A DNA stretch of 64,000 nucleotides. Origin: Candidatus Zixiibacteriota bacterium. GTDB lineage: Bacteria; Zixibacteria; MSB-5A5; GN15; PGXB01. Under the pieces are notes generated by a model. That model was not told the origin of the DNA. It saw only the letters and a program-made list of their open reading frames with translations, and made no database searches. The stretch spans positions 1 to 64,000 of the forward strand of contig JAFGTT010000009.1 in the NCBI GenBank assembly GCA_016933955.1, written 5' to 3'. The stretch's first letter is position 1. The number at the start of each line of letters is the position of its first letter. A program made the translations under genes and the position numbers. This document shows, in pieces, positions 1-64,000 of this stretch.

Positions 1-180
1 AACTGGACAACGTAATATAAAATGCGTATATAAAAAGTGTAAACCATGTGCCCGGAATAAAGTGTAAACTATGTCTCGGGAAGCACATTTCCTAATCAAC
101 TATCCATTTACAATGAAATAATTTATTAACAAATACTTCTCCGCTTATTATATTTTCTAACGGATTTCTAACGGAGATAT
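1..180. repeat. Non-coding, IS-end-like direct repeats
   Basis: No gene is seen here. Two imperfect direct copies of a motif beginning AGTGTAAAC and continuing into ATGT and CCGGGA or CTCGGGA sit at about 36-58 and 60-82. Short tandem motifs of this sort are common at transposon ends, and transposase remnants follow directly downstream, so this is probably the terminus of a decayed element. That reading is inference; no full inverted repeat pair can be shown inside the window. Confidence 0.35.
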
Positions 181-243
181 ATGGCAAGTATACATTACAA
201 GAAGGGTAAATCTGGTGCTATGACCTATTATGTTGTGGTGTAA
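181..243 (+). pseudogene. 20-codon gene start cut off by an IS3-type end
   Basis: An ATG at 181 with a GGAG four bases upstream (173-176) opens a frame reading MASIHYKKGKSGAMTYYVVV and then stops at TAA 241-243. The stop falls where an IS3-like terminus (TGTAATGCACCCC, 239-251) begins. The N-terminus resembles the starts of some IS1634-type transposases, which would make this a third transposase remnant, but that assignment is from memory and weak. I infer that insertion of the IS3 element truncated the gene. The rest of the gene is not visible in the window. Confidence 0.35.
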
Positions 244-763
244 TGCACCCCATTTAGCAAGCAATTTCTAAGAGAGTCCTTGTGGTCAAGTTATAGGTTT
301 CTGCCATCTGATTCGGCGTCCGGTATCCCAGGGCCGAATGCAAATAACTCTCATTATACTACTCAATCCAACTGCCGATTGCCGCTGATAGATCGTATGG
401 ATTCCGCCACTCCCGTAGCCAGATCAATTCTTCCTTGATCGTCCGCATCAGCCGCTCCGTGTCAGCGTTCCCTTTGGGATTGTTGTAGCTGGTGAAGGCC
501 TGGTGAACATCCAACAGGGAACAGGCACGCATGAACTTCTCCGAGGTCGGTTGGCTGCCGTTATCCGACATCAGGTGCAAACCCCGATCACGAACACCCT
601 CCGGAAAATGTTTGTTCGGTCCCTGATTCAAAGCTGTCAGCCAGTCGCGCAAGGTCGCCCGAGCCCCGCAGTGATACCTTACGATCTGCTTGGTGTACCA
701 ATCCAGCACCAACACCAAACAAGCCCAGTCACTCTCCGTCATCACCTTGGTCATGTCGATCCC
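239..763 (-). mobile_element. IS3-family element remnant
   Basis: The span runs from a putative terminal repeat at 239-251 (TG start, IS3-like) to a junction with a second transposase fragment at about 763. Only the C-terminal part of the OrfB-type transposase is present; OrfA and the other terminus are missing. The element is therefore non-autonomous and degraded. The junction with an IS481-type fragment suggests one element inserted into or recombined with another. Confidence 0.6.
254..763 (-). pseudogene. IS3-type transposase fragment with nonsense codons
   Basis: Reverse-strand translation gives an rve integrase core. The DDE triad can be followed: Asp in GIDMTKVM (just upstream of the ATG at 754), Asp in LMSDNGSQPTS and Glu in GNADTERLMRTIKEE. 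A TAG at 359-361 interrupts the frame after SWIE, and reading continues in the same frame as YNESYLHSALGYRTPNQ to a TAA at 254-256. Relatives have Trp at the TAG position. A TGA at 764-766 likewise replaces the Trp that precedes GIDM. Both lesions are TGG to stop, that is G-to-A changes. The N-terminal part is absent. Non-functional. Confidence 0.75.
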
Positions 764-888
764 TCATCAGTATCGTGGGAGTGTTCTACCTTTCCATTGA
801 GCCTCGGAATCTGAGGCTTTATATAGACATGGCGGATTCCCGAGTCGGCCAAATGCCAATGGAACTTCTCCTGGAACTCGTACTTGTA
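763..888 (-). pseudogene. IS481-type transposase C-terminal fragment
   Basis: A different reverse frame from the IS3 piece reads YKYEFQEKFHWHLADSGIR then HVYIKPQIPRLNGKVEHSH, ending about where the IS3 fragment begins. This matches the end of the integrase core of IS481-family transposases, whose members carry EFQ-x-KFHWHLADLGIRHVYIKP and NGKVERSHR motifs. There is no start codon, and in-frame stops lie directly upstream (889-894). The fragment is about 42 codons, and the expected C-terminal continuation is replaced by IS3 sequence at 763-769. This is a decayed remnant. Confidence 0.6.
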
Positions 889-1153
889 TCATTAAACGCG
901 GCCTCCTGATGGAATGGAATAATTCAATTAAGAACTGCCAATCGAGGCGTAGGATATCACCGCCAGACGTATGGCGGCCAACAATAATCTAATTTTCTTC
1001 CAACAATATCGGTTCACTAACGACCGAATTGTCACTACGCCGAGATCTAATAATCTGGATTGTGATAAACTGCTGATTCTGAAAAAGAATATCGTTCTCT
1101 GCATATCCAGACGGCAGAATCGAAATCCCCAAGGAATATCAGGGGATATTAAG

Positions 1154-2869
1154 TTATCTGATCTTTTCACCGCGGATTTCCGCATCACCCATTTCTATAA
1201 TACACCCGGGGGCGTTGCCATCGCCGTTTATGATAAAAGTAATCCGAAATTCGGAAGCCGGATAGATGAATTCGTTTTCAGAAAGAGCCGTTAATTCGAT
1301 TGGCTCCGATCGGCCGATCGAGGCGAATAGCTTGCCTTCTTTCTGGGCAATGACCAGAGTGAATTTAATATTATTTTCATCGGTATAGGACTCCAGCCAG
1401 TATATTCCGGTCAATTGCACCAGTTCTTCATAAGGCAGTACCGTAGGAATAACAGGAAGTTCCCCCATACCGAGACTATCAATTAACATCTTCTTTGCAG
1501 GATATATTATCCCCTCGTCAATCACACCAAGCTCATCGACACGTCCGGAATCATCTTTTCCAAAGGCCATCAATCTGGTATTGTCGGAAGCGAAAAAGAA
1601 GGTATCAACCGCCTGGGGATAGAGAAGCTGGCGTGGTTCAAGGCGCAGATTGGTGTAAAGCGAATCGTTGTCAACAATGACATAACGGTACAGGCCGGAA
1701 TCGACCTGATAGGCCCCCGCGTATTCATGAAGACGGCGGGGATCGATGACTCGCGGTGTTTTTCGTATCGGTTTTACATAAGGCTTCCCGAAAACAATCG
1801 CGGCCAGTCCCATGGCCATCTTTTTTACCGGGGCCTCGTCATCATTGCTGAAAACGACAATGCACAGATGATCATCCGGCCAGCGGCTGTAAATCGAATT
1901 GAAACCATCCAGAAAACCGCCGTGATAGGCATGCCGGCGCCCATATTTATTTTCCAGCATCCAGCCAAAACCGTAATTCCCGAGATTGGGTGTCATCATA
2001 GCCTCAACCGATTGGCGGCTGAGAATGGAATTGCCATAAAGCGCCCGGTCCCACAAAAATATATCCTCGACGGTGGAATAAAGGGCCCCCGCCGAATAAA
2101 GAATGGAATGATCCACCGGAACAGCATCGACCAGTTGGCCCGGTTCCTCCTGGGTATACCCATCGGCCCGATCGGGGATTCCGGCCTCGCGCCGGGCATA
2201 TCCGGTGTTCTTCATACCGGCCAAGTGCAAAATATTGTGGTGCAGGTAGGCTTCATATGACTGACCGGAGACTCTTTCTATGATAACGCCCAGAATAATA
2301 TAATTGGAATTACTGTATCTGAATTCCGTTCCCGGTTCGAATTCGAGCGCTTTGTATTGAAATGACCTTATCAATTCCTCGGGTGTCATGCGCATGGTTC
2401 GTTTGAGGACAATCCGGGGATCATCGGTGTAATTGGGGATTCCCGAGGAATGAGATAGAAGATGTCGCAGTTTGACTTTATCTCCGCTGGGCCGGGGGTA
2501 TTCCGGAAGATATTTGGTTATGGGGTCATTTATATCAAGCAATCCCTGTTCCTGGAGTTTTAATATCGCGGCCGCGGTGAATTGCTTGGTGATAGAACCC
2601 ATATAAAACCTGGTCTGGGGTGTATTGGGAATACCCATTTCCTTATTGGCCAGGCCATAGCCCTTGCAAAGAATTATCCTGCCCCTGACCGCCACCAGTG
2701 CGGTTCCCTCGAATCCCCACAATTCATTGGCCGCCACAAGATAGTGATCGAGTTCATTTTGGATTTCGCGGCAGGAGGCGGAAAATATCAGAACTAAAAG
2801 CACAGGTAATATAATAATGTTTTTTACCAGGAACCGATTACCCGCCCAATATTCAGTTATCTTCAACAT
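1154..2869 (-). CDS. Serine hydrolase lipoprotein, class C beta-lactamase fold
   Basis: Penicillin-binding/beta-lactamase family protein (PF00144) of 571 residues from the preferred ATG at 2869, which follows a GGGGAAG stretch; the frame is open for 24 further codons upstream. A hydrophobic segment ending SASC suggests a lipoprotein (Cys33 of this form), although Ser at -3 of the lipobox is unusual. Counted from the longest form, the catalytic motifs are SITK 116-119 (nucleophile Ser and Lys), YSN 209-211 and HGG 340-342, all as expected. The C-terminal 200 residues form a lipocalin-like region often found in such esterases/peptidases. The substrate is unknown. It is probably periplasmic, acting on D-amino-acid peptides or esters. 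No terminator is seen. Confidence 0.85.
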   Translation of the reverse strand: MLKITEYWAGNRFLVKNIIILPVLLVLIFSASCREIQNELDHYLVAANELWGFEGTALVAVRGRIILCKGYGLANKEMGIPNTPQTRFYMGSITKQFTAAAILKLQEQGLLDINDPITKYLPEYPRPSGDKVKLRHLLSHSSGIPNYTDDPRIVLKRTMRMTPEELIRSFQYKALEFEPGTEFRYSNSNYIILGVIIERVSGQSYEAYLHHNILHLAGMKNTGYARREAGIPDRADGYTQEEPGQLVDAVPVDHSILYSAGALYSTVEDIFLWDRALYGNSILSRQSVEAMMTPNLGNYGFGWMLENKYGRRHAYHGGFLDGFNSIYSRWPDDHLCIVVFSNDDEAPVKKMAMGLAAIVFGKPYVKPIRKTPRVIDPRRLHEYAGAYQVDSGLYRYVIVDNDSLYTNLRLEPRQLLYPQAVDTFFFASDNTRLMAFGKDDSGRVDELGVIDEGIIYPAKKMLIDSLGMGELPVIPTVLPYEELVQLTGIYWLESYTDENNIKFTLVIAQKEGKLFASIGRSEPIELTALSENEFIYPASEFRITFIINGDGNAPGCIIEMGDAEIRGEKIR

Positions 2870-3134
2870 TCTTCCCCAAAAACGGCAATATTCACAGGCC
2901 CAATATAAAGATAATACCATTTTTACCGGGCGGGAAATCAAAATATTGGCCGGATTTATTCGAGATCAGGAAGCCAATACCTGAAATTTGAAATTAAAAA
3001 AAGCCCGGCTTTTATTTCTTCAAATCCGCTTAAATGCTTATTCATGTTGACCCGCTTTCATTCCAACTCGAACAACTATTCATTCTCGGCAATTTTATTG
3101 ACATTTTACCAATAATAAAATAAGGTCGTTATAT

Positions 3135-3646
3135 ATGGTGGTAGTCCGTGATATGACCGAAAACGATCTTGAGGCGGTCGTTCTCTGGCGCAACGACCTC
3201 GAGGTCAATCAATATATTTCCAATCGAATCAAAACCGTCGATGAAGCCGTGCAATGGTTTCGCCGGGTAAAAGGTAATCCCGCCAACCTGCTCCAGGGAA
3301 TATACGAAGGCGATGACTTGATTGGCTACTGCATTGCCGAGGGTGTTGACCTGATAAACCTGAAAGGTGAAATCGGTATTATTATCGGAAAACCCCACTG
3401 CTGGGGAACGGTTTCGGCGGCGAAGTGCTTAAAGGTATGCTTCGGTGCTGTTTCGAACTCCTCCGACTCCACCGGGTCACCGCGGTTGTAGCGGATGGGA
3501 ATCAGCGCTCGGAGGGGCTGCTGGAAAAAGCCGGGTTTTCCCGGGAAGGGATTTTTCGCCAGGCCGTAATAATTGCCGGAAATTCACCGATCTTCACTTT
3601 TATTCCATGCTCGAAAACGAGTACCGCGCAAAAAGAGCAGAATAAT
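3135..3646 (+). pseudogene. GNAT acetyltransferase broken by two frameshifts
   Basis: Three successive frames together make one RimJ/RimL-type N-acetyltransferase of about 170 residues. The first frame (3135 to about 3405) runs to IGIIIGKPHCWG. The second (about 3405-3578) reads NGFGGEVLKGMLRCCFELL through NQRSEGLLEKAGFSREGIF, the acetyl-CoA-binding part. The third (about 3579-3646) reads KFTDLHFYSMLENEY to a TAA. Each switch corresponds to one missing base, at 3401-3407 (a G run) and at about 3575-3580. Sequence conservation continues across both breaks, so the decay is recent or the lesions are assembly or sequencing indels. Confidence 0.7.
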
Positions 3647-3676
3647 TCGATTATCCACTGGATATTTAACGAATAA

Positions 3677-3981
3677 TTCGAAATGATTCCGCCGGCAATA
3701 ATCGGCTGATTTCAATAGCGCAATTTCCCTTCTCCCCCGACCCGGACTTATTTCCCGATCCTAATTTCGACCAAAATAGCCGTTTTTAGTCTGCACGCTC
3801 TGATGGATTGACAACTTATAGTGGTACAATGCCTTGTGTGTGCAATAAGGTTTTTTTTGTTTAAGTTATGAACTCACTTAGAGCTTGATAATCAGGCCGA
3901 TATTGGCTATATTTGTTTTTTTATAACCCGGAAGGAAAACAATGATCCATTCATTTATCAAACATATCCAAGGAGCGGCTC
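3677..3981. other. 305-base intergenic stretch upstream of M16 operon
   Basis: No reading frame or RNA gene is recognisable. A TTGACA occurs at about 3809 but has no well-spaced -10 partner. A run of eight T at about 3852-3859 and another near 3918-3926 lie upstream of the peptidase start; neither has a clear GC-rich stem. The promoter for the M16 genes must lie here, but I cannot place it. Confidence 0.4.
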
Positions 3982-5769
3982 ATGAATAGACGCATACAGT
4001 ATGCGATTTTGGTCTGTGCCATGCTGGTTCTTACGGCGGCGGCACCTGCCACCGCGCAGAATATCGAGGCAAAGGAATACCGGCTTGATAACGGTATGCA
4101 GGTTTTAATGGTGGAGAGGCACGAATCCCCGACCATTATGGCCGCCATCATGGCGCGCGTCGGTTCGGCCAACGAAATAACCGGCATAACCGGTATCTCG
4201 CATCTGTTCGAGCATATGATGTTCAAGGGCACCGAAACGATCGGGACCAAAGATATAGTCCGTGACAGGGAAATCATGGCTCAACTCGATTCGCTCCGGG
4301 CTTTAATGCGCGTCGAACAGGGGATTATGCGCGAGGAACTCCGTCGCGGAGAAATCAGCGATATGTATGATCCTGAGGCTAAGACACCGCGTTATAAAGA
4401 AATCGAAACGGTCTTCGACAGCCTGATACTGGAACAACGTCAGTTGATTATCAAGGATCAGCTTGACGAAATCTACAGCAAAAACGGAGGATTTTTCCTG
4501 AACGCCTTTACCGCGGATGATATGACCGGGTATTTTGTGCGTCTGCCGAAAAACAAAATCGAGCTGTTTATGTGGCTGGAATCCGATCGTTTCAGCCACC
4601 CGGTTTTCCGGGAGTTTTATTCCGAGCGCGATGTGGTTCGCGAGGAACGTCGCCTTGGGATTGAATCCACACCGACCGGATTGATCGAGGAGGATTTCCG
4701 GGCCATGTTCTGGAAATCATCGTCCTATCATTGGGATGTCATCGGATGGCCGTCGGACTTGGATTGTATAACCCGGGAACAAGCTTTAAATTACTATAAT
4801 ACCTATTATGCCCCGAATAACCTGACCATGCTTCTGGTCGGGGATTTGAATCCGGATGAATTGATAAAAATGGTCAGGAAATATTTCGAGCGGATTCCCC
4901 GCGGAAAGAAAGAGCCGCCGGAAGTGGTGACGCTTGAAGAGAAGCAGTACGGTGAAAAAAGGATGATTGCCGAGGCCGAAACCAGTCCGCAGGTTCAAAT
5001 CTGGTACCATACCGTGGCTTGGAAACACCCCGACAGCTATCCCCTGGAAGTTATGGCCGGGATCATGAGCGGTAAAACCGGTCGGCTGTATAAAAAACTG
5101 GTCGAGGAAAAGGGATTGGCCAAAAGCTCCGGCGGCGGCGGTCCCCGGATGATGCCGGGGGGCGGTCTGGCGGTCGATGCCGGTCAGGATTCCAAAAAAT
5201 ATGCCGGGGCTTTCCAGATCAGCACTGAGGGTATTTCGGGAGCCAAGGCCGAGCAGCTCGAAGAAGCTATTTACGAGGTGATCGAGGATTTGAAGAAGAA
5301 TCCGGTTCCCGAGGATGAATTACAGAAAGTGAAAAACCAGCTTCGGGTTCAAAAAATCCGGTTTATGGATATCATGTCCGGGATCGGCATCCTGTTTTTC
5401 CTTGGCCAGAATGCCGCCATGGGAGACTGGACCGAGGCCAATAATAATCCAAAGAAATGCGATCTGGTAACGGCTGGAGATGTCCTGCGCGTGGCGGAAA
5501 AATATTTCACCCGGGACCAGCGTAATGTTCTGATTATCAACAGCAAGACTGAAAGCGGATCGGAGGAAGGCGGCGAGGATCCTCAATTTACGCAGATGGT
5601 GCAGATGATTAAATCTATCAACGACCCGGCCCGACTGGAGCAGGTTATGGGTATGGTGTCATCGCGACTCGACCAGGTTGAAGACCCCGATGAAAAGGCA
5701 AGTGTGGAAAAATTATTGAAAATCGCCGGGGAACACCTCAAGGAACTTAAAGCCGCCGAGGAGAAATAA
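3982..5769 (+). CDS. M16 zinc peptidase, catalytic subunit
   Basis: Insulinase/pitrilysin-family metallopeptidase of 595 residues. The ATG follows AAGGAG with a six-base gap. Residues 1-26 form a signal peptide ending ATAQ, so the enzyme is exported. The inverted zinc motif HLFEH is at 74-78, with Glu194 (in KIELFMWLES) the likely third ligand. An insertion of about 80 residues (85-165), charged and probably helical, separates the motif from Glu194. The C-terminal half (about 300-500) is the second M16 domain. The gene is followed 19 bases later by a partner lacking the zinc motif, the usual arrangement of a heterodimeric M16 protease. Likely substrate: peptides in the periplasm. Confidence 0.92.
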   Translation: MNRRIQYAILVCAMLVLTAAAPATAQNIEAKEYRLDNGMQVLMVERHESPTIMAAIMARVGSANEITGITGISHLFEHMMFKGTETIGTKDIVRDREIMAQLDSLRALMRVEQGIMREELRRGEISDMYDPEAKTPRYKEIETVFDSLILEQRQLIIKDQLDEIYSKNGGFFLNAFTADDMTGYFVRLPKNKIELFMWLESDRFSHPVFREFYSERDVVREERRLGIESTPTGLIEEDFRAMFWKSSSYHWDVIGWPSDLDCITREQALNYYNTYYAPNNLTMLLVGDLNPDELIKMVRKYFERIPRGKKEPPEVVTLEEKQYGEKRMIAEAETSPQVQIWYHTVAWKHPDSYPLEVMAGIMSGKTGRLYKKLVEEKGLAKSSGGGGPRMMPGGGLAVDAGQDSKKYAGAFQISTEGISGAKAEQLEEAIYEVIEDLKKNPVPEDELQKVKNQLRVQKIRFMDIMSGIGILFFLGQNAAMGDWTEANNNPKKCDLVTAGDVLRVAEKYFTRDQRNVLIINSKTESGSEEGGEDPQFTQMVQMIKSINDPARLEQVMGMVSSRLDQVEDPDEKASVEKLLKIAGEHLKELKAAEEK

Positions 5770-5788
5770 GGCATTAGCCGGAGGAAAT

Positions 5789-7303
5789 ATGAACATGATC
5801 AAATTATTCATCATACCGTTTGGCCGGCCCGCGGCGCTGGCGATGCTTTTAACGATAGCCGCCCTGTTAATCGCCGGATCATCGAGTCAGGCCGGGGATA
5901 TTGTCGATCATCCCGACAAACTCAAATTCAAGGAATTAAATTATCAGCCGCCGAAACCGGCCGATTATCGGCATCAACTGAAATGCGGCGCGGTCGCCTA
6001 TGCCGCGGAGAATCCCGAAGTTCCGACATTCGACCTGACCATCATGGTTCGGACCGGATCGATTTATGAACCGGTGGAGAAGGCCGGATTGGCCGACATG
6101 ACCGGTTATCTGATGCGCAACGGGGGCGTCAGGGGAATGACCGCCAAAGAGATCGACGAGCGGCTGGCTTATCTGGCGGGCGAAATAAATATCAACATCG
6201 ATGATACCCGGGGAATAATCAGTCTTTTCTGCCTGTCGAAAGATATGGATGAAGGTCTGGCTCTGTTGAACAAAATTCTTAACGCGCCGGTTTTCGATCA
6301 GGCCGCACTTGACCGGTACCGGGCGGATTTACTCTCGGATCTGGAGCAGCGTAATGCCTCGACCGCATCGATCGAATCGCGCGAGTGGAGTTTCCTGATG
6401 TACGGCAATCATCCCTGTACCACTCCTTTCCGGCGCACGGAGCAATCGCTCAATTCAATCACCCGTGAGGATCTGATTGCCTTTTACAGGAAATATTTCT
6501 TCCCGAAAAACTTTATTTTTGCCGTTTCGGGCGATTTTAAAGCCGAGGATATTTTAACCAAACTCGATAATATGTTCGGCGGCTGGCCGGACCAAAAACT
6601 CGATCTTCCGGTTATTTCCGATCAAATTCCCGATCCAAAACCGGGGGTCTATATGATCCGGAAAGATGATATCAACCAATCGCGTATTCGGATAGGGCAT
6701 CTTGGTGTCAAACGGGATATCCCGGATCAATACGCCTTGATGGTGATGAATGATATTCTCGGCGGCGGCGGCTTCACCTCCCGCATCACCCGCCGGGTTC
6801 GATCCGATGAGGGTCTGGCTTATAACACCGGCAGCGCCTTCGATTTTCCGGTCCTTTATCCCGGAACATTCCGGGCCTGGTTCCAGACCAAACATGAAAC
6901 AGCCGCCTTCGGAACCGGACTTATCGTGAGCGAAATCAGGCGTATTCGTGCCGAAAAATGCGAACCGGAAATAGTCGAAAATTCCAAGGCCGGATTTATC
7001 AGCAATATTGTCAATCCCTTCGGTACCAAAAGAGATATCGTCAGGACCTTTGCCGATGATGATTATACCGATCGCCCGGATGATTACTGGCAGAATTATA
7101 CCAAAAATATGGAAGCGGTAACGGCCGATGATGTTCTGGCCGCGGCGCAAAAATACTTACATCCGGAGAAACTGGTTTTTCTGGTGGTCGGTGATCCGGA
7201 CGCGGTTGAGAAGGGATCGGATAAACATGTCGAGAAATTTTCCGATTTCGGCGAGATTGCCATCATCCCCCTGCGCGATCCCATGACTCTGGAGATAAAA
7301 TAA
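5789..7303 (+). CDS. M16 peptidase-like partner lacking the zinc motif
   Basis: 504-residue M16-family protein with an N-terminal signal peptide (hydrophobic 17-33, Ala-Gly cleavage region). Where the catalytic subunit has HxxEH, this protein has GLADMTGYLMRNGG, so it cannot bind the catalytic zinc. The C-terminal domain keeps an Arg/Tyr-type substrate region (residues about 330-380, SDEGLAYNTGS and GTFRAWFQTK). It is the non-catalytic subunit expected to complete the clamshell with the preceding gene. GGAGG at 5779-5783 precedes the ATG. The operon closes with the strong hairpin at 7321-7361. Confidence 0.88.
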   Translation: MNMIKLFIIPFGRPAALAMLLTIAALLIAGSSSQAGDIVDHPDKLKFKELNYQPPKPADYRHQLKCGAVAYAAENPEVPTFDLTIMVRTGSIYEPVEKAGLADMTGYLMRNGGVRGMTAKEIDERLAYLAGEININIDDTRGIISLFCLSKDMDEGLALLNKILNAPVFDQAALDRYRADLLSDLEQRNASTASIESREWSFLMYGNHPCTTPFRRTEQSLNSITREDLIAFYRKYFFPKNFIFAVSGDFKAEDILTKLDNMFGGWPDQKLDLPVISDQIPDPKPGVYMIRKDDINQSRIRIGHLGVKRDIPDQYALMVMNDILGGGGFTSRITRRVRSDEGLAYNTGSAFDFPVLYPGTFRAWFQTKHETAAFGTGLIVSEIRRIRAEKCEPEIVENSKAGFISNIVNPFGTKRDIVRTFADDDYTDRPDDYWQNYTKNMEAVTADDVLAAAQKYLHPEKLVFLVVGDPDAVEKGSDKHVEKFSDFGEIAIIPLRDPMTLEIK

Positions 7304-7320
7304 TATCCAATCTGTCACAG

Positions 7321-7361
7321 GCATTAAAAAGGCCCCGTAATTACGGGGCCCTTTTTAATGC
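7321..7361. terminator. Bidirectional intrinsic terminator
   Basis: Near-perfect palindrome: GCATTAAAAAGGGCCCCGT-type arms around a short AATT loop, with an A-run on one side and a T-run on the other. The stem core is GGCCCCGTAA/TTACGGGGCC. It lies between the convergent M16 operon (+) and the caspase-fold gene (-) and can terminate both. Confidence 0.9.
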
Positions 7362-7384
7362 TAAATGGCCGCTTTGACAACTGA

Positions 7385-8281
7385 TTACATATCCATCTCG
7401 CCGGTATAGCTGTCAGTATGCTTGGGATCCACTCTCAGGCGATAAACGGCGGCCCAGGCTTTCATACCATCTTCAGCATAAGGAGCGGCATCCTCGGCGT
7501 AAATCAGATTGGCATCCTCAACTCCATCGAGCCAGTAATAAGTCCAGGCGCCGTGACCGAGGGTTGGGGCATCGTAAGAGTACTTACGATTTGAAGCGGT
7601 AGCCATGAAAGTCCCATTGACCACATCGGAATGAAAATCGCCGATCACACAGGCATCGAGTGTCGCCAGCTTTTTGGTGCAATCAATGGCATTAAAATAC
7701 GACATCACGTATCCATGAGTCACATAGTACAGATCGGCCGAGATAATGGCCGATCCGGCTGTGGATCTGGCACCGTGCCCGGAATAACAGAAAGCCGCTT
7801 CATCACCCGGATCGGTGTTGTCGATCAGCCACTGCAAACCGGCAGTGATATTAGCCGCGGTGGCGTTCAAATCGAGATCCATCCGACAGGTGAAGCCTTC
7901 CGATTGCAGCCATGATTTCATGGCCTGGGCATCATCATCGCAATACTGGAGATCATTGGCCGTCCCCTCATAATTGGATATTCCGACAATATAGGCATAC
8001 TTATGAGCCGGGTTCGGATTGGGATCTCCGGAAGTTGTGTCAGGCGGCGGTTGCGGCGGCGGTTTTTTCTCCATTACAGCCGTCGGAACATTTTTTAAAT
8101 CGACGGTGAAATTCGCGATCACCTCAGGCGGACGGGTCTCAATAAATTGAGGCCTTTCAACCAGGGCAATCGAATGATCGACGCCGACATTGGAGGTCGG
8201 CTGAGTGGGGGGCGTACTGCTGCATCCAAAGACCAGCAGCAACGCCATGATGGCCAGAATCAGCCCAATGAATTGTTTCAT
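7385..8281 (-). CDS. Caspase-fold (C14) lipoprotein
   Basis: 298-residue peptidase C14/metacaspase-like protein. The N-terminus is a lipoprotein signal, with VFGC placing the lipidated Cys at 20. A Pro-rich linker (about 73-92) leads into the caspase domain, which begins KYAYIVGISNYEG (94-106). The catalytic dyad is clear: His169 in YSGHG and Cys211 in LDACVIGDFHSD. The domain is about 200 residues and ends the protein, with no p10-like extension beyond it. An outer-surface or periplasmic location is inferred from the lipobox. Family members cleave after Arg/Lys or Asp; the specificity here is unknown. It stands alone between two terminators or intergenic gaps. Confidence 0.88.
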   Translation of the reverse strand: MKQFIGLILAIMALLLVFGCSSTPPTQPTSNVGVDHSIALVERPQFIETRPPEVIANFTVDLKNVPTAVMEKKPPPQPPPDTTSGDPNPNPAHKYAYIVGISNYEGTANDLQYCDDDAQAMKSWLQSEGFTCRMDLDLNATAANITAGLQWLIDNTDPGDEAAFCYSGHGARSTAGSAIISADLYYVTHGYVMSYFNAIDCTKKLATLDACVIGDFHSDVVNGTFMATASNRKYSYDAPTLGHGAWTYYWLDGVEDANLIYAEDAAPYAEDGMKAWAAVYRLRVDPKHTDSYTGEMDM

Positions 8282-8520
8282 GTGATCCTCCCACGGTGAA
8301 GGTTAGTATTGTTAACTCCCAGCTTAATATAAATATTTTAAATTAAAAAAACAAAAAATCTATAATACCGATCCTATTTATTTTAATTATGAGAAGCGAT
8401 AGACTCCCGGCATACTGAGACTATATTCTATGATCATTCCCGGCGGAATTACTCATTAATTTAATCGGATTGCGCCGGAAATGTGCGCCTACGAATAAAC
8501 GCATACATATAAATGGCCGG

Positions 8521-9201
8521 TCAATATATAAACGGGATAAGACGCCATGTTTTCCTGATGTATGACTGCCATTCGTCTCCGAATTGCTGAGACATCAGCT
8601 TTTCCTCATCATGAATACGCCATAAAAGAACCAAAGCGGTTGCCGCCGCCAGAATAAGCGCCAGCCAGGAGCGGAAAACAAGAGAAATGCCGGTGATAAA
8701 TATAATTATGCTTGAGTACCTCGGATGACGAAGATATTTGTAAGGGCCATCGGTTAACAGCCGGTGCCCCTCGATAATCGATACCTGGATATTAAACTGC
8801 TTTCCCAGAGCCATCTCCGCCCAGTGCATTCCGATAATCCCCAGGAGATACAATACCAATCCGAAATAACGGATTATTTCATGGTCACCAAACACGGCCA
8901 GGTCACGTCGGTCGCCATAGGGCGCAACGATAACAAGGGAAAGATTGATAATCTGAAGCAGAAGAACTGCCAATTTCTGGCGGCGAATCATCTTCACACC
9001 TTTACTACGATCATGCCCGACCTCGGGAATCCTGATAGCAATAATGGCATTCATCAGAAAGACCAAAACCAGGTATGTCAGACGGGCCGGTTGGCCTATA
9101 AAACCGCGGAAATCATCGATACCCCAGCCCAGAAGAGGCAATCCGATAAAGATAGCCATCCCGATTAAGATGGTGGCGATAACCCGCAAAACAGACGACA
9201 A
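8521..9201 (-). CDS. Isoprenylcysteine carboxyl methyltransferase-like membrane protein
   Basis: 226 residues with five or so hydrophobic segments (about 6-26, 37-54, 74-94, 107-127, 172-202). The C-terminal half carries the ICMT/PEMT signature: GHRLLTDGPYKYLRHPRYS (about 144-162), including the SAM-binding RHP, and the terminal DEEKLMSQQFGDEWQSY stretch. Bacterial members methylate small or lipid-linked thiols or amines using S-adenosylmethionine, but for this clade the substrate is unknown. It is a single gene flanked by AT-rich spacers. Confidence 0.82.
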   Translation of the reverse strand: MSSVLRVIATILIGMAIFIGLPLLGWGIDDFRGFIGQPARLTYLVLVFLMNAIIAIRIPEVGHDRSKGVKMIRRQKLAVLLLQIINLSLVIVAPYGDRRDLAVFGDHEIIRYFGLVLYLLGIIGMHWAEMALGKQFNIQVSIIEGHRLLTDGPYKYLRHPRYSSIIIFITGISLVFRSWLALILAAATALVLLWRIHDEEKLMSQQFGDEWQSYIRKTWRLIPFIY

Positions 9202-9393
9202 TTCTTTCCTCCATCACCGATGGGTAAATAATCCGACTCCGCATCTATCGTCCGGGTATTATTATCTAATCCGGCCAAAAATCAATATCAAAAATAATAT
9301 TTGGGGAAAATAATAAATTCACGGAGGGATATGAAGGGCCGCGTCTGGATATCGCTGTTTTATCCGATAACCCGCGCAGGTAATCATAATTAC

Positions 9394-9421
9394 TTGACTT
9401 TTACCGATATTGGCTTATATT
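9394..9421 (+). promoter_or_regulatory. Sigma-70-type promoter
   Basis: TTGACT at 9394-9399 and TATATT at 9416-9421, separated by 16 bases. Each matches the consensus at five of six positions. Transcription would start near 9428, about 36 bases ahead of the ATG at 9464. Confidence 0.55.
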
Positions 9422-9463
9422 TAAAGCTGTACTAACCGCAATAACTGCAGAAGAGAGAGAAAA

Positions 9464-11368
9464 ATGCACACCCACAGGCTTCCCGCCCAAAAGACCGTTA
9501 TTTTTATTCTTTTGTTTTTTTCAGCGATTATTTCGCCGGCTCTATCCCTGGATCAGACCGTTGGATTGCTTACCTGCGATTCCGCTTCTTTTTTGGGATA
9601 TACGCTTTTCACTCCCATTTCTTCATCCAGTACCTATTTGATCGATAATTACGGACGGCTGGTCCATGAATGGCATAACGATCATACCCCCGGGCTATCC
9701 TGTTATCTTCTTGAAAATGGCAACCTTCTTCGGACCATGCATCTCATCGGAACCGGCGGGGCCGGAGGCGGATTCCAGATGATTGATTGGGACGGAAATA
9801 TTTTATGGGAATATGAATATTACGGTGATGACCATCTTCAGCATCACGATGTCGAATATCTTCCTAATGGCAATGTCCTGGTTCTGGCCTGGGAAAAAAA
9901 GACTTTCGAGGAAGCTGTCAATGCCGGGAGAAATCCTGCCTTACTTGCCAATGACACGCTATTGCCGGAACATGTCGTAGAAATTCAGCATACCGGCGTA
10001 AATTCCGGCAATATTGTCTGGGAGTGGCATCTCTGGGATCATCTCGTTCAGGATTTCGATTCCACCAAAGATAATTTCGGGGTGGTCGCCAATCATCCCG
10101 AACTGGTTGACATAAACTACATTCTGGCCAATCGAGCCGATTGGATTCATGCCAATTCGGTGCAGTATAATGCCGATCTGGATCAGATCATTATAAATAG
10201 CAGAAGCTTCGATGAATTCTGGATAATAGATCATGGTACCACCACTGCCGAAGCCGCCGGTCACACGGGCGGCAATCGGGGACGGGGAGGCGATATTCTC
10301 TATCGCTGGGGAAATCCGGCAACATATCGGGCCGGTAATATCAACGATAAGCGGTTATTCAAGCAACATGACGCCCACTGGATCGCGCCCGGTCTTCCGG
10401 GCGAAGGCCATATTATGATTTTCAATAACGGTACCGGACGACTCGACGGTAACTATTCCACAGTGGATGAAATTATCACTCCGGTTGATGAAAGCGGCAA
10501 TTACACCCTTCCCGATCCCGGGGAATATTTCGGTCCCGATAGCGCTGTCTGGAAATACAAGGCCGGCCCGCCATCCAGTTTTCTGGCCCGGAGGATTTCA
10601 GGTTCCCAACGTTTTGCCAATGGCAACACCCTTATTTGTTCCGGAGTCCAGGGCCGCTTTTTTGAGGTCACCCCGGACGGTGATATTGTCTGGGAATATA
10701 TTAACCCGGTTACGGCCAATGGAATCGCCACCCAGGGTGATTTGCTTCAACAGGAAATCAATGATGTTTTCCGGTGTTACCGCTACGCTCCTGATTTCCC
10801 CGGATTGGCCGGCCACGATCTTACGCCGGGAGCTCCGATCGAGATTTATCCCTTAAGCCTGTATGGAACCAATCATATCCCGGAAAACCCCGAACGACTC
10901 GATCCGGTCACCTTCTCTGCCATGATAACCTGCGAAATCGCAATTGCTCAGGTGGAATTATATATTGATACCGGGGATGGTTTTCATGCTTTTACTATGA
11001 CCACAACCGGCGGCTTTCCCAACGATTCGGTTTATACCGCTACCGTCCCCCCCCTTCCCGCCGGAATCGATATTGCCTACTATGTTACGGCGGTCAATGA
11101 TACCGGCGGCACTGCTTCCGATCCGGTCATCGCTCCCCTTACTACCTATCATTTTACGGTGGCCTTTATCTGCGGTGACCCCAACAACAGCGGCTCGGTT
11201 AATATACTGGATGTTACCTGTCTGATCAATTATCTGTACAGAGACGGTTCCTCTCCCGTTCCGGAGGAATCCGGAGATGTCAACAACTCCGGAGGAGTTA
11301 ATATTCTGGACGCCACCTATCTGATAAATTATATCTATCGGAGCGGTCCGGATCCGGTCTGCCCGTAA
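9464..11368 (+). CDS. Secreted arylsulfotransferase-like protein with dockerin tail
   Basis: 634 residues. A signal peptide (to about residue 29, ALSLDQ) is followed by a six-bladed propeller of the arylsulfotransferase (ASST) family: repeated DxDGNILWEYEY-, VWEWHLWDH- and DGDIVWEY-type blades, with His-rich active-site segments DHLQHHDVEYLPNGN, WIHANSVQYN and KQHDAHWIAPG. An Ig/Fn3-like domain follows (about 470-565). The C-terminus (about 568-634) holds two dockerin-like calcium loops, DPNNSGSVNILDVTCLINYL and DVNNSGGVNILDATYLINYI. Dockerins in this lineage decorate secreted proteins without a cellulosome. Sulfate-ester transfer or a structural propeller role are both possible. It has its own promoter at 9394-9421. 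Confidence 0.82.
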   Translation: MHTHRLPAQKTVIFILLFFSAIISPALSLDQTVGLLTCDSASFLGYTLFTPISSSSTYLIDNYGRLVHEWHNDHTPGLSCYLLENGNLLRTMHLIGTGGAGGGFQMIDWDGNILWEYEYYGDDHLQHHDVEYLPNGNVLVLAWEKKTFEEAVNAGRNPALLANDTLLPEHVVEIQHTGVNSGNIVWEWHLWDHLVQDFDSTKDNFGVVANHPELVDINYILANRADWIHANSVQYNADLDQIIINSRSFDEFWIIDHGTTTAEAAGHTGGNRGRGGDILYRWGNPATYRAGNINDKRLFKQHDAHWIAPGLPGEGHIMIFNNGTGRLDGNYSTVDEIITPVDESGNYTLPDPGEYFGPDSAVWKYKAGPPSSFLARRISGSQRFANGNTLICSGVQGRFFEVTPDGDIVWEYINPVTANGIATQGDLLQQEINDVFRCYRYAPDFPGLAGHDLTPGAPIEIYPLSLYGTNHIPENPERLDPVTFSAMITCEIAIAQVELYIDTGDGFHAFTMTTTGGFPNDSVYTATVPPLPAGIDIAYYVTAVNDTGGTASDPVIAPLTTYHFTVAFICGDPNNSGSVNILDVTCLINYLYRDGSSPVPEESGDVNNSGGVNILDATYLINYIYRSGPDPVCP

Positions 11369-11388
11369 AACCTGATTTGTCAGAACGG

Positions 11389-12183
11389 TTATGTTTTTTC
11401 TGTGACGAATATCATCTCGGGCGAATGACCGCTCAATGGTGAGCGATCGAAATCACCGAAGACTTCGAGAATTTTAAATCCTGCCCTGGCCAGCAAATGC
11501 TCCATCTCATAACGGAAAAAATATCGAAATGGAAAGGCCTGCACTATCCGGGAGGTTTCCCCCTTGGAATCGGTGAGATAATAAATCAGTTCGACTTCAT
11601 TGACCTGTTCTTCAGGATGAAAAGCGGCTACTCGGTGATTTCGTCGAAGACGACGGCCATCGGGCAGATCGATATCGGAGAAATCTTCCATTTCATTCAT
11701 GAAAGCCGGATTATTGATCCTCTTCAGGTCCGTCTGGAAAACATCGAACACCAGACGATCGTCTCCGTTCAAATGACGGTTGATATTTTTCAGACAGGCC
11801 AGTTGCTCCTCGACCGTAACCAGATGCTGAAAAACCCGGAACGGCATGATGGCCAGATCGAATTTCCGGTCAAGATCGATTGAGATGATATTTCCCTGAA
11901 TTAACCGAATTCTGTTTTTTATTTCATCTGGGCATTTTTCAAGTTTCTCCCGGCACCTGCTCAGCATGAACTCCGACAGATCAACACCGGTTATTTGACA
12001 TCCGGCTTCAGCCACCGGAATTAAAATCCGTCCGGTTCCGGACCCAAGTTCAATTATATCACCGCCGGATTCCATACAGCAACGAACAAAAAAATCAATA
12101 TCCGGGCGGCTTCTGTATCCCGGTACATAGTCATAGAGCTCGGCCAGAATCGGTTGATCTTCGTAACTCCCATATCGACTCAT
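11389..12183 (-). CDS. Class I SAM-dependent methyltransferase
   Basis: 264 residues from the ATG at 12183, which has AAAGG seven bases upstream; a TTG five codons earlier is the alternative. Motif I is DIIELGSGTGRI, the acidic ribose-binding position follows in ITGVDLSEFML, and the fold ends with the expected C-terminal strands (FPFRYFFRYEMEHLLARAGF). The N-terminal YDYVPGYRSRPDIDFF resembles small-molecule methyltransferases of the Methyltransf_25 group. The substrate is unknown. It is convergent with the arylsulfotransferase gene, 20 bases apart. Confidence 0.85.
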   Translation of the reverse strand: MSRYGSYEDQPILAELYDYVPGYRSRPDIDFFVRCCMESGGDIIELGSGTGRILIPVAEAGCQITGVDLSEFMLSRCREKLEKCPDEIKNRIRLIQGNIISIDLDRKFDLAIMPFRVFQHLVTVEEQLACLKNINRHLNGDDRLVFDVFQTDLKRINNPAFMNEMEDFSDIDLPDGRRLRRNHRVAAFHPEEQVNEVELIYYLTDSKGETSRIVQAFPFRYFFRYEMEHLLARAGFKILEVFGDFDRSPLSGHSPEMIFVTEKT

Positions 12184-12272
12184 AATAGTACCTTTCAATC
12201 CGGCAAACCCTGATCACCTGTTAACCGTAACATTGCGATTCTCCAGTTTCGGAATACTATCACTTCGCTTTC

Positions 12273-13475
12273 CTACGTCCGGGCGATACTGTTTTTGCGG
12301 GCGCGAACCGAAATCTCCTCAATCGCGGTAATCGCTTGGTCGATATGCTCCTCGGTGTTAAACGGCCCCACCGCAAACCGGACACCGCCGTGAATATCGA
12401 CAATCCCGAGCTGCTGATGGACCAGCGGGGCACAGTGCAGGCCGGTTCGGGTGGCAATATTGAAATCGACATCGAGCATAATCCCGACATCACCGGCCTC
12501 CATCCCCTCGATGTTTATGGTTACTGTGGCCAGGTGGTTATCCAGGCTGTTACAGCAGTAAGCAATCACGCCCCCGATATTTTTGAATCCGGTCACCAGT
12601 TTTGTAACCAGCCGCATCTCTTTTTCATAGATTTTCCCGACACCGCCCTGCTCCTCGATCCATTCCTGGCCCGCCCAGAGCGAGGCGATTCCCATCACGT
12701 TGGGCGTCCCGTATTCCATCCGGAAAGGATACTCATCGAGATGATACGGATAGGCCGAACGCACCCCGGTCCCGCCGGATCGAGTATGCCTGATATCGAC
12801 ACGTTTGCGGACACATAACCCGCCGATCCCGGTCGAGCCCATGAGCGATTTATGCCCGGTGAACGCCAGCACATCGATATTCATCGCCGTCATATCGATC
12901 GGTACCATCCCCCCCGTCTGCGAAACATCGGCTCCGAACAACACCCCCATCTCCCGGCATACTTTCCCGATTTCCTTCATCGGTTGGATGGTCCCGATAA
13001 CATTGGAACCATGATTGACCATAACCAGCCGGGTGTTGCGCCTGATGGCTTTCCGGATGTCCTCGGGATCGACAAAACCGTCTTTATCGAAGGGGACATA
13101 GGTCGCCTCCACTCCCCGGTCGCGGACCAGGTGATTGATCGGACGGATAACCGAATTGTGTTCCAGGTTGGTGGTGACAACATGATCTCCGGGACCCAGC
13201 AAACCCTGGATAATCAAATTAAGAGCATCGGTGGCATTATAGGAAAAACAGAGTCGTTCCGGGGCATCCTCATCACCGCCGAAAAATTTGGTCAGACGCT
13301 TGCGGAGATTTTCGACCACATTACCGGCCTCGATCGCTTTGTCGAAGCCGGAACGACCGGGATTGACCCCGCACTGCCGGTAAAAATCAACCATGAATTT
13401 ATATACTTTATCCGGTTTTGGCCATGAGGTGGCGGCGTTATCCAGGTAAATTAGTTCGGAATCAAGGCTGTCCAT
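12273..13475 (-). CDS. Cysteine desulfurase-family PLP enzyme (class V)
   Basis: 400-residue class V aminotransferase. It begins IYLDNAATSWPKP and lacks the longer N-terminus of IscS/SufS, which is the pattern of the cysteine-desulfurase-family clade related to selenocysteine lyases. Lys209 in FTGHKSLMG is the PLP Schiff-base residue, His106/His155 line the pocket, and Cys348 in RTGLHCAPLVH is the likely persulfide cysteine. Expected reaction: cysteine (or selenocysteine) to alanine with transfer of S or Se. The true substrate cannot be told from sequence. A transcription-terminator-like hairpin sits 36 bases upstream of the start, which raises the possibility of attenuation. Confidence 0.85.
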   Translation of the reverse strand: MDSLDSELIYLDNAATSWPKPDKVYKFMVDFYRQCGVNPGRSGFDKAIEAGNVVENLRKRLTKFFGGDEDAPERLCFSYNATDALNLIIQGLLGPGDHVVTTNLEHNSVIRPINHLVRDRGVEATYVPFDKDGFVDPEDIRKAIRRNTRLVMVNHGSNVIGTIQPMKEIGKVCREMGVLFGADVSQTGGMVPIDMTAMNIDVLAFTGHKSLMGSTGIGGLCVRKRVDIRHTRSGGTGVRSAYPYHLDEYPFRMEYGTPNVMGIASLWAGQEWIEEQGGVGKIYEKEMRLVTKLVTGFKNIGGVIAYCCNSLDNHLATVTINIEGMEAGDVGIMLDVDFNIATRTGLHCAPLVHQQLGIVDIHGGVRFAVGPFNTEEHIDQAITAIEEISVRARKNSIART

Positions 13476-13500
13476 GTTATCACCATATTTGAAATTCGCA

Positions 13501-13532
13501 AAATAAAAAAGGACACAGCCGTCGGCGTGTCC
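13501..13532 (-). terminator. Intrinsic terminator upstream of the class V enzyme
   Basis: On the minus strand a nine-pair GC-rich stem (GGACAC and GCC arms, one bulged base, three-base loop) at 13532-13511 runs straight into six T and then ATTT. It ends transcripts coming from the DUF4010 gene side, or acts as an attenuator for the downstream class V gene. Confidence 0.8.
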
Positions 13533-13693
13533 CGATGTCTAAATTATAAGCCCCTTAGAACAACAGATACAAAAAAGCAGTTTCATCAATTACCCTTTGT
13601 CCCGGCACGGTCGATATCCCCATAGCTTTCGGCCGGGAACAATTCTGTCTCATCTTCCGGCTTATAAGATAAGCAAAAAGCCGGTTTTGTCAA
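13511..13693 (-). ncRNA. Candidate structured leader or small RNA
   Basis: The 200-base gap between the DUF4010 gene and the class V enzyme gene has ordered structure on the minus strand. A TTGACA lies at 13693-13688. Nine-base arms TTATAAGCC (13667-13659) and GGCTTATAA (13552-13544) are perfectly complementary and would close a 124-nt domain. Inside, TTGTTCCCGGC (13642-13632) pairs with GCCGGGACAA (13606-13597), one bulge. The domain is followed by the terminator at 13501-13532. An alternative hairpin pairs AAGCCGG with an upstream CCGGCTT, so two exclusive folds exist. I cannot match it to a known riboswitch, 6S or SRP RNA. Confidence 0.4.
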
Positions 13694-13732
13694 TGCGGTA
13701 AACGTGGATAACAGCGACCGATGTGACAACGG

Positions 13733-14974
13733 TCAATTGATCAGGATGACGGGCAGATGGAGAAGCGCCCAGAGGCCGTAACGCCAGGCTGTTTCACCCC
13801 TGATTTCCCGGGCCAGATAACCAAAATAGATTCCTTTCATGATGGTGTTACTCATCATGGAAACGATAATGGCTTTCAGGAGAAGCGCCTGGAAGGCGGC
13901 GGCGTTGTTGACCAGGGAAAGAATAAAGGGGTCGATATCGGTGACACCGGTGATACCGGCCAAAACCAGCAGGCCCGCGGCTCCATAGAACCGACGAATA
14001 AGCATGGTTACAACGGTCAGAAAAACGAAAAGCGAGGCGAAAATAAGGGCCGGTTTGATTTCGAAGGGGTTGGGGGGGCTTTTCACGATCGGCTTCTGGC
14101 CGAAACTGACCGGTTTTTTGATAAACAGGGCCAATGCCACGCCCACAGCCGCCAGAATAACCAGTTTAAGCCAGATATGAGTAACGAATTCCGGCTTGAT
14201 AATCCAGATCAAGACCAGAATCCGAAGATACATCACACTCCCGGCCAGGATCGAGGCTTGGAGAGCATCGCCGCTCTGTTCCGGGGTTTTTCGGGCTATC
14301 CGCCCGGCGGTGATAGTGATAACGGTACTGGAGACAATCCCTCCCAGGATACCGGAAAGTTTTAACCCGATCCGGTCGCCGAATTTCTTGGACAGGAAAT
14401 AACCGGCAAATCCAAGTGAGGAAACCAGAACCACGATCTGCCAGATATGGCGGGGATTGAGGTTGAACTGGGTGTATTCCTGGTTGGGCAGTACCGGCAG
14501 AATGATCAGGGTCACGATCAAAAATTTGACCACCGCCAGAAATTCAGCCTTATCCAGACTTTCGACATAATCCTCGATCTGGGCTTTTTCGGAAAGCAGG
14601 AAGGTGGCGATAATCCCGAGGGCCATCGGCACCCAGATATCGGCCAGAAGGCAGAGCGCGCCGATGATAAAAGTCAGGATGGCGGCCACCTCGCTGGTCC
14701 AACCGACATGACCCTGGCGAAGTTTGGCCAGGTAACCGACCAGGGCCAGCGATGTCATGGCGATCAGGCCGACCGGCAACATCCACTCCGCCCCGATATT
14801 ATACAGCCAGGCGCAACCGAATCCGAAAACACCGATCAGGGAATAAGTCCGGACCCCGGCAAAGACCCGGCCTTTGGAAATCATCCCGGATCTTTCCCGC
14901 TCCAGACCGATCAGAAAAGACAGACCGAGAGCAATAAAAAATCGCAGTTCAAATGGGACGGTCAGATTATCCAT
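13733..14974 (-). CDS. MgtC/SapB-DUF4010 family membrane protein
   Basis: 413 residues, about eleven to twelve hydrophobic segments. The N-terminal third matches the MgtC/SapB domain: FFIALGLSFLIGLERER (residues 12-28) and the GVRTYSLIGVFGF and SEVAAILTFIIGAL segments. The remainder is the DUF4010 region, ending LVNNAAAFQALLLKAIIVSMMSNTIMKG. Proteins of this architecture are inner-membrane proteins of unknown transport function; MgtC itself inhibits the F-ATPase in pathogens, which need not apply here. The gene is monocistronic as far as can be seen. The stop codon is followed by the structured spacer. Confidence 0.85.
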   Translation of the reverse strand: MDNLTVPFELRFFIALGLSFLIGLERERSGMISKGRVFAGVRTYSLIGVFGFGCAWLYNIGAEWMLPVGLIAMTSLALVGYLAKLRQGHVGWTSEVAAILTFIIGALCLLADIWVPMALGIIATFLLSEKAQIEDYVESLDKAEFLAVVKFLIVTLIILPVLPNQEYTQFNLNPRHIWQIVVLVSSLGFAGYFLSKKFGDRIGLKLSGILGGIVSSTVITITAGRIARKTPEQSGDALQASILAGSVMYLRILVLIWIIKPEFVTHIWLKLVILAAVGVALALFIKKPVSFGQKPIVKSPPNPFEIKPALIFASLFVFLTVVTMLIRRFYGAAGLLVLAGITGVTDIDPFILSLVNNAAAFQALLLKAIIVSMMSNTIMKGIYFGYLAREIRGETAWRYGLWALLHLPVILIN

Positions 14975-15115
14975 AAAATATTACCGTAATCATATAATAT
15001 TATATTTCGGCCGATGTCCACAATATTATACCGGTCGGCCAAATCAGTTTTCCCGGGAAGACCGGGTTGAATTTTAACACGCCGGTGTTAACGAATCATT
15101 TTCATCGGTTGCATT

Positions 15116-15565
15116 ATGTTCCCGACCCCGTATATTCAGTCTGAAATGAATTATCGCAAACGGCTCAGGAAAACCGGCCGGTTGGGACCCTTGCGCGGGG
15201 TGGCTCTCCCCCGCCGAAAAAAGTTCGAGCCGGTGATGGAGGCCGGGACCGGGGTAAAAGTGCGGTCCGGTTATGAGAAAAAATGTGTCGAATATTTCGA
15301 AAAGAATCATATCCGTTTCAGTTATGAACCGTTGATTTTGCTTGAGGGGCGGCAGTACCGTCCCGATTTTTTCCTGCCCGATCTGAACCTGTTTGTCGAG
15401 ATTTGCGGTTACCGCCATATGCCGCACTATCGCGACCGGATGGAATTCAAACGCCGGTTATATGAGAAACACAACCTGCGGGCGGTTTTCATAAGCTACA
15501 GCGGCCGGGGCAGTCTCGAGAAACTTCTTGAAACGGCACTGAGAGATTTCAATCAAACCGCCTGA
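15116..15565 (+). CDS. Small PD-(D/E)XK endonuclease-like protein
   Basis: 149 residues. The C-terminal 100 residues form a restriction-endonuclease-like core: VRSGYEKKCVEYFEKN (helix), then YRPDFFLPDLNLFVEICGY (about 81-99) with the Asp and Glu of the PD-x(n)-ExK signature, where Cys stands at the usual Lys position. A RDRMEFKRRLYEKH helix follows. Related small proteins (DUF559, Vsr and TnsA relatives) are standalone nucleases of uncertain role. The N-terminal 50 residues are basic. Start uncertain: ATG 15116 or ATG 15146, neither with a good Shine-Dalgarno. Confidence 0.7.
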   Translation: MFPTPYIQSEMNYRKRLRKTGRLGPLRGVALPRRKKFEPVMEAGTGVKVRSGYEKKCVEYFEKNHIRFSYEPLILLEGRQYRPDFFLPDLNLFVEICGYRHMPHYRDRMEFKRRLYEKHNLRAVFISYSGRGSLEKLLETALRDFNQTA

Positions 15566-15974
15566 TATCCCGGCAGTTTTCATAAACTACAGTCCTTTTA
15601 GGTCGAAATCCCCTGCGGTTTCGACAATAATACTGCTACCTCACCCTTAATCCGTCCTCACCCCCGTTTTATATGAAAACCAATTCCGCTATTCCATCAA
15701 AACACAAGCACCATATAGTTAATGTAGTGCAAACCCCAGAAAAACTTTTTACTGACAAAACGAACCCATTTTTATTTAAAAATCTCCCGCCGGATGAAAC
15801 AAACCCATTTTACTATAAGACCATGAACAACACGCTATTGACTGAATTAAAAGGCTATGTATTTCCAAACCTGATGCATAAGTTTTCCTCCTCATCCATT
15901 TTCCCCACCCCTTCACTGCTGAATAATACCCCGCGCCCTTTCTTATATGAACCATTAACCAAAGGGCCACAACC
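15566..15974. repeat. Repeat-bearing stretch left of the KHGL-type gene
   Basis: No protein gene. It contains two copies of a GAACCCATTT-type repeat: one at 15740-15773 within a longer unit starting AAAAACTTTTTACTGAC, one at 15791-15812 within a GGATGAAAC unit. The longer unit recurs exactly (33 bases) at 16587-16619 on the other side of the gene at 15975. Short open frames here translate the repeat (KTNPF, ETNPF) and are not believed to be genes. Confidence 0.6.
15740..15772 (+). repeat. 33-base direct repeat, left copy
   Basis: Identical to 16587-16619. It consists of A5-C-T5, ACTGAC and then the shared core AAAACGAACCCATTTT. The two copies bracket a single gene at a distance of 847 bases. 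Confidence 0.85.
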
Positions 15975-16550
15975 ATGTCCGTCAGCGAAAAACAACTCCT
16001 TGCCAACCGCGCCAATGCCAAAAAATCAAACGGACCCATGACCGCCGAGGGTAAAGCCGTCTCATCGCGCAACGCTATTAAACACGGCCTCTATGCCGCC
16101 GATATTATTATCAACTCGCCCCATCTCAAAGAAGACCCCGACGACTATGATTACCTCCTCTCCAGCCTCTTCGACGAACTTAAACCGGTCGGCGTTTTCC
16201 AGGAACAACTCGTCCATAAGATCGCCAACTGCCTCTGGAGATCCCGCCGCGCTATCTCTGCCGAAACCGCCCGGATCAACCGCCAGCTCGATAATATCGA
16301 TCACGATCTCGCCGAACACCACCGCCAAAACCTTCGCCGTCTTCGCGATAACCCCGATCATCCCGCCCGATCCGCCGAACAGCTTGAACAAACCCGCGCT
16401 GATCTGATTGGATGCCGGACCATTCCCGATCTGGAATACTGCCGCAATATCCTTCGCTATGAGATGCGCCTCGACCGCCAGATGGACCGCGCCTTCAAAC
16501 TCCTCCGCCTTCTCAAAGACGATGATACCGAAATGACCCGGCTTGCCTGA
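15975..16550 (+). CDS. Hypothetical repeat-flanked protein (KHGL type)
   Basis: 191 residues, strongly helical, rich in Arg, Asp and Leu, no cysteine pattern or catalytic motif apart from Cys at two positions. The N-terminus LANRANAKKSNGPMTAEGKAV followed by SSRNAIKHGLYA is a recurring signature of a multi-copy family in several environmental bacterial lineages; the function is unknown. The N-terminal motif resembles the opening of some phage small-terminase or DNA-binding proteins, which is only suggestive. It is flanked by exact 33-base direct repeats and further related short repeats, so it may be a mobile or domesticated cassette. Codon use is unusually C-rich at third positions compared with neighbours. 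Confidence 0.65.
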   Translation: MSVSEKQLLANRANAKKSNGPMTAEGKAVSSRNAIKHGLYAADIIINSPHLKEDPDDYDYLLSSLFDELKPVGVFQEQLVHKIANCLWRSRRAISAETARINRQLDNIDHDLAEHHRQNLRRLRDNPDHPARSAEQLEQTRADLIGCRTIPDLEYCRNILRYEMRLDRQMDRAFKLLRLLKDDDTEMTRLA

Positions 16551-16740
16551 AAAATTATTCCAAAGGATGAAACGAACCCATTTTGCAAAAACTTTTTACT
16601 GACAAAACGAACCCATTTTCAAAAAGCTACCGGGTGGCCCAGGTCTTCAGACCTGGGATTTTCAATTCACCGGATCACGTTTCCTGTATCTTTCTATTGG
16701 AAATTTTACAGGAGGATGAAATGAACCCATTTCGACATAA
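16551..16740. repeat. Repeat cluster right of the KHGL-type gene
   Basis: Three further copies of the GAACCCATTT core: 16563-16584 in a GGATGAAAC unit, 16587-16619 (right copy of the exact 33-base repeat) and 16711-16733 in a GGATGAAAT unit. Sequence following the last copy is loosely similar to that following the copy at 15791. Between them lies the perfect hairpin at 16638-16657. Confidence 0.65.
16638..16662 (+). terminator. Perfect 8-bp hairpin with short T tract
   Basis: CCCAGGTC, loop TTCA, GACCTGGG, followed by ATTTT. It could terminate the gene ending at 16550. The same compact palindrome is of the kind seen as a dispersed repeat in some environmental genomes, so either role is possible. 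Confidence 0.5.
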
Positions 16741-16761
16741 CACCCTGAATAGCTGTCTCTT

Positions 16762-16792
16762 AAAAAGGCCGCCTCCGAAAATTCAGGCGGCC
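16762..16792 (-). terminator. Intrinsic terminator of asnS
   Basis: On the minus strand GGCCGCCT and AGGCGGCC (16792-16785 with 16774-16767) form an eight-pair stem followed by TTTTTA. It lies 55 bases past the asnS stop. Confidence 0.85.
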
Positions 16793-16847
16793 CGAATCGA
16801 TTCGATATTCAGTGATTTTATTGTATCCGACAGTTCGGCCGGCAGAC

Positions 16848-18242
16848 CTAAAATTTGGCCCAGCGGGGGACGCGGGGAAACGGCATGACATCACGAATAT
16901 TCGCCATCCCGGTGATATACATCAAAGTCCGCTCGAATCCCAGCCCGAAACCGGCATGAGGCGCCGAACCATATTTCCGCAGATCGAAATACCAGCCGTA
17001 AAGATCGGTGTTGAGGCCTTTCAGCTTCATATGATTCATCAGGACATCATACCGCTCCTCGCGCTGCGAGCCGCCGATGATCTCGCCGATTTTCGGGACC
17101 AGGACATCCATGGCCGCCACGGTTTTTTCATCATCGTTGACCCGCATGTAAAAAGCCTTGATATCTTTCGGGTAGTCATAGACAATAACCGGCCTGAGAA
17201 AAACCTTTTCGGTGAGGTACCGTTCATGTTCGGACTGCAAATCCTGACCCCATCCGACCGGGTATTCGAATTTCTGGTCGGCTTTTTCCAGCAGTTTGAC
17301 CGCCTCGCCGTAGGTCAGGCGTTCGAAATCCGAGGTGACGACATGCTCCAGGGTCTGGTGGAGAGTTTTATCGATCCACTTGCCGAAGAAGGCCATTTCA
17401 TCGGGACATTCTTCCAGAGCGTATTTAAACAGGTATTTCAGGAAATCCACGGCCAGGTCCATATCTTCCTGCAGGTCGCAGAAAGCCATCTCGGGCTCGA
17501 TCATCCAGAACTCCGAAGCATGACGCGAGGTGTTGGAGTTCTCGGCCCGGAAGGTGGGCGCGAAAGTGTAAACATCGCTCAAGGCCATCGCCCCGATTTC
17601 GGCCTCGAGCTGTCCGGACACGGTCAGATAGGTTTCGGCCCCGAAGAAATCGGCATCATAATCGATCTTGCCGTCCTTAACCGGGGCCTTATTGAGATCG
17701 AAAGTGGTCACCCGAAACATCTCCCCCGCCCCCTCGCAATCGGAGGCGGTGATGATCGGGGTATGGAGATAATAAAAGCCCCGTTCCTGGTAGAACTTAT
17801 GCACGGCATAGGCGATTTTGGAACGCATCCGGTTGACCGCGCCGAAAGTGTTGGTCCGCATCCTCAGGTGAGCAATCTCGCGCAGAAATTCGAAGGAGTG
17901 CCGTTTTTTCTGGAGGGGGTAGCTCTGGTCAGCCGGCCCCACCAGTTCCAGGACATCGGGCACCAGCTCGTATTTCTGCCCCTCGGCGGGAGATTCGACC
18001 AGTTTGCCGACCACTCGCACGGCCGCGCCGGTGAGAATATCTTTGAGGACCGGGAAATTATCGGGATTATTGGCAACCACCTGGATATTACCGACACACG
18101 AGCCATCGTTGATTTCCACAAAAGCCACGGTTTTGGACAGCCTGATAGTCCGGACCCAGCCAAGGATAATAATCTCCTTGCCGGTTTCGATCCGGTCATC
18201 GACAAGGATCTGAGAAATCCTGGTGCGTTTGAAATAATCCAT
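16848..18242 (-). CDS. asnS: Asparagine--tRNA ligase
   Basis: 464 residues from the ATG at 18242, which has GGAGG six bases upstream; an in-frame extension of 11 codons is not needed. An N-terminal OB-fold anticodon-binding domain (about 10-110, IIILGWVRTIRLSKTVAFVEI) is followed by the class II catalytic core. Motif 2 is FRAENSNTSRHASEFWMIEPE-like (positions near 250-270) and motif 3 is GFGLGFERTLMYITG near the end. The asparagine-specific type is supported by the overall match and the absence of the AspRS insertion. It charges tRNA-Asn in the cytoplasm. It ends at the terminator 16762-16792. Confidence 0.95.
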   Translation of the reverse strand: MDYFKRTRISQILVDDRIETGKEIIILGWVRTIRLSKTVAFVEINDGSCVGNIQVVANNPDNFPVLKDILTGAAVRVVGKLVESPAEGQKYELVPDVLELVGPADQSYPLQKKRHSFEFLREIAHLRMRTNTFGAVNRMRSKIAYAVHKFYQERGFYYLHTPIITASDCEGAGEMFRVTTFDLNKAPVKDGKIDYDADFFGAETYLTVSGQLEAEIGAMALSDVYTFAPTFRAENSNTSRHASEFWMIEPEMAFCDLQEDMDLAVDFLKYLFKYALEECPDEMAFFGKWIDKTLHQTLEHVVTSDFERLTYGEAVKLLEKADQKFEYPVGWGQDLQSEHERYLTEKVFLRPVIVYDYPKDIKAFYMRVNDDEKTVAAMDVLVPKIGEIIGGSQREERYDVLMNHMKLKGLNTDLYGWYFDLRKYGSAPHAGFGLGFERTLMYITGMANIRDVMPFPRVPRWAKF

Positions 18243-18454
18243 CATCAACCTCCGGAAGTGAAAAATAATCCCCAATAGTTGCGTCTCGGAACTCCAAAAT
18301 CAAGGTCGTATATTATTTCAAAATCGGACTGAAATCAAGCTATTTGAGCAATAGAACGCGCGGTTTATGGTTTTTTATCCGGATGAAACAATTTTTTTAA
18401 GACAACAGTGAAACTTTTAAATTAAAACCCCAGTATAAAAAAGTAGCCGATTTG

Positions 18455-18547
18455 ATGAGCAAACAGCGCGAAGAGCAATTTGATTCCCAACCTATTGCCT
18501 ACGAAGCGCCGACCGAGGGGACAAAGGGTCGGCGCTTAATTTTTTAG
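18455..18547 (+). CDS. Possible 30-residue small protein
   Basis: ATG at 18455 to TAG at 18545-18547, reading MSKQREEQFDSQPIAYEAPT and continuing EGTKGRRLIF. Composition is protein-like (hydrophilic, ending in basic-hydrophobic residues), but there is no Shine-Dalgarno and the last third is encoded by the terminator stem. It could be coincidence; the terminator itself is better supported than the peptide. Confidence 0.2.
   Translation: MSKQREEQFDSQPIAYEAPTEGTKGRRLIF
18504..18545 (+). terminator. Strong plus-strand hairpin with T6 tail
   Basis: Arms AAGCGCCGACC (18504-18514) and GGTCGGCGCTT (18527-18537) give 11 perfect pairs around a 12-base loop, followed by AATTTTTT. The T run is on the plus strand only, so it does not serve the minus-strand gene ending at 18550. 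It implies an unannotated plus-strand transcript. Confidence 0.75.
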
Positions 18548-18549
18548 AT

Positions 18550-21057
18550 TTACTCCTCGGCGCTCTGGGCCTTCTCGACGATGGTCTTATAATCGGAAAT
18601 CAGTTGATTGACCACATCCTTAGATTCCGATTCGGCCAGGATGGTGAAGGCCGCGGTCAGATTATCCGGGCCGATCAGCACCCAGCCATCGTTTTCAATC
18701 ACGCGTACCCCATCGATCAACTGCCGCTCTTTATTGGCGGTTTCGGTAATCAGGTGACGCATGACGGTTCCCTTTTTGGACCAGGGACAGGGCACACTGA
18801 TGGTTTTACGGATATATTTTTCATAGTGGCCGCGCAGTTCGCCCAGCCGGATTTTTTCCTTGGCCATCATTTCAAGGATATACACGGCCGCCAGAATGGC
18901 ATCGGAACCCATCTGGAAGCCGGGGAAAATGAAACCTCCCAGGGTGCCGCCGACGAAATCAACATTCCCCTGCTGGTGGGCTTCCATCATCGAAAGATGT
19001 GAATTGCGGACCCGGACCACTTCGACATTGTAACGGGAAGCGATTTCATCGACCCCCATCGAGGCCGCCACCGGGACTGCAATTCGACGGGCTGAATGGG
19101 TTCGAAGAAACAGGTCGGCGACCAGTAAGAGCAAAAGCTGGCTGTCGATAAAGAAACCGTTTTCATCGACCACGGTCAATTTTTCCGCGGCGGGATTGAT
19201 CAAAAATCCGATATCGGCATGGAGGGTTTTGACAATCGAGGATAACTGGACAATTGATTGAGCCATTTCATCGGGATGCCGCGAGAACTGGCGGGGATCC
19301 ATAAAGGCGTTGAGAGCCACCAGGTTGATTCCGAGCTGGGAGAAAATGGTGGGGAACACGATACTGGAGCCACCATTGGCATAGTCAATGACGACTTTGA
19401 ATCCGGCTTTTCGGATAACCTCGGGTTTAATCGAGGTAATAAAATCGGTTCGATAGTCTTCCAGCATCCCCTGGGGCATATCAAGGTGTCCGATTTCATT
19501 GAGTTTGGCGCGACGGAAATCCTCGCCGAAAAAGAGGCGTTCGACTTTTTTGAGTTTGGTGGTGGGCATATCGAGTCCGTCGCCATTGAAAAAAATAAAG
19601 TCTATCTGGTTGTTGTCCAGAGGATTATGGCGAACATAAACCCCGGCCGCATAATCACCGCTACGCAGAGCGTAACGGACAACCGGTATCGGCAACATTT
19701 CAAGATCATCGGCATGAACCCCGGCGGCCAAAAATCCGGCAATCAGGCCACGTTTCAGGAGACGCGAGGTATCGGAGGCATCACGACTGGTAACGACCCG
19801 TTTGCCTTGGCCAAGGAAGGCGCCGAAGGCCCCGCCGAGTTTGACCGACATTTCAGGGGTTATTTCGGTCAGAGCCAAACCGGTTACTTTGGATTGGGTA
19901 AACAGCTCGCGGTTCCATTTTTCGCCCCAGACCAGCGATGATGACACAATAGCGCCTTCATCGACTGTCTTCCCCGCCCAGATTTTACAATTAGCCTTGA
20001 CAGTAGCGCCATTGCCGATACTGCAGTTGTCGGAGACAATGACATTATCCATCAGGGCGACATTGTCGCCGATAGTCGATTGGGAACAGATAATGGCCCG
20101 GTTTATTTGCGATTCGGCCCCTACATTCGAATCGGACCAAATAACCGAGTTATTGATTTCGGATCGTTCGCCCACGCGTGAGCGAGCCCCGATTACGGAA
20201 TTGACGATAACGGCGTTATCATCGATGGTCACATGGTCGGCGCAGACGACAACCCCTTCCATTTTGAGGTCATTGCCGAGCCGGACGTTTTCACCAAGGT
20301 ATACATCGGCCTGATCGATCCGTCTCTTTTCCAGGCTGAGCTGAAGATTAATCTGGCCGGCCAGGAAATCCTCGTGGGCGAGGGCATATTCATTGACATT
20401 GCCGACATCTTTCCAGTACCCTTTGGTGGTCATACCATAAAGGCCCATTTTTTTCGACAGCATCAGGGGGTATAAATTCTGGGAAAAATCGAAATTGGTT
20501 TTGGGCGGGATCAGGCGAACGGTATGGGGTTCGAGAATATAGATCCCGGTATTGATGGTATCGGAAAAGGCTTCGCCCCAGGACGGTTTTTCCAGAAACC
20601 GGACAATCCGGCCATCTTCATCGGTAATAACGATCCCGTAGGGCAGGGGATTTTCGACCCGGGTCAGCAATATGGTAGCCTCGGAGTTTCTGGCCCGGTG
20701 CCATTCGATCGCCTCTTTCAGATTGAAATCGGTGAGAACATCTCCGGAAATCACCACTACCGTATCATCGATAAAAGATTCGGCATAGCGGACCGCCCCG
20801 GCCGTACCATAGTCTTCGGCGGGTTGAAGGTACTCCATGCGGACCCCGAAAGTCCGGCCATCCTTGAAATGGTTTTTAATTTCATCGGCCTGGAAGAACA
20901 AAAGGGAGATCAGATCGGTGAAACCGTTTTTCTTGAGCAGATTGACAACATGTTCCATCATCGGTATTGAGGCAATCGGCACCATCGGTTTGGGGATATT
21001 GATGGTCAGAGGACGTAACCGGGTTCCGAATCCCCCGGCCATAATAATCGCCTTCAT
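18550..21057 (-). CDS. Nucleotidyltransferase fused to degenerate phosphomannomutase
   Basis: 835 residues from the ATG at 21057 (GGAG nine bases upstream). Positions below count from a TTG five codons earlier. Three modules: NTP-transferase (7-240) with GGFGTRLRPLT at 13-23 and an SGDVL metal-site segment at 109-113; left-handed beta-helix hexapeptide repeats (about 258-375); and a phosphoglucomutase/phosphomannomutase-like region (about 385-835). In the last, key residues are missing: TASHNP is VRHNP (480-484), so the phosphoserine is Arg; the metal loop DGDADR is NPAAEK (626-631); GExSGH is GTLGGF (709-714); and the phosphate loop RPSGTEP is GPDNLTA (801-807). It probably makes a GDP- or NDP-sugar while the mutase part is regulatory. 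Last gene of the ino1 operon. Confidence 0.88.
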   Translation of the reverse strand: MKAIIMAGGFGTRLRPLTINIPKPMVPIASIPMMEHVVNLLKKNGFTDLISLLFFQADEIKNHFKDGRTFGVRMEYLQPAEDYGTAGAVRYAESFIDDTVVVISGDVLTDFNLKEAIEWHRARNSEATILLTRVENPLPYGIVITDEDGRIVRFLEKPSWGEAFSDTINTGIYILEPHTVRLIPPKTNFDFSQNLYPLMLSKKMGLYGMTTKGYWKDVGNVNEYALAHEDFLAGQINLQLSLEKRRIDQADVYLGENVRLGNDLKMEGVVVCADHVTIDDNAVIVNSVIGARSRVGERSEINNSVIWSDSNVGAESQINRAIICSQSTIGDNVALMDNVIVSDNCSIGNGATVKANCKIWAGKTVDEGAIVSSSLVWGEKWNRELFTQSKVTGLALTEITPEMSVKLGGAFGAFLGQGKRVVTSRDASDTSRLLKRGLIAGFLAAGVHADDLEMLPIPVVRYALRSGDYAAGVYVRHNPLDNNQIDFIFFNGDGLDMPTTKLKKVERLFFGEDFRRAKLNEIGHLDMPQGMLEDYRTDFITSIKPEVIRKAGFKVVIDYANGGSSIVFPTIFSQLGINLVALNAFMDPRQFSRHPDEMAQSIVQLSSIVKTLHADIGFLINPAAEKLTVVDENGFFIDSQLLLLLVADLFLRTHSARRIAVPVAASMGVDEIASRYNVEVVRVRNSHLSMMEAHQQGNVDFVGGTLGGFIFPGFQMGSDAILAAVYILEMMAKEKIRLGELRGHYEKYIRKTISVPCPWSKKGTVMRHLITETANKERQLIDGVRVIENDGWVLIGPDNLTAAFTILAESESKDVVNQLISDYKTIVEKAQSAEE

Positions 21058-21106
21058 ATTTTTAAACTCCAATTTTTATGATCACCAAGGCTGTCATCCG
21101 GGAAAA

Positions 21107-21763
21107 TTATCCGGACATCTTTAAGTAATTCATTATATCAAAAAAATTTTGATATTCAATAGCAGAAATAGAATTGGCTTGACAATAATCAAGCAGATCG
21201 CCGCGGGCGAAAATCAGATTGGACCGGGGAAGGGCGCAAAGATCGGAGAGACCGTCCCCGATAAAAATAACCTGCCAAATCGAGGGATTCGGCCCGATTA
21301 TATCGCCGATCCGGGCCCCCTTACAACACCCGCATCGCGGACAACCGTGATTGTCATAAGGGAATTCCAGCCTGAGGCGGCTGTCTTTCACAATTCCGTG
21401 ATTGCAGAAACGTTTAATTTTGCCCAGACCGTTTTTTTCAAGGATATAATCAAGATATAAATCGATACCATCGGAAACGATATAGAAGGGAATATTTCTT
21501 CGGGTCACCTCGTGGTAAAATTCGGCCGCCCCGGGGCGGAGTTCAAATTGATCGAGGAAGGATTTAATCTCGGATTCCGAAGCCCGGACCATCCGGGCCT
21601 CTTCAAGCAGGCATTCTCTCGAGGATATTTTCATGGCTTTCCAGGCGGCCACAATTTCATCATTTTTCCCGTCGGAGAAATGCTTAAACAACCGATAACC
21701 GACATCGCGGGAAGCAAAGGTCCCATCGAAATCGCAAAAAATGGCCTGTTTTTTATCAGTCAT
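21107..21763 (-). CDS. HAD-family phosphatase (MtnX/PSP-like)
   Basis: 218 residues from the ATG at 21763, which overlaps the end of the S41 peptidase gene (ATGACTGA). The HAD motifs are FCDFDGTF (nucleophile and acid Asp), IVSDG (motif II) and IFIGDGLSDLCA (motif IV). A Cys-rich loop NHGCPRCGCCKG precedes motif IV, as in MtnX-type HAD-IB phosphatases of the methionine salvage group. The substrate is unknown. Its place in an operon with inositol-phosphate synthase and a nucleotidyltransferase makes a sugar phosphate, inositol phosphate or phosphatidylinositol phosphate substrate plausible but unproven. Confidence 0.82.
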   Translation of the reverse strand: MTDKKQAIFCDFDGTFASRDVGYRLFKHFSDGKNDEIVAAWKAMKISSRECLLEEARMVRASESEIKSFLDQFELRPGAAEFYHEVTRRNIPFYIVSDGIDLYLDYILEKNGLGKIKRFCNHGIVKDSRLRLEFPYDNHGCPRCGCCKGARIGDIIGPNPSIWQVIFIGDGLSDLCALPRSNLIFARGDLLDYCQANSISAIEYQNFFDIMNYLKMSG

Positions 21764-23354
21764 GATGGAGTATTTTTTCGGCCAGGATGATATCCCGGCG
21801 GTAAGGGATAATGGCATCGCGGTAGGCCCGGGCTGAACCGTATTCAATTTCCAGAGCAATCTGGTAAAGGCGCTGGCGGATGTAGTCGGAATAGGCCTGG
21901 AATTGCCGGGAGTCCTCTTCCTGCGAGATTTTGTAGATATTATCAATCGCTCGGAAAGCATCATCCGAATATTTTTTGAACACGATTTCATCGCGGATAA
22001 ACTCGGCTTCTGTGGTCAGATCGGATTGGTAGGCGAAGCCGTTTTCCCCGGCATAAACCGTGAATTTATCTACCCATGACGGAGCGGTGGTAGTAAACGG
22101 CGAATATTTTATGATATCGTCCTTGTGTTTGAGGGCGAAATCTCGCATCAGGAGAGATAATTCCAGCCAGGTCAGAAATTTATCGGTGGCGTTCGAATGG
22201 TAATAATAATCAGGTGGAATTCCGGCCCCGCTGTCCATTTTCGGATCGGCGGGATCGTTGATAAATTTTTTTCCCTCGAAATAGTACCGGGCTGTGGTCA
22301 GCCGCACGCCGGAACCATCGCCCAAACCGTGATATTCCTGAACCAGACCCTTGCCAAAGGTGGTATCACCGACCAGGATGGCGCGCCCGGCATATTTCAG
22401 GGCCCCGGCCAGAATTTCTGACGCTGAAGCCGAACCACGATCGACCAGAATAGCCATCGGCAGGCCGCCGGTAATATCTTTGGCCGTAGCGCGGTACTCC
22501 TCGACTCTCCAGCGGGAGCGGCCTTTGACACCGACAATCAGCATCCCTTTTTTAAGAAAGAGGTTGGAGCAGGCAATCGCCTCACCCAGCAATCCCCCGG
22601 GATTGCCGCGTAGATCAAGGATAAGGGCTTTTACCGAGTCTTTGCGGTTCAAATACAGGGTGTCCAGAATATCCAAAAGTTCCGAGGTCAGCCCCGATTC
22701 GAAATCAAGGATTCGGATATACAGGGTGTTTCGGGCGGTTAATCCGGCATAGGGGATATGGATCAAACGCAGTTTTTCACGGGTAAGATGAAAATCGAGC
22801 GTATCGCTGAGATTGTTACGGACCATAGTAATATCGACTCCTGTCCCTTCCTCGCCGCGGAGAAGAAAGGTGGCGCGATAGGAACCGATATCCCGGAGGT
22901 CGGTACTATCGACGCGGATAATAATATCCCCGGTTCGAACACCGGCCCGGCTGGCCGGACCATCTTCCCTGACCGACATAACCATCAAGCCATATTCATG
23001 TCCGACAATGGTTATCCCGATCCCGCCGTATGATCCGGAAAATTCCTCGGTTACCCGATCGAGTTCGCGCGGTTCGATATAGCCGGAATAGCGGTCGAGT
23101 TTGTCGAAGACAGCCTCGCGAGCCTCGCGAACCATTTGCGTCGGTGATTCGCCGTGATTGAGCATCGATATAAGACGCAGGCTGGATACCAGGTCGCCGG
23201 AATAAGACAGGGAATCATCGGAGAAAACATAAAGCGAGAAGCCGCCGACCGAAAAGATCAGAACAAAAAAAATCGCCATTCCCCAGATCATGGTCCGGCG
23301 ATGGTTCTTCAGTTGATCGGGATTCAGATGATGTTCATTTTGCGGGAGAGACAA
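21756..23354 (-). CDS. S41 C-terminal processing peptidase
   Basis: 532-residue CtpA/Prc-type serine protease. One N-terminal transmembrane segment (about 22-43) anchors it facing the periplasm. The PDZ domain is about 100-190 (GSYGGIGITI, GPASRAGVRTGDIII). The S41 core has LDLRGNPGG (247-254), the catalytic Ser310 in RGSASASE and Lys335 in FGKGLVQ, 25 residues apart as in the family. A 100-residue helical tail follows. Start: TTG at 23354 with GAGG seven bases upstream; it lies inside the last codons of tmk (31-base overlap). ATG at 23291 is the alternative. It degrades or trims periplasmic proteins. Confidence 0.92.
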   Translation of the reverse strand: MSLPQNEHHLNPDQLKNHRRTMIWGMAIFFVLIFSVGGFSLYVFSDDSLSYSGDLVSSLRLISMLNHGESPTQMVREAREAVFDKLDRYSGYIEPRELDRVTEEFSGSYGGIGITIVGHEYGLMVMSVREDGPASRAGVRTGDIIIRVDSTDLRDIGSYRATFLLRGEEGTGVDITMVRNNLSDTLDFHLTREKLRLIHIPYAGLTARNTLYIRILDFESGLTSELLDILDTLYLNRKDSVKALILDLRGNPGGLLGEAIACSNLFLKKGMLIVGVKGRSRWRVEEYRATAKDITGGLPMAILVDRGSASASEILAGALKYAGRAILVGDTTFGKGLVQEYHGLGDGSGVRLTTARYYFEGKKFINDPADPKMDSGAGIPPDYYYHSNATDKFLTWLELSLLMRDFALKHKDDIIKYSPFTTTAPSWVDKFTVYAGENGFAYQSDLTTEAEFIRDEIVFKKYSDDAFRAIDNIYKISQEEDSRQFQAYSDYIRQRLYQIALEIEYGSARAYRDAIIPYRRDIILAEKILHHD

Positions 23355-23947
23355 TCTTTAACCTCGATAAATATTTCAACTGGGGTTCGATTTCCATTTA
23401 TAACAATCACCCGGTCCGGTTCGTTTCGGGCGATTTGAAGAAATCCCTGTCTGACCCTGTCGAAGAATTCATGATTTTCCGCCTCCAGCCGATCGGTTGC
23501 TGTTTTGCGGCGGGTGAGGGAGGTCCGGTAATCGACATCGATCAGGAAAGTCAGATGCGGTTTATATTTTCCGATCGCGAGTTCATTCAGACGACTTACC
23601 AGAGCCACTTCGATTCCCCGACCGTATCCCTGGTAGGCAGTGGTGGAATCATGAAAACGATCGCACAGGACAATCCGGCCATTATCAATGGCTGGGGCAA
23701 TAACCTGAGCGACCAGCTCGGCGCGTGCCGCCAGGTAGAGCATCAGTTCCGAAACGGGATTGATTTTCAAACCGGGATTAAGCAGAAGGTCGCGGATTTT
23801 TTCCGAAATGGGCGTAGACCCGGGTTCGCGAAGAACCAGTGTGGAACGGCCGTTATCCGCGAGGAATTTTTCGGCCATTTGCAACTGGGTTGTTTTCCCC
23901 GACCCGTCGATTCCTTCGAATGTTATAAAATATCCAGGCGGCATCAT
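23324..23947 (-). CDS. tmk: Thymidylate kinase
   Basis: 207 residues. The P-loop FEGIDGSGKTT is at 9-19, the dTMP-binding REPGST segment at about 40-45, and DRFHDSTTAYQGYGRG (the DR(Y/F) motif) at about 96-111. The LID region is TRRKTATDRLE. It phosphorylates dTMP to dTDP with ATP in the cytoplasm. It sits between ino1 and the S41 peptidase in a tightly packed operon, overlapping the latter by 31 bases. Confidence 0.95.
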   Translation of the reverse strand: MMPPGYFITFEGIDGSGKTTQLQMAEKFLADNGRSTLVLREPGSTPISEKIRDLLLNPGLKINPVSELMLYLAARAELVAQVIAPAIDNGRIVLCDRFHDSTTAYQGYGRGIEVALVSRLNELAIGKYKPHLTFLIDVDYRTSLTRRKTATDRLEAENHEFFDRVRQGFLQIARNEPDRVIVINGNRTPVEIFIEVKDCLSRKMNII

Positions 23948-24014
23948 ACATACAGTTAAAGGCGAACAGTTATCTGTCCGCCTTTAATTTAGCCAATTTT
24001 ATTCCTTCGGCAAA

Positions 24015-25220
24015 CTACTTTTTGGCCACCGTTTCGGTAACCCTTTTCCGTCGAGTGGTGATGGTGGTCTTTGTCCGGTCCGTGGTTCGGGGGGGCGAGG
24101 CTTTGGCCTTGATGGTCAGTTTTCGTTTGGAAGGGGTTTCCCCTTTCCAGCCATATTTGAGGATGAATTCTTCGGTCATTCTGCGGGCTTCATCATCGGT
24201 GTACTGTACCGGAGGAGATTTCTTGAAGTAAGCCGAAGGAGCTTCGAGTGCTCCGGAGAGACCGTTGTCGAGTCCCAGTTTGCAACAGCGGACGGCATCG
24301 ATAACCACTCCGGCGGAATTCGGGGAGTCCCAGACTTCCATTTTCATCTCGATATTCAGCGGTACATCGCCGAACGTCCGGCCTTCCATACGGATATAGG
24401 CCCATTTACGGTCGGCCAGCCATTCGACATAGTCCGACGGGCCGATATGGACATTGCCCGGTCCCATATCATAATCGAGCTGACTGGTGACGGCGTTGGT
24501 CTTGGATATTTTCTTGGATTCCAGACGTTCACGTTCGAGCATATTCAGAAAGTCGGTGTTGCCGCCGACATTGAGCTGGCTGGTGCGTTCAAGCCGAACT
24601 CCGCGTTCGCGGAATAGGCGGGTCAGAATACGATGGGTAATGGTGGCGCCGACCTGGGATTTAATATCATCGCCGATCACCGGCAGACCTTTTTCCCGGA
24701 AACGTCCCTGCCAGTATTTTTCGCGGGCGATGAATACCGGGATACAGTTGACAAAACCGCATCCGGCCTCAAGAATCTGCTCGACATACCACTTGGTGGC
24801 AGTTTCCGAACCGACCGGGAGATAGCTGACGACCACATCGGTTTTGGTGTCCTTGAGCAGTTTAACGATATTGACCGTGTCGCCGGGAGCCTTCTCGATG
24901 ATCTGGCTGAGGTATTTGCCCAGCCCATCATGAGTCATCCCGCGCTGAACGATAATACCGGTCTTGGGCACATCACAGAATTTGTAAGTATTGTTAGGCC
25001 GGGTATAAATGGCCTCGGCCAGGTCTTTGCCGACTTTATTCTTGTCGATATCGATGGCGGCCGAGAATTCGATATCGCTGATATGATATCCACCCAGGTT
25101 GACATGCATCAAACCCGGAACAAAATCGGTATCTTTGGCTTTACGGTAGTACTCCACACCCTGGACGAATGATGACGCGCAGTTGCCGACACCGATTATA
25201 GCGACCCTTACTTTTGGCAT
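24015..25220 (-). CDS. ino1: Inositol-3-phosphate synthase
   Basis: 401 residues. The N-terminal Rossmann motif [13 protein letters not shown] (9-21) binds NAD; the central catalytic region includes [18 protein letters not shown] (about 180-197), [15 protein letters not shown] and [16 protein letters not shown], all typical of the actinobacterial/archaeal-type myo-inositol-1-phosphate synthases. It converts glucose 6-phosphate to 1D-myo-inositol 3-phosphate. The last 35 residues are a Lys/Arg/Thr-rich, probably disordered tail, beyond the family's usual end. AAGGA lies six bases ahead of the ATG. First gene of the operon running to 18550; divergent from the TetR gene. Confidence 0.93.
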
Positions 25221-25301
25221 AAGATATCCTTTTCTTTTTAAATTCCCTATGTCAATCGGGGGTCAATATAGCCAGGGAATTCCAGCAAGGCAAGAAAAAA
25301 C

Positions 25302-25349
25302 TTGACATTAAATAGAGTATTACTGCATATTATATGACTTAATAGTCAT
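25302..25349 (+). promoter_or_regulatory. Promoter with palindromic operator for the TetR gene
   Basis: TTGACA at 25302-25307 is followed by AT-rich -10-like sequence at about 25326-25333. Directly downstream, ATGACT TAAT AGTCAT (25334-25349) is a six-base-arm palindrome in the position where a TetR-type repressor would bind to control its own gene, whose ATG is at 25370. Operator identity is inferred from position and symmetry. Confidence 0.5.
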
Positions 25350-25369
25350 TATTATTATACTGGTATTAT

Positions 25370-26029
25370 ATGAATGAAAATTTGATTGTCGATCTGGAGA
25401 AAGCCGGGATTATCTCGGCCACTTTCCGCAAGCTTTCACCCGACAAAAAAGAACGTTTATATGAAACAGCCCTGGCGACGTTCGGCGGCAATGTATTTGA
25501 CCGGGTTTCGCTTGATATGATCGCCGATAAGGCCGGGATTTCAAAGGGATCGCTGTTTCAATATTTCGGATACAAGGAAAATTTGCTGGGTTTTGTCGGC
25601 GAAATATTCCTTGATAATTACCGTATTTTCTGGTGCAAACGGACCGGTTCGGGCCATGAAATCAGGTCCCGTGAAAGGTTACGGCGATTTCTGGAAGGAC
25701 CGGCTGAATTTCGCGAGGAACATCCGGTGGAGGCAGATTTCCTTGCGAAAATGCTTTTCGAGAACAGCCGGGAATTAAGCAACGATTTTCGCCGGAGGAT
25801 TCGTGATACGGAGAGGGAACATTTGACGGCGATAATTCGGCGCGGGGCGCGGACGGCCGAAATCCGCCAGGATATCCCGCCCGAAATCATTGCGGCCACC
25901 GTGAATGTCATCATGGAAACTATCACCCGATATCTTTATGATGCCCGCGGCAAAACCAAACGTTTTGAGAAGACGGCCGATTTTAAGGATATCCTGGAGA
26001 AAATTCTGTTCGACGGTATTCGGGGTTAG
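25370..26029 (+). CDS. TetR/AcrR-family transcriptional regulator
   Basis: 219 residues. The N-terminal DNA-binding domain (about 20-75) has the TetR helix-turn-helix VSLDMIADKAGISKGSLFQYF-type segment: helix 2 SLDMIADKAG, recognition helix SKGSLFQYFGYKENL. The C-terminal ligand domain is unassigned. It is probably autoregulated through the palindrome at 25334-25349. The radical SAM gene lies 116 bases downstream on the same strand, and ino1 is divergent; either could be a target. Confidence 0.88.
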   Translation: MNENLIVDLEKAGIISATFRKLSPDKKERLYETALATFGGNVFDRVSLDMIADKAGISKGSLFQYFGYKENLLGFVGEIFLDNYRIFWCKRTGSGHEIRSRERLRRFLEGPAEFREEHPVEADFLAKMLFENSRELSNDFRRRIRDTEREHLTAIIRRGARTAEIRQDIPPEIIAATVNVIMETITRYLYDARGKTKRFEKTADFKDILEKILFDGIRG

Positions 26030-26145
26030 GTGAAAATAGTCCGGCTGATCGAAGGGTCAAAAGAGATGGTCCCGGTATCCCTTGTGATATTCGGATATAT
26101 CCGTTATATTGAATTGCAGATCATTTTACGGAAAAGGATGGATTC

Positions 26146-27132
26146 GTGAAGGGACTCACGAAATGGCGTAAATTTCGGATTATGGCTCGGGCGGCAAAAA
26201 ATATCCTTCTGGGGCGGCCGATAACGGTCTCATTCGAAATTACATACAACTGCAACGCCCGGTGCGAGCATTGCGATTTGGGCGATTACGTGAAGGAACC
26301 GCGGCTAGGACCGGATCATTTCGCCCGCTGGATGGATATTCTTCGTCCGGCCGTAGCGCAGATATCCGGCGGCGAACCGCTTCTCAGGAAAGACCTGGCC
26401 GAGATAGTTGCGGAAATGCGGCGGCGCGATCCGACGGCGGTATTCGTGATCACCACCAATGTCCAGCTCCTCAATGAGGAGAAATACCTGAAATTGCGCC
26501 AGGCCGGGATCGACCAGTTTTCGTTTTCGCTTGATTATCCCGATGAGCGGCACAACGAGTTTCGTCATCTGAAAGGGAATTTTGAACATATTGCCGAGCT
26601 TGCCCCACGGCTGGCCCGTTATGGTAATCATGACATCATCCTGGCCTGCGTGGTACAAAGCGGCAATTTTCGCGATTTACCCCGGATCGCCGAACTGGCC
26701 CGGGACTGGGGCGTGGCGGTGAATTTCAGCACATATAATGAACTTCGGACCGGCAAGAGCCATTATTCAGTCAACCGCCCTGAGGATTTGCAGGATCTGG
26801 AACAGGTGATTGACAGGCTGGTGGCGATGCAAAAAGACGGTTACCCGATCCACACCTCGGAATGGACTCTGAGGCAGATGATCGAATTTTTCCGACACGG
26901 CAGTCGGCCCGGTTGCCGGGCTGGACAGAGATTCCTGATTATCAACCCCTGGGCGAAACTGACCCCGTGCGGGATGTTTCGTGAAGAATACGATTCCAGG
27001 CCGGAATTAATAAAGCACTTTTCTCTTAGGAATAGCTGCGGGAAATGCTATACGGCTATCAGGGCCAATTCCGAAAAAACCCCTTATCGGTTGCTGGTCG
27101 ATGCCATTCGGGCGGCAAAAACCGGTAGATAA
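26146..27132 (+). CDS. Radical SAM protein
   Basis: 328 residues from a GTG start with AAAAGGA upstream. CNARCEHC (Cys36, Cys40, Cys43) binds the catalytic 4Fe-4S cluster; ISGGEPLLRKD (about 67-77) is the GGE motif for SAM. The C-terminal third has further cysteines (GCRAGQRF, PCGMF, SCGKCY) that could hold a shortened SPASM-like auxiliary site. Members of this MoaA/PqqE-like group modify peptides or small molecules; the substrate is unknown. N-terminal residues 1-25 are basic and amphipathic, similar to HpnH-type enzymes in layout. It probably shares transcription with the upstream regulator. Confidence 0.85.
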   Translation: MKGLTKWRKFRIMARAAKNILLGRPITVSFEITYNCNARCEHCDLGDYVKEPRLGPDHFARWMDILRPAVAQISGGEPLLRKDLAEIVAEMRRRDPTAVFVITTNVQLLNEEKYLKLRQAGIDQFSFSLDYPDERHNEFRHLKGNFEHIAELAPRLARYGNHDIILACVVQSGNFRDLPRIAELARDWGVAVNFSTYNELRTGKSHYSVNRPEDLQDLEQVIDRLVAMQKDGYPIHTSEWTLRQMIEFFRHGSRPGCRAGQRFLIINPWAKLTPCGMFREEYDSRPELIKHFSLRNSCGKCYTAIRANSEKTPYRLLVDAIRAAKTGR

Positions 27133-27305
27133 ACGGGGACGCCCGGCGAATTTTCGTCCGCAATTGCAAGACTCTCAGTCGCTTACTTTAAATGGAAGGG
27201 CGTCTTAAAACCATTTCGGCCCCTTCAATTATCCACCTAATCAGCCGATAATCATAAAATAAGAATTTGAATTCAAAGATCTTAACTTTTTAGAAGGGAT
27301 AAGCT

Positions 27306-30300
27306 ATGAACCACGGTAAAGGAATCGTTTTCCCCTTAATTGTAACGGTTCTCATTATTATGGCAGCTATTCCGGGTCAGGCGGCCACGGTTGTCTGGAA
27401 CAACCTGTCCGGCGGCAACTGGAACAATGCTTCCAACTGGAGTACCGGAACAGTCCCGACCTCCGGGGATATTGTTTATATCACCATGGACGGTAACTAT
27501 ATCGTCAACCTGGATATGAACGCCACAGTGCATACCCTCTATCTGGGAGGATACAGCGGAACCCAAACCCTGCGCTGTAACAGCTGGGAAATCACTGTTA
27601 CGGGAACATGCAATGTATACGAGAACGGTTATCTTGATATTAACAGTTCGCATGTGCATACCACCGGCGATTTTTACATGAATATCGACGGCCAGGTCGA
27701 TCTGGACAACGGCAGTATCGAGCATCGGATCATCAACAAGGGATCATTGAATCTGACCCGGACATGTTCGTTCCCGGCCTGGTTCGTCAATGATACCACC
27801 GGGACATTAACGGTTGAAGGGAATATGGAAGCGAGTTGCTACCTGACGGTTGATACCGGATTTACCAATCGGGGGACCATCAACCTGACCAGCAGTTATT
27901 TTTCGACAACCACAACCGCCAAAATAACGGTTACAAATGGATCTCTGGTCAACGAGGCGCCGGGAACAATCAATGCCCTTCAGGGAAGCAGTCTGACCAC
28001 TTCCTCGGAACGAACCCTCGAGGCTCAGGTGGCCAATGCCGGGACAATCAATTCCGACACCTATCTGAAAATTTCCAAAATCGATGCCACCCATACCAAT
28101 TCCGGAACTTATCATGTCCAGGTCGGCAATCTGGTATTCACCCAGTTGGCCTCCGGCGCGACTTTCAATAATACCGGGACAATCCAGATCGACAGCGGCT
28201 GTTCATTCGCTTTCGATTCCGATTATTTCAACCATCTGTCCGGGAGCATTGTCAATAACGGAACCCTCAGTTTCAACGGCGTGGTGGTTGCCATTACTCC
28301 CAAATTTACCAATACCGGACGCCTGGTTCTGGGCGGAGTATCATCATCATTGACCATTTCCGACACTCTGTTCAATGAGGGAACAATATCGATAGGTAAC
28401 GCTTTTATCGAAGGGACACCGCCGCTTATTAACCGCGATTCGCTGCTGTTGACCAATGGAACAGTCAATGTCGATCTGACCAACGACGGGATTATCAAAG
28501 CCACTATCGCCGGGATTATCAATGGCACTTTGACTACGGAACCCGGTTCGAAGATGATATCCGAGGGAACAACGACCAACCTGACGATTTTGTCGGTAGC
28601 TGAATCATTTACCAATCACGGTGAGATTATCCTGACCCAGAGCGCCACCAACTATTCCTACATCAGTATTCTGGGGTCGGATGATTCTCTAATCAATGCC
28701 TCCGATGGAATTATAACGGCTGAAATCGGAACCGGATCGGCCTATCCGCGTTATATCAGCGCTAAATTGTATAATGAGGGAACGGTCAATGTCGCCACGA
28801 CCAGCAGTCTGATTATAAGCGCTTCCGATCCCCTGCATACCAATGTCGGCACAATTAACGTAACCAGTGGTAATCTGACCTGCCACGATGATTTTAAAAA
28901 CAGCGGGACGATCAATATCGCCGCCTCCAAGATGTTCTCCAGGCTCGGCGGCAAGTTTTATTTCGATAACGGGACAGTTACCGGTGAGGGAACGCTCTCG
29001 TTGATCGACGACACCATCTATGTCAGCAACAGCAACACGGTCGATGCCGATGTCAATTTCACCGGCGGTCTGGCGGAAAATACCGGTACCCTTACCAATA
29101 CGGGAACTCTGGATCTTTATTCTATTACGGTCAACGGGGCCGGAACGATCGTCAATGAAGGCTTGATGACCATGTACAATAGCACCGTCAACAACGATCT
29201 GGACAACGGCGGTATGCTGAGTATTTCACGCCTGAACAACCTCAACGGAGCGGTCACCAACGGTATCGACGACACTATTCTGGTTCAGGGTGATTCATAC
29301 GGCTCGGCATCGCTGACTGTCGCTTCCGGGTTCACCAATAACGGCGTTATCGACCTGACCAGTATTATCGAGGATACGGCCACAACGGCAACCCTGAATG
29401 TGACATCGGGGGCACTGACCAACAGTAATCTCGGTGAGATTGTCGCCCGAAGAGGCAGTTCGACCGGCGGAACACGAATCCTGGCGGCCCAGTTGGCCAA
29501 TCAGGGTGAGATCAATATCAACAATATCGCTCTGCGTATGAACAAGGCTTCCATATCGCACACCAATAACGGGACGATCAATGTCAACAGCGGACATTTT
29601 TATGTGGATATGACGGGAGCCAATTCTTTCAACAACACCTGCACGCTTAATTTCTCCAATCTCATGACCATGACGGTCGACGGGGGGACTTTCAATAACA
29701 GTACCACCGGTAAAATCCAGGGGAATGGTTCGCTGAACACTTACGCCACCACCTTCACTAACGACGGACGGGTCAGCCCGGGTAATTCGGCCGGCATCAT
29801 TAATATGCAGACCAACAACTTCCCGATCGATGTCAACGGTCAGGTCGATATCGATCTAGGCGGACTGACTCCTATCACCCAGCATGACATTCTCAATATC
29901 ACTCAGAATGCGGTTCTTGGCGGAGTTCTCAATATCAATTTGATTTACGATTTTATCCCGGCCGTGAATGACAGTTTCCGGGTAATGACATACAACGCGC
30001 GGATTGGTGATTTCCTGGCAATCCTCGGACTCAACCAGTTCGGCATCGTGTTCGACACCAATTTCACATCATCGGCTCTATATATTGTCACCAAGGAAGT
30101 CACCAATGATCCTCCGGTTATAACGGGTATGCCCGATAGCATCAGTTTTGACACCGACAGCACCGGGCTTCTGGGAATCTGGAATTATGTTTCCGATGAT
30201 TACACCAGCGATACCGATATCGTTTATGAATTCACCGTCAGCAACGATTCCCTGCTGTACGATCTCAACGAAGCCGGTTTCCTGATTCTATCGGCCGTGG

Positions 30301-31295
30301 GAGGTTTTATCGGAGAAGTGGTCCTGGGCATGACCGTCACTGACCAGCATGGTGACAGCGCCTCGGACACCACCATTGTCACGGTCACAACCATGCCCAA
30401 TACCGATCCGGTTATTACCGGATTGCCGGACAGTCTCAGTTTCAAGGCGGATTCCTCGTATAATCTCTACATCTGGGGTTATGTGGCCGATACCGAAAGT
30501 GATGATTCTCTTCTTGATTATGATTTCACGACCAGCAGCGACTCCCTTATTCCAGCATATGACACATCAAACGGAATTCTCAATGTATCTTCCGTGATCG
30601 GCTATAACAACACCGCCTACCTGTATATGACGGTGACCGATCCGGGAGGATTGACCGCCAATGACACGGTTAAATTCGTGATCAGGTATAATTATGCGCC
30701 GATTATATCCGGTCTTCCCGACAGTATCGCTTTTGGGGCGGACAGCTCGGCGGTTCTTGATATCTACGCGGCCGTCAGCGATGCGGAGAGCGATGACAGC
30801 CTGATCTATTACGCCTTCAGCGCCAGCAATGATTCACTTCTGCGCGATTTCAGTTATGAAACCGGTCTTCTAACGCTGACAGCCTCGGCCGGATATAGCG
30901 GTGAGGTCTATTTGTACATCGCTATTACCGATCCCGATACCGCCATAGCTCATGACACCATCGTGGTCACGGTTGAACCGTTCCTTGATGTGAACGATAA
31001 CGCCGAGTTGATTCCCGAACGGTACGCTTTGAATCAGAATTATCCCAACCCATTCAACCCGATTACCATTATTGGTTACTCGGTCCCGACCCGGTCGGTG
31101 GTGAATATCACGGTCTTTGATCTTCTGGGACGGCAGGTGATAACACTGGTTGATGAAACCAGAGGGCCGGGAACATATACGGTGGAATGGAATGGCAGTG
31201 ATCAATCCGGTTATCCCGTGGCCAGCGGTTTGTATTTCTATTGCATGAAATCCGGAGACTATATCGAAAAAAGAAAGATGATTTTGTTGAAATAG
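27306..31295 (+). CDS. Giant secreted beta-helix protein with C-terminal sorting domain
   Basis: 1329 residues. Signal peptide to about residue 26 (IPGQAAT). Residues 28-65 have the GNWNNASNWSTGTVPTSGD pattern common at the start of secreted parallel-beta repeats. About 65-930 is Asn/Thr/Gly-rich, with many TNxGTINxxS-type turns that suggest a beta-helix. A block of about 100 residues is duplicated within it (starting near 183 and 672). Three Ig/cadherin-like repeats follow (about 936-1225), each beginning PxITGxPDSxxF. The end (about 1236-1329) is the FlgD/Por-type domain YALNQNYPNPFNP to the terminal KMILLK, which directs type IX-like secretion or surface attachment. Likely adhesin or surface-layer component. 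AGAAGGG precedes the ATG. Confidence 0.88.
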   Translation: MNHGKGIVFPLIVTVLIIMAAIPGQAATVVWNNLSGGNWNNASNWSTGTVPTSGDIVYITMDGNYIVNLDMNATVHTLYLGGYSGTQTLRCNSWEITVTGTCNVYENGYLDINSSHVHTTGDFYMNIDGQVDLDNGSIEHRIINKGSLNLTRTCSFPAWFVNDTTGTLTVEGNMEASCYLTVDTGFTNRGTINLTSSYFSTTTTAKITVTNGSLVNEAPGTINALQGSSLTTSSERTLEAQVANAGTINSDTYLKISKIDATHTNSGTYHVQVGNLVFTQLASGATFNNTGTIQIDSGCSFAFDSDYFNHLSGSIVNNGTLSFNGVVVAITPKFTNTGRLVLGGVSSSLTISDTLFNEGTISIGNAFIEGTPPLINRDSLLLTNGTVNVDLTNDGIIKATIAGIINGTLTTEPGSKMISEGTTTNLTILSVAESFTNHGEIILTQSATNYSYISILGSDDSLINASDGIITAEIGTGSAYPRYISAKLYNEGTVNVATTSSLIISASDPLHTNVGTINVTSGNLTCHDDFKNSGTINIAASKMFSRLGGKFYFDNGTVTGEGTLSLIDDTIYVSNSNTVDADVNFTGGLAENTGTLTNTGTLDLYSITVNGAGTIVNEGLMTMYNSTVNNDLDNGGMLSISRLNNLNGAVTNGIDDTILVQGDSYGSASLTVASGFTNNGVIDLTSIIEDTATTATLNVTSGALTNSNLGEIVARRGSSTGGTRILAAQLANQGEININNIALRMNKASISHTNNGTINVNSGHFYVDMTGANSFNNTCTLNFSNLMTMTVDGGTFNNSTTGKIQGNGSLNTYATTFTNDGRVSPGNSAGIINMQTNNFPIDVNGQVDIDLGGLTPITQHDILNITQNAVLGGVLNINLIYDFIPAVNDSFRVMTYNARIGDFLAILGLNQFGIVFDTNFTSSALYIVTKEVTNDPPVITGMPDSISFDTDSTGLLGIWNYVSDDYTSDTDIVYEFTVSNDSLLYDLNEAGFLILSAVGGFIGEVVLGMTVTDQHGDSASDTTIVTVTTMPNTDPVITGLPDSLSFKADSSYNLYIWGYVADTESDDSLLDYDFTTSSDSLIPAYDTSNGILNVSSVIGYNNTAYLYMTVTDPGGLTANDTVKFVIRYNYAPIISGLPDSIAFGADSSAVLDIYAAVSDAESDDSLIYYAFSASNDSLLRDFSYETGLLTLTASAGYSGEVYLYIAITDPDTAIAHDTIVVTVEPFLDVNDNAELIPERYALNQNYPNPFNPITIIGYSVPTRSVVNITVFDLLGRQVITLVDETRGPGTYTVEWNGSDQSGYPVASGLYFYCMKSGDYIEKRKMILLK

Positions 31296-31326
31296 TTATT
31301 TAAGCGGTAAATCAGGCTTAATATCA

Positions 31327-31368
31327 GGCGGGCTGTTCCCTGACAGGGATCGGCCCGCCGTTTTTTTT
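31327..31368 (+). terminator. Intrinsic terminator of the giant surface protein gene
   Basis: GGCGGGC (31327-31333) pairs with GCCCGCC (31353-31359), with a smaller TCCCTG/CAGGGA stem inside, followed by eight T. The T run overlaps the end of the convergent PfkB gene. Confidence 0.9.
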
Positions 31369-32293
31369 AAATGGTGACCGGTACTTTGAAATCAGTCATC
31401 TCCAGCAGGGTTTTCTGGCGCCGCCGGATTTCGGATTCGGTCATGACAAAATCCGGCCCGACCTGTTCGATCATGATCGAGGAAACACAGGAAGCGAAAC
31501 ACCCGGCTTTACGCAGGTCACCGGTTTTAAGATATTCGAAAGTAAATCCGGCCATGTAGGTATCGCCGGCCCCGGTGGAATCAAGCAGATCAATCCGATA
31601 CGGTGGGATATCGATAAAACGGCGGCCGTCATAAATTACCGAACCAAGTTCGGCCAGAGTGACGATAACTATTTCCGGCCCCCAGTCTTTGATAATCTCA
31701 GCGGCCCGGTAGGGATCACGGCGGCAGTCGATCCCGGTTAAAACCCGTCCTTCCAGTTCATTCGGTTTAACGACCGTGAATAATCCGAGAATATTGTCGA
31801 TTCCGTCCACTTTTTCATGATAAACGCGATTGTTCTCATCGGCATTACGGAGCAATCCCTGGGGATCACAAAACAAGTAACCATCATAATGACGCCGGAT
31901 ATCTCGGATATTATCAAATGATACCTCGCCCAGAATTGGGCCAATCAGAACAGCCTCGGAGTCCGAGTATATACCAGGTTTAATAGGGCCAATATTATCG
32001 GCCCGGCCGAGCAGATCGAGAGTGCGGTTGCCGAAATTATCATAGTAAATCAGTGAAAAACCGCCAGACTGAGGTGAAGGGATTACTCTTGCCTCGATTC
32101 CCAGTGCACTGAGTCTGGTTTCGAAATCGGTGCGGAAATCATCACCGATAGCACCGATCAGACGAACACTTTCTCCCAGACGAGCCAGAGTCAGGGCGGC
32201 ATTGGTACTGCATCCGGACAGAATGCGTCCTTCGGTTTCGATTTTTTGCGTTTTGATATAATCGTAAACGGGATTACCAATGGCGGTTATCAT
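31367..32293 (-). CDS. PfkB-family sugar or polyol kinase
   Basis: 308-residue ribokinase-like kinase. The C-terminal PfkB signature LDSTGAGDTYMAGF (catalytic Asp in GAGD) and the N-terminal GGCST-like SGCSTNAALTLARLG segment are clear. Substrate specificity cannot be read from sequence. It starts eight bases after a CDP-alcohol phosphatidyltransferase gene, with which it must be co-transcribed. PfkB kinases include myo-inositol 3-kinase, so an inositol-linked substrate is one option given ino1 in the same window; ribose, fructose or nucleoside kinases are equally possible by sequence. Confidence 0.85.
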   Translation of the reverse strand: MITAIGNPVYDYIKTQKIETEGRILSGCSTNAALTLARLGESVRLIGAIGDDFRTDFETRLSALGIEARVIPSPQSGGFSLIYYDNFGNRTLDLLGRADNIGPIKPGIYSDSEAVLIGPILGEVSFDNIRDIRRHYDGYLFCDPQGLLRNADENNRVYHEKVDGIDNILGLFTVVKPNELEGRVLTGIDCRRDPYRAAEIIKDWGPEIVIVTLAELGSVIYDGRRFIDIPPYRIDLLDSTGAGDTYMAGFTFEYLKTGDLRKAGCFASCVSSIMIEQVGPDFVMTESEIRRRQKTLLEMTDFKVPVTI

Positions 32294-32301
32294 AACTTTT
32301 A

Positions 32302-32910
32302 TTACACCGATTTTTTATCTTTAAGAATTTTGTGGGTATAGACCAAACGCTGGATGGAGGTTATAAACGAGGCCAGTCCGACGATAATAAGGGCCACCTC
32401 GAGCCAGCGAGATTGGGGGTAGTAGTTCTCCAGGATGGCGCCGATGATAATGGCGAGGAATTTTTCCAGTCGCCCCATGATGCCGACGGCGCAATTTTCG
32501 ATCTTGCCCATGGACTCGGCCGCGGCACGGGTATAGCTGGCGATAATCATACCGAACAGGGCAAAAAGGCCCCAGCCCGGATGAACTGATCCCGAAAGGG
32601 TGATGCCGGCCAGGATGAAGAACTCGCCATAACGGTCGGAAACATGGTCTAAAATTCCCCCGAAAACAGTCCCAATATCGCCGGCCCTGGCGGTTGAACC
32701 ATCCAGCATATCGGTAAAGGAGGTCATTATCATCCAGAAGATACCCCACCAGATCTGGTCTCTCCAGAAGTATACACCGGAAATGATAGAACAGATCAGC
32801 GAGATACCGGTCAACATGTTGGGGGTTAGCCCAAGTTTAAGGCAGATCCTCCCGAAAGAAAGGAATGATTTCTCGTAAAATGCTCTCTTTATTTTGTTTA
32901 TCTCAGCCAT
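32302..32910 (-). CDS. CDP-alcohol phosphatidyltransferase
   Basis: 202-residue membrane enzyme with about five to six transmembrane segments. The diagnostic motif DG-x2-AR-x8-G-x3-D-x3-D is complete: [19 protein letters not shown] then HVSD. The preferred start is the ATG at 32910, giving [15 protein letters not shown]; the frame is open 17 codons further. It transfers a phosphatidyl group from CDP-diacylglycerol to an alcohol or alcohol phosphate. The likely acceptors are inositol phosphate (given ino1) or glycerol phosphate; an arrangement with a PfkB kinase eight bases downstream favours a phosphorylated polyol, by inference. Confidence 0.88.
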
Positions 32911-33043
32911 AAGCCCTTTTAAGCCAGATGGAAAATATAGTCCAAGTGAACACAAAGTCAAGCATAAACGATTTATTTGCCATTGGGGCCAGCAGAACGA
33001 ATTGACAAAAGGCTACAATAAGCGTATTTTCAGCCACCATTTT

Positions 33044-34858
33044 ATGAGTATGACGCCGAAACAGAAACTGATTCGCAATTTCTCGATTATTGCGCATATC
33101 GATCACGGGAAATCAACCCTGGCCGACCGTCTTCTGGAATCGACCCGGACTATATCGGAACGCCAGATGCGGGCCCAGGTTCTCGACGATATGGACCTGG
33201 AGCGGGAGCGCGGTATTACTATCAAGGCTCACACCATCCGATTGGCATACAAAGCCACCGATGGTTTTATATACCAGTTCAATCTGATCGATACTCCCGG
33301 TCATGTCGATTTTACTTATGAAGTCAGCCGGGCGCTTTCGGCTTGCGAGGGAGTTATCCTGGTGGTCGATGCCGCCCAGGGTGTGGAGGCTCAAACGGTT
33401 TCGAACCTCTTTCTGGCGCTGGAAAACAATCTCGAAATTATTCCGGTAATTAATAAGATCGACCTGCCGGCCGCTCAACCGGACCAGGTGGCCGACCAGA
33501 TTGTCGATCTGATCGGATGCAAAAAAGATGAAATCCTCCATTGTTCGGCCAAAACCGGACTGGGAATTGATCGGCTTCTGGAGGCGATAGTGCAACGGAT
33601 TCCGCCTCCCGAAGGTAATGCCGAGCGCCCACTCAAGGCGCTGGTTTTCGATTCGGTCTATGATTCCTACCGGGGAGCGGCGGCGTATGTTCGGGTGGTC
33701 GATGGTTCGATTGCGCCCGGGGATGTTATTACCTTTTTCTCTCATGGAAAGCAGTTCGAGGTCGATGAGGTCGGTTGCCGAAGGCTGGCCAATTTTCCCA
33801 TGGCGGCGCTCGAAACCGGCGAGGTCGGCTATTTGTACGCCAGTGTCAAGGATGTGGCCGATACCCGTATCGGTGACACCATCACCCATGCCCGACGCCG
33901 GGCCGATAAGCCGCTACCGGGATTTGTTAAGGTAAAACCGATGGTTTTTTCAGGGTTGTTTCCGGCTATCGCCGAGGATTACACTGAACTGCGTGATGCC
34001 TTGGAGAAACTGCGGTTAAATGATGCTTCGCTTGCGTTTACACCGGAGACATCGACGGCCCTCGGATTCGGGTTCCGGTGTGGTTTCCTCGGGATGCTTC
34101 ACATGGAAATCATCACGGAACGTCTCCAGCGGGAATATAACCAGACCATTATAAATACCGTCCCCAATGTCGAATACAATGTTTATCTCGAAAACGGGTC
34201 GGTCAAAGTGATCGACTCTCCCTCGGATATACCCGAATCCGGCAAGATTGGATATATCGAGGAGCCTTATGTCGAGGCCCAGATAATCACGCTACCGGAT
34301 TCGCTGGGTCCGATTATGCGTCTCTGTACGGAGAGACGGGGTATTTATAAAAACACCGAATATCCCACCCAGTTGCGGGCGGTGTTGAGTTATCAACTGC
34401 CCCTGTCGGAAATAATATTCGATTTCTATGATAAATTGAAATCTATTTCGCGAGGTTATGGTTCGCTCGATTACGGTCTTCCCTTTTACCGTGAATCGGA
34501 TCTGGTTAAGCTGGATATTCTGATTAACGGCGACCCGGTGGACGCTTTTTCAGTTATCATTCACCGCCAGAAGGCTTATAAGTACGGTGTCAACCTGTGC
34601 GAAAAACTTCGGAAGCTTATTCCCCGCCAATTGTTCGAGGTCGTTATCCAGGCGTCTATCGGCGGCAGAATATTGGCCCGGGCCACGGTCAAACCGCTTC
34701 GTAAAAATGTTACCGCCAAATGTTACGGCGGCGATATTACCCGTAAACGAAAACTGCTCGAAAGGCAGAAAGAGGGCAAGAAGCGGATGAAACAGATCGG
34801 GACGGTTGAAATTCCGCAGGAGGCTTTTCTGGCCGCCCTGCAGGTGGATGATGATTAG
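33044..34858 (+). CDS. lepA: Elongation factor 4 (LepA)
   Basis: 604 residues from the ATG at 33044; upstream codons in the same frame overlap the divergent gene and are not expected to be used. G-domain motifs: AHIDHGKST (G1), RGITIKAHT (G2), DTPGHVDF (G3) and NKIDLPAA (G4). Then follow EF-Tu domain 2, EF-G-like domains III and V, and the LepA-specific C-terminal domain ending in [20 protein letters not shown]. GTPase that back-translocates or remodels stalled ribosomes. No clear Shine-Dalgarno. The stop is eight bases from the convergent sigma-54 regulator. Confidence 0.96.
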
Positions 34859-34865
34859 CTGGAGA

Positions 34866-37082
34866 TTAATCATCGCCGGAACGTTTGATTCCCAGGGCCT
34901 TAATCCGCGAGGACAGGGTTGACGGTTTCATCCCCAGGCGCTCCGCGGCTCCACCGCTTCCATAGACTTTCCAGTGACTGGTTTCAAGAGCCGCCATGAT
35001 ATTTTCCTTTTCTATTTTTCTTAAATCCGAATGACTGATAACGCCGGCGGATTTCAGAATCAGTCTGTCGTGTTTTGGTTTGAGAACCATGTCCGGACCG
35101 AAGGCCTCGGCCGGCAGTTCGATTTTAAACTCGCCCAGGCGGGATTTAATAACGGCCCTCTCGATAATGTTCTGTAATTCGCGGATATTCCCCGGCCAGG
35201 CGTAACTTTTGAGCAAATTGATTTGATTTTCGCTGATGTCGATATCGGGAATACCAATCCGGCGGCAGGATAGACGCATGAAATGCTTGGCCAGAAGCGG
35301 AATATCATCAAGGCGTTCCCGCAATGGGGGCACTTCGATGGGAAAAACGCTTAGCCGGAAATACAGGTCCTGGCGGAAATGGTTGTTGACCACCTCCTGC
35401 TCCAGAAGGCGGTTGGTCGAGGCAATAATCCTGACATCGACCGTGCGGGTAATATCCTCTCCGACCCTTTCGAATTGCCCCTCCTGCAGAACCCTAAGCA
35501 GTTTACCCTGTAACTCGATGGGAATTTCACCGACTTCATCAAGAAACAGCGTCCCCCCGTCGGCCAGTTGAAAACGCCCGACCCGGTCCTGGTGGGCGCC
35601 GGTAAAGGCACCTTTGACATGGCCGAAAAACTCGCTTTCGAAGAGGTCTTTTGGGATGGAGGCGCAATTGACTTTGATCATGGGTTGTTCGGCTCTCTGA
35701 GAATGTTCGTGAATGGCACGGGCAATGAGCTCCTTCCCTGTTCCGGTTTCACCGGTGATTAGAACGGTGGCACTGGTATTGGCCACCTGGGTCACTTTTT
35801 CCATGATATCATTCAAGGCCTGTGACCGGCCGATTATCTGATCATAATTGTACTCATCCTTAATTTCCTGACGGAGATAAATATTTTCATCCTGAAGACG
35901 GTTTTTCAGATTTTCCAATTCGATCATGGCCCGGCGCAAATCCTCTTCGGCCTTTTTCCGCTCGGTGATATCGAGCATCATGGCGATCACATGAGCATCA
36001 TTTTCATTGGTTTCGAGGACACTGGTGGAGATAAGAATGGTTCGATCCTGACCATCAGCCCGTTTGATGACCCATTCTTCTCCCTCGATATCGATTCCCT
36101 GGCGCATCAGGGCCATCCGTTCCACGGCCTTTTTTTGATAATCCAGATCCGGATACATGGTCTGATACCAGCCCAGCTTATTAATATCATCCATGGTATA
36201 ACCGGTCAAGGAAACCATCCTTTCATTCCAGACAGTGAATTTAACATAAGGATAATCAGGAATCTCATGACAGACGCAAATCCCGTCCGCCCCCTTGCCG
36301 ATTATGGCCTTTCTTAAAGAGCTTTCTTTTCGTATCTCGCTTTCGTACTTCTTCCGCCGGGTGATGTTGCGGGCGAAGGAACAGTGATATTCGTTTTTGC
36401 CGAACTTTATAAAATTGGCGGAGATTTCCACCGGGATAATTTCCCCTGATTTGGCCCGATGTTGAGTCTCGAATATTTTGGATTTATAATCTTTTATTCG
36501 GGACCAATGTTCCGGCCAGATATCAATATTGAAATTGGGATCGATATCAAGGATTGACATATGCAGTAATTCATCGCGGGTATAGCCGAGAGCCCGGCAG
36601 GCGGCTTCATTGACATAGACAATGCTGGTATCTTCTTTCAACCAGTACACCGCATCGCTGGCCCGGTCTATCGAATAGTACATCAGCCGCAGGGTTTCAT
36701 CGGGATATTGAATGGCAGAAATATCACGGATAATACAGCAGATAAATCGGGCAAAACCCAGATCCAGGTAATTGGCGTTGACTTCCACCGGAATTTTGGC
36801 GCCGGATTTGGAGTGGTACTCGGTTTTGAAAGATATCTCCTTTTTTTCGCTCAGGTTGCGGTAGAAGGTATCCCAGTTATTTTCGGGCCATTGCCCGTAG
36901 ACGCCGGGAATTTGCCGGTCGACGATTTCGGCAAGCGAATAATCAAGAAAATCACAGGCAGTCTGATTAATCCATTTGATTTTGCCGGAGAGATCGGCAA
37001 GGATAATAGCGTTCGCACTGAATTTCAGAAAAAGCTCCGATAACCGTGCAAGGCCGCCGTTATTTTCCGGGATTTCAGTCAT
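34866..37082 (-). CDS. Sigma-54-dependent activator with three PAS domains
   Basis: 738 residues. PAS domains at about 15-125, 130-245 and 255-378, a coiled coil at about 375-412, an AAA+ domain at about 413-640 and a Fis-type helix-turn-helix at about 690-732. In the AAA+ domain: Walker A GETGTGKE 444-451, the sigma-54-contacting GAFTGA 491-496, and Walker B TLFLDE 511-516. No receiver domain, so it senses directly through PAS ligands or partner proteins. It is divergent from a gene with a well-matched sigma-54 promoter (37386-37401), its likely target. It contains Cys115 and Cys116 in the first PAS but no evident haem or flavin motif. Confidence 0.94.
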   Translation of the reverse strand: MTEIPENNGGLARLSELFLKFSANAIILADLSGKIKWINQTACDFLDYSLAEIVDRQIPGVYGQWPENNWDTFYRNLSEKKEISFKTEYHSKSGAKIPVEVNANYLDLGFARFICCIIRDISAIQYPDETLRLMYYSIDRASDAVYWLKEDTSIVYVNEAACRALGYTRDELLHMSILDIDPNFNIDIWPEHWSRIKDYKSKIFETQHRAKSGEIIPVEISANFIKFGKNEYHCSFARNITRRKKYESEIRKESSLRKAIIGKGADGICVCHEIPDYPYVKFTVWNERMVSLTGYTMDDINKLGWYQTMYPDLDYQKKAVERMALMRQGIDIEGEEWVIKRADGQDRTILISTSVLETNENDAHVIAMMLDITERKKAEEDLRRAMIELENLKNRLQDENIYLRQEIKDEYNYDQIIGRSQALNDIMEKVTQVANTSATVLITGETGTGKELIARAIHEHSQRAEQPMIKVNCASIPKDLFESEFFGHVKGAFTGAHQDRVGRFQLADGGTLFLDEVGEIPIELQGKLLRVLQEGQFERVGEDITRTVDVRIIASTNRLLEQEVVNNHFRQDLYFRLSVFPIEVPPLRERLDDIPLLAKHFMRLSCRRIGIPDIDISENQINLLKSYAWPGNIRELQNIIERAVIKSRLGEFKIELPAEAFGPDMVLKPKHDRLILKSAGVISHSDLRKIEKENIMAALETSHWKVYGSGGAAERLGMKPSTLSSRIKALGIKRSGDD

Positions 37083-37457
37083 AATAAAGCTGTATCACCC
37101 CTGATTAAAATCGTTTCCAAAATGATTCTGTAACCCGACAGATAATATTAATTAAAGATTAATTTAAAGATTATGCGCTTTCTGGAACCGCTTCAGAATT
37201 TGCCAAGATATTAAATCGAATGATTGAAGAAGCGACCAGTTTTCTCTTTTAACTTGTATTCAATATAACGAATTTCCAATAAAAATAAAACAAAAAATTG
37301 GTTTTTACGAAAAATCGCTGTGTCCGGCTATAATACCAAAATCAATATCTATTGCGGCACAACAGGATACGATTTTTATAAAATTTGGTATGAGGGTTGC
37401 ATAACAAAACGGCAGGAGAAAAACAGCGCTCGGTAATAATTACACGGGTAATAAAAT
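37083..37457. promoter_or_regulatory. Divergent regulatory region with sigma-54 elements
   Basis: This 375-base AT-rich stretch separates the sigma-54 activator from its probable target. Besides the promoter at 37386-37401, an imperfect dyad with TTCTG/CAGAA arms at 37180-37198 lies about 200 bases upstream of it, at the distance usual for an activator's enhancer site. The dyad is weak evidence. A sigma-70 promoter for the activator gene should also be here but is not obvious. Confidence 0.5.
37386..37401 (+). promoter_or_regulatory. Sigma-54 promoter (-24/-12)
   Basis: TGGTATGAGGGTTGCA fits TGGCACG-N4-TTGCW, with the invariant GG (37387-37388) and GC (37399-37400) at exact spacing. Transcription would begin near 37412, 46 bases ahead of the ATG at 37458. 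An activator of the matching class is encoded divergently. Confidence 0.8.
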
Positions 37458-38054
37458 ATGTCAAGATTTGACACAATTAATATTGACATGATAGACAACG
37501 AAACCAAAGAACTGCTGAACGACTATAAAAACGGGCACGGTATGACTCCCAACTTGATCAAGGGGTTGGCCTGCTCACCGGCAGTTTTAAAAGGGTATTA
37601 CCTTTTCAACGAAGCCCTGTCGCATGGACAACTCAATGATAAACTGCAATTATTGATTTCCCTGATGATTGCGGAGCTTAATGGAAGTAGTTATTGTCTG
37701 GCGGCCAACAGCGCCCTGTCTCGCATGGCCGGGATAAATGAGGAAGAAATGCTAATGGCCCGGCGGGCTTCGGCGGCAGATAGACGAGTTGATCGGGCAC
37801 TTAAATTTGCACGGGCCGTCCTAATAACCCGCGGACGTATCCAGGACAGTGATATTCAGGAAATGAAGACCATCGGTTATTCCGATTCCGAGATAGTCGA
37901 AATAATCGCCCATATCTCGCTTAATATCCTGACCAATTTGTTTGCCGAGGTGGCCCAGACGCCGGTTGGATTTCCCAAAGTAAAACCACTGACCATAGAT
38001 CAGGAAAAGAAAAATCCGGATGTACATTACAGGAAGCTCGGGACAGCAGAGTGA
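37458..38054 (+). CDS. Carboxymuconolactone decarboxylase/AhpD-fold protein lacking the CxxC
   Basis: 198 residues of the CMD/AhpD-like all-helical family. The region that in peroxidase-type members reads NGCxYCxxAH is here NGSSYCLAAN (75-84): the first cysteine is Ser77 and the histidine is Asn84, leaving only Cys80. The peroxidase or disulfide-reductase chemistry of AhpD therefore cannot operate in the usual way. The rest of the fold is intact (LISLMIAELNG, FARAVLITRGRIQDSDIQEM, IVEIIAHISLNILTNLFAEV). It is the first gene under the sigma-54 promoter. Role unknown; a sensor, binding or structural function is possible. Confidence 0.78.
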   Translation: MSRFDTINIDMIDNETKELLNDYKNGHGMTPNLIKGLACSPAVLKGYYLFNEALSHGQLNDKLQLLISLMIAELNGSSYCLAANSALSRMAGINEEEMLMARRASAADRRVDRALKFARAVLITRGRIQDSDIQEMKTIGYSDSEIVEIIAHISLNILTNLFAEVAQTPVGFPKVKPLTIDQEKKNPDVHYRKLGTAE

Positions 38055-38067
38055 GGGGGAATAAGAA

Positions 38068-38138
38068 AACCGGCCGCCGCCGTTAGTCATCGGGGAGGGA
38101 ATCGATGGGGGCGATTCCCGGGAGCATCAGGTGGCCGG
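38068..38138 (+). other. Nested hairpins after the CMD-like gene
   Basis: An outer stem pairs CCGGCCGCC (38070-38078) with GGTGGCCGG (38130-38138) and an inner one pairs GGGAATCG (38097-38104) with CGATTCCC (38112-38119). There is no T run, so this is not a standard terminator; it may slow or stabilise the message between the two genes. Confidence 0.55.
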
Positions 38139-38181
38139 AATTCTTATCAGGTTTGGTGATTAAAAGGGGTAAGAAGGCTTG

Positions 38182-38211
38182 GTGGTTCGGATGAGTAACC
38201 ATCCGAATCAC
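38182..38211 (+). other. Twelve-pair hairpin upstream of the ArsC-like gene
   Basis: GTGGTTCGGATG (38182-38193) and CATCCGAATCAC (38200-38211) pair completely, allowing one G-U, around a six-base loop. It lies 36 bases ahead of the ATG at 38248 and lacks a T tract. Possibly an RNA processing or stability element within the sigma-54 transcript. Confidence 0.55.
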
Positions 38212-38247
38212 CGAGACTCAGGAAAAAATTAATCAAGGATAAAAAAA

Positions 38248-38640
38248 ATGATCAGACAGGTGGATTTGTATGTGCATCCGAACGATTCGGTCGGGGAGGA
38301 AGCGAAAGGTTTTTTGGAAGAACTCGAAGTGATTTTAAAGGTTCATGATTTGAAAAAATCGCCGCTCGGTCGAAATCAAATTGAGGGCCTGTTGCGGCAT
38401 TTTAAGCCGGCCCATTTTTTCAACCCCAATTATAATGGTCTCGGCAGAAAAAAGGCGGACAGCGTTATTAATAACCGCCGGGAAGTGATTGATTTGATCA
38501 GCCTGGATAACGGCTATCTGAAAACACCCGTAGTTGTATATGGACGCCTGATGACTGTCGGTTTTAATCGGATTACTATCAAAACCATGTTGCGTATGAA
38601 TGTTACCAGCGACAAAAAGGCGGATACCATAACGGCATAG
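38248..38640 (+). CDS. ArsC/Spx-fold protein without cysteine
   Basis: 130 residues. The pattern HDLKKSPLGRNQIEGLLRHF then KPAHFFNP and LKTPVVVYGRLMTVGF follows the arsenate reductase (ArsC)/Spx thioredoxin-like family, whose members have (D/E)xxKxPxS, a LLNTR-like segment and RPIVxxG. The catalytic Cys near the N-terminus (YxNPxCS in ArsC) is here YVHPNDS, and the whole protein contains no cysteine. It therefore cannot reduce arsenate by the family mechanism. It is the second gene after the sigma-54 promoter, following another protein that also lost its redox residues. Family assignment is by motif pattern and moderately sure. Confidence 0.6.
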   Translation: MIRQVDLYVHPNDSVGEEAKGFLEELEVILKVHDLKKSPLGRNQIEGLLRHFKPAHFFNPNYNGLGRKKADSVINNRREVIDLISLDNGYLKTPVVVYGRLMTVGFNRITIKTMLRMNVTSDKKADTITA

Positions 38641-39043
38641 TTTTATATCGGATACCTGCCCCCCATTCCGGGGGATTCTTATTCGACCATAGGGCAGGTT
38701 ATTAGTTATCCGGGACATTCGTTTAAAGACTTGGAATAGACATATTCACAGTTATTCAAATAAAAGTGACAACTTACTAACAGGTTATCCACAATATTTC
38801 GTCATTTTCTACTTATTCTCTTGATAACACTGCCTGGATGACTCGCCACGAGTCGTTTAGTAGGCGTTTCTTCCACAAGTTTGCCGCGAATCCGAGTCAG
38901 TCCAAGGGCTACCACGATATTGCACTGGCAACCATTTAGATAATGGAACAACGAGGAGTAAGGCAAAGCAGGGCTAATATTATCCATTATAAGTTATGGA
39001 ATCACAATCACATATATCCAATGCCAAAGGATATTGGTAGAGA
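38641..39043. other. 403-base intergenic stretch with hairpin and repeat-like segment
   Basis: It begins with a branched hairpin: ACCTGCCC (38654-38661) pairs with GGGCAGGT (38692-38699), enclosing a C-rich/G-rich smaller stem; no T run follows. At 38838-38939 a 33-codon plus-strand frame (MTRHESFSRRFFHKFAANPS onward) overlaps a 61-codon minus-strand frame at 38802-38987. Both strands being open over the same 100 bases suggests a dispersed repeat rather than a gene. The MscS-type gene to the right reads leftward and ends at 39044. Confidence 0.45.
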
Positions 39044-40339
39044 TTAATTGACAATGGATCGGAAATCGAAACCGGTGGGGTTCTGGAACATCCTTAATTC
39101 AAACAGGGGCACTATAGCCAGTATATGATCGAAAATATCGGCCTGAATAGCCTCGTAATTGGCCCAGACCTGATCATTGCTGAAGACATAGATTTCCACC
39201 GGCAGGCCATTCGGACCGGGAGTCAGGTGTCTGATGAGAAATGTCATATCCTGATGAATCTTAGGATGCTGGCGAAGATAGGCCGCGACATAGGCCCGGA
39301 AGGTACCAATATTGGTCAGGTTTCGGCCGTTAATCAGTTCCGAGGTGTCGAAATTATTAGTTTTATTGTATTCAGTAATTTCACGGCGTTTATTTTTTAC
39401 ATAGTCGGATATCAACTGGAATTTCTCGAACCGGTCAAGCATTTCCGGGGTGCAGAATTTAATACTGCTGAGATCAATATGAACGGCTCGTTTAATGCGC
39501 CGCCCCCCGGATTCCTGCATCCCTCGCCAGTTTTTAAATGACTCGGAAATAAGCGAATAGGCCGGGATGGTGGAAATGGTTTTGTCCCAGTTTCGGACTT
39601 TGACAGTATGCAGGGTGATATCGATCACATCGCCATCAGCGCCGTATTTGGGCATTTCGATCCAGTCGCCGATCCGGACCATGTCATTGCCGGCCAGTTG
39701 AATGCTGGCCACGAAACCGAGGATGGAATCCTTGAATACCAAGATAATGATGGCGGTCATGGCTCCGAAGCCGCTCAACAGGATCAGCGGCGAGCGATTC
39801 ATCAGGGTTGAAATGACAATTATTCCGACGAAAATAAAGACAATGATTTTAACGATCTGAATATAGCCTTTGATCGGCCGTTGCCTGGAGATATCGAAAC
39901 TCTGGTAAATATCAACAACCGCATTCAGGAAGGAATTAATGACCAGGACTCCCGCCAGAACCATATAGACTATCGAAAAACGCTGGATGGTATCCTGGAT
40001 CGAAGGAAATAAAAAAGCCGTAAAATAAATAATCAGAGCCGGAGCAAAATGGGACAGGCGGGTAAAGACTTTATTTTCGACGAGGGCGTCATCCCAGCGC
40101 GTTTTGGTCTTCTGGACAAAATAACCCACCCCCGCCACCAGAATACGTTTGGCGATATAATTGGCTATCAGGGCCAGAATTAAAACGGCGAGGGCCATTC
40201 CGATCCATCCGAGATAATCGGCCAGATGCGTCGAAACGCCGATACTTATCAGCCAGTCTCGGAATTTATCGGCCAGATCGGCGCCATTCCGGCTAATGGC
40301 GACATTAACGGTGGTACTGTCTTTTATCATATCGGGCAC
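39044..40339 (-). CDS. MscS-family mechanosensitive channel
   Basis: 431 residues. Five hydrophobic segments (about 45-67, 94-112, 120-142, 165-186, 189-212), the last one being the pore-lining helix; then the MscS beta domain with NDMVRIGDWIEMPKYGADGDV and TIPAYSLISESFKNW, and an alpha-beta C-terminal domain (about 290-431). The overall length and the KNWRGMQESGGRRIKR segment place it with the YbdG/MscM-type subgroup, which is larger than classic MscS. It releases solutes on hypo-osmotic stress at the inner membrane. Single gene. Confidence 0.9.
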   Translation of the reverse strand: MPDMIKDSTTVNVAISRNGADLADKFRDWLISIGVSTHLADYLGWIGMALAVLILALIANYIAKRILVAGVGYFVQKTKTRWDDALVENKVFTRLSHFAPALIIYFTAFLFPSIQDTIQRFSIVYMVLAGVLVINSFLNAVVDIYQSFDISRQRPIKGYIQIVKIIVFIFVGIIVISTLMNRSPLILLSGFGAMTAIIILVFKDSILGFVASIQLAGNDMVRIGDWIEMPKYGADGDVIDITLHTVKVRNWDKTISTIPAYSLISESFKNWRGMQESGGRRIKRAVHIDLSSIKFCTPEMLDRFEKFQLISDYVKNKRREITEYNKTNNFDTSELINGRNLTNIGTFRAYVAAYLRQHPKIHQDMTFLIRHLTPGPNGLPVEIYVFSNDQVWANYEAIQADIFDHILAIVPLFELRMFQNPTGFDFRSIVN

Positions 40340-40459
40340 AATAGTCGGTTTCCCCGGTATTTAAGTTGATATTATTCATAGATATAAAACCGAGCGGGCA
40401 AAGGCAATCAAGAAATTTTGAATTAGAGATAAATTCGGAGAAAAAAGCGAGGAATGCTT

Positions 40460-41575
40460 TTAGTAGCCTGCCGGAAATTCTTTGTGGTTCTTCAGGTGTC
40501 TGAGCCAGAAGGCCGCGCCATGGTCTTCGACTAATCGGCTGACTCGCCGAAAACCATCACCATAGATTTTATCCTGGTCCTGCCTGATGGTTTCCTTCTG
40601 GTATTCAGCCATTTTGTCTGGATAATGTTCCAGGACAAGGTAGGAAGCGTAATTACAGCTGCCTTCGCACAGGGCGGGATCGTTATCGGCCGGGGCGTTT
40701 ATGTATTGCCAGACATGCATCAACTCATGGGCCGCCGCCGCAATAAAACTTATTTCCGGAATCCCTTCGAGAATATAGATATCATATGTACGTAATTTAT
40801 GGCCGTTTTCGTCGGTGACTTCATAATATTTAATAAATGCCTGGTTGCCCTCATGGTCGATTTTGGAAATATCCGCCATTTCATGACGGTCGACCAGATG
40901 CAGGCTGACATCACTATCTTCGACCCAGATACCGACACTGGCAAGGTGGAGTTTGACTTTACTGAAAATGGCCGTGGCTCGCCCGATATCATTGACGGCT
41001 GTTTTCAGGCAGATCCCGCAGATATGCCGACCATCGGGATAAACCTGTCCCTCGCCGGTCAGGTTAGCGGCAATCAGGCGGCCGCAATAATCGCATTTGG
41101 GATACTCATTCTGATGATCAGGGTGATAGATATTCCCCCAGAAATCGGTTATATAATTGCCGGTAATCAATTCCCCGCAGACGGAACACCTGATAGCAAC
41201 GTTATTGTAATAGCAGTCCTTGTGATAGGTTTTGCCATCGGCGAGAATGTATCCTTCTCCGAGAATACCCCCGCAGTAAGCGCATCGCGGAGCAAACAGC
41301 TTGGTATAACAATCCGGGCAGTAGAATTTACCGTCTTTCTGGTAATATTTGGCCGGATCAATCGGCTTTTTACAGTTTTCGCATAGGAAATGAATCGGGT
41401 GAAAATATTTACCGCCGGCCTCGATATAGGGCCCGTTTATCTGCTGTTTGCAGTAATCGCAGATTATCTGGTTTTTGCCTGAAACGGTGGAGATAATGGC
41501 GGCCGCAAGAAGAACCATGACCAAAAGTAATATTATTGTCAGGCGGCTTTTTCTAATTGTCTTCATACTTCTCAT
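40460..41575 (-). CDS. Secreted LIM-domain protein with DA1-type peptidase
   Basis: 371 residues. A hydrophobic N-terminus (about 11-31) acts as signal or anchor. Residues 39-190 contain LIM-like zinc fingers built from CxxC/HxxC pairs (for example CDYCKQ at 39-44, HFLCENC at 62-68, CPDC 86-89, CAYC 98-101, CSVC 130-133, CDYC 161-164). The C-terminal part is a DA1-like peptidase with HELMH at 283-287 and Glu304 (ALCEGSC) as the probable third ligand. In plants DA1 is a ubiquitin-activated LIM peptidase; bacterial proteins of this layout are found but uncharacterised. Export of a multi-zinc LIM protein is unusual. It may be in an operon with the CDGSH gene 40 bases upstream. Confidence 0.85.
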   Translation of the reverse strand: MRSMKTIRKSRLTIILLLVMVLLAAAIISTVSGKNQIICDYCKQQINGPYIEAGGKYFHPIHFLCENCKKPIDPAKYYQKDGKFYCPDCYTKLFAPRCAYCGGILGEGYILADGKTYHKDCYYNNVAIRCSVCGELITGNYITDFWGNIYHPDHQNEYPKCDYCGRLIAANLTGEGQVYPDGRHICGICLKTAVNDIGRATAIFSKVKLHLASVGIWVEDSDVSLHLVDRHEMADISKIDHEGNQAFIKYYEVTDENGHKLRTYDIYILEGIPEISFIAAAAHELMHVWQYINAPADNDPALCEGSCNYASYLVLEHYPDKMAEYQKETIRQDQDKIYGDGFRRVSRLVEDHGAAFWLRHLKNHKEFPAGY

Positions 41576-41615
41576 TATCGGTTTCTATTCATGCGAATCA
41601 AGAAAATTCGAAAGA

Positions 41616-42275
41616 CTAATTTTTGTCATCCCGGAAATGTATTATCCTATGTGTTCCATCGCAAAACGGCTTATTTTTGGATTTCCCGCAACGACAGAGG
41701 GAATAATGGTCTGTGGTATCGGGAAGATTGTTATCACCATCTTTATATTCTATCCCGCCAGTGACATTAAGGGGTCCATTTCGGGCGATATGGACAGCCG
41801 GTTCGCCGCCAAAGGCGACATATTTTTCACCCGTGACAGAATAGCCCAAGGCCCCAGACGGACATTTTTTGATTGTCTCAATCACCTTTTCAACGGTCGC
41901 GGCATCGGGAAGAACCCAGGGTTTGCGCTGGTTATCGAAAACAGCCGGGAGATTTTTAAGACACTCCGCCGAATGGGAACAGAGTCCGCGATTATCATGC
42001 ACTGTAATTTCTTTACCGGTATAATCCTTCCAATGATATGCCACCCGGTCATCGGATTTCTCATCGGAGAATCCGACCTGTTTATGGCGCCCGTCGCAAA
42101 AAGGTTTATTCTCGGAATGACCGCAACGGCACAGCCAGAAAGTTTCTTTGGTCGGGATCTTCTCTCCGCGCGAGTTGTACAGGTTTTGCAAGCGGCTGAC
42201 CTTAAATGATGCGTTTTTCACCGCCTCGATAACGGGTTTTTCGGATGATTTTTCATCGCTCATGATTGGAGCCAT
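41616..42275 (-). CDS. Double CDGSH iron-sulfur protein with ferredoxin-like middle
   Basis: 219 residues. Two CDGSH motifs: CRCGHSENKPFCDGRH (Cys49, Cys51, Cys60, His64) and CRCGKSKNKPFCDGTH (Cys194, Cys196, Cys205, His209), each expected to bind a 2Fe-2S cluster. Between them (about 85-145) lies a Fer4_19-type segment with RGLCSHSAECLKN and KKCPSGAL, which may bind another cluster. Bacterial members with this three-part plan are cytosolic and of unknown redox partner. Start: ATG 42275 or ATG 42263. The gene precedes the LIM-DA1 gene and is divergent from dprA. Confidence 0.9.
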   Translation of the reverse strand: MAPIMSDEKSSEKPVIEAVKNASFKVSRLQNLYNSRGEKIPTKETFWLCRCGHSENKPFCDGRHKQVGFSDEKSDDRVAYHWKDYTGKEITVHDNRGLCSHSAECLKNLPAVFDNQRKPWVLPDAATVEKVIETIKKCPSGALGYSVTGEKYVAFGGEPAVHIARNGPLNVTGGIEYKDGDNNLPDTTDHYSLCRCGKSKNKPFCDGTHRIIHFRDDKN

Positions 42276-42409
42276 CCCGATTAATCATGTTTCTCATTCA
42301 GATACGTTCAATTATACAAAATATCGAAAAATCCCGCCGGATAAAAGCGGAAAATGAGTCAAATTCTTAAGTCGTTGACATCAAGGGGGGATTAACATAA
42401 CTTTATCCA

Positions 42410-43315
42410 ATGAAAAATATCGACGAATATTCACTATCGGCCCAGATTTGGGCATTGCGTCATTATGGCGAGGTGGGCCCCCGGGCTTTTCGGGTATTAC
42501 TGGCCCGATTCGGCTGCCCGGCCGAAATTCTAATGGCCGAAAAAGAGCAGTTGCTGGCGATTGAGGGTCTGGGGGATAAAAAGTCCGGCAAGATTACCGA
42601 GGCGGCGGAGCATCTTGATGAATCCGAGGATTTTATCCGGTCCCTCGAGGCGAGAAAAATGGCTCATTGTTCGATGTTCGATGATTTCTATCCGGCTCTA
42701 TTGGAGGAACTCAATGATCCTCCGCCGATTATTTTTCATATGGGCAAATTACCTCGCCGCGATGAACCGACCGTGGCCATTGTCGGATCACATAAGGCCA
42801 CCGGGGCGGGAATCGGGTACGCATTAGATCTGGCCTCACGACTGGCCGAAAAAAAGATCTCAATAATATCCGGTCTGGCCGAAGGGATCGACGCCTCGGC
42901 ACATATTGGGGCTTTGAAAGCCGGGGGCCGAACCCATGCGGTAATCGGATCGGGGCTGGAGGAGATATACCCGGTTGAGAACAAAGCCCTGGCCGAGGAA
43001 ATAATCAAACACGGCAGTGTCATCTCGGAATATTCGCCCGAAAGCAAGATCATCCCGGGCCGGTTGAAGGCCCGTAATCGGCTGGTGGCCGGGCTATCGC
43101 AATCGGTAGTGATCGGGGAGGTGATGGCCGATTCGAACGGGACACTGGACACCGCCACCTTCTGTCATGAACTCGGTAAACTGATGTTTATTATGCTTGA
43201 TGGATGCGAACGGCCGGAGCGCGACAATTCCAGTGTGAAAAAAATAATCGCCCTTGGCGCGATTCCATTCCATCTCGACAGCGGGGTGGATTTGATAGTC
43301 AAGTCCATGGTTTAA
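42410..43315 (+). CDS. dprA: DNA processing protein DprA/Smf
   Basis: 301 residues. N-terminal helix-hairpin-helix-like segment (about 25-65, IEGLGDKKSGKI) and the Rossmann-type DprA domain (about 70-295) with VAIVGSHKATGAGIGYA, ISGLAEGIDASAHIGAL, GSGLEEIYPVEN and FPIRNR-equivalent ARNRLVAGLSQSVVIGE. No C-terminal winged helix is present. It loads RecA on incoming single-stranded DNA during natural transformation; a full competence set is not seen in this window. First gene of the five-gene plus-strand operon. Confidence 0.92.
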   Translation: MKNIDEYSLSAQIWALRHYGEVGPRAFRVLLARFGCPAEILMAEKEQLLAIEGLGDKKSGKITEAAEHLDESEDFIRSLEARKMAHCSMFDDFYPALLEELNDPPPIIFHMGKLPRRDEPTVAIVGSHKATGAGIGYALDLASRLAEKKISIISGLAEGIDASAHIGALKAGGRTHAVIGSGLEEIYPVENKALAEEIIKHGSVISEYSPESKIIPGRLKARNRLVAGLSQSVVIGEVMADSNGTLDTATFCHELGKLMFIMLDGCERPERDNSSVKKIIALGAIPFHLDSGVDLIVKSMV

Positions 43316-43323
43316 AAAGCATT

Positions 43324-43932
43324 ATGGATACCACCGACAGTTTCTATACCATCAAAACCGTTTCGGAAATAGAAAATAAAATCAAAGGCTCAAGATTTAT
43401 CGGACAGGCTTATCCCTGCCGGGACGAATTCGAGGCGGCGGATATACTGGGTCGGATTAAAAAGAAGTATTTCGATGCGACGCATAACTGCTTCGCCTGG
43501 CGGGTCGGTTTCGGTCATGACACGAAGTTTAAATACTCGGATGATGGAGAACCATCGGGCACGGCCGGGCGGCCGATATATGACCGGATCGAGGGCAATG
43601 GTTTGACCAACACAATGGTAATCGTCACCCGATATTTCGGCGGCACCAAACTCGGGACCGGCGGTCTGACCCATGCCTATTCCGAGGCCGCCGCGGCTAC
43701 TATTGAAAAGGCCGGAGTGATTGAGAAATATATTACCGGGCAATTAACCATGATGATTCCCTTCCCGGATTACAATATCGTGGAGCGAGCCTTGCATCAG
43801 GCAGGCGCCGGGATTCTCGAATCCGATTTTTCCGATATCGTTCGATTGACGGTCGAGATTCGCAGATCACTTGTCGAACAAATTCGGGAAAGATTAATTG
43901 ACCTGACTTCGGGGAGGATTCGTATTGAGTAA
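43324..43932 (+). CDS. IMPACT/YigZ-family protein
   Basis: 202 residues from the ATG at 43324, eight bases after dprA. The UPF0029/IMPACT domain (about 1-115) shows SRFIGQAYPCRDEFEAAD, ATHNCFAWRVG, SDDGEPSGTAGRPIY and TRYFGGTKLGTGGL, the family hallmark. The C-terminal DUF1949 domain (about 135-200) follows. The family is implicated in translation-associated regulation in eukaryotes; in bacteria the role is not settled. Its end overlaps the start of the PfkB gene by eight bases. Confidence 0.92.
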   Translation: MDTTDSFYTIKTVSEIENKIKGSRFIGQAYPCRDEFEAADILGRIKKKYFDATHNCFAWRVGFGHDTKFKYSDDGEPSGTAGRPIYDRIEGNGLTNTMVIVTRYFGGTKLGTGGLTHAYSEAAAATIEKAGVIEKYITGQLTMMIPFPDYNIVERALHQAGAGILESDFSDIVRLTVEIRRSLVEQIRERLIDLTSGRIRIE

Positions 43933-44839
43933 GCATCTGGATTGCCTCGGTCTGGGTATATCGCCGCTGGATATCCTGGTGGGTATCGGCAATTATCCGC
44001 CGGTCGGTTCCAAGATCGACGGGACCGGGTTGACTATCCAGGGAGGCGGACCGGTTCCTAATGCCATGGTGGCACTGTCGCGGCTGGGAATGAAGACGGC
44101 AGTTATCATTCCGGTCGGTGATGATCTATTCGGGCAATTACTGGTCGAGGAGTTGAAACGCGAAGGGATTAGCGTTTCTTACGTCGTCAGGAAGAAACAG
44201 CCGACGGCGCTGGCAACCGGATGGATCGAGCGGGGTAGCGGCAGTCGCACGATTGTATTAAACCGTCAGATAAACCTGACTCCGGGTGATATAAAATTAA
44301 GAGATCTTCCTGCAACCCGGATGGTTCATCTGGATGGGCGGGATATAGCGGCCTGTCTGAAGCTGGCGAACTGGGCCGGGCGGGAAAAAATAACAGTGAG
44401 TTTCGATATCGGTTCGATACGCAACGATATATCGGCGATACTGCCGCTGACCGATCATCTGGTCTGCGCCGACGCTTTCGCCCTTCCCTATACCGGTTCA
44501 TCCGAACCGCGGACGGCTATTGAAAAACTAAAGGGAATCTGTCCCGGAACCATTGTCGTAACATCGGGGACCAATGGTTCGATCGGCTATGATAAAATAT
44601 CGGGCTATGTTCGGCAGAGGGCTTTCAAGGTTAAGAGCATCGATACCACCGGGGCCGGTGATACCTTTCACGGCGGTTACCTGTTCGGACTTTTAAAGGG
44701 TTGGGATTTGAAAAAGAGGTTAAGATTCGCCTCGGCGGCGGCGGCCATAAAGTGTACCCGGCCGGGAGCAAGAACCGGGATTCCGAATTATCGTCAGGTG
44801 ATCTCATTCTTAAACAGGAGCGGTGGTCGATATGCTTGA
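43925..44839 (+). CDS. PfkB-family carbohydrate kinase
   Basis: 304 residues, starting at TTG 43925 with GGGGAGG seven bases upstream and overlapping the previous gene. IQGGGPVPNAMVALSRLG is the N-terminal PfkB signature and DTTGAGDTFHGGYLFG the C-terminal one with the catalytic Asp. Ribokinase-like; the substrate is not identifiable. It is a different gene from the kinase at 31367-32293 (low similarity outside the motifs). Co-transcribed with dprA, yigZ-like, PAP2 and macro-domain genes by overlap of starts and stops. Confidence 0.88.
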   Translation: MSKHLDCLGLGISPLDILVGIGNYPPVGSKIDGTGLTIQGGGPVPNAMVALSRLGMKTAVIIPVGDDLFGQLLVEELKREGISVSYVVRKKQPTALATGWIERGSGSRTIVLNRQINLTPGDIKLRDLPATRMVHLDGRDIAACLKLANWAGREKITVSFDIGSIRNDISAILPLTDHLVCADAFALPYTGSSEPRTAIEKLKGICPGTIVVTSGTNGSIGYDKISGYVRQRAFKVKSIDTTGAGDTFHGGYLFGLLKGWDLKKRLRFASAAAAIKCTRPGARTGIPNYRQVISFLNRSGGRYA

Positions 44840-45428
44840 TTTTATCGCCTGGCTGGGGCAGATGGATACAGCCCTGTTTCATTTTATCAATACCACCCTG
44901 TCCAATCCGGTGACCGATATTATCATGCCCTTTGTCACGCTTGATCTGCATCTGAAAATATTCTATGCCTTTTGCCTGGCGGTTATTCTCTGGAAAGGCG
45001 ATAAACGTCTTCGGCTGGCGGTGATATTTTCGCTGATCGTGTTGGCCATATCCGATCAGCTATCAAGCGCCGTGCTAAAACCACTTTTGGAACGCGTTCG
45101 TCCCTGTCATACGATGGAAGTGCATCTGCTGGTCGGATGCGGTTCCGGTTTTTCGATGCCGTCGTCGCATGCCGCCAACTTGTTCGGGCAGGCTTATTTA
45201 TTCCGGGCGATAACTCCCGAGTCATCAAAATTACTCATTCCCCTGGCCATTTTAGTGGCGCTGTCGCGGGTTTTTGTCGGGGTGCATTACCCGGGTGATC
45301 TTCTAGTCGGGGCGGCTCTGGGAACGCTGGCCGGTTTCGGGACAGGATGGCTGTTTATCGCAATTTTCGATCGCAGGAAAGGGATTCCGGTTTTAAACGG
45401 AGGTGACAAGGTTGACTCCCAAAATTGA
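44832..45428 (+). CDS. PAP2-family membrane phosphatase
   Basis: 198 residues, six transmembrane helices. All three phosphatase motifs are present: KPLLERVRP (KxxxxxxRP), PSSHAAN (PSGH, with Ser for Gly) and SRVFVGVHYPGD (SRxxxxxHxxxD). Members dephosphorylate undecaprenyl pyrophosphate, phosphatidylglycerophosphate or lipid A. Start: ATG 44832; a GTG at 44823 also lies close to the AGGAG at 44816-44820. It overlaps the PfkB gene by eight bases and the macro gene by 17. Confidence 0.88.
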   Translation: MLDFIAWLGQMDTALFHFINTTLSNPVTDIIMPFVTLDLHLKIFYAFCLAVILWKGDKRLRLAVIFSLIVLAISDQLSSAVLKPLLERVRPCHTMEVHLLVGCGSGFSMPSSHAANLFGQAYLFRAITPESSKLLIPLAILVALSRVFVGVHYPGDLLVGAALGTLAGFGTGWLFIAIFDRRKGIPVLNGGDKVDSQN

Positions 45429-45927
45429 AGTCAAACATGGTGATATAACCGAGGCGGAAACCGAGGCCATTGTCAACGCCGCCAATAATCATCTCTGGAT
45501 GGGTTCCGGGGTGACCGGAGCCATCAAGCGCAAGGGCGGCGATATGATCGAAAAGGAGGCGATGGCCAAAGGTCCGATTACGGTCGGTCAGGCGGTGGAG
45601 ACAACCGCGGGGCGACTGCCCCATAAGTACGTTATTCATGCGGCCGGAATGGGTCAGAATCTTCGCACCGATGAAAGGATTATTGCCGAGGTTACCCGTA
45701 ACTGCTTATTGCTGGCGGATCGTCTGGGGCTGAAATCGCTGGCTTTTCCGGCCATCGGAACCGGAGTCGGCGGTTTTTCGGTGGAGCGGTGCGCCCGGAT
45801 AATGATCGATTGTGCCCGCGAGTTATCGGGACAACGGCAGTCGCTTGAGAAAATAATTTTCGTATTGTATGACCGGGATTCTTACGCAGCCTTTAAAAAG
45901 GAGCGAGATCGGACGTTATCCGAGTGA
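45412..45927 (+). CDS. Macro-domain ADP-ribose-binding protein
   Basis: 171 residues. The TTG at 45412 is chosen because GGAGG at 45399-45403 stands eight bases ahead; the GTG at 45403 lies inside that ribosome site. A single macro domain: VKHGDITEAETEAIVNAANN, GVTGAIKRKGG, and AFPAIGTGVGGFSVE. Members bind ADP-ribose and may hydrolyse O-acetyl-ADP-ribose or mono-ADP-ribosyl groups. No ADP-ribosyltransferase gene is nearby. Last gene of the operon; its stop abuts the convergent histidine kinase gene. Confidence 0.92.
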   Translation: MTPKIEVKHGDITEAETEAIVNAANNHLWMGSGVTGAIKRKGGDMIEKEAMAKGPITVGQAVETTAGRLPHKYVIHAAGMGQNLRTDERIIAEVTRNCLLLADRLGLKSLAFPAIGTGVGGFSVERCARIMIDCARELSGQRQSLEKIIFVLYDRDSYAAFKKERDRTLSE

Positions 45928-48540
45928 TTATGATTCCGCGGCGGAGGGAACCGGTGTACCATGAAGAGTCTCGCGGATGGCGCGGGCGATATCCCGGCGG
46001 GTGTATGGTTTGCGGACATAGGGGCCGGCCCCGAGACTCTGCATCTCATTGACCCGCTCGGTGGCCGAAAAACCGCTGACAATAACCGCTTTTTGTCCGG
46101 GTTTGATTTTGATTATCTCGCGATACGCATCCAGCCCGTCGAAACCGTTCTCCATAATCATATCCATAACCACCAGATCAACCGAATTGTTTTTCAAATA
46201 TTCAACGGCTTCATGACCGTTTTTAACGGTCGTCACCCGATAATTCAAACTGGCCAGAATATCCTCGGCAATCTGGCGCTGGAGTTCCTCATCATCGACC
46301 ACCAGGACGGTTTCGTGGTTTTCCGAACAAACCACATCATCGCATCCGGTTTTAACCTGTTTATTGGTGACGGGGAAATAGAGAATGAATTCGGTGCCTT
46401 TCTGCGGTTCGGAGATAATATCATAATAGCCTTTATGATCCTTTACGATTCCGTAGACAACGGACAATCCAAGACCGCTACCGCTGGTTCCCATCTTTTT
46501 CTTGGAGTAGTACGGTTCGAATATTTTTTCCATATCTTCGCGGGCGATACCGACGCCGGTATCCTTCACTTTGAGTACAACATAGTCGCCGTCGACCATA
46601 TTTTTATAGCCTCCGATCAGCCGGGCAAGCCGCCGGTGCGATGTTTCGATTTCAAGATGGCCGCCATCGGGCATGGCATCAAAAGCATTGACGATCAGAT
46701 TCATGATAACCTTGGCCAGATGGGGAGTGGAACCATGAATATTGGGCGGAGTTTTATCCAGTTTTACGGCCACATCGATATCATGACGAGCCGAGGATAA
46801 TTCCAGGTACCCCGGGGAGTCAAGATAGGTTTCGATAATGGTGTTGATACTGACCGGTTCCATTTCATATCGTCCGCGGCGAGCCAGAGTCAGTAAATCC
46901 TGGATCACATCGGCCGCATCACGGGCGGCGTTTCCTATTCGTTTAACCTGTTTCCGTAGAGGACTATCTTCGGGAAGCTTCATCAACAGCAGTTCCGGGT
47001 ATCCGACCATGGGACCCAGCATATTATTCAGGTCATGGGCCACACCTCCGGCCAGAACCCCGAGCGATTCCATCCTGCGGGCCCTTTGGAGTTCTTCCTG
47101 GAGTTTCAGTTTTTGCTCCTGGGCCTGTTTTCGCTCGGTCACATCGCGGACAATAGCCATAATAAAAACTTTATGACCAATATTCATCCGGTTCAGGCTG
47201 ACTTCGGCATTGAATGGTGTATTATCATATTTGATATGGGTCCATTCGAAAAATTGAGGTTGACCGTTCAGAGCCGCATTGATCTTTTCCAGTGCTTTAA
47301 TTTTCGAATCGCGTCCATCGGGCTGGAATTCCGGCGAAAACCTGTAAGGCGGTTGACCGATAATTTGATTCCGGGTACAACCGAAGACCTCAAGCGTTTT
47401 GGAGTTGCAGTCGATAAAAAGATCATCCTTCATGATGAAGATGGCATCCCCGGCCGAATCAAACAAAGTCCGATACCGTGCTTCGCTGTCTCTTAAATCC
47501 TGTTCGGCCTTCTGGGAATCAGTTATATCCCGGAAATTCCAGACCCGTCCGCATATTTTATTATCACGGATCAAGGGACAAATATATTGCACATAAACGA
47601 GGCTGTCTTTGAAGTGAATTATCCTGGCATTGGAATCATTTTTGCCATGAAGGTTATAGTTCTTATCCGCAACCTCCTCGGAATTAATCAATTTCCCGAC
47701 GGCATGCTTTATCAGAGTCTTTTTATCGGCATTTTCCAGGAATTCTCTTGAATATCCCCACATCCTGGCAAAGCGGTCATTATAATAGGTTATCTTATCG
47801 TTTTCATCGGTGACAATAATGCCATCCTCGGTCGATTCAATGATGGCCTTGAGCAGTTCCTCGCCATCTTTGAGGGCCTGTTCATTTTTTTTGGAAACCG
47901 TGATATCGCGGATGGTTTCGATCGCCCCGGTAATATTCCCATCGGAATCATAAAGCGGCCGGGCCTTGGCCCAGATATAACAACCGTTTTTAAGAGAAGA
48001 AATATAAGTGGTGATAATCAGAGTCTCATTTTCTTTTTCCAGTTCCGGGTATATTTCAAGGATTTTTTCCTGAGGATAGGTTATCATATCGATCAATATC
48101 GGTCGTCTTTGCCCGTAAAACGGGATAGCATATTCATAATTGCCCCGTCCGATTATATCCTCGGCTTTCACCCCGGTCATCTCCGTCATGGCGCGATTCC
48201 AGGTAATGACGATCCCATCCAGATCGACGATAAACGTCGGGTCAGGTAGAAAATTGATTATTCCCGATAGCCGTTTCTGGGAGTCACCCAGGGTTTTTTC
48301 GGCCTGGCGGCGTTCTTGCACTTCCCGGAGAAGCCGTTCGTTGATCCCGGCCAGTTCACGGGTCCGCTGCTTAATGGTTTCGTTGAGCAGGACATTGGTT
48401 CCAAAAATGGCAAAAGCGCTGTCGGAGCTGTCGATACACTTCTCGACCCGATTCATGAGAACCCGGTTTATTTTTTCCATCCGGACGAGTTGTTCCAGTA
48501 GTTCGGGGATTTTATCCTGAGGTCTTTCTCTTTCCGGCAT
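45928..48540 (-). CDS. Hybrid histidine kinase with PAS sensors and receiver
   Basis: 870 residues, no transmembrane segment, so cytoplasmic. N-terminal coiled coil (about 10-90), PAS domains at about 90-215, 225-345 and 350-470, HisKA with GVAHDLNNMLGPM (His502), HATPase with NLIVNAFDAMP (N box), DTGVGI and GSGLGLSVVYG (G boxes), and a receiver domain (about 745-862) beginning VLVVDDEELQ with phospho-acceptor Asp in VVMDMIM. The kinase follows the FIST sensor gene by nine bases, which suggests FIST relays a small-molecule signal to it. The output regulator is not identifiable. Confidence 0.93.
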   Translation of the reverse strand: MPERERPQDKIPELLEQLVRMEKINRVLMNRVEKCIDSSDSAFAIFGTNVLLNETIKQRTRELAGINERLLREVQERRQAEKTLGDSQKRLSGIINFLPDPTFIVDLDGIVITWNRAMTEMTGVKAEDIIGRGNYEYAIPFYGQRRPILIDMITYPQEKILEIYPELEKENETLIITTYISSLKNGCYIWAKARPLYDSDGNITGAIETIRDITVSKKNEQALKDGEELLKAIIESTEDGIIVTDENDKITYYNDRFARMWGYSREFLENADKKTLIKHAVGKLINSEEVADKNYNLHGKNDSNARIIHFKDSLVYVQYICPLIRDNKICGRVWNFRDITDSQKAEQDLRDSEARYRTLFDSAGDAIFIMKDDLFIDCNSKTLEVFGCTRNQIIGQPPYRFSPEFQPDGRDSKIKALEKINAALNGQPQFFEWTHIKYDNTPFNAEVSLNRMNIGHKVFIMAIVRDVTERKQAQEQKLKLQEELQRARRMESLGVLAGGVAHDLNNMLGPMVGYPELLLMKLPEDSPLRKQVKRIGNAARDAADVIQDLLTLARRGRYEMEPVSINTIIETYLDSPGYLELSSARHDIDVAVKLDKTPPNIHGSTPHLAKVIMNLIVNAFDAMPDGGHLEIETSHRRLARLIGGYKNMVDGDYVVLKVKDTGVGIAREDMEKIFEPYYSKKKMGTSGSGLGLSVVYGIVKDHKGYYDIISEPQKGTEFILYFPVTNKQVKTGCDDVVCSENHETVLVVDDEELQRQIAEDILASLNYRVTTVKNGHEAVEYLKNNSVDLVVMDMIMENGFDGLDAYREIIKIKPGQKAVIVSGFSATERVNEMQSLGAGPYVRKPYTRRDIARAIRETLHGTPVPSAAES

Positions 48541-48549
48541 TTTTATTAT

Positions 48550-49812
48550 TCAACCCCCAATGGCCACCCCGGTAAAGGTCTGGTTGACATGAATCGAATT
48601 GACCTGTTCTCCATAGGAATGAAAGCCGATCACTTTGTACTTCCGCATCAGGTAGTCGACCGACTCGACAAGATTTTTCTCGAGAACTTCCAGTCGCCGC
48701 AGGATGCACTCGCAACCGATAATAATCTGCAAATCGTTTACTTTTCCGCTGTGTTTTTTCAGGTTTTCCTCGAGATTGGCCATCAGGTCACCGGCCAGCC
48801 CCAGGGTCAAAACCAATCCTTCTTCGATGGCGCAGTACATGGTCAGGCCGCCATCGGTATTGGCTTTTTGAATCGAGCGGACATAATATTTCCCGCCGAT
48901 TTTCAGCATGATCGGATATTTGGAAAATATCACCGGGCTGAGGTCTTCGACCCGGTGCCCGATCAATTCGGCATAACGCTCGGCGGCCGGGAAACCATCG
49001 ATTTCCCTTATAATCCGCTGCCTCGGATCGGCCGCGGTGATGACCAGTTTTTGTTCGGTCGGAACAAAATGATGCATATTGAAGGTATGGAAGGGCAGGG
49101 ATGTAATAAACAGATTGAATACGGCGGCATCGGAAACAAAAGCCCCGTCATGATAAATAAAAGTCTTTTCAAAGGTCAGATCGTCGCCGGCCGACCCGCC
49201 GATAAGCGGGATATCCGGCAACCCGGAATAGATACCGGCGACAATATGCTCCTCCTTGACCGACATTCCATCGATCATCAGAAATCCGAAAGCCTTCGCC
49301 TCGGGATCGGTTTTGCGGGCCCCGGCCAGGTGGTCGTTGGCCCGGACGGTCAGTTCCAAAATCTGCCGGGAATTGCGCTCCAGCGGCCGGATAAAGAACG
49401 AGGATACTTTTATGCTGTCACCGACAATACTGAAACCGGTCAGAGAGCCTTCTTTATATCCTTCCGGTGAAATTTCTCCGGCGGTGGTACAGCCGATGAC
49501 GGGAACTTCAAAAGCATTCTTAATTGCCCGACCCAGTCTGTCCAGATTATATTTCGATGAGCAGAAAAGAAAAACCACCGCCACCTCGGGACGATTCAAA
49601 TGACGACTCATCTCGAGCACGGCCTGTTCTTCGTCAGGTTCGTTCGTATATCCCCGTTGGATGGCTACTTTGTCTTTGATCTTTTCCGTTGGTGCATGAG
49701 TGATCATTATAATCCTGTCGTCATTATAGTTGACCATGGAATCGGTAATAACCCCGGACGGTACCATACCAGAATTTAACCGGTCTAATGATTGGTTATC
49801 CCCTTTTTCCAA
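48550..49812 (-). CDS. FIST-domain sensory protein
   Basis: 420 residues. FIST_N (about 55-250) with VIGCTTAGEISPEGY and GSAGDDLTFEKTF, and FIST_C (about 260-400) with the terminal VIGFHSYGEQ segment. Cytoplasmic, no membrane segment. FIST proteins bind small ligands, possibly amino acids, and pair with signal-transduction proteins; here the adjacent hybrid kinase begins nine bases downstream. The N-terminal 50 residues are a variable leader, so the start at 49812 may be earlier than needed. Confidence 0.9.
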   Translation of the reverse strand: MEKGDNQSLDRLNSGMVPSGVITDSMVNYNDDRIIMITHAPTEKIKDKVAIQRGYTNEPDEEQAVLEMSRHLNRPEVAVVFLFCSSKYNLDRLGRAIKNAFEVPVIGCTTAGEISPEGYKEGSLTGFSIVGDSIKVSSFFIRPLERNSRQILELTVRANDHLAGARKTDPEAKAFGFLMIDGMSVKEEHIVAGIYSGLPDIPLIGGSAGDDLTFEKTFIYHDGAFVSDAAVFNLFITSLPFHTFNMHHFVPTEQKLVITAADPRQRIIREIDGFPAAERYAELIGHRVEDLSPVIFSKYPIMLKIGGKYYVRSIQKANTDGGLTMYCAIEEGLVLTLGLAGDLMANLEENLKKHSGKVNDLQIIIGCECILRRLEVLEKNLVESVDYLMRKYKVIGFHSYGEQVNSIHVNQTFTGVAIGG

Positions 49813-49974
49813 CCAACAAAAATTAATACGATCAGGGGTGTTCCTTCCGGATTATCGCCAATACCACATATGCTTATCTTATCGGCAAAAAAGGGATTAA
49901 TATGATAATGCAATAATTATTAATTCCCAATTACGGTAGTGCTCAAATAATGAACAGCGGATATATCGGCCGGA

Positions 49975-50517
49975 TTAATTCCGGCGAGAGGCATTGAGAT
50001 CGCCGTCAAACGACAGGGTATCATTGACGGGATTGAGATATATCCCGGCGACCCGGGCGTGAAATCGGGAGGATTTGACGGTGTCTATTTTCAAAAATCC
50101 CTCTATGCATTCATAATGCCGGAGACTGTCCGGCAGGTCGTAGAGCCCGATTATCCGGCAGATTGACCGGCTGGCGATATCCAGCGATTCGGCCTGTATT
50201 TGATCGGGCAGGGAAATATATATTCGGTAGTTGATTTCGCTCACGGCCAGAATCAGGCCGGTGTTTAATTCTTCCGCATCGGGATTGACATAACTCTGGT
50301 TGGTTACAAGGACATTACCCCGGCCCGGTTGAATTGGATTGGCGGCTTTCCGGTCGGTCATCTCGAATCGACTCAGGTAATATGTATCTTCGGTACCAAG
50401 AGACCGCCGTTCATTATTCATTACCCGATATACAACCGGTTTGAGACCGTGACGACAGGCCGCCATCAGAGCCAGCAGTAACAGAATGCCGAGAATAATC
50501 TTACTTTTACAAATCAT
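49975..50517 (-). CDS. Hypothetical lipoprotein downstream of the acyltransferase
   Basis: 180 residues from the ATG at 50517, whose ATGA overlaps the stop of the upstream acyltransferase gene. A lipoprotein signal ending ALMAAC gives a lipidated cysteine near residue 21. The mature part is hydrophilic with beta-strand-like stretches (GLILAVSEINYRIYISLPDQ, FHARVAGIYLNP) and no recognised domain. Co-transcription with SPT suggests a role in handling or inserting the lipid product, but this is only context. Confidence 0.7.
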   Translation of the reverse strand: MICKSKIILGILLLLALMAACRHGLKPVVYRVMNNERRSLGTEDTYYLSRFEMTDRKAANPIQPGRGNVLVTNQSYVNPDAEELNTGLILAVSEINYRIYISLPDQIQAESLDIASRSICRIIGLYDLPDSLRHYECIEGFLKIDTVKSSRFHARVAGIYLNPVNDTLSFDGDLNASRRN

Positions 50518-51644
50518 AACGGCATTTCGACCAGGCGATATTTCTTGTAGAGCCTGGCTCCCATGCTTTCCGCCGCCCGGCACATCAGGTCGTTGGTTTC
50601 CAGAATCCACGATAGTTCGGCCCAGTTGTATCCGAGCTCGACACCTTTTTTATATGTTTCCACGAAGAAAACATTGTCGATTCCCCGTTTCTGGTATTTA
50701 TGGATCACTCCCATTGTCAACATCCGCATCCCGTCGATTTTTTTCCTGATTTTCAAATGCCATAGCAATTTGACAATTCCGAAGGGAAAAAGACGACCAT
50801 TAAGATGGATCAAGACCTGATTTATATCGGGTACGGCCATAGAAAACCCGGCCGGTTCCCCGTCAACCTCGGCAACCAGAATCATCTGCGGATCGACAAT
50901 TTTCTTCAAGCTTCGGCCCATATGGACAAATTCATCTTCGGCCATCGGCACGAATCCCCAGTTTTTCGACCAGGCCTGGTTGTAAATTGCCCGGATGGTT
51001 TTAATTTCTTCATCGAAATGTTTCAAATTCACCGTTCTAATGGTAATTTTATTTCTTTCTTTGATGCGGTTTACGACCTTGAGATGCCGTTCGGGTATGG
51101 GGTTTTCACGGGTAATCAGGTAAGCATGCAAATCCATGACTTTCTTCAAGCCGAATTTTTCAGCCAATTTGGGCAGGTACGGCCTGTTGTATGGATTCAT
51201 GACGGTCGGGGGTAAATCAAAACCCTCGATCAGAAATCCGATTTCATGATTGGTGGAAAAATTAGTCGGTCCGCGCATGGCCTCGAGGCCCTCGGACTTG
51301 AGAGTAATCATGGCCACTTTGAGCAGTTTGGCGGCCGCCTCATAATCATCGATGACATCGAAGAAACCGAAAAACCCGATATTTTCCCCGTGGAATTCAT
51401 TATGGGCAAAATTGATGCAGGTGGCGATACGTCCAACCGGTTGGCCGTTTTTGAGGCAGAGGAAAAGCCTGGTTTTGGCGGTTCGAAAGAAGGGATTCTT
51501 CTTCTTGTTGAAAAACTCTTTGCGTTCGGAGAGGAGCGGTGCGACCCAGTTGGGTTCATCACGGTACAATCGGTACGGCAGATTGATAAACAGGTCCAGT
51601 TGACGCGAGGTTTCAACCTCTATGACATTTATATCATCTGCCAT
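50514..51644 (-). CDS. GNAT-fold acyltransferase beside SPT
   Basis: 376 residues with a GNAT-like fold: an N-terminal half with RIATCINFAHNEFHGENIGF (about 72-91) and a C-terminal half with MILVAEVDGEPAGFSMAVPD (about 260-279) and MGVIHKYQKRGIDNVFF, the acetyl-CoA-type (R/Q)xxGxG/A region in degenerate form. Proteins of this size class lie next to serine palmitoyltransferase in several bacteria, and in Caulobacter a GNAT-related protein acts as the ceramide synthase. I infer an N-acyltransfer step on sphinganine or ketosphinganine. Gap to SPT is 13 bases; the lipoprotein overlaps its end. Confidence 0.75.
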   Translation of the reverse strand: MADDINVIEVETSRQLDLFINLPYRLYRDEPNWVAPLLSERKEFFNKKKNPFFRTAKTRLFLCLKNGQPVGRIATCINFAHNEFHGENIGFFGFFDVIDDYEAAAKLLKVAMITLKSEGLEAMRGPTNFSTNHEIGFLIEGFDLPPTVMNPYNRPYLPKLAEKFGLKKVMDLHAYLITRENPIPERHLKVVNRIKERNKITIRTVNLKHFDEEIKTIRAIYNQAWSKNWGFVPMAEDEFVHMGRSLKKIVDPQMILVAEVDGEPAGFSMAVPDINQVLIHLNGRLFPFGIVKLLWHLKIRKKIDGMRMLTMGVIHKYQKRGIDNVFFVETYKKGVELGYNWAELSWILETNDLMCRAAESMGARLYKKYRLVEMPL

Positions 51645-51657
51645 TGTTTGTCATTTT

Positions 51658-52887
51658 TCAGGAAATAATGCCCATTTTTTTGCCGATACGTTCAAAAACC
51701 TCGAGAACATGATCCAGTTGCAGGTCGGTATGGGTGGCGGTATAGGAGGTCCTGATCAGGGCATTGCCGGGTGCGACAGCAGGAGAAATAATGGCATTGG
51801 CAAAGACACCGTTATCGAACAGGCCTTTCCAGAAAGCAAAGGTCTGCATATCCTCGCCGATCAGGATGGGGACGATCGGGGTTTCGGTCTGGCCGATATT
51901 ATAACCCAGCCGCCGCAGTTCATAGTGCATTTTGTGGGTGTTTTTCCAGAGATTTTCGCGGCGTTCCGGTTCGGACTGGATAATCTCAAGGGCTTTCAGG
52001 ACCGCGGCCACATTGGATGGCGGGATGGAGGCCGAGAAAATCAGCTCGCGGGCAAAATGCTTGACATAATTGATCACCGTCTCATCGCCGACAATGAATC
52101 CGCCCAGAGAAGCGAACGATTTGGAAAAAGTCCCCATGGTAATATCGACCTGATCGATCAATCCGAAATGCTCGGCCGTCCCGCGGCCGCCATCGCCGAG
52201 GATCCCGACCGAATGAGCATCATCGACCATAACCCTGGCATTATATTTTCCGGCGATTTCAACCAGTTGCGGAAGTTTGATAATATCACCTTCCATGGAA
52301 AAAACGCCATCGACGACAATCAGGATGCCGCCGCGCAGGCCGTTATTGTTGACGATATTATTGAGGACGCGCTCAAGATCAACCATATCGTTATGAGCGA
52401 ATTTGACGATTTTGCCGTAGGACAACCGGCACCCATCGACAATCGAAGCATGATCGGAGCGATCAATTACCAGGAGGTCATTTTTTCCGACCAGGCAGGA
52501 GATGGTTCCGAGGTTAGTTTGAAACCCGGTGGAATAAACCAGGGCCGATTCTCTTTTGAAAAACCGGGCCAGTTTTTCCTCAAGTTCGATATGCAGGGTC
52601 AAAGTTCCGTTAAGAAAACGGGAACCGGTGCATCCCGAACCGTACTTACGAGCGGCATCGGCGGCAGCTTCCTTGACGCGGGAATCATTCACCAATCCGA
52701 GGTAATTATTGGAGCCGATCATGGTCAATTTGCGGCCGTCAATGATAACCTCATCACCCGGTTCCGAGGCGATGGGGTTGAAATAGGGATATAATCCTGC
52801 CGCTTTAACATCATGGGCGGCTGTGAATTTAATGCATTTTTCGAAAAGATCGTTTTTCGTGCCGATAGCCGTTTGTCTGGTCTCCAA
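51658..52887 (-). CDS. spt: Serine palmitoyltransferase (alpha-oxoamine synthase)
   Basis: 409 residues. The N-terminus GLYPYFNPIASEPGDEV and YGSGCTGSRFLNGTLTLHIE match bacterial SPT rather than KBL or BioF, which lack the PYF segment in this form. PLP residues: His146 (stacking), Asp222 and His225 (DDAHSVG), Lys256 in MGTFSKSFASLGGF. It condenses serine with an acyl-CoA or acyl-ACP to 3-ketosphinganine. Start TTG at 52887 with GAGG nine bases upstream. A TTGACA lies at 52943-52948 on the reverse strand, but the -10 region is poor. First gene of the SPT, acyltransferase, lipoprotein operon. Confidence 0.87.
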   Translation of the reverse strand: METRQTAIGTKNDLFEKCIKFTAAHDVKAAGLYPYFNPIASEPGDEVIIDGRKLTMIGSNNYLGLVNDSRVKEAAADAARKYGSGCTGSRFLNGTLTLHIELEEKLARFFKRESALVYSTGFQTNLGTISCLVGKNDLLVIDRSDHASIVDGCRLSYGKIVKFAHNDMVDLERVLNNIVNNNGLRGGILIVVDGVFSMEGDIIKLPQLVEIAGKYNARVMVDDAHSVGILGDGGRGTAEHFGLIDQVDITMGTFSKSFASLGGFIVGDETVINYVKHFARELIFSASIPPSNVAAVLKALEIIQSEPERRENLWKNTHKMHYELRRLGYNIGQTETPIVPILIGEDMQTFAFWKGLFDNGVFANAIISPAVAPGNALIRTSYTATHTDLQLDHVLEVFERIGKKMGIIS

Positions 52888-53032
52888 AATCGTTTACCTC
52901 GTTAAATCGTAGAAAATTTAAGCTAACCAAATATAGATAGGCTGTCAAGAAAAATGATTGTCTCTCATCAAGTTTGATTGTGCATGCATCCGATTGACGG
53001 ATAATGCGATAGGATTGGAAATCGGGATTATC

Positions 53033-53779
53033 TCAAAGGGCTTTGGGGTCTTTCTCAATAATCGCGATATATGGTCCCCGGCCGGAAGGAAATACTCCGG
53101 CAATGTGCCATCCGGTTCCTTTGAGGATCTGAGCCATTTCCTTTTCGGAGACAATCAGGTAATCGAAATACGGGGTTTTATATATTTTATATCTGACACG
53201 TAAACGAAGTTGACCGGTCATCCGCCCTTTTTTGTGGTTGCGTCGATGGTATTCCAGATGAAGGGGTTCGGTGGTCCTGGTTGGGTCATTGGACTCGGCT
53301 ATTATTCTTGCTTTGGTTCCGGTTATTCGATAAAACCGGCGCAGGAGTCGGCGGGCGCGATTAAACGAACCGAATAAACCGAAGTTATTGCCGAGCATGA
53401 CGATGGTATCGAAGGTGCCTATGCTGGGATTGATATCCGTGATTGACATCAATCTGGTTTTTCTCAAGCCTTGTTCCCGGCAGGTTTTTATCGCCAAGGG
53501 TGAATTATCCACGCCCGTTACCTGACACCCCTTTATCTGGAGATAAAGAGCAATCCTTCCGGCGCCACAGCCAATATCTAGTACCCGGCCGGAAGCGTGG
53601 CGAAGGGCCTTTCGATAATAAGGCGGCCATTTTTGATATTGGGAGTGATATACTGCCGGCCCCTCGGACATATTGATATAACCATCGTCGCGCTCAACGA
53701 TTTCGTATCCACCCCGGCCTTTCAGATAATCATAAACGGCATGGCCATAGGCGTCCTGATGATCCTTATAAATCGCCAT
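53033..53779 (-). CDS. SAM-dependent methyltransferase
   Basis: 248 residues from the ATG at 53779 with AGGAG six bases upstream; an in-frame extension of 11 codons is discounted. Motif I GRVLDIGCGAGRIALYL, ribose-binding Asp in QVTGVDNSPLAI and motif II IGTFDTIVMLGNNFG are plain. The C-terminal part has a DPTRTTEPLHLEYHRRN segment common to an uncharacterised clade. Substrate unknown. It lies upstream of SPT on the same strand with a 145-base gap, so is probably transcribed separately. Confidence 0.88.
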   Translation of the reverse strand: MAIYKDHQDAYGHAVYDYLKGRGGYEIVERDDGYINMSEGPAVYHSQYQKWPPYYRKALRHASGRVLDIGCGAGRIALYLQIKGCQVTGVDNSPLAIKTCREQGLRKTRLMSITDINPSIGTFDTIVMLGNNFGLFGSFNRARRLLRRFYRITGTKARIIAESNDPTRTTEPLHLEYHRRNHKKGRMTGQLRLRVRYKIYKTPYFDYLIVSEKEMAQILKGTGWHIAGVFPSGRGPYIAIIEKDPKAL

Positions 53780-53944
53780 GAATTTCTCCTGAAATGTCTC
53801 CCAAAATTCCAATTACCCGATGGTAATATGCCAGTTTGAAATCCCGGGCGCCATCAAAATCACCAAACCTGCGTTTGAATAAAATGCGGAGAATAAAAAA
53901 AACCCCCAATCCGGGAGCCGATAGATATTGCTTGTATAATATTC

Positions 53945-54454
53945 TCAGCCAAAAACCTTAATGGCATCGCTGATAAATTTATCGGATATTTTCAAGCCGG
54001 ATTTGTTGGCGACCATCCGGTTGACGGCATAATCTATTTTATTGCTGCTGGGTGGTGAGATAAGTTCCACCATGACTCCATACCTCGCGAAACCTGCGAC
54101 ATTGGTGACTGTAAGAATCGGTTTGCCGCCGGCTTGTTTAAGAACTTTGGCCAGGGCGGCTTTGTCATTATCGGTGATCACCACCATCTGCGCTTCCGAA
54201 AAATCGTCATCTGCCGTGATGGTATTGATCTTGATATTAAATTTCCCGCCCGATTTTTTACCAGCCGCATCGGTCAAGGCCTGGGCGATTTTACCGTTAC
54301 CCACCACCGAAATAATGAATTTACCTCCGGTTCCCGAGGGCCAATCGACATTGTCGATGATATTAATTATAAATTCGGCCTCCTGGGCCGGAGTGACCTC
54401 TCCAAAGGCCGTCAGGACCAGACCAATAAATATAAAAATAGGGATCAGCTTTCT
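53945..54454 (-). CDS. YfiR-like (DUF4154) exported protein
   Basis: 169 residues from the ATG at 54454, with GGAG nine bases upstream. Signal peptide to about residue 24 (FGEVTPAQ). The mature protein begins with EAEFIINIIDNVDWP, the YfiR hallmark (FIxxIxxxVxWP), followed by the FIISVVGNGKIAQAL and QMVVITDNDKAALAKVLKQA strands of the family. In Pseudomonas, YfiR is a periplasmic repressor of the diguanylate cyclase YfiN; no cyclase is adjacent here, though the window has an HD-GYP protein. Single gene. Confidence 0.8.
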   Translation of the reverse strand, partial: RKLIPIFIFIGLVLTAFGEVTPAQEAEFIINIIDNVDWPSGTGGKFIISVVGNGKIAQALTDAAGKKSGGKFNIKINTITADDDFSEAQMVVITDNDKAALAKVLKQAGGKPILTVTNVAGFARYGVMVELISPPSSNKIDYAVNRMVANKSGLKISDKFISDAIKVFG

Positions 54455-54631
54455 CATTAATAGCGTCTCCATCAATATATCAAAACGCTCCAATTTCCCG
54501 TTCCCAATAATTATCGGCAAACGAGTTAAAATATAAACCCTACTCCATTAACCTCGTTAATGTTATTGACGGCAAATTCCGGTTGGACCACGCCTGATTA
54601 ATTACAGGCTGACAGGTGGTTAATTGGCAAT

Positions 54632-54663
54632 AAAAAACGGCCGATCAAAAATTCGACCGGCCG
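54632..54663 (-). terminator. Terminator after the HesB-like pair
   Basis: On the minus strand CGGCCGGTC and GATCGGCCG (54663-54655 with 54646-54638) form nine pairs, one of them G-U, with an eight-base loop, followed by six T. It closes the tandem HesB-like transcription unit. Confidence 0.85.
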
Positions 54664-54689
54664 GGAAAACTCTGTTTTAACAGGCTTTT

Positions 54690-55025
54690 TTATGATTCAT
54701 GGCCGCAGGTACCGCCGCAACCGGAGGCGCAGTTGTTATCTCCTACCGTTATGGAATAACCGCTACCCATAGCATTGGTGATATAATCGATTTTTATCTG
54801 ACCCATCTGCCTGATATAATCCTTCAGTTTGGGATCGATATAAGCGGTAATGTTATTCGAGTTTAAAACCTCAAGACCTTCCGTTGACTCATCCAGAGCC
54901 ATACCCAGCGAGGGTCCGCTTCAGCCGGCCCCCATGAAATACAGAATCAGTCCTTTGCCCTTATGGGCATCAGCATCAAGTACTTTTCTCAACTCAATAC
55001 TGGCCTTATCAGTCACTTCAAACAT
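54690..55025 (-). CDS. HesB/IscA-like selenoprotein with in-frame TGA
   Basis: 111 residues if TGA at 54921-54923 is read as selenocysteine (U35). Translation from the ATG at 55025 (AGGG eight bases upstream) is MFEVTDKASIELRKV, then LILYFMGAG-U-SGPSLGMAL, and on to a Cys-containing tail (Cys99, Cys103, Cys107) and TAA. The neighbouring paralogue has IGAG-C-SGPSLGMAL at the same place, and the reading frame is conserved at the residue level before and after the TGA. A six-pair stem with loop TGGAT lies at 54901-54885, a plausible bacterial SECIS. HesB-like proteins are a known selenoprotein family. IscA-type proteins carry iron-sulfur clusters or iron. Without Sec insertion the product would stop at 34 residues. 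Confidence 0.8.
54885..54901 (-). promoter_or_regulatory. Candidate bacterial SECIS hairpin
   Basis: TGGCTC (54901-54896), loop TGGAT (54895-54891) and GAGTCA (54890-54885) give six pairs, one of them G-U. The loop starts 25 bases after the TGA and has G at its second position, matching published rules for bacterial SECIS elements (small apical loop with an early G, about 16-37 nt from UGA). It lies within the coding sequence, as expected in bacteria. A smaller stem immediately after the TGA (ACCC/GGGT) competes with it. Confidence 0.55.
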
Positions 55026-55093
55026 AAACAAAACCCTAGAAAATTACTTTATCCCTTTTAAATTAATCGTGCTTTCGTTTCGAAATGCATTAC

Positions 55094-55435
55094 TTATTCA
55101 TGATGTCCGGCGCAACCGGCACACCCCCCGGCTCCGCAATCACTATCACCGACTGAGATTTTGTACCCTTCACCATGTTCATTAGTAATATAATCAACTT
55201 TTATTTCGCCGATTTGATCCAGATATTCTTTCAATTTCGGTTCGATATAAGCGTTGATTTGATTCGAATTCAATTCGACCAAACCATCGGTTGAATCATC
55301 GAGAGCCATTCCCAACGACGGTCCGCTGCATCCGGCCCCTATGAAATAGAGAATCAGGTTTTTGCCTTTATTGGCCTCGGATTCCATCACCTTTTTCAGT
55401 TCAAGACTGGCTTTGTCGGATACCATAAACATCAT
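55094..55435 (-). CDS. HesB/IscA-like protein, cysteine paralogue
   Basis: 113 residues. FIGAGCSGPSLGMALDDSTD carries Cys36, the conserved first cluster-ligand position of HesB/IscA proteins. The expected C-terminal CGCG pair is replaced by a tail with Cys100, Cys105 and Cys108 and two final histidines. AAGGA six bases ahead of the ATG. It lies 68 bases upstream of the TGA-containing paralogue and ends in the same terminator, so the two are probably one transcription unit. Probable role: iron or Fe-S cluster carrier. Confidence 0.88.
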   Translation of the reverse strand: MMFMVSDKASLELKKVMESEANKGKNLILYFIGAGCSGPSLGMALDDSTDGLVELNSNQINAYIEPKLKEYLDQIGEIKVDYITNEHGEGYKISVGDSDCGAGGCAGCAGHHE

Positions 55436-55739
55436 TAATAATCCTTATTATTAAGTTAGTTAGTTATTTTAATAAAACGATTCAAAAAAACAAGTCATAT
55501 CGCCCAAAAATACGCATCAGAATCGCATTTCAGTCAGATAATCCCCCCTAATACGGTAAAAAGGCGGTGAAATTGGGTCGGAATTGTCGATTTGGCCGTT
55601 TTGGGGTTCTGCAGGGATGCCGGTGTTTTGGTCTATATCGCTCACAAGATCAGACCGCATAACATCTTAAAATAAAACGGACGGTTCGATGGACCGTCCG
55701 TTCAATCATACCAGATCAGTATATTGAGAGAGGAATTAT
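55436..55739. other. Spacer between the HDOD gene and the HesB-like pair
   Basis: About 300 bases with no gene. It holds the HDOD terminator at 55670-55701 and, nearer 55440-55500, AT-rich sequence that should include the promoter of the HesB-like pair. No clear -35/-10 pair is visible. Confidence 0.4.
55670..55701 (-). terminator. Terminator of the HDOD gene
   Basis: On the minus strand ACGGACGGT and ACCGTCCGT form nine perfect pairs around a seven-base loop, followed by TTTTATTTTAA. It stands 39 bases past the HDOD stop. Confidence 0.85.
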
Positions 55740-56732
55740 CTAATTAGGTATTTGGCTTTTCTCGTTTTTAATCCGGCCTTCCATTTTGCGAATTACCCGG
55801 TTCATGCTCTCGATAGTGACATATTGTTCGAACAGTAACTGGTTGGCTTCCATAATAATATCATCAATCGAGCCAATATCTATTTCCAGATAACGCGACT
55901 CCTCCATTGTTCGGCTGAAAAGTGTTTTTTCGATAGCGAGAAGTTCATCGGCCGGGATACCGATATTAGCCCGGATAATTTCTTTACCGACCAGAATCCG
56001 GGTATTGATTTTCATCTCCGAGATAAGTCCGAATTTGGAAATCATATGGCCCAGGTTGACAATCTGGCCTGAAAGCTGCATAGGCTGGTCGGCTCCCTCG
56101 GAATAGATGGAGTGATGGCGGCCGACCGCCGTACTGATCGATTCGGGCAGATGCCATTGTTCGAGCAGGTATTCGCCGACCAGAGCATGGTTGGTTTCCC
56201 ACCGGCGGTTTTCCAGTTCAATCAGGTTGCCCTCAGCGCCCGCCTGGAGCCAGATCTCCGAAAATTCATCGGGGACAGCCTGTTCCAGAACCAGAAGGCC
56301 CAGATCATGCAAAAGTCCGGCGACAAACATTTCCTCGCTGTTTTTGTAATTCACTTTCTCGGCAATCAGCCTGGCGGCAATGGCCACCTCGAGTGAGTGT
56401 CTCCAGAACCGGGCTCGATCGAGCGATGATTTCCAGTCGCCGGTCATGCGATAAACCGAGGTCGAAAGAGCCAGAGCGGTCACCTCCCGCAGACCCATAC
56501 GCGTGACCGCATCGGTTATATTCCCGATTTTCTGGCCTCTGCCATAAAAGGGTGAATTGACCACCCGCAGGACTTTGGCCGCCAGGGCCGTATCGTGCAT
56601 AATCACCTGCGCCATCTGGCGGGAGCTGGAACTTTCATCGCGGGCCAGCCGCAGGACTTCGACCATTGTCTGGGGCAGTGAGGTGAGGTTCGGACTCGCC
56701 TCCAGGATCTTTTGCATAAAATCGGCGCTCAT
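55740..56732 (-). CDS. HDOD-domain signalling protein
   Basis: 330 residues. The HDOD domain (about 15-215) has LTSLPQTMVEVLRLARD, VLRVVNSPFYGRGQKIG and AGLLHDLGLLVLEQ. HDOD proteins are noncatalytic HD relatives used as signalling scaffolds. The rest is helical (about 220-330) with no further catalytic domain. It ends at a well-formed terminator. Expected to interact with chemotaxis- or c-di-GMP-type regulators; the HD-GYP protein at 62253 is the only such enzyme in the window. Confidence 0.9.
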   Translation of the reverse strand: MSADFMQKILEASPNLTSLPQTMVEVLRLARDESSSSRQMAQVIMHDTALAAKVLRVVNSPFYGRGQKIGNITDAVTRMGLREVTALALSTSVYRMTGDWKSSLDRARFWRHSLEVAIAARLIAEKVNYKNSEEMFVAGLLHDLGLLVLEQAVPDEFSEIWLQAGAEGNLIELENRRWETNHALVGEYLLEQWHLPESISTAVGRHHSIYSEGADQPMQLSGQIVNLGHMISKFGLISEMKINTRILVGKEIIRANIGIPADELLAIEKTLFSRTMEESRYLEIDIGSIDDIIMEANQLLFEQYVTIESMNRVIRKMEGRIKNEKSQIPN

Positions 56733-56852
56733 GGTTCCCCCGTTTTCATTTCTCTATTAATCGGCCAAATGACGGGGTGGCTTTATGCCTGAGGGATACC
56801 TTGAGCCGGTCTTTTCGATTTATCTTTTATCTATCGGATCTATATTTCAATA

Positions 56853-57488
56853 CTAATCGTTAATATGGCAACTCGAGAGGCCGCGTTTCTCGAGATATTG
56901 CTGGTGGTAATCCTCCGCCTTAAAAAAGACGCCAGCCGGGACGATTTGGGTAACAATCGGGCGCTTGTAAAGACCCTCCTGCTCCAGTTTCTTCAGTGAT
57001 TTTTCGGCCGCTTCTTTTTGTGGAGGATTATGACAGAAGATAACCGAGCGGTATTGGGTGCCAATGTCCGGACCCTGACGATTAGGAGTAGTGGGATCGT
57101 GATTCTCCCAGAAAACGTCCAATAACTGCTCATAGCTTACCCGGGCGGGATCAAAGATTACCTCGACGGCCTCGGCATGCCCCGTTTGCCCGGTGCAGAC
57201 ATCTTTATAATCCGGATTCTCGGTATGCCCGCCGGTGTAACCAACCGAGGTGGAAATAACCCCTTTAATCTGTCTGAAATTGGCCTCGACACCCCAGAAA
57301 CAACCAGCCGCAAAAGTAGCTTTTTCCATATTTTTATTCTCCATGTTATCGGTGTTTATTTGGGAGCCGGCTTCGGCATTTCCGGCTTTTTTATCCGCCG
57401 CCCGGAGGAACGCGGGTGCATATAAATATAGGGTTCCAAGTAATAATACCGCCATTAATCCCAGGATAGCCATTTTGACTTTTATCAT
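56853..57488 (-). CDS. msrA: Peptide methionine-S-sulfoxide reductase MsrA, exported
   Basis: 211 residues from the ATG at 57488 (AAGGAG nearby); a further upstream start is less likely. A hydrophobic segment at about 5-27 anchors or exports it. The MsrA core has [17 protein letters not shown] (nucleophile Cys in GCFWG), [18 protein letters not shown] and GTQYRSVIF, with a final SSCHIND. The catalytic residue is Cys, not selenocysteine. It repairs oxidised methionine in envelope proteins using SAM-independent thiol reduction. Confidence 0.93.
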
Positions 57489-57627
57489 AATGACTCCTTC
57501 CTCCAAAAACCGGTTACTTATAATCATATAACCAAATATTGGCCCGTTTTGCTCCATATTTGGGGAATTATTTTAATTTAATAGTAATCAAGAATGTCAG
57601 GCCGGGGAATATTGGCCTGTTCCGGAA

Positions 57628-59040
57628 TTAAAGCGAAACCGCGGTCTGGCGGATAAGTTCCCAGGCCGTTTCGAGATCATAGCGTTCCAGCCGGGTTTGC
57701 CCGGCCACCAGACGAAGAGTGAAGAGACCGTTGAGTCGGGTATGAGTGATATAGATTTCCCCGGTTCGATTGAGGTTTTCCAGAAGCTGTTCATTGAGGC
57801 GGTCAATTTGATCAGGATCTCTAAGTGAGGCCGGTTTATATCGAAAACAGATCACATTGAGCGGGACCGGCGCCAGCAGTTCAAAATTGTCGGTTTTTTC
57901 TATCCTTCTGGCCAGTTCCTGAGCCAGAGCGATATGGTTTTTAACCATACTTTTCAATCCTTCCACCCCGTAGGTGCGGATTACGAACCAGAGTTTGAGA
58001 GCCCGGAATCTTCGTCCAAGCTGAATTCCCCAGTCGCGGTAGTTATTGACGCGTTCATCCTCGCGGGTTTTGAGGTACTCCGGCATGATTTCAAAGGTTC
58101 GGACCAGCGCTCCGACATCTTTGACGAAATAAGCCGAGCAATCGAAATTGGTAAACATCCACTTATGAGGGTTAAAGACAAAAGTGTCGGCCATTTCGAC
58201 ACCATCAATCATCCGGCGCATCTCAGGAAGCAGTAAAGCTGTCCCGGCATGGGCGGCATCGACATGAAGCCAGAGATTATATTTGCGGCATATTTCGCCG
58301 ATTTGGCGCAGAGGATCAATGGCGGTCGATCCGGTGGTCCCGATAGTGGCCACGGCGCACAATGGTATCATGCCGGCCTCAATATCCTTTCGTACGGCTC
58401 CTTCGAGTAAATCCGGCCTCATGGCGAAGGCCTTATCGACGGGGATCTGGCGCAGATTTTCCTGACCCAGACCGGCGATTTTGACTCCCTTTTCAATTGA
58501 GGAATGGGTTTCGGCGGAGCAATAAACCGTGTAACGGTTATGACCGAAACCCCGGCGGTTGATATCGAAATCCGATTTAATTTCCCGGGCTGTCAAGAGG
58601 GAACAGAGAGTGGCGGTCGAGGCGGTATCCTGGATCACCCCGGTAAAACTATCGGGCAGGCCAATCATCCCGGCCAGCCACTGCATGACTCGTTCCTCGA
58701 GTTCCGCGGCGGCCGGCGAGGTCTGCCAAACCATACACTGGGCACCCAAGGTGGAGATCAGCATTTCGGCCAAAAGCGAGGGGGGACTGCTGTTAGCCGG
58801 GAAATAGGCGAAAAACGAGGGGTGTTGCCAGTGAGTCATACCCGGCATGATAATCTTTTTGAAATCATCGAATATTTTCTCGAAAGGTTCAGCCGTCTCG
58901 GGCGGATGTTCGGGAAGGCGGCTGATTATTTCCCCTGGTGCAACCTGTGCTTTAACCGGATACTGCCGGATATTTCTCAGGTAGGCAACCATCCAGTCCA
59001 CCATTTCGTGGGCCTGTTTTTCGAATTCATCCAGTTCCAT
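57628..59040 (-). CDS. PLP-dependent aromatic-type amino acid decarboxylase
   Basis: 470 residues from the ATG at 59040 (GAGG eight bases upstream). Group II PLP decarboxylase (DDC family): the N-terminal MVDWMVAYLRNIRQYPVKAQ and PGEIISRLPEHPPE, the HVDAAHAGTALLLPE segment with the PLP-binding Asp, and the Schiff-base Lys in FNPHKWMFTNFDCSAY. Members decarboxylate aromatic L-amino acids such as tyrosine, tryptophan or DOPA to amines. The exact substrate is unknown. It stands alone and is divergent from the MshEN gene. Confidence 0.9.
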   Translation of the reverse strand: MELDEFEKQAHEMVDWMVAYLRNIRQYPVKAQVAPGEIISRLPEHPPETAEPFEKIFDDFKKIIMPGMTHWQHPSFFAYFPANSSPPSLLAEMLISTLGAQCMVWQTSPAAAELEERVMQWLAGMIGLPDSFTGVIQDTASTATLCSLLTAREIKSDFDINRRGFGHNRYTVYCSAETHSSIEKGVKIAGLGQENLRQIPVDKAFAMRPDLLEGAVRKDIEAGMIPLCAVATIGTTGSTAIDPLRQIGEICRKYNLWLHVDAAHAGTALLLPEMRRMIDGVEMADTFVFNPHKWMFTNFDCSAYFVKDVGALVRTFEIMPEYLKTREDERVNNYRDWGIQLGRRFRALKLWFVIRTYGVEGLKSMVKNHIALAQELARRIEKTDNFELLAPVPLNVICFRYKPASLRDPDQIDRLNEQLLENLNRTGEIYITHTRLNGLFTLRLVAGQTRLERYDLETAWELIRQTAVSL

Positions 59041-59367
59041 CTTTTCGACCTCAATAAACTCGGTGGATATCCATCTGTGATAATCAATATAGATAATCAA
59101 ATAAAACCGGTCAACGGCCATCATACCCGGACAGCCTGTCTTTCCAGGCCGGGATTGGGATATGCCTGAAATTTCGATCCGAAACCTTCATATCTTAATA
59201 AATCCGCCGAATATACTTAACATAAAAGAGGTTTTGGATATAGAATATCCTGACAGGGCATCAGTTATTTGATCGCCGTGATTCTCTGTCCGGTCCGATA
59301 TGCCCAGGAATTATTCCGGGATCATATTATAACCGCCGTGGAATCTGTCTCAACCGGGAGGACACCA
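59041..59367. other. 327-base divergent intergenic region
   Basis: It separates the decarboxylase (-) from the MshEN/DUF4388 gene (+). Open frames extend into it from both sides but have no ribosome sites of their own. No RNA gene or clear promoter box is seen; AT-rich sequence around 59180-59240 is the most likely site. Confidence 0.4.
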
Positions 59368-60633
59368 ATGCGTCTTGACGAAATCCTGTTAACAGAAGGA
59401 CTGGCAACCGGCGAACAGGTCGATGAGGCTCTGGATTACCAGCGCCGGTTCGGAGGCCGGTTGGAGACGCATCTTTACCGTTTCGGATATGTCAGCGAAG
59501 TTGATTTGGTCAGTATTCTGGCCCGGCAGTTCGGGTGCGAGGGGGTGGTGGTTTCAAGAATGGCAATTCCGGAGGCAGTCTTGAATATGATTCCCGCCGC
59601 CACCGTCCTGGAAAAACTGGTTTTACCCTATGATTACGATCCGGTGACCAACCGCCTGAAGGTGGCCTGCCAGAATCCTCTCTGCGGAAATCTGGCCACC
59701 GAATTAAGCGATCTGACCCATGGCAAAAATATTGAACTCCGCCTGGCCCTGGGTTTCACCCTGCAATGTGCTTTGATCAAGCATTACCGGAATATCACTT
59801 ATCATAATGATGATATAGCCGAAAATGTCGAGCAGGAAGGTGAGACAAATGCGTCAACCGAGAGTTATCTCGGCCGGTACCGGCTTTTAATTTTGAACAG
59901 CGGGTATGAAGACATTTCCCAGATGGAGTATGCCTTCCGGGAGGAAGGATTCGATATCCGGTCGACCGATTCGATCGATCTTTTTGTCGATGCTCTTTTC
60001 CGTTATCGGCCACAGGCAGTGGTGATGTGTCTTACCGGGCGGGTCGAACAGGTTGAGACGGTTATCGATGATGTGGCCTCACGGGGATTCGATTTCGATG
60101 AATTGCCATTCTTCCTGGTGGTGGAAAACGGCCTGGTCGGAAAACTGATACCGCTTCTGAAAGAAGGGCTTGAGGACGTCCTGCCGATGGGCAGTTGTCA
60201 TGAATCACTCTTGATCAAACTCAGCCGTATCCGTGATTTACATGAAAATATACTTAATCAGCGGTTGAGAATTATCCGCGATATCGGGACCCACGGCTCA
60301 CTGCACGATATGAACGTCATCGACCTGCTCCAGATGATGGGTCACACCAACAAAACCACCCGGATCAATATTACCGGTCACGGTCAACAGTTGACCATTT
60401 TCATTGATAACGGGCGGCTTATATATGCCGAATGCGATGATAAAAGCGGCGCTGAGGCAGTCTATATGTGTATTCCCTGGACCAACGGCGTCTGGAGCAT
60501 CGATCCGATCAAACCCGATCAATTACCACCTGCCAACAATGATCTGCCGATCGAGACCATTCTGCTCGAGGGGTGCCGGTTACTCGACGAACGAAATCGA
60601 ACAGAAAATTGCGATGTGGCCGATTGGCTCTGA
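59368..60633 (+). CDS. MshEN-receiver-like-DUF4388 protein
   Basis: 421 residues from the ATG at 59368, with GGAGG six bases upstream. Residues 1-140 are an MshEN (GspE N-terminal) domain (LLTEGLATGEQVDEALDYQR, LARQFGCEGVVVSRMAIP), a c-di-GMP-binding fold in some members. About 171-290 is a receiver-like domain (YRLLILNSGYEDISQMEYAF) that has no Asp at the normal phosphorylation position that I can identify. About 290-400 is DUF4388 (LHDMNVIDLLQMMGHTNKTT, IFIDNGRLIYAECDD). No ATPase domain is present. Such proteins act in surface motility and signalling; the role here is unknown. Confidence 0.78.
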   Translation: MRLDEILLTEGLATGEQVDEALDYQRRFGGRLETHLYRFGYVSEVDLVSILARQFGCEGVVVSRMAIPEAVLNMIPAATVLEKLVLPYDYDPVTNRLKVACQNPLCGNLATELSDLTHGKNIELRLALGFTLQCALIKHYRNITYHNDDIAENVEQEGETNASTESYLGRYRLLILNSGYEDISQMEYAFREEGFDIRSTDSIDLFVDALFRYRPQAVVMCLTGRVEQVETVIDDVASRGFDFDELPFFLVVENGLVGKLIPLLKEGLEDVLPMGSCHESLLIKLSRIRDLHENILNQRLRIIRDIGTHGSLHDMNVIDLLQMMGHTNKTTRINITGHGQQLTIFIDNGRLIYAECDDKSGAEAVYMCIPWTNGVWSIDPIKPDQLPPANNDLPIETILLEGCRLLDERNRTENCDVADWL

Positions 60634-60666
60634 TTTTTACCGGGCCCGGACTGTCATCTCGAGTTG

Positions 60667-62064
60667 TTAATCAAAATCAAGCAGATGGGTTTCCTTGAAT
60701 TTAGGAATCAGCACATCCCATTCGTACCGTTTTCTGATTTTATCCGCCAGAGATTGAGAAGCCTCGGGCTCCCCATGAACAATAAAAGTCCGTTTGGGAG
60801 GGCGGTTAAAACCCATCAACCAGGCCTGGGTTTCGTTATAATCGGCATGGCCGGAAAATCCGGTGATATTTTCGATATGGGCCCTGACAGGAACCTGTTG
60901 ACCATGAATTTTCACCGTTTCGTTCCCCTCAAGAATGGCTCTTCCACGGGTTCCTTCGGCCTGGTAGCCGATAAACAGAATGGTGTTTTCTTTGATCGGC
61001 AGACGTTGTTCGAGATGGTGCAGAATCCGGCCCCCGGTAACCATGCCGCTGGCGGAAATAATTATGGCCCGGCCGGCCTGATCATTGATTTCTTTCGATT
61101 TGCGCCGTGATTCGCATAGATGCAAATTTTGAGGGTGGAAAATTTTCTTCCCCAGAATGGTCATGACCCTGGTACTCAGATTCATACTGGCAATTTGCCT
61201 TTCATAAACCGTGGTGGCCGCCAGCGCCATCGGTGAATCGACATAAATCGGCAGAACCGGAATCAATCCGCGCTCCTCCAACTCCCGAATAACAAATAAC
61301 AGAGATTGGGTCCGCCCAATAGCAAAGGAAGGAATTACCAGCACCCCTCCCCGCTTGATGCTTTCTTTAACAATCCGGATAAAATCCTCGTAAAACGAAT
61401 CATCATCATGAAGCCGGTTGCCATAGGTTGATTCCAGAAGGAGATAATCGATATTATAAATCTGGGTGGGATCGCGCAGGATAGCGCGGGCGGGGCGTCC
61501 CAGATCGCCGCTGAAGACAATTTTTTTGCCCCCATTTTTTCCGTTCTGCTTGATATCGACCATCGAGGAGCCGAGAATATGACCGGCATCACGGAATTTA
61601 AGCCGCAAACCGTCCCCCAGATCGATATCATCCCCGTAATGAACCGGTTTGAAATACTTCATCGAATTCTCGGCATCCTGAACGGTGAACAGCGGCAGGG
61701 CCGGAAGATGTTTTGTATAACCTCGTTTATTGGCCCACTGGGCATCTTCTTCCTGTAAATGAGCCGTATCCTTCAGGAGGATATCACAAAGTTCAGCCGT
61801 GGAGTGAGTGCAATATACCGGTCCCTCGAATCCATCACGACAAAGGCGCGGGAAATATCCGGTGTGGTCAATATGGGCATGGGTCAGAATAACGGCATCC
61901 AATGCCGATGGTGGAACCGGGAACGGCTCCCAGTTGCGCAGACGGTTTTCTTTGGAACCCTGGAATAAGCCGCAATCTATCAGAAATTTCTTGTCTTTTA
62001 TCGCCAGCAGATAGCGGGAACCGGTGACAGTCCCGGCAGCGCCGTAAAAAGTGATACTTGCCAT
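60667..62064 (-). CDS. Beta-CASP metallo-beta-lactamase-fold hydrolase
   Basis: 465 residues. The MBL core has LTHAHIDHTG (His62, His64, Asp66, His67), GDLGRPARAIL (Asp ligand) and the later GFSGHADYNE and FIVHGEPEAS (His ligands). The beta-CASP insertion (about 180-380) includes the SGMVTGGRILHHLEQ segment. This is the CPSF73/RNase J relative group of bacterial, often called YSH1-like, proteins of about 460 residues; RNA processing or decay is the likely function. Monocistronic, and convergent with the MshEN gene 33 bases away. Confidence 0.9.
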   Translation of the reverse strand: MASITFYGAAGTVTGSRYLLAIKDKKFLIDCGLFQGSKENRLRNWEPFPVPPSALDAVILTHAHIDHTGYFPRLCRDGFEGPVYCTHSTAELCDILLKDTAHLQEEDAQWANKRGYTKHLPALPLFTVQDAENSMKYFKPVHYGDDIDLGDGLRLKFRDAGHILGSSMVDIKQNGKNGGKKIVFSGDLGRPARAILRDPTQIYNIDYLLLESTYGNRLHDDDSFYEDFIRIVKESIKRGGVLVIPSFAIGRTQSLLFVIRELEERGLIPVLPIYVDSPMALAATTVYERQIASMNLSTRVMTILGKKIFHPQNLHLCESRRKSKEINDQAGRAIIISASGMVTGGRILHHLEQRLPIKENTILFIGYQAEGTRGRAILEGNETVKIHGQQVPVRAHIENITGFSGHADYNETQAWLMGFNRPPKRTFIVHGEPEASQSLADKIRKRYEWDVLIPKFKETHLLDFD

Positions 62065-62252
62065 AATTCAATCATCGCCCGGGCGGGAGTTCCTTTTATT
62101 AAAGTTACTGACATATATATAAGCATAAATGGCTTAAATTAATAGAAAAAAAGCAAACTCACTAATGGCGGACAGAATAGTTTGCGATTTTTCGTAATTT
62201 ATGCCATCAATTTATTATTCAAATAACCGATAAGAATAACGGACATATTCAA

Positions 62253-63239
62253 ATGGAATCAATGGTTGTTCACTCGCAAGTTCAGACTGATCAATTTCTG
62301 ATCATATATCTTGACTCGCTAAGAATCGATACGATTCTCAACTTCGACCTATATATTAAAAAGGGTGTAGAATATGTGCTGTATCGGGCGGCTCATCTGC
62401 CGTTCGGTGAAAAAAACCGCAAGGTACTGCTGGACAACAACATCAATCGCCTCTATGTCTCGATGGGAGAAAAAAAGGATTATCAGCATTATGTCGAGGC
62501 CAATATCCGGGAGATTATCGCTGATGGCAGCATCGATGATAAGACCAAAGCCGGGATTGTATATGACAGCGCCCAGCTTCTGGTCCGGGATGTTCTTAAT
62601 AATCCAACCCTGGGCGAGAATATCAAGCGAAGTCAGGACATGGTAGCGGCCACGGTGGCCTTTATTCTCCAGGGCCAGACGGCCTTTTATAATTTACTCC
62701 GGGTAATGTCGTTCGATTATTATACTTATACGCACTCTCTCAATGTCTGCACCTTTTCCCTGGCACTGGCGCGGCATGCCGGTATCAACGATTTCGACGA
62801 TCTTCAGGTTCTGGGAACCGGAGCGCTTCTTCATGATGTCGGAAAGACCAAAATATCCGATACCATTCTCAACAAGCGTGGTCCATTAACCTCGCCCGAG
62901 ATGCAGATTATCAAACACCATCCTCAATGGGGAGTGGATATTATCCTGGAAACCGATATGATTCCTGACGAATCGTATTTCCCAATCATCCAGCATCATG
63001 AGCGCATCAACCAAACCGGTTACCCCAAGGGAATAGGTGCGGAAGATATTCATATGTATGGCAAGATAGTGGCTATCGCCGATGTTTTCGATGCCATGAC
63101 AACCGAGCGGGTTTATCGTTCGGCCGTCGCGGCCTATCCGGCGCTCAAATCTATGTTTGCCGACGTTGGCGCTTTCGATCGGAAGCTTCTGGAGGAATTC
63201 ACACGGTTGATGGGACCGACCGAGTTTGCCGATCTTTAA
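62253..63239 (+). CDS. HD-GYP phosphodiesterase with DUF3391-like N-terminus
   Basis: 328 residues. The N-terminal region (about 12-115) resembles DUF3391. The HD-GYP domain (about 130-320) carries GALLHDVGK (HD at 194-195), HHPQWG, HHE at 248-250 and NQTGYP (GYP at 256-258), all catalytic positions present. It degrades c-di-GMP (or related cyclic dinucleotides) in the cytoplasm. It is the only c-di-GMP enzyme seen in the window; the YfiR-like, HDOD and MshEN proteins may lie in the same signalling area. No clear Shine-Dalgarno. Confidence 0.92.
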   Translation: MESMVVHSQVQTDQFLIIYLDSLRIDTILNFDLYIKKGVEYVLYRAAHLPFGEKNRKVLLDNNINRLYVSMGEKKDYQHYVEANIREIIADGSIDDKTKAGIVYDSAQLLVRDVLNNPTLGENIKRSQDMVAATVAFILQGQTAFYNLLRVMSFDYYTYTHSLNVCTFSLALARHAGINDFDDLQVLGTGALLHDVGKTKISDTILNKRGPLTSPEMQIIKHHPQWGVDIILETDMIPDESYFPIIQHHERINQTGYPKGIGAEDIHMYGKIVAIADVFDAMTTERVYRSAVAAYPALKSMFADVGAFDRKLLEEFTRLMGPTEFADL

Positions 63240-63300
63240 TCCCGATCCGCAAATCCACCATATATCTAACGGCAGATTTAAAAGACAGCATCAATTATCT

Positions 63301-64000
63301 TCAATTGTCGAACCGGGCGAATAATTTCACGCCGATCAGGAAAGTGACAATCCCTATTCCCAGCAGAATCCCGACCGGAAACATCATTTCGGAAAAGGAA
63401 AAATTGCGCCAGACCGCTCCCTCAATAGCCAGAATGGACCATTTGATGGGGCTGATACTACTTATCTTTTGCATCCAGGAGGGCATGAAAATAAGAGGTA
63501 ACATGCCGCCGCCAAGCATGGCCATAACCAGCATGATCGACCATCCGGCGCTCGACACCGATTGCTCGGTCCGGCCGATAATACTCAGAAACATCATGAT
63601 GCCCACGAAACAGAGAGCGGCCGACACCACTGCAAGCAACAACATGGGATAACTGGAAATCCTGACGCCAAAGACTATGTGACCGACGGCCAGGATAATA
63701 ATACTGACAGAGGAACTGGCCAGAAAACAGGCCAGACCCTTTCCGGCCAGAATATGCCAATGACCGATCGGGGCCAACCGGAGACGCAGATAGGTGCCCC
63801 GTTCCCGCTCCCGGACCACCGAGGTGGCGAAAGTGGCGGCACAGGCCAGGACTCCCCAGAGGACCGAGGACGGGAAAACCACTTCGAAGGATGATCGCGG
63901 GCCATGGCGGTCGGTCGTGACACTCACCCTATCGATTCTCATCATCATATCCGATGATGAATTCGCTCCGGTGGTGCCCGGGGAAAGCCTTATGTCTTCG
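63301..64000 (-). CDS. ABC-2-type transporter permease (partial)
   Basis: The frame is open to the window edge, so the N-terminal part is missing; an ATG at 63948 is internal. At least 232 residues are visible. Six transmembrane segments follow TSVVRERERGTYLRLRLAPI (the conserved cytoplasmic RERE-GTY loop of ABC-2 permeases such as ABC2_membrane_3): FLASSSVSIIILAVG, MLLLAVVSAALCFVGIMMFL, IMLVMAMLGGGMLPLIFMP and others. It exports a drug, lipid or polysaccharide. The ATPase partner would lie to the right of the window. Confidence 0.85.
   Translation of the reverse strand, partial: EDIRLSPGTTGANSSSDMMMRIDRVSVTTDRHGPRSSFEVVFPSSVLWGVLACAATFATSVVRERERGTYLRLRLAPIGHWHILAGKGLACFLASSSVSIIILAVGHIVFGVRISSYPMLLLAVVSAALCFVGIMMFLSIIGRTEQSVSSAGWSIMLVMAMLGGGMLPLIFMPSWMQKISSISPIKWSILAIEGAVWRNFSFSEMMFPVGILLGIGIVTFLIGVKLFARFDN

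Follow-up and report, generated by a model that had tools for sequence, protein, structure and literature searches.

A predicted HesB/IscA-like selenoprotein gene and its cysteine-containing paralogue in a genome of Candidatus Zixiibacteriota

A gene of the HesB/IscA-like (UxGP) family carrying an in-frame TGA codon was identified in a 64,000-nt stretch of a Candidatus Zixiibacteriota genome (contig JAFGTT010000009.1, positions 1–64,000; hereafter referred to as the window), and it is very likely a genuine selenoprotein gene of the Zixibacteria. The UGA is almost certainly decoded as selenocysteine (Sec), judging from (i) its conserved coding position, (ii) a SECIS hairpin placed 19 nt downstream and (iii) the presence of SelA, SelB, SelD and tRNA-Sec in the genome. 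Selenium would very probably occupy a key residue of this small iron-sulfur-type protein. Early surveys of bacterial selenoproteomes already recorded HesB-like selenoproteins, and the Sec gene is a well-supported addition to this known protein family, not a new kind of system. Modestly new are the phylum-wide retention of Sec, accompanied by a frozen SECIS, and two independent tandem or near-tandem Sec/Cys pairs derived from a Sec ancestor; a literature search found no paper on selenoproteins of Zixibacteria. The features of the locus are listed in Table 1.

Table 1. Features of the predicted Sec/Cys gene pair (positions in the window).
Feature	Position	Strand	Description
HesB/IscA-like selenoprotein gene (predicted)	54690..55025	(-)	111 aa, U35, stop TAA; read-through translation, NF038090 match, 82 distinct UGA relatives, IscA fold
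TGA, predicted Sec codon (U35)	54921..54923	(-)	aligned with TGC of the paralogue and the conserved CSG cysteine of AQ_1857 (1nwb); kept in 79/132 phylum genomes
Putative bacterial SECIS hairpin UGGCUC-UGGAU-GAGUCA	54885..54901	(-)	6 pairs, 5-nt loop, G at loop position 2; synonymous sites frozen in 82 sequences
Terminator-like hairpin after the Sec gene	54638..54663	(-)	11 pairs, T run
Cys paralogue	55094..55435	(-)	113 aa, TGC/Cys at the U position; upstream of the Sec gene, within one unit with it
Terminator-like hairpin of the preceding HDOD gene	55675..55703	(-)	upstream limit of the two-gene unit

The in-frame UGA and the SECIS hairpin

The Sec gene contains exactly one in-frame TGA, at codon 35 (54923–54921), and its read-through translation is MFEVTDK...YFMGAG-U-SGPSLGMALDES...CGHES*. 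Under the standard code the gene is truncated at this codon, and the sole listed ORF is a 70-aa frame that starts after the UGA. The UxGP motif, with Sec at the conserved Cys of A-type carriers, is present in the form USGP. The original prediction had placed the TGA opposite the TGC of the tandem paralogue, and the alignment of the two proteins (65–67% identity) confirmed this position.

With the read-through protein as query, 132 genomes of the phylum were searched, and orthologues were found in 79 of them, every one with TGA at the same codon (80 sequences, with two in genome G020). The same codon is also UGA in two relatives from records titled Deltaproteobacteria, which brings the total to 82 distinct sequences. 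Only four close relatives have Cys at the U position, all of them tandem or near-tandem paralogues, and genomes with the gene always retain Sec in at least one copy. Conservation of the UGA on this scale is far beyond chance.

Past the UGA, the gene differs from its relative in genome G087 at 8, 7 and 33 sites in the first, second and third codon positions, respectively, and the differences from three close relatives likewise fall mainly at third positions. This pattern indicates that the downstream frame is translated and under protein-level selection. The earlier claim that conservation continues on both sides of the TGA was upheld; instead of the random downstream frames expected of decay, the relatives keep both the UGA and an intact frame.

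The hairpin that had been noticed after the TGA, with six pairs and an early G in its loop, was found as described. On the minus strand it consists of the stem halves UGGCUC (54901–54896) and GAGUCA (54890–54885) enclosing the loop UGGAU (54895–54891), with 19 nt between the UGA and the stem and 25 nt between the UGA and the loop. The published model of bacterial SECIS elements (PMC13188914) specifies a loop of 3–9 nt with G in one of its first two positions, a stem of 4–16 bp, a loop located 16–37 nt after the UGA and a minimum folding energy of -7.5 kcal/mol or lower. The hairpin falls within these limits (5-nt loop, 6 bp, 25 nt, and -8.0 kcal/mol for the folded 25-mer), and it is conserved among the relatives. 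Of the 82 sequences, 65 form all six pairs and 81 form five or more; the loop reads UGGAN in 78. The third stem pair varies between G-U, A-U and G-C, is U-A once, and has a single exception among the 82.

The strongest evidence for the predicted SECIS is the choice of codons at synonymous sites. The Leu codon within the hairpin is CTG in 81/82 sequences, compared with 70/241 (29%) elsewhere in the same stretches, and the Glu codon is GAG in 80/81, compared with 30/154 (19%). The hairpin Ala codon is GCT in 61/62 cases (13/51 elsewhere) and the Thr codon is ACT in 18/18 (6/19 elsewhere). Fisher tests of this codon freezing gave p values from 1e-5 to 1e-36, which overstate the independence of these related sequences, while the within-gene contrast is plain. 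Raw folding energy was dropped as evidence, as it did not separate Sec and Cys copies: the 53 nt from the UGA onward fold no better than shuffled sequences (z -0.01), and comparison of the 82 sequences with synonymous shuffles gave a mean z of -0.8 (67/82 negative). Support for the SECIS therefore comes from the comparison of relatives. A search of four regions with Rfam at gathering thresholds found nothing.

Selenocysteine machinery of the genome

As had been pointed out originally, the window itself holds no sel genes; they are located on other contigs of the genome. The selA (486 bits) and selB (318 bits) genes are neighbours on contig C15, and contig C26 carries two selD genes (404 and 390 bits), the latter with UGA in the sequence SCAGUASKL. 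This UGA-containing selD (C26:108285–109199; locus L017, 1396–2448, minus strand) has the UGA at the catalytic position, and its product is predicted to be a selenoprotein itself. The other selD (C26:79615–80541; locus L016, 289–2529) has Cys in the SelD active site (GLGCACKL) and forms the rear part of a fused 746-aa ORF whose front part is a NifS-like cysteine desulfurase domain, identified by visual inspection and not by profile search.

The tRNA-Sec gene was detected in 104 of the 129 phylum genomes searched, 42 genomes having tRNA-Sec and no Sec gene of the type described here. In the genome under study, the Rfam tRNA-Sec search gave nothing above the cut-off, ARAGORN classified the eight best candidates as ordinary tRNAs (Ser, Leu and others), and the same program reported no tRNA-Sec in the selA/selB and selD regions. 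The absence of tRNA-Sec was nevertheless rejected when the tRNA-Sec of genome G086 served as a DNA query: its positions 1–32 match the first bases of contig C35 (L124), and positions 39–92 match the end of contig C10 (L123), both with 100% identity and both in the strand of the query. ARAGORN called tRNA-SeC(tca) on the computed junction of the two halves, whether or not these were overlapped by 2 bases. The break point is located in the long variable arm, and a few bases may be missing. Standard searches missed the gene because it is split over two contig ends, and its recovery removes the only apparent obstacle to the reading of UGA as Sec here. All four components whose presence was to be checked (selA, selB, selD and tRNA-Sec) are thus encoded there. 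In practical terms, the Sec gene is cut at its UGA by the standard code, and an assembly break inside the tRNA-Sec gene was enough to hide it.

These data bear on three other explanations of the TGA. Genetic codes with a sense UGA exist, and the codon might be recoded otherwise than as Sec, through a code in which UGA means Trp or Gly or through plain readthrough. This is very improbable, however: several orthologues use UGA as their stop codon, the alternative residue at the position is Cys, and the gene has its own SECIS in a genome with the complete Sec machinery. The intact Cys copy next to the gene invites the view that the gene is a redundant copy disrupted by a nonsense TGA, but the UGA is common to 79 genomes, most of them without a Cys copy, the third-position bias persists past it, and the hairpin is retained in UGA copies and lost in Cys copies, so that a pseudogene is hardly credible. 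A sequencing or assembly error, conceivable in a draft genome, has a negligible probability given that tens of assemblies produced independently show UGA at this codon, with protein identity down to about 37%.

The cysteine paralogue and the history of the pair

The Cys paralogue has NF038090 as its best family match (E 2e-14, under the curated cut-off) and contains a remnant of the SECIS, UGGCUC-UCGAU-GAUUCA, in which one pair is mismatched and the early loop G is missing. Its coding sequence differs from that of the Sec copy mainly at third codon positions.

A second pair was observed in genus g41 (loci L095, L096 and L099, in genomes G063, G064 and G062, respectively), where a Cys copy with the sequence MACSGPSLGL is located upstream of the Sec gene; the two genes are adjacent in G062 and G063, and about 5.3 kb separate them in G064. 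The hairpin is gone from the g41 Cys copies.

In a maximum-likelihood tree (86 sequences, 108 columns), in which the deep forks are weak and the two relevant forks are starred, the Sec and Cys copies of the window are sisters (97/90) within the Sec clade of their family. The three g41 Cys copies (G062–G064) are sister to the g41 Sec copies (98/92), far from the former pair. The distribution of Cys requires two changes on this tree, and a single change suffices in 0% of bootstrap trees. The tree therefore indicates that Sec is ancestral and that Sec-to-Cys copies arose twice, each upstream of a retained Sec gene. In all likelihood, the Cys copy of the window originated from a Sec gene by duplication, followed by a change of UGA to TGC and decay of the SECIS. 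Duplication with replacement of Sec by Cys produced such pairs on two occasions, once in this lineage and once in genus g41. In principle, the members of each pair may also have been drawn together in the tree by gene conversion between tandem copies, which would weaken the dating of the duplications.

A Sec-to-Cys conversion with a remnant SECIS has been reported for the HesB-like protein of Desulfitobacterium hafniense (PMC1794560, Figure 4). In both cases the Cys form derives from a Sec ancestor and a SECIS-like remnant follows the Cys codon, whereas here the Sec copy persists in tandem with the converted one. Sec and Cys forms of one protein in one genome are also found in Methanococcus maripaludis, where, in distinction from the present pair, the isoforms are methanogenesis enzymes with a demonstrated switch by HrsM (PMC11097638). 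The HesB-like selenoprotein of M. maripaludis has been labelled with 75Se and has no clear function, and its disruption left nitrogen fixation unimpaired (PMC11097638).

Selenium-dependent specialisation of the two copies might be envisaged. Without Sec, the second gene of the unit would yield only a 34-residue fragment and the first would still be fully translated, which suggests a backup role: the Cys copy may take over the activity whenever Sec is not produced or decoded, although this is less likely than not. The Cys copy may instead have no function connected with selenium, being a duplicate that is neutral or serves dosage, and the chances of this are a little short of even. It would fit the lack of a Cys copy in the closest relatives of the Sec gene (G079, G086 and G087), the occurrence of just two such duplications in 79 genomes, and the fact that no regulatory element was identified; the third-position bias between the copies, their location in one terminator-bounded unit and the independent appearance of the same layout in g41, with the Cys copy upstream, argue against it. 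What an IscA-like protein gains from Sec rather than Cys could be tested well on these two pairs, which occur naturally and independently within single genomes, one of them with a SECIS remnant that can still be read.

Family assignment and possible function

The best NCBIfam match of the Sec protein is NF038090 (IscA_HesB_Se; E 3.2e-18), with 65.9 bits against a curated cut-off of 85. It also scored below the cut-offs of TIGR01911 (40 bits, E 4.4e-10; cut-off 66.35), TIGR00049 (43.2 bits; cut-off 58.8) and Pfam Fe-S_biosyn (PF01521; 23 bits, cut-off 26.3). These scores place it on a divergent branch: motif, fold and E-value relate it to the HesB-like proteins, but it falls beyond the curated family limits. 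Its assignment to the HesB-like proteins as a known selenoprotein family, proposed at the outset, is borne out by the NF038090 match and by the listing of this family with the motif UxGP (PMC13188914). The Sec protein shares with the family (TIGR01911, HesB_rel_seleno; NF038090) the UxGP motif, its small size and the replacement of the carrier Cys by Sec, and differs in scoring under the curated cut-offs as part of a divergent Zixibacteria branch.

The structure model of the protein (mean pLDDT 81, with low confidence for residues 97–111) gave Foldseek top PDB matches to 1r94, 1x0g, 1s98 and 2d2a, all IscA or SufA folds, with a probability of 1.00. These matches include E. coli IscA, IscA with a [2Fe-2S] cluster (1x0g) and SufA, at a sequence identity of 13–31%. 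A profile search retrieved AQ_1857 (1nwb; E 9e-16) and E. coli IscA (1e-7). U35 is located at the conserved first cysteine of the carriers, and C99, C103 and C107 lie in the C-terminal tail. The C-terminal cysteines of IscA have the spacing CxC. The Sec protein therefore resembles IscA, SufA and ErpA (TIGR00049, PF01521) in its fold, first-cysteine position and possession of C-terminal cysteines, but differs from them in having Sec for Cys, in its low sequence identity and in the spacing of residues 99, 103 and 107, which is not CxC.

On this basis, the Sec protein somewhat more probably than otherwise acts as an A-type Fe-S or iron carrier. It would work like IscA, SufA and ErpA, holding an Fe-S cluster, iron or another soft metal, and the ligands would be the selenolate of U35, in place of the conserved first cysteine, together with the C-terminal cysteines. 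Weighing against this overall picture are the scores below the family cut-offs, the lack of adjoining isc, suf or sel genes, the variable neighbours across the phylum, the unclear role of the M. maripaludis HesB-like selenoprotein (PMC11097638), the 42 genomes that have tRNA-Sec but not the Sec gene, and the 32 genomes that have neither this gene nor a canonical A-type carrier.

The distribution of canonical A-type carriers was compared with that of the Sec gene. A TIGR00049 search of the genome found nothing except the Sec/Cys pair, i.e. no canonical carrier over the cut-off. Among the 15 genomes of the family (f1), ten have the Sec gene without a canonical carrier, three have both, two have a canonical carrier only and none has neither. 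The lack of a canonical carrier in 10/15 family genomes supports the A-type carrier reading at the level of the lineage. Across the 132 genomes of the phylum, 38 have both, 41 the Sec gene only, 21 a canonical carrier only and 32 neither, all these counts resting on incomplete draft genomes. A test across these 132 genomes rejected the idea that the Sec gene and canonical carriers exclude each other (p 0.38); a second search drew 129 genomes.

An appreciable possibility, somewhat below even, is that the protein is a true selenoprotein but a redox or metal(loid)-binding protein built on the IscA fold, and not an Fe-S carrier. The scores under the curated IscA-family cut-offs and the co-occurrence of canonical carriers in 38 of the 79 genomes with the Sec gene are in keeping with this, as is the lack of an isc/suf neighbourhood: no isc, suf or sel genes were seen adjoining the Sec gene at its own locus, no conserved operon with Fe-S genes was found around it, and its neighbours show no conservation at the phylum level. 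The retained IscA/SufA fold and ligand position, and the missing canonical carrier in ten of the 15 family genomes, this one included, speak for the carrier function instead. A more far-reaching version of the A-type carrier reading is improbable as a whole. It would make the Sec/Cys HesB-like proteins the only A-type carriers of this genome and of most of its family, render Fe-S delivery selenium-dependent, and cast the Cys copy as a backup under selenium limitation that has arisen repeatedly from Sec copies.

Two further genes of the window surround the unit on the minus strand. Upstream, beyond the HDOD gene, lies an MsrA gene (56853–57557) whose active site has Cys. A YfiR/HmsC-like (DUF4154) gene (53945–54520) follows the Sec gene, and a relative of it is also present downstream in loci L024, L033, L034 and L095.
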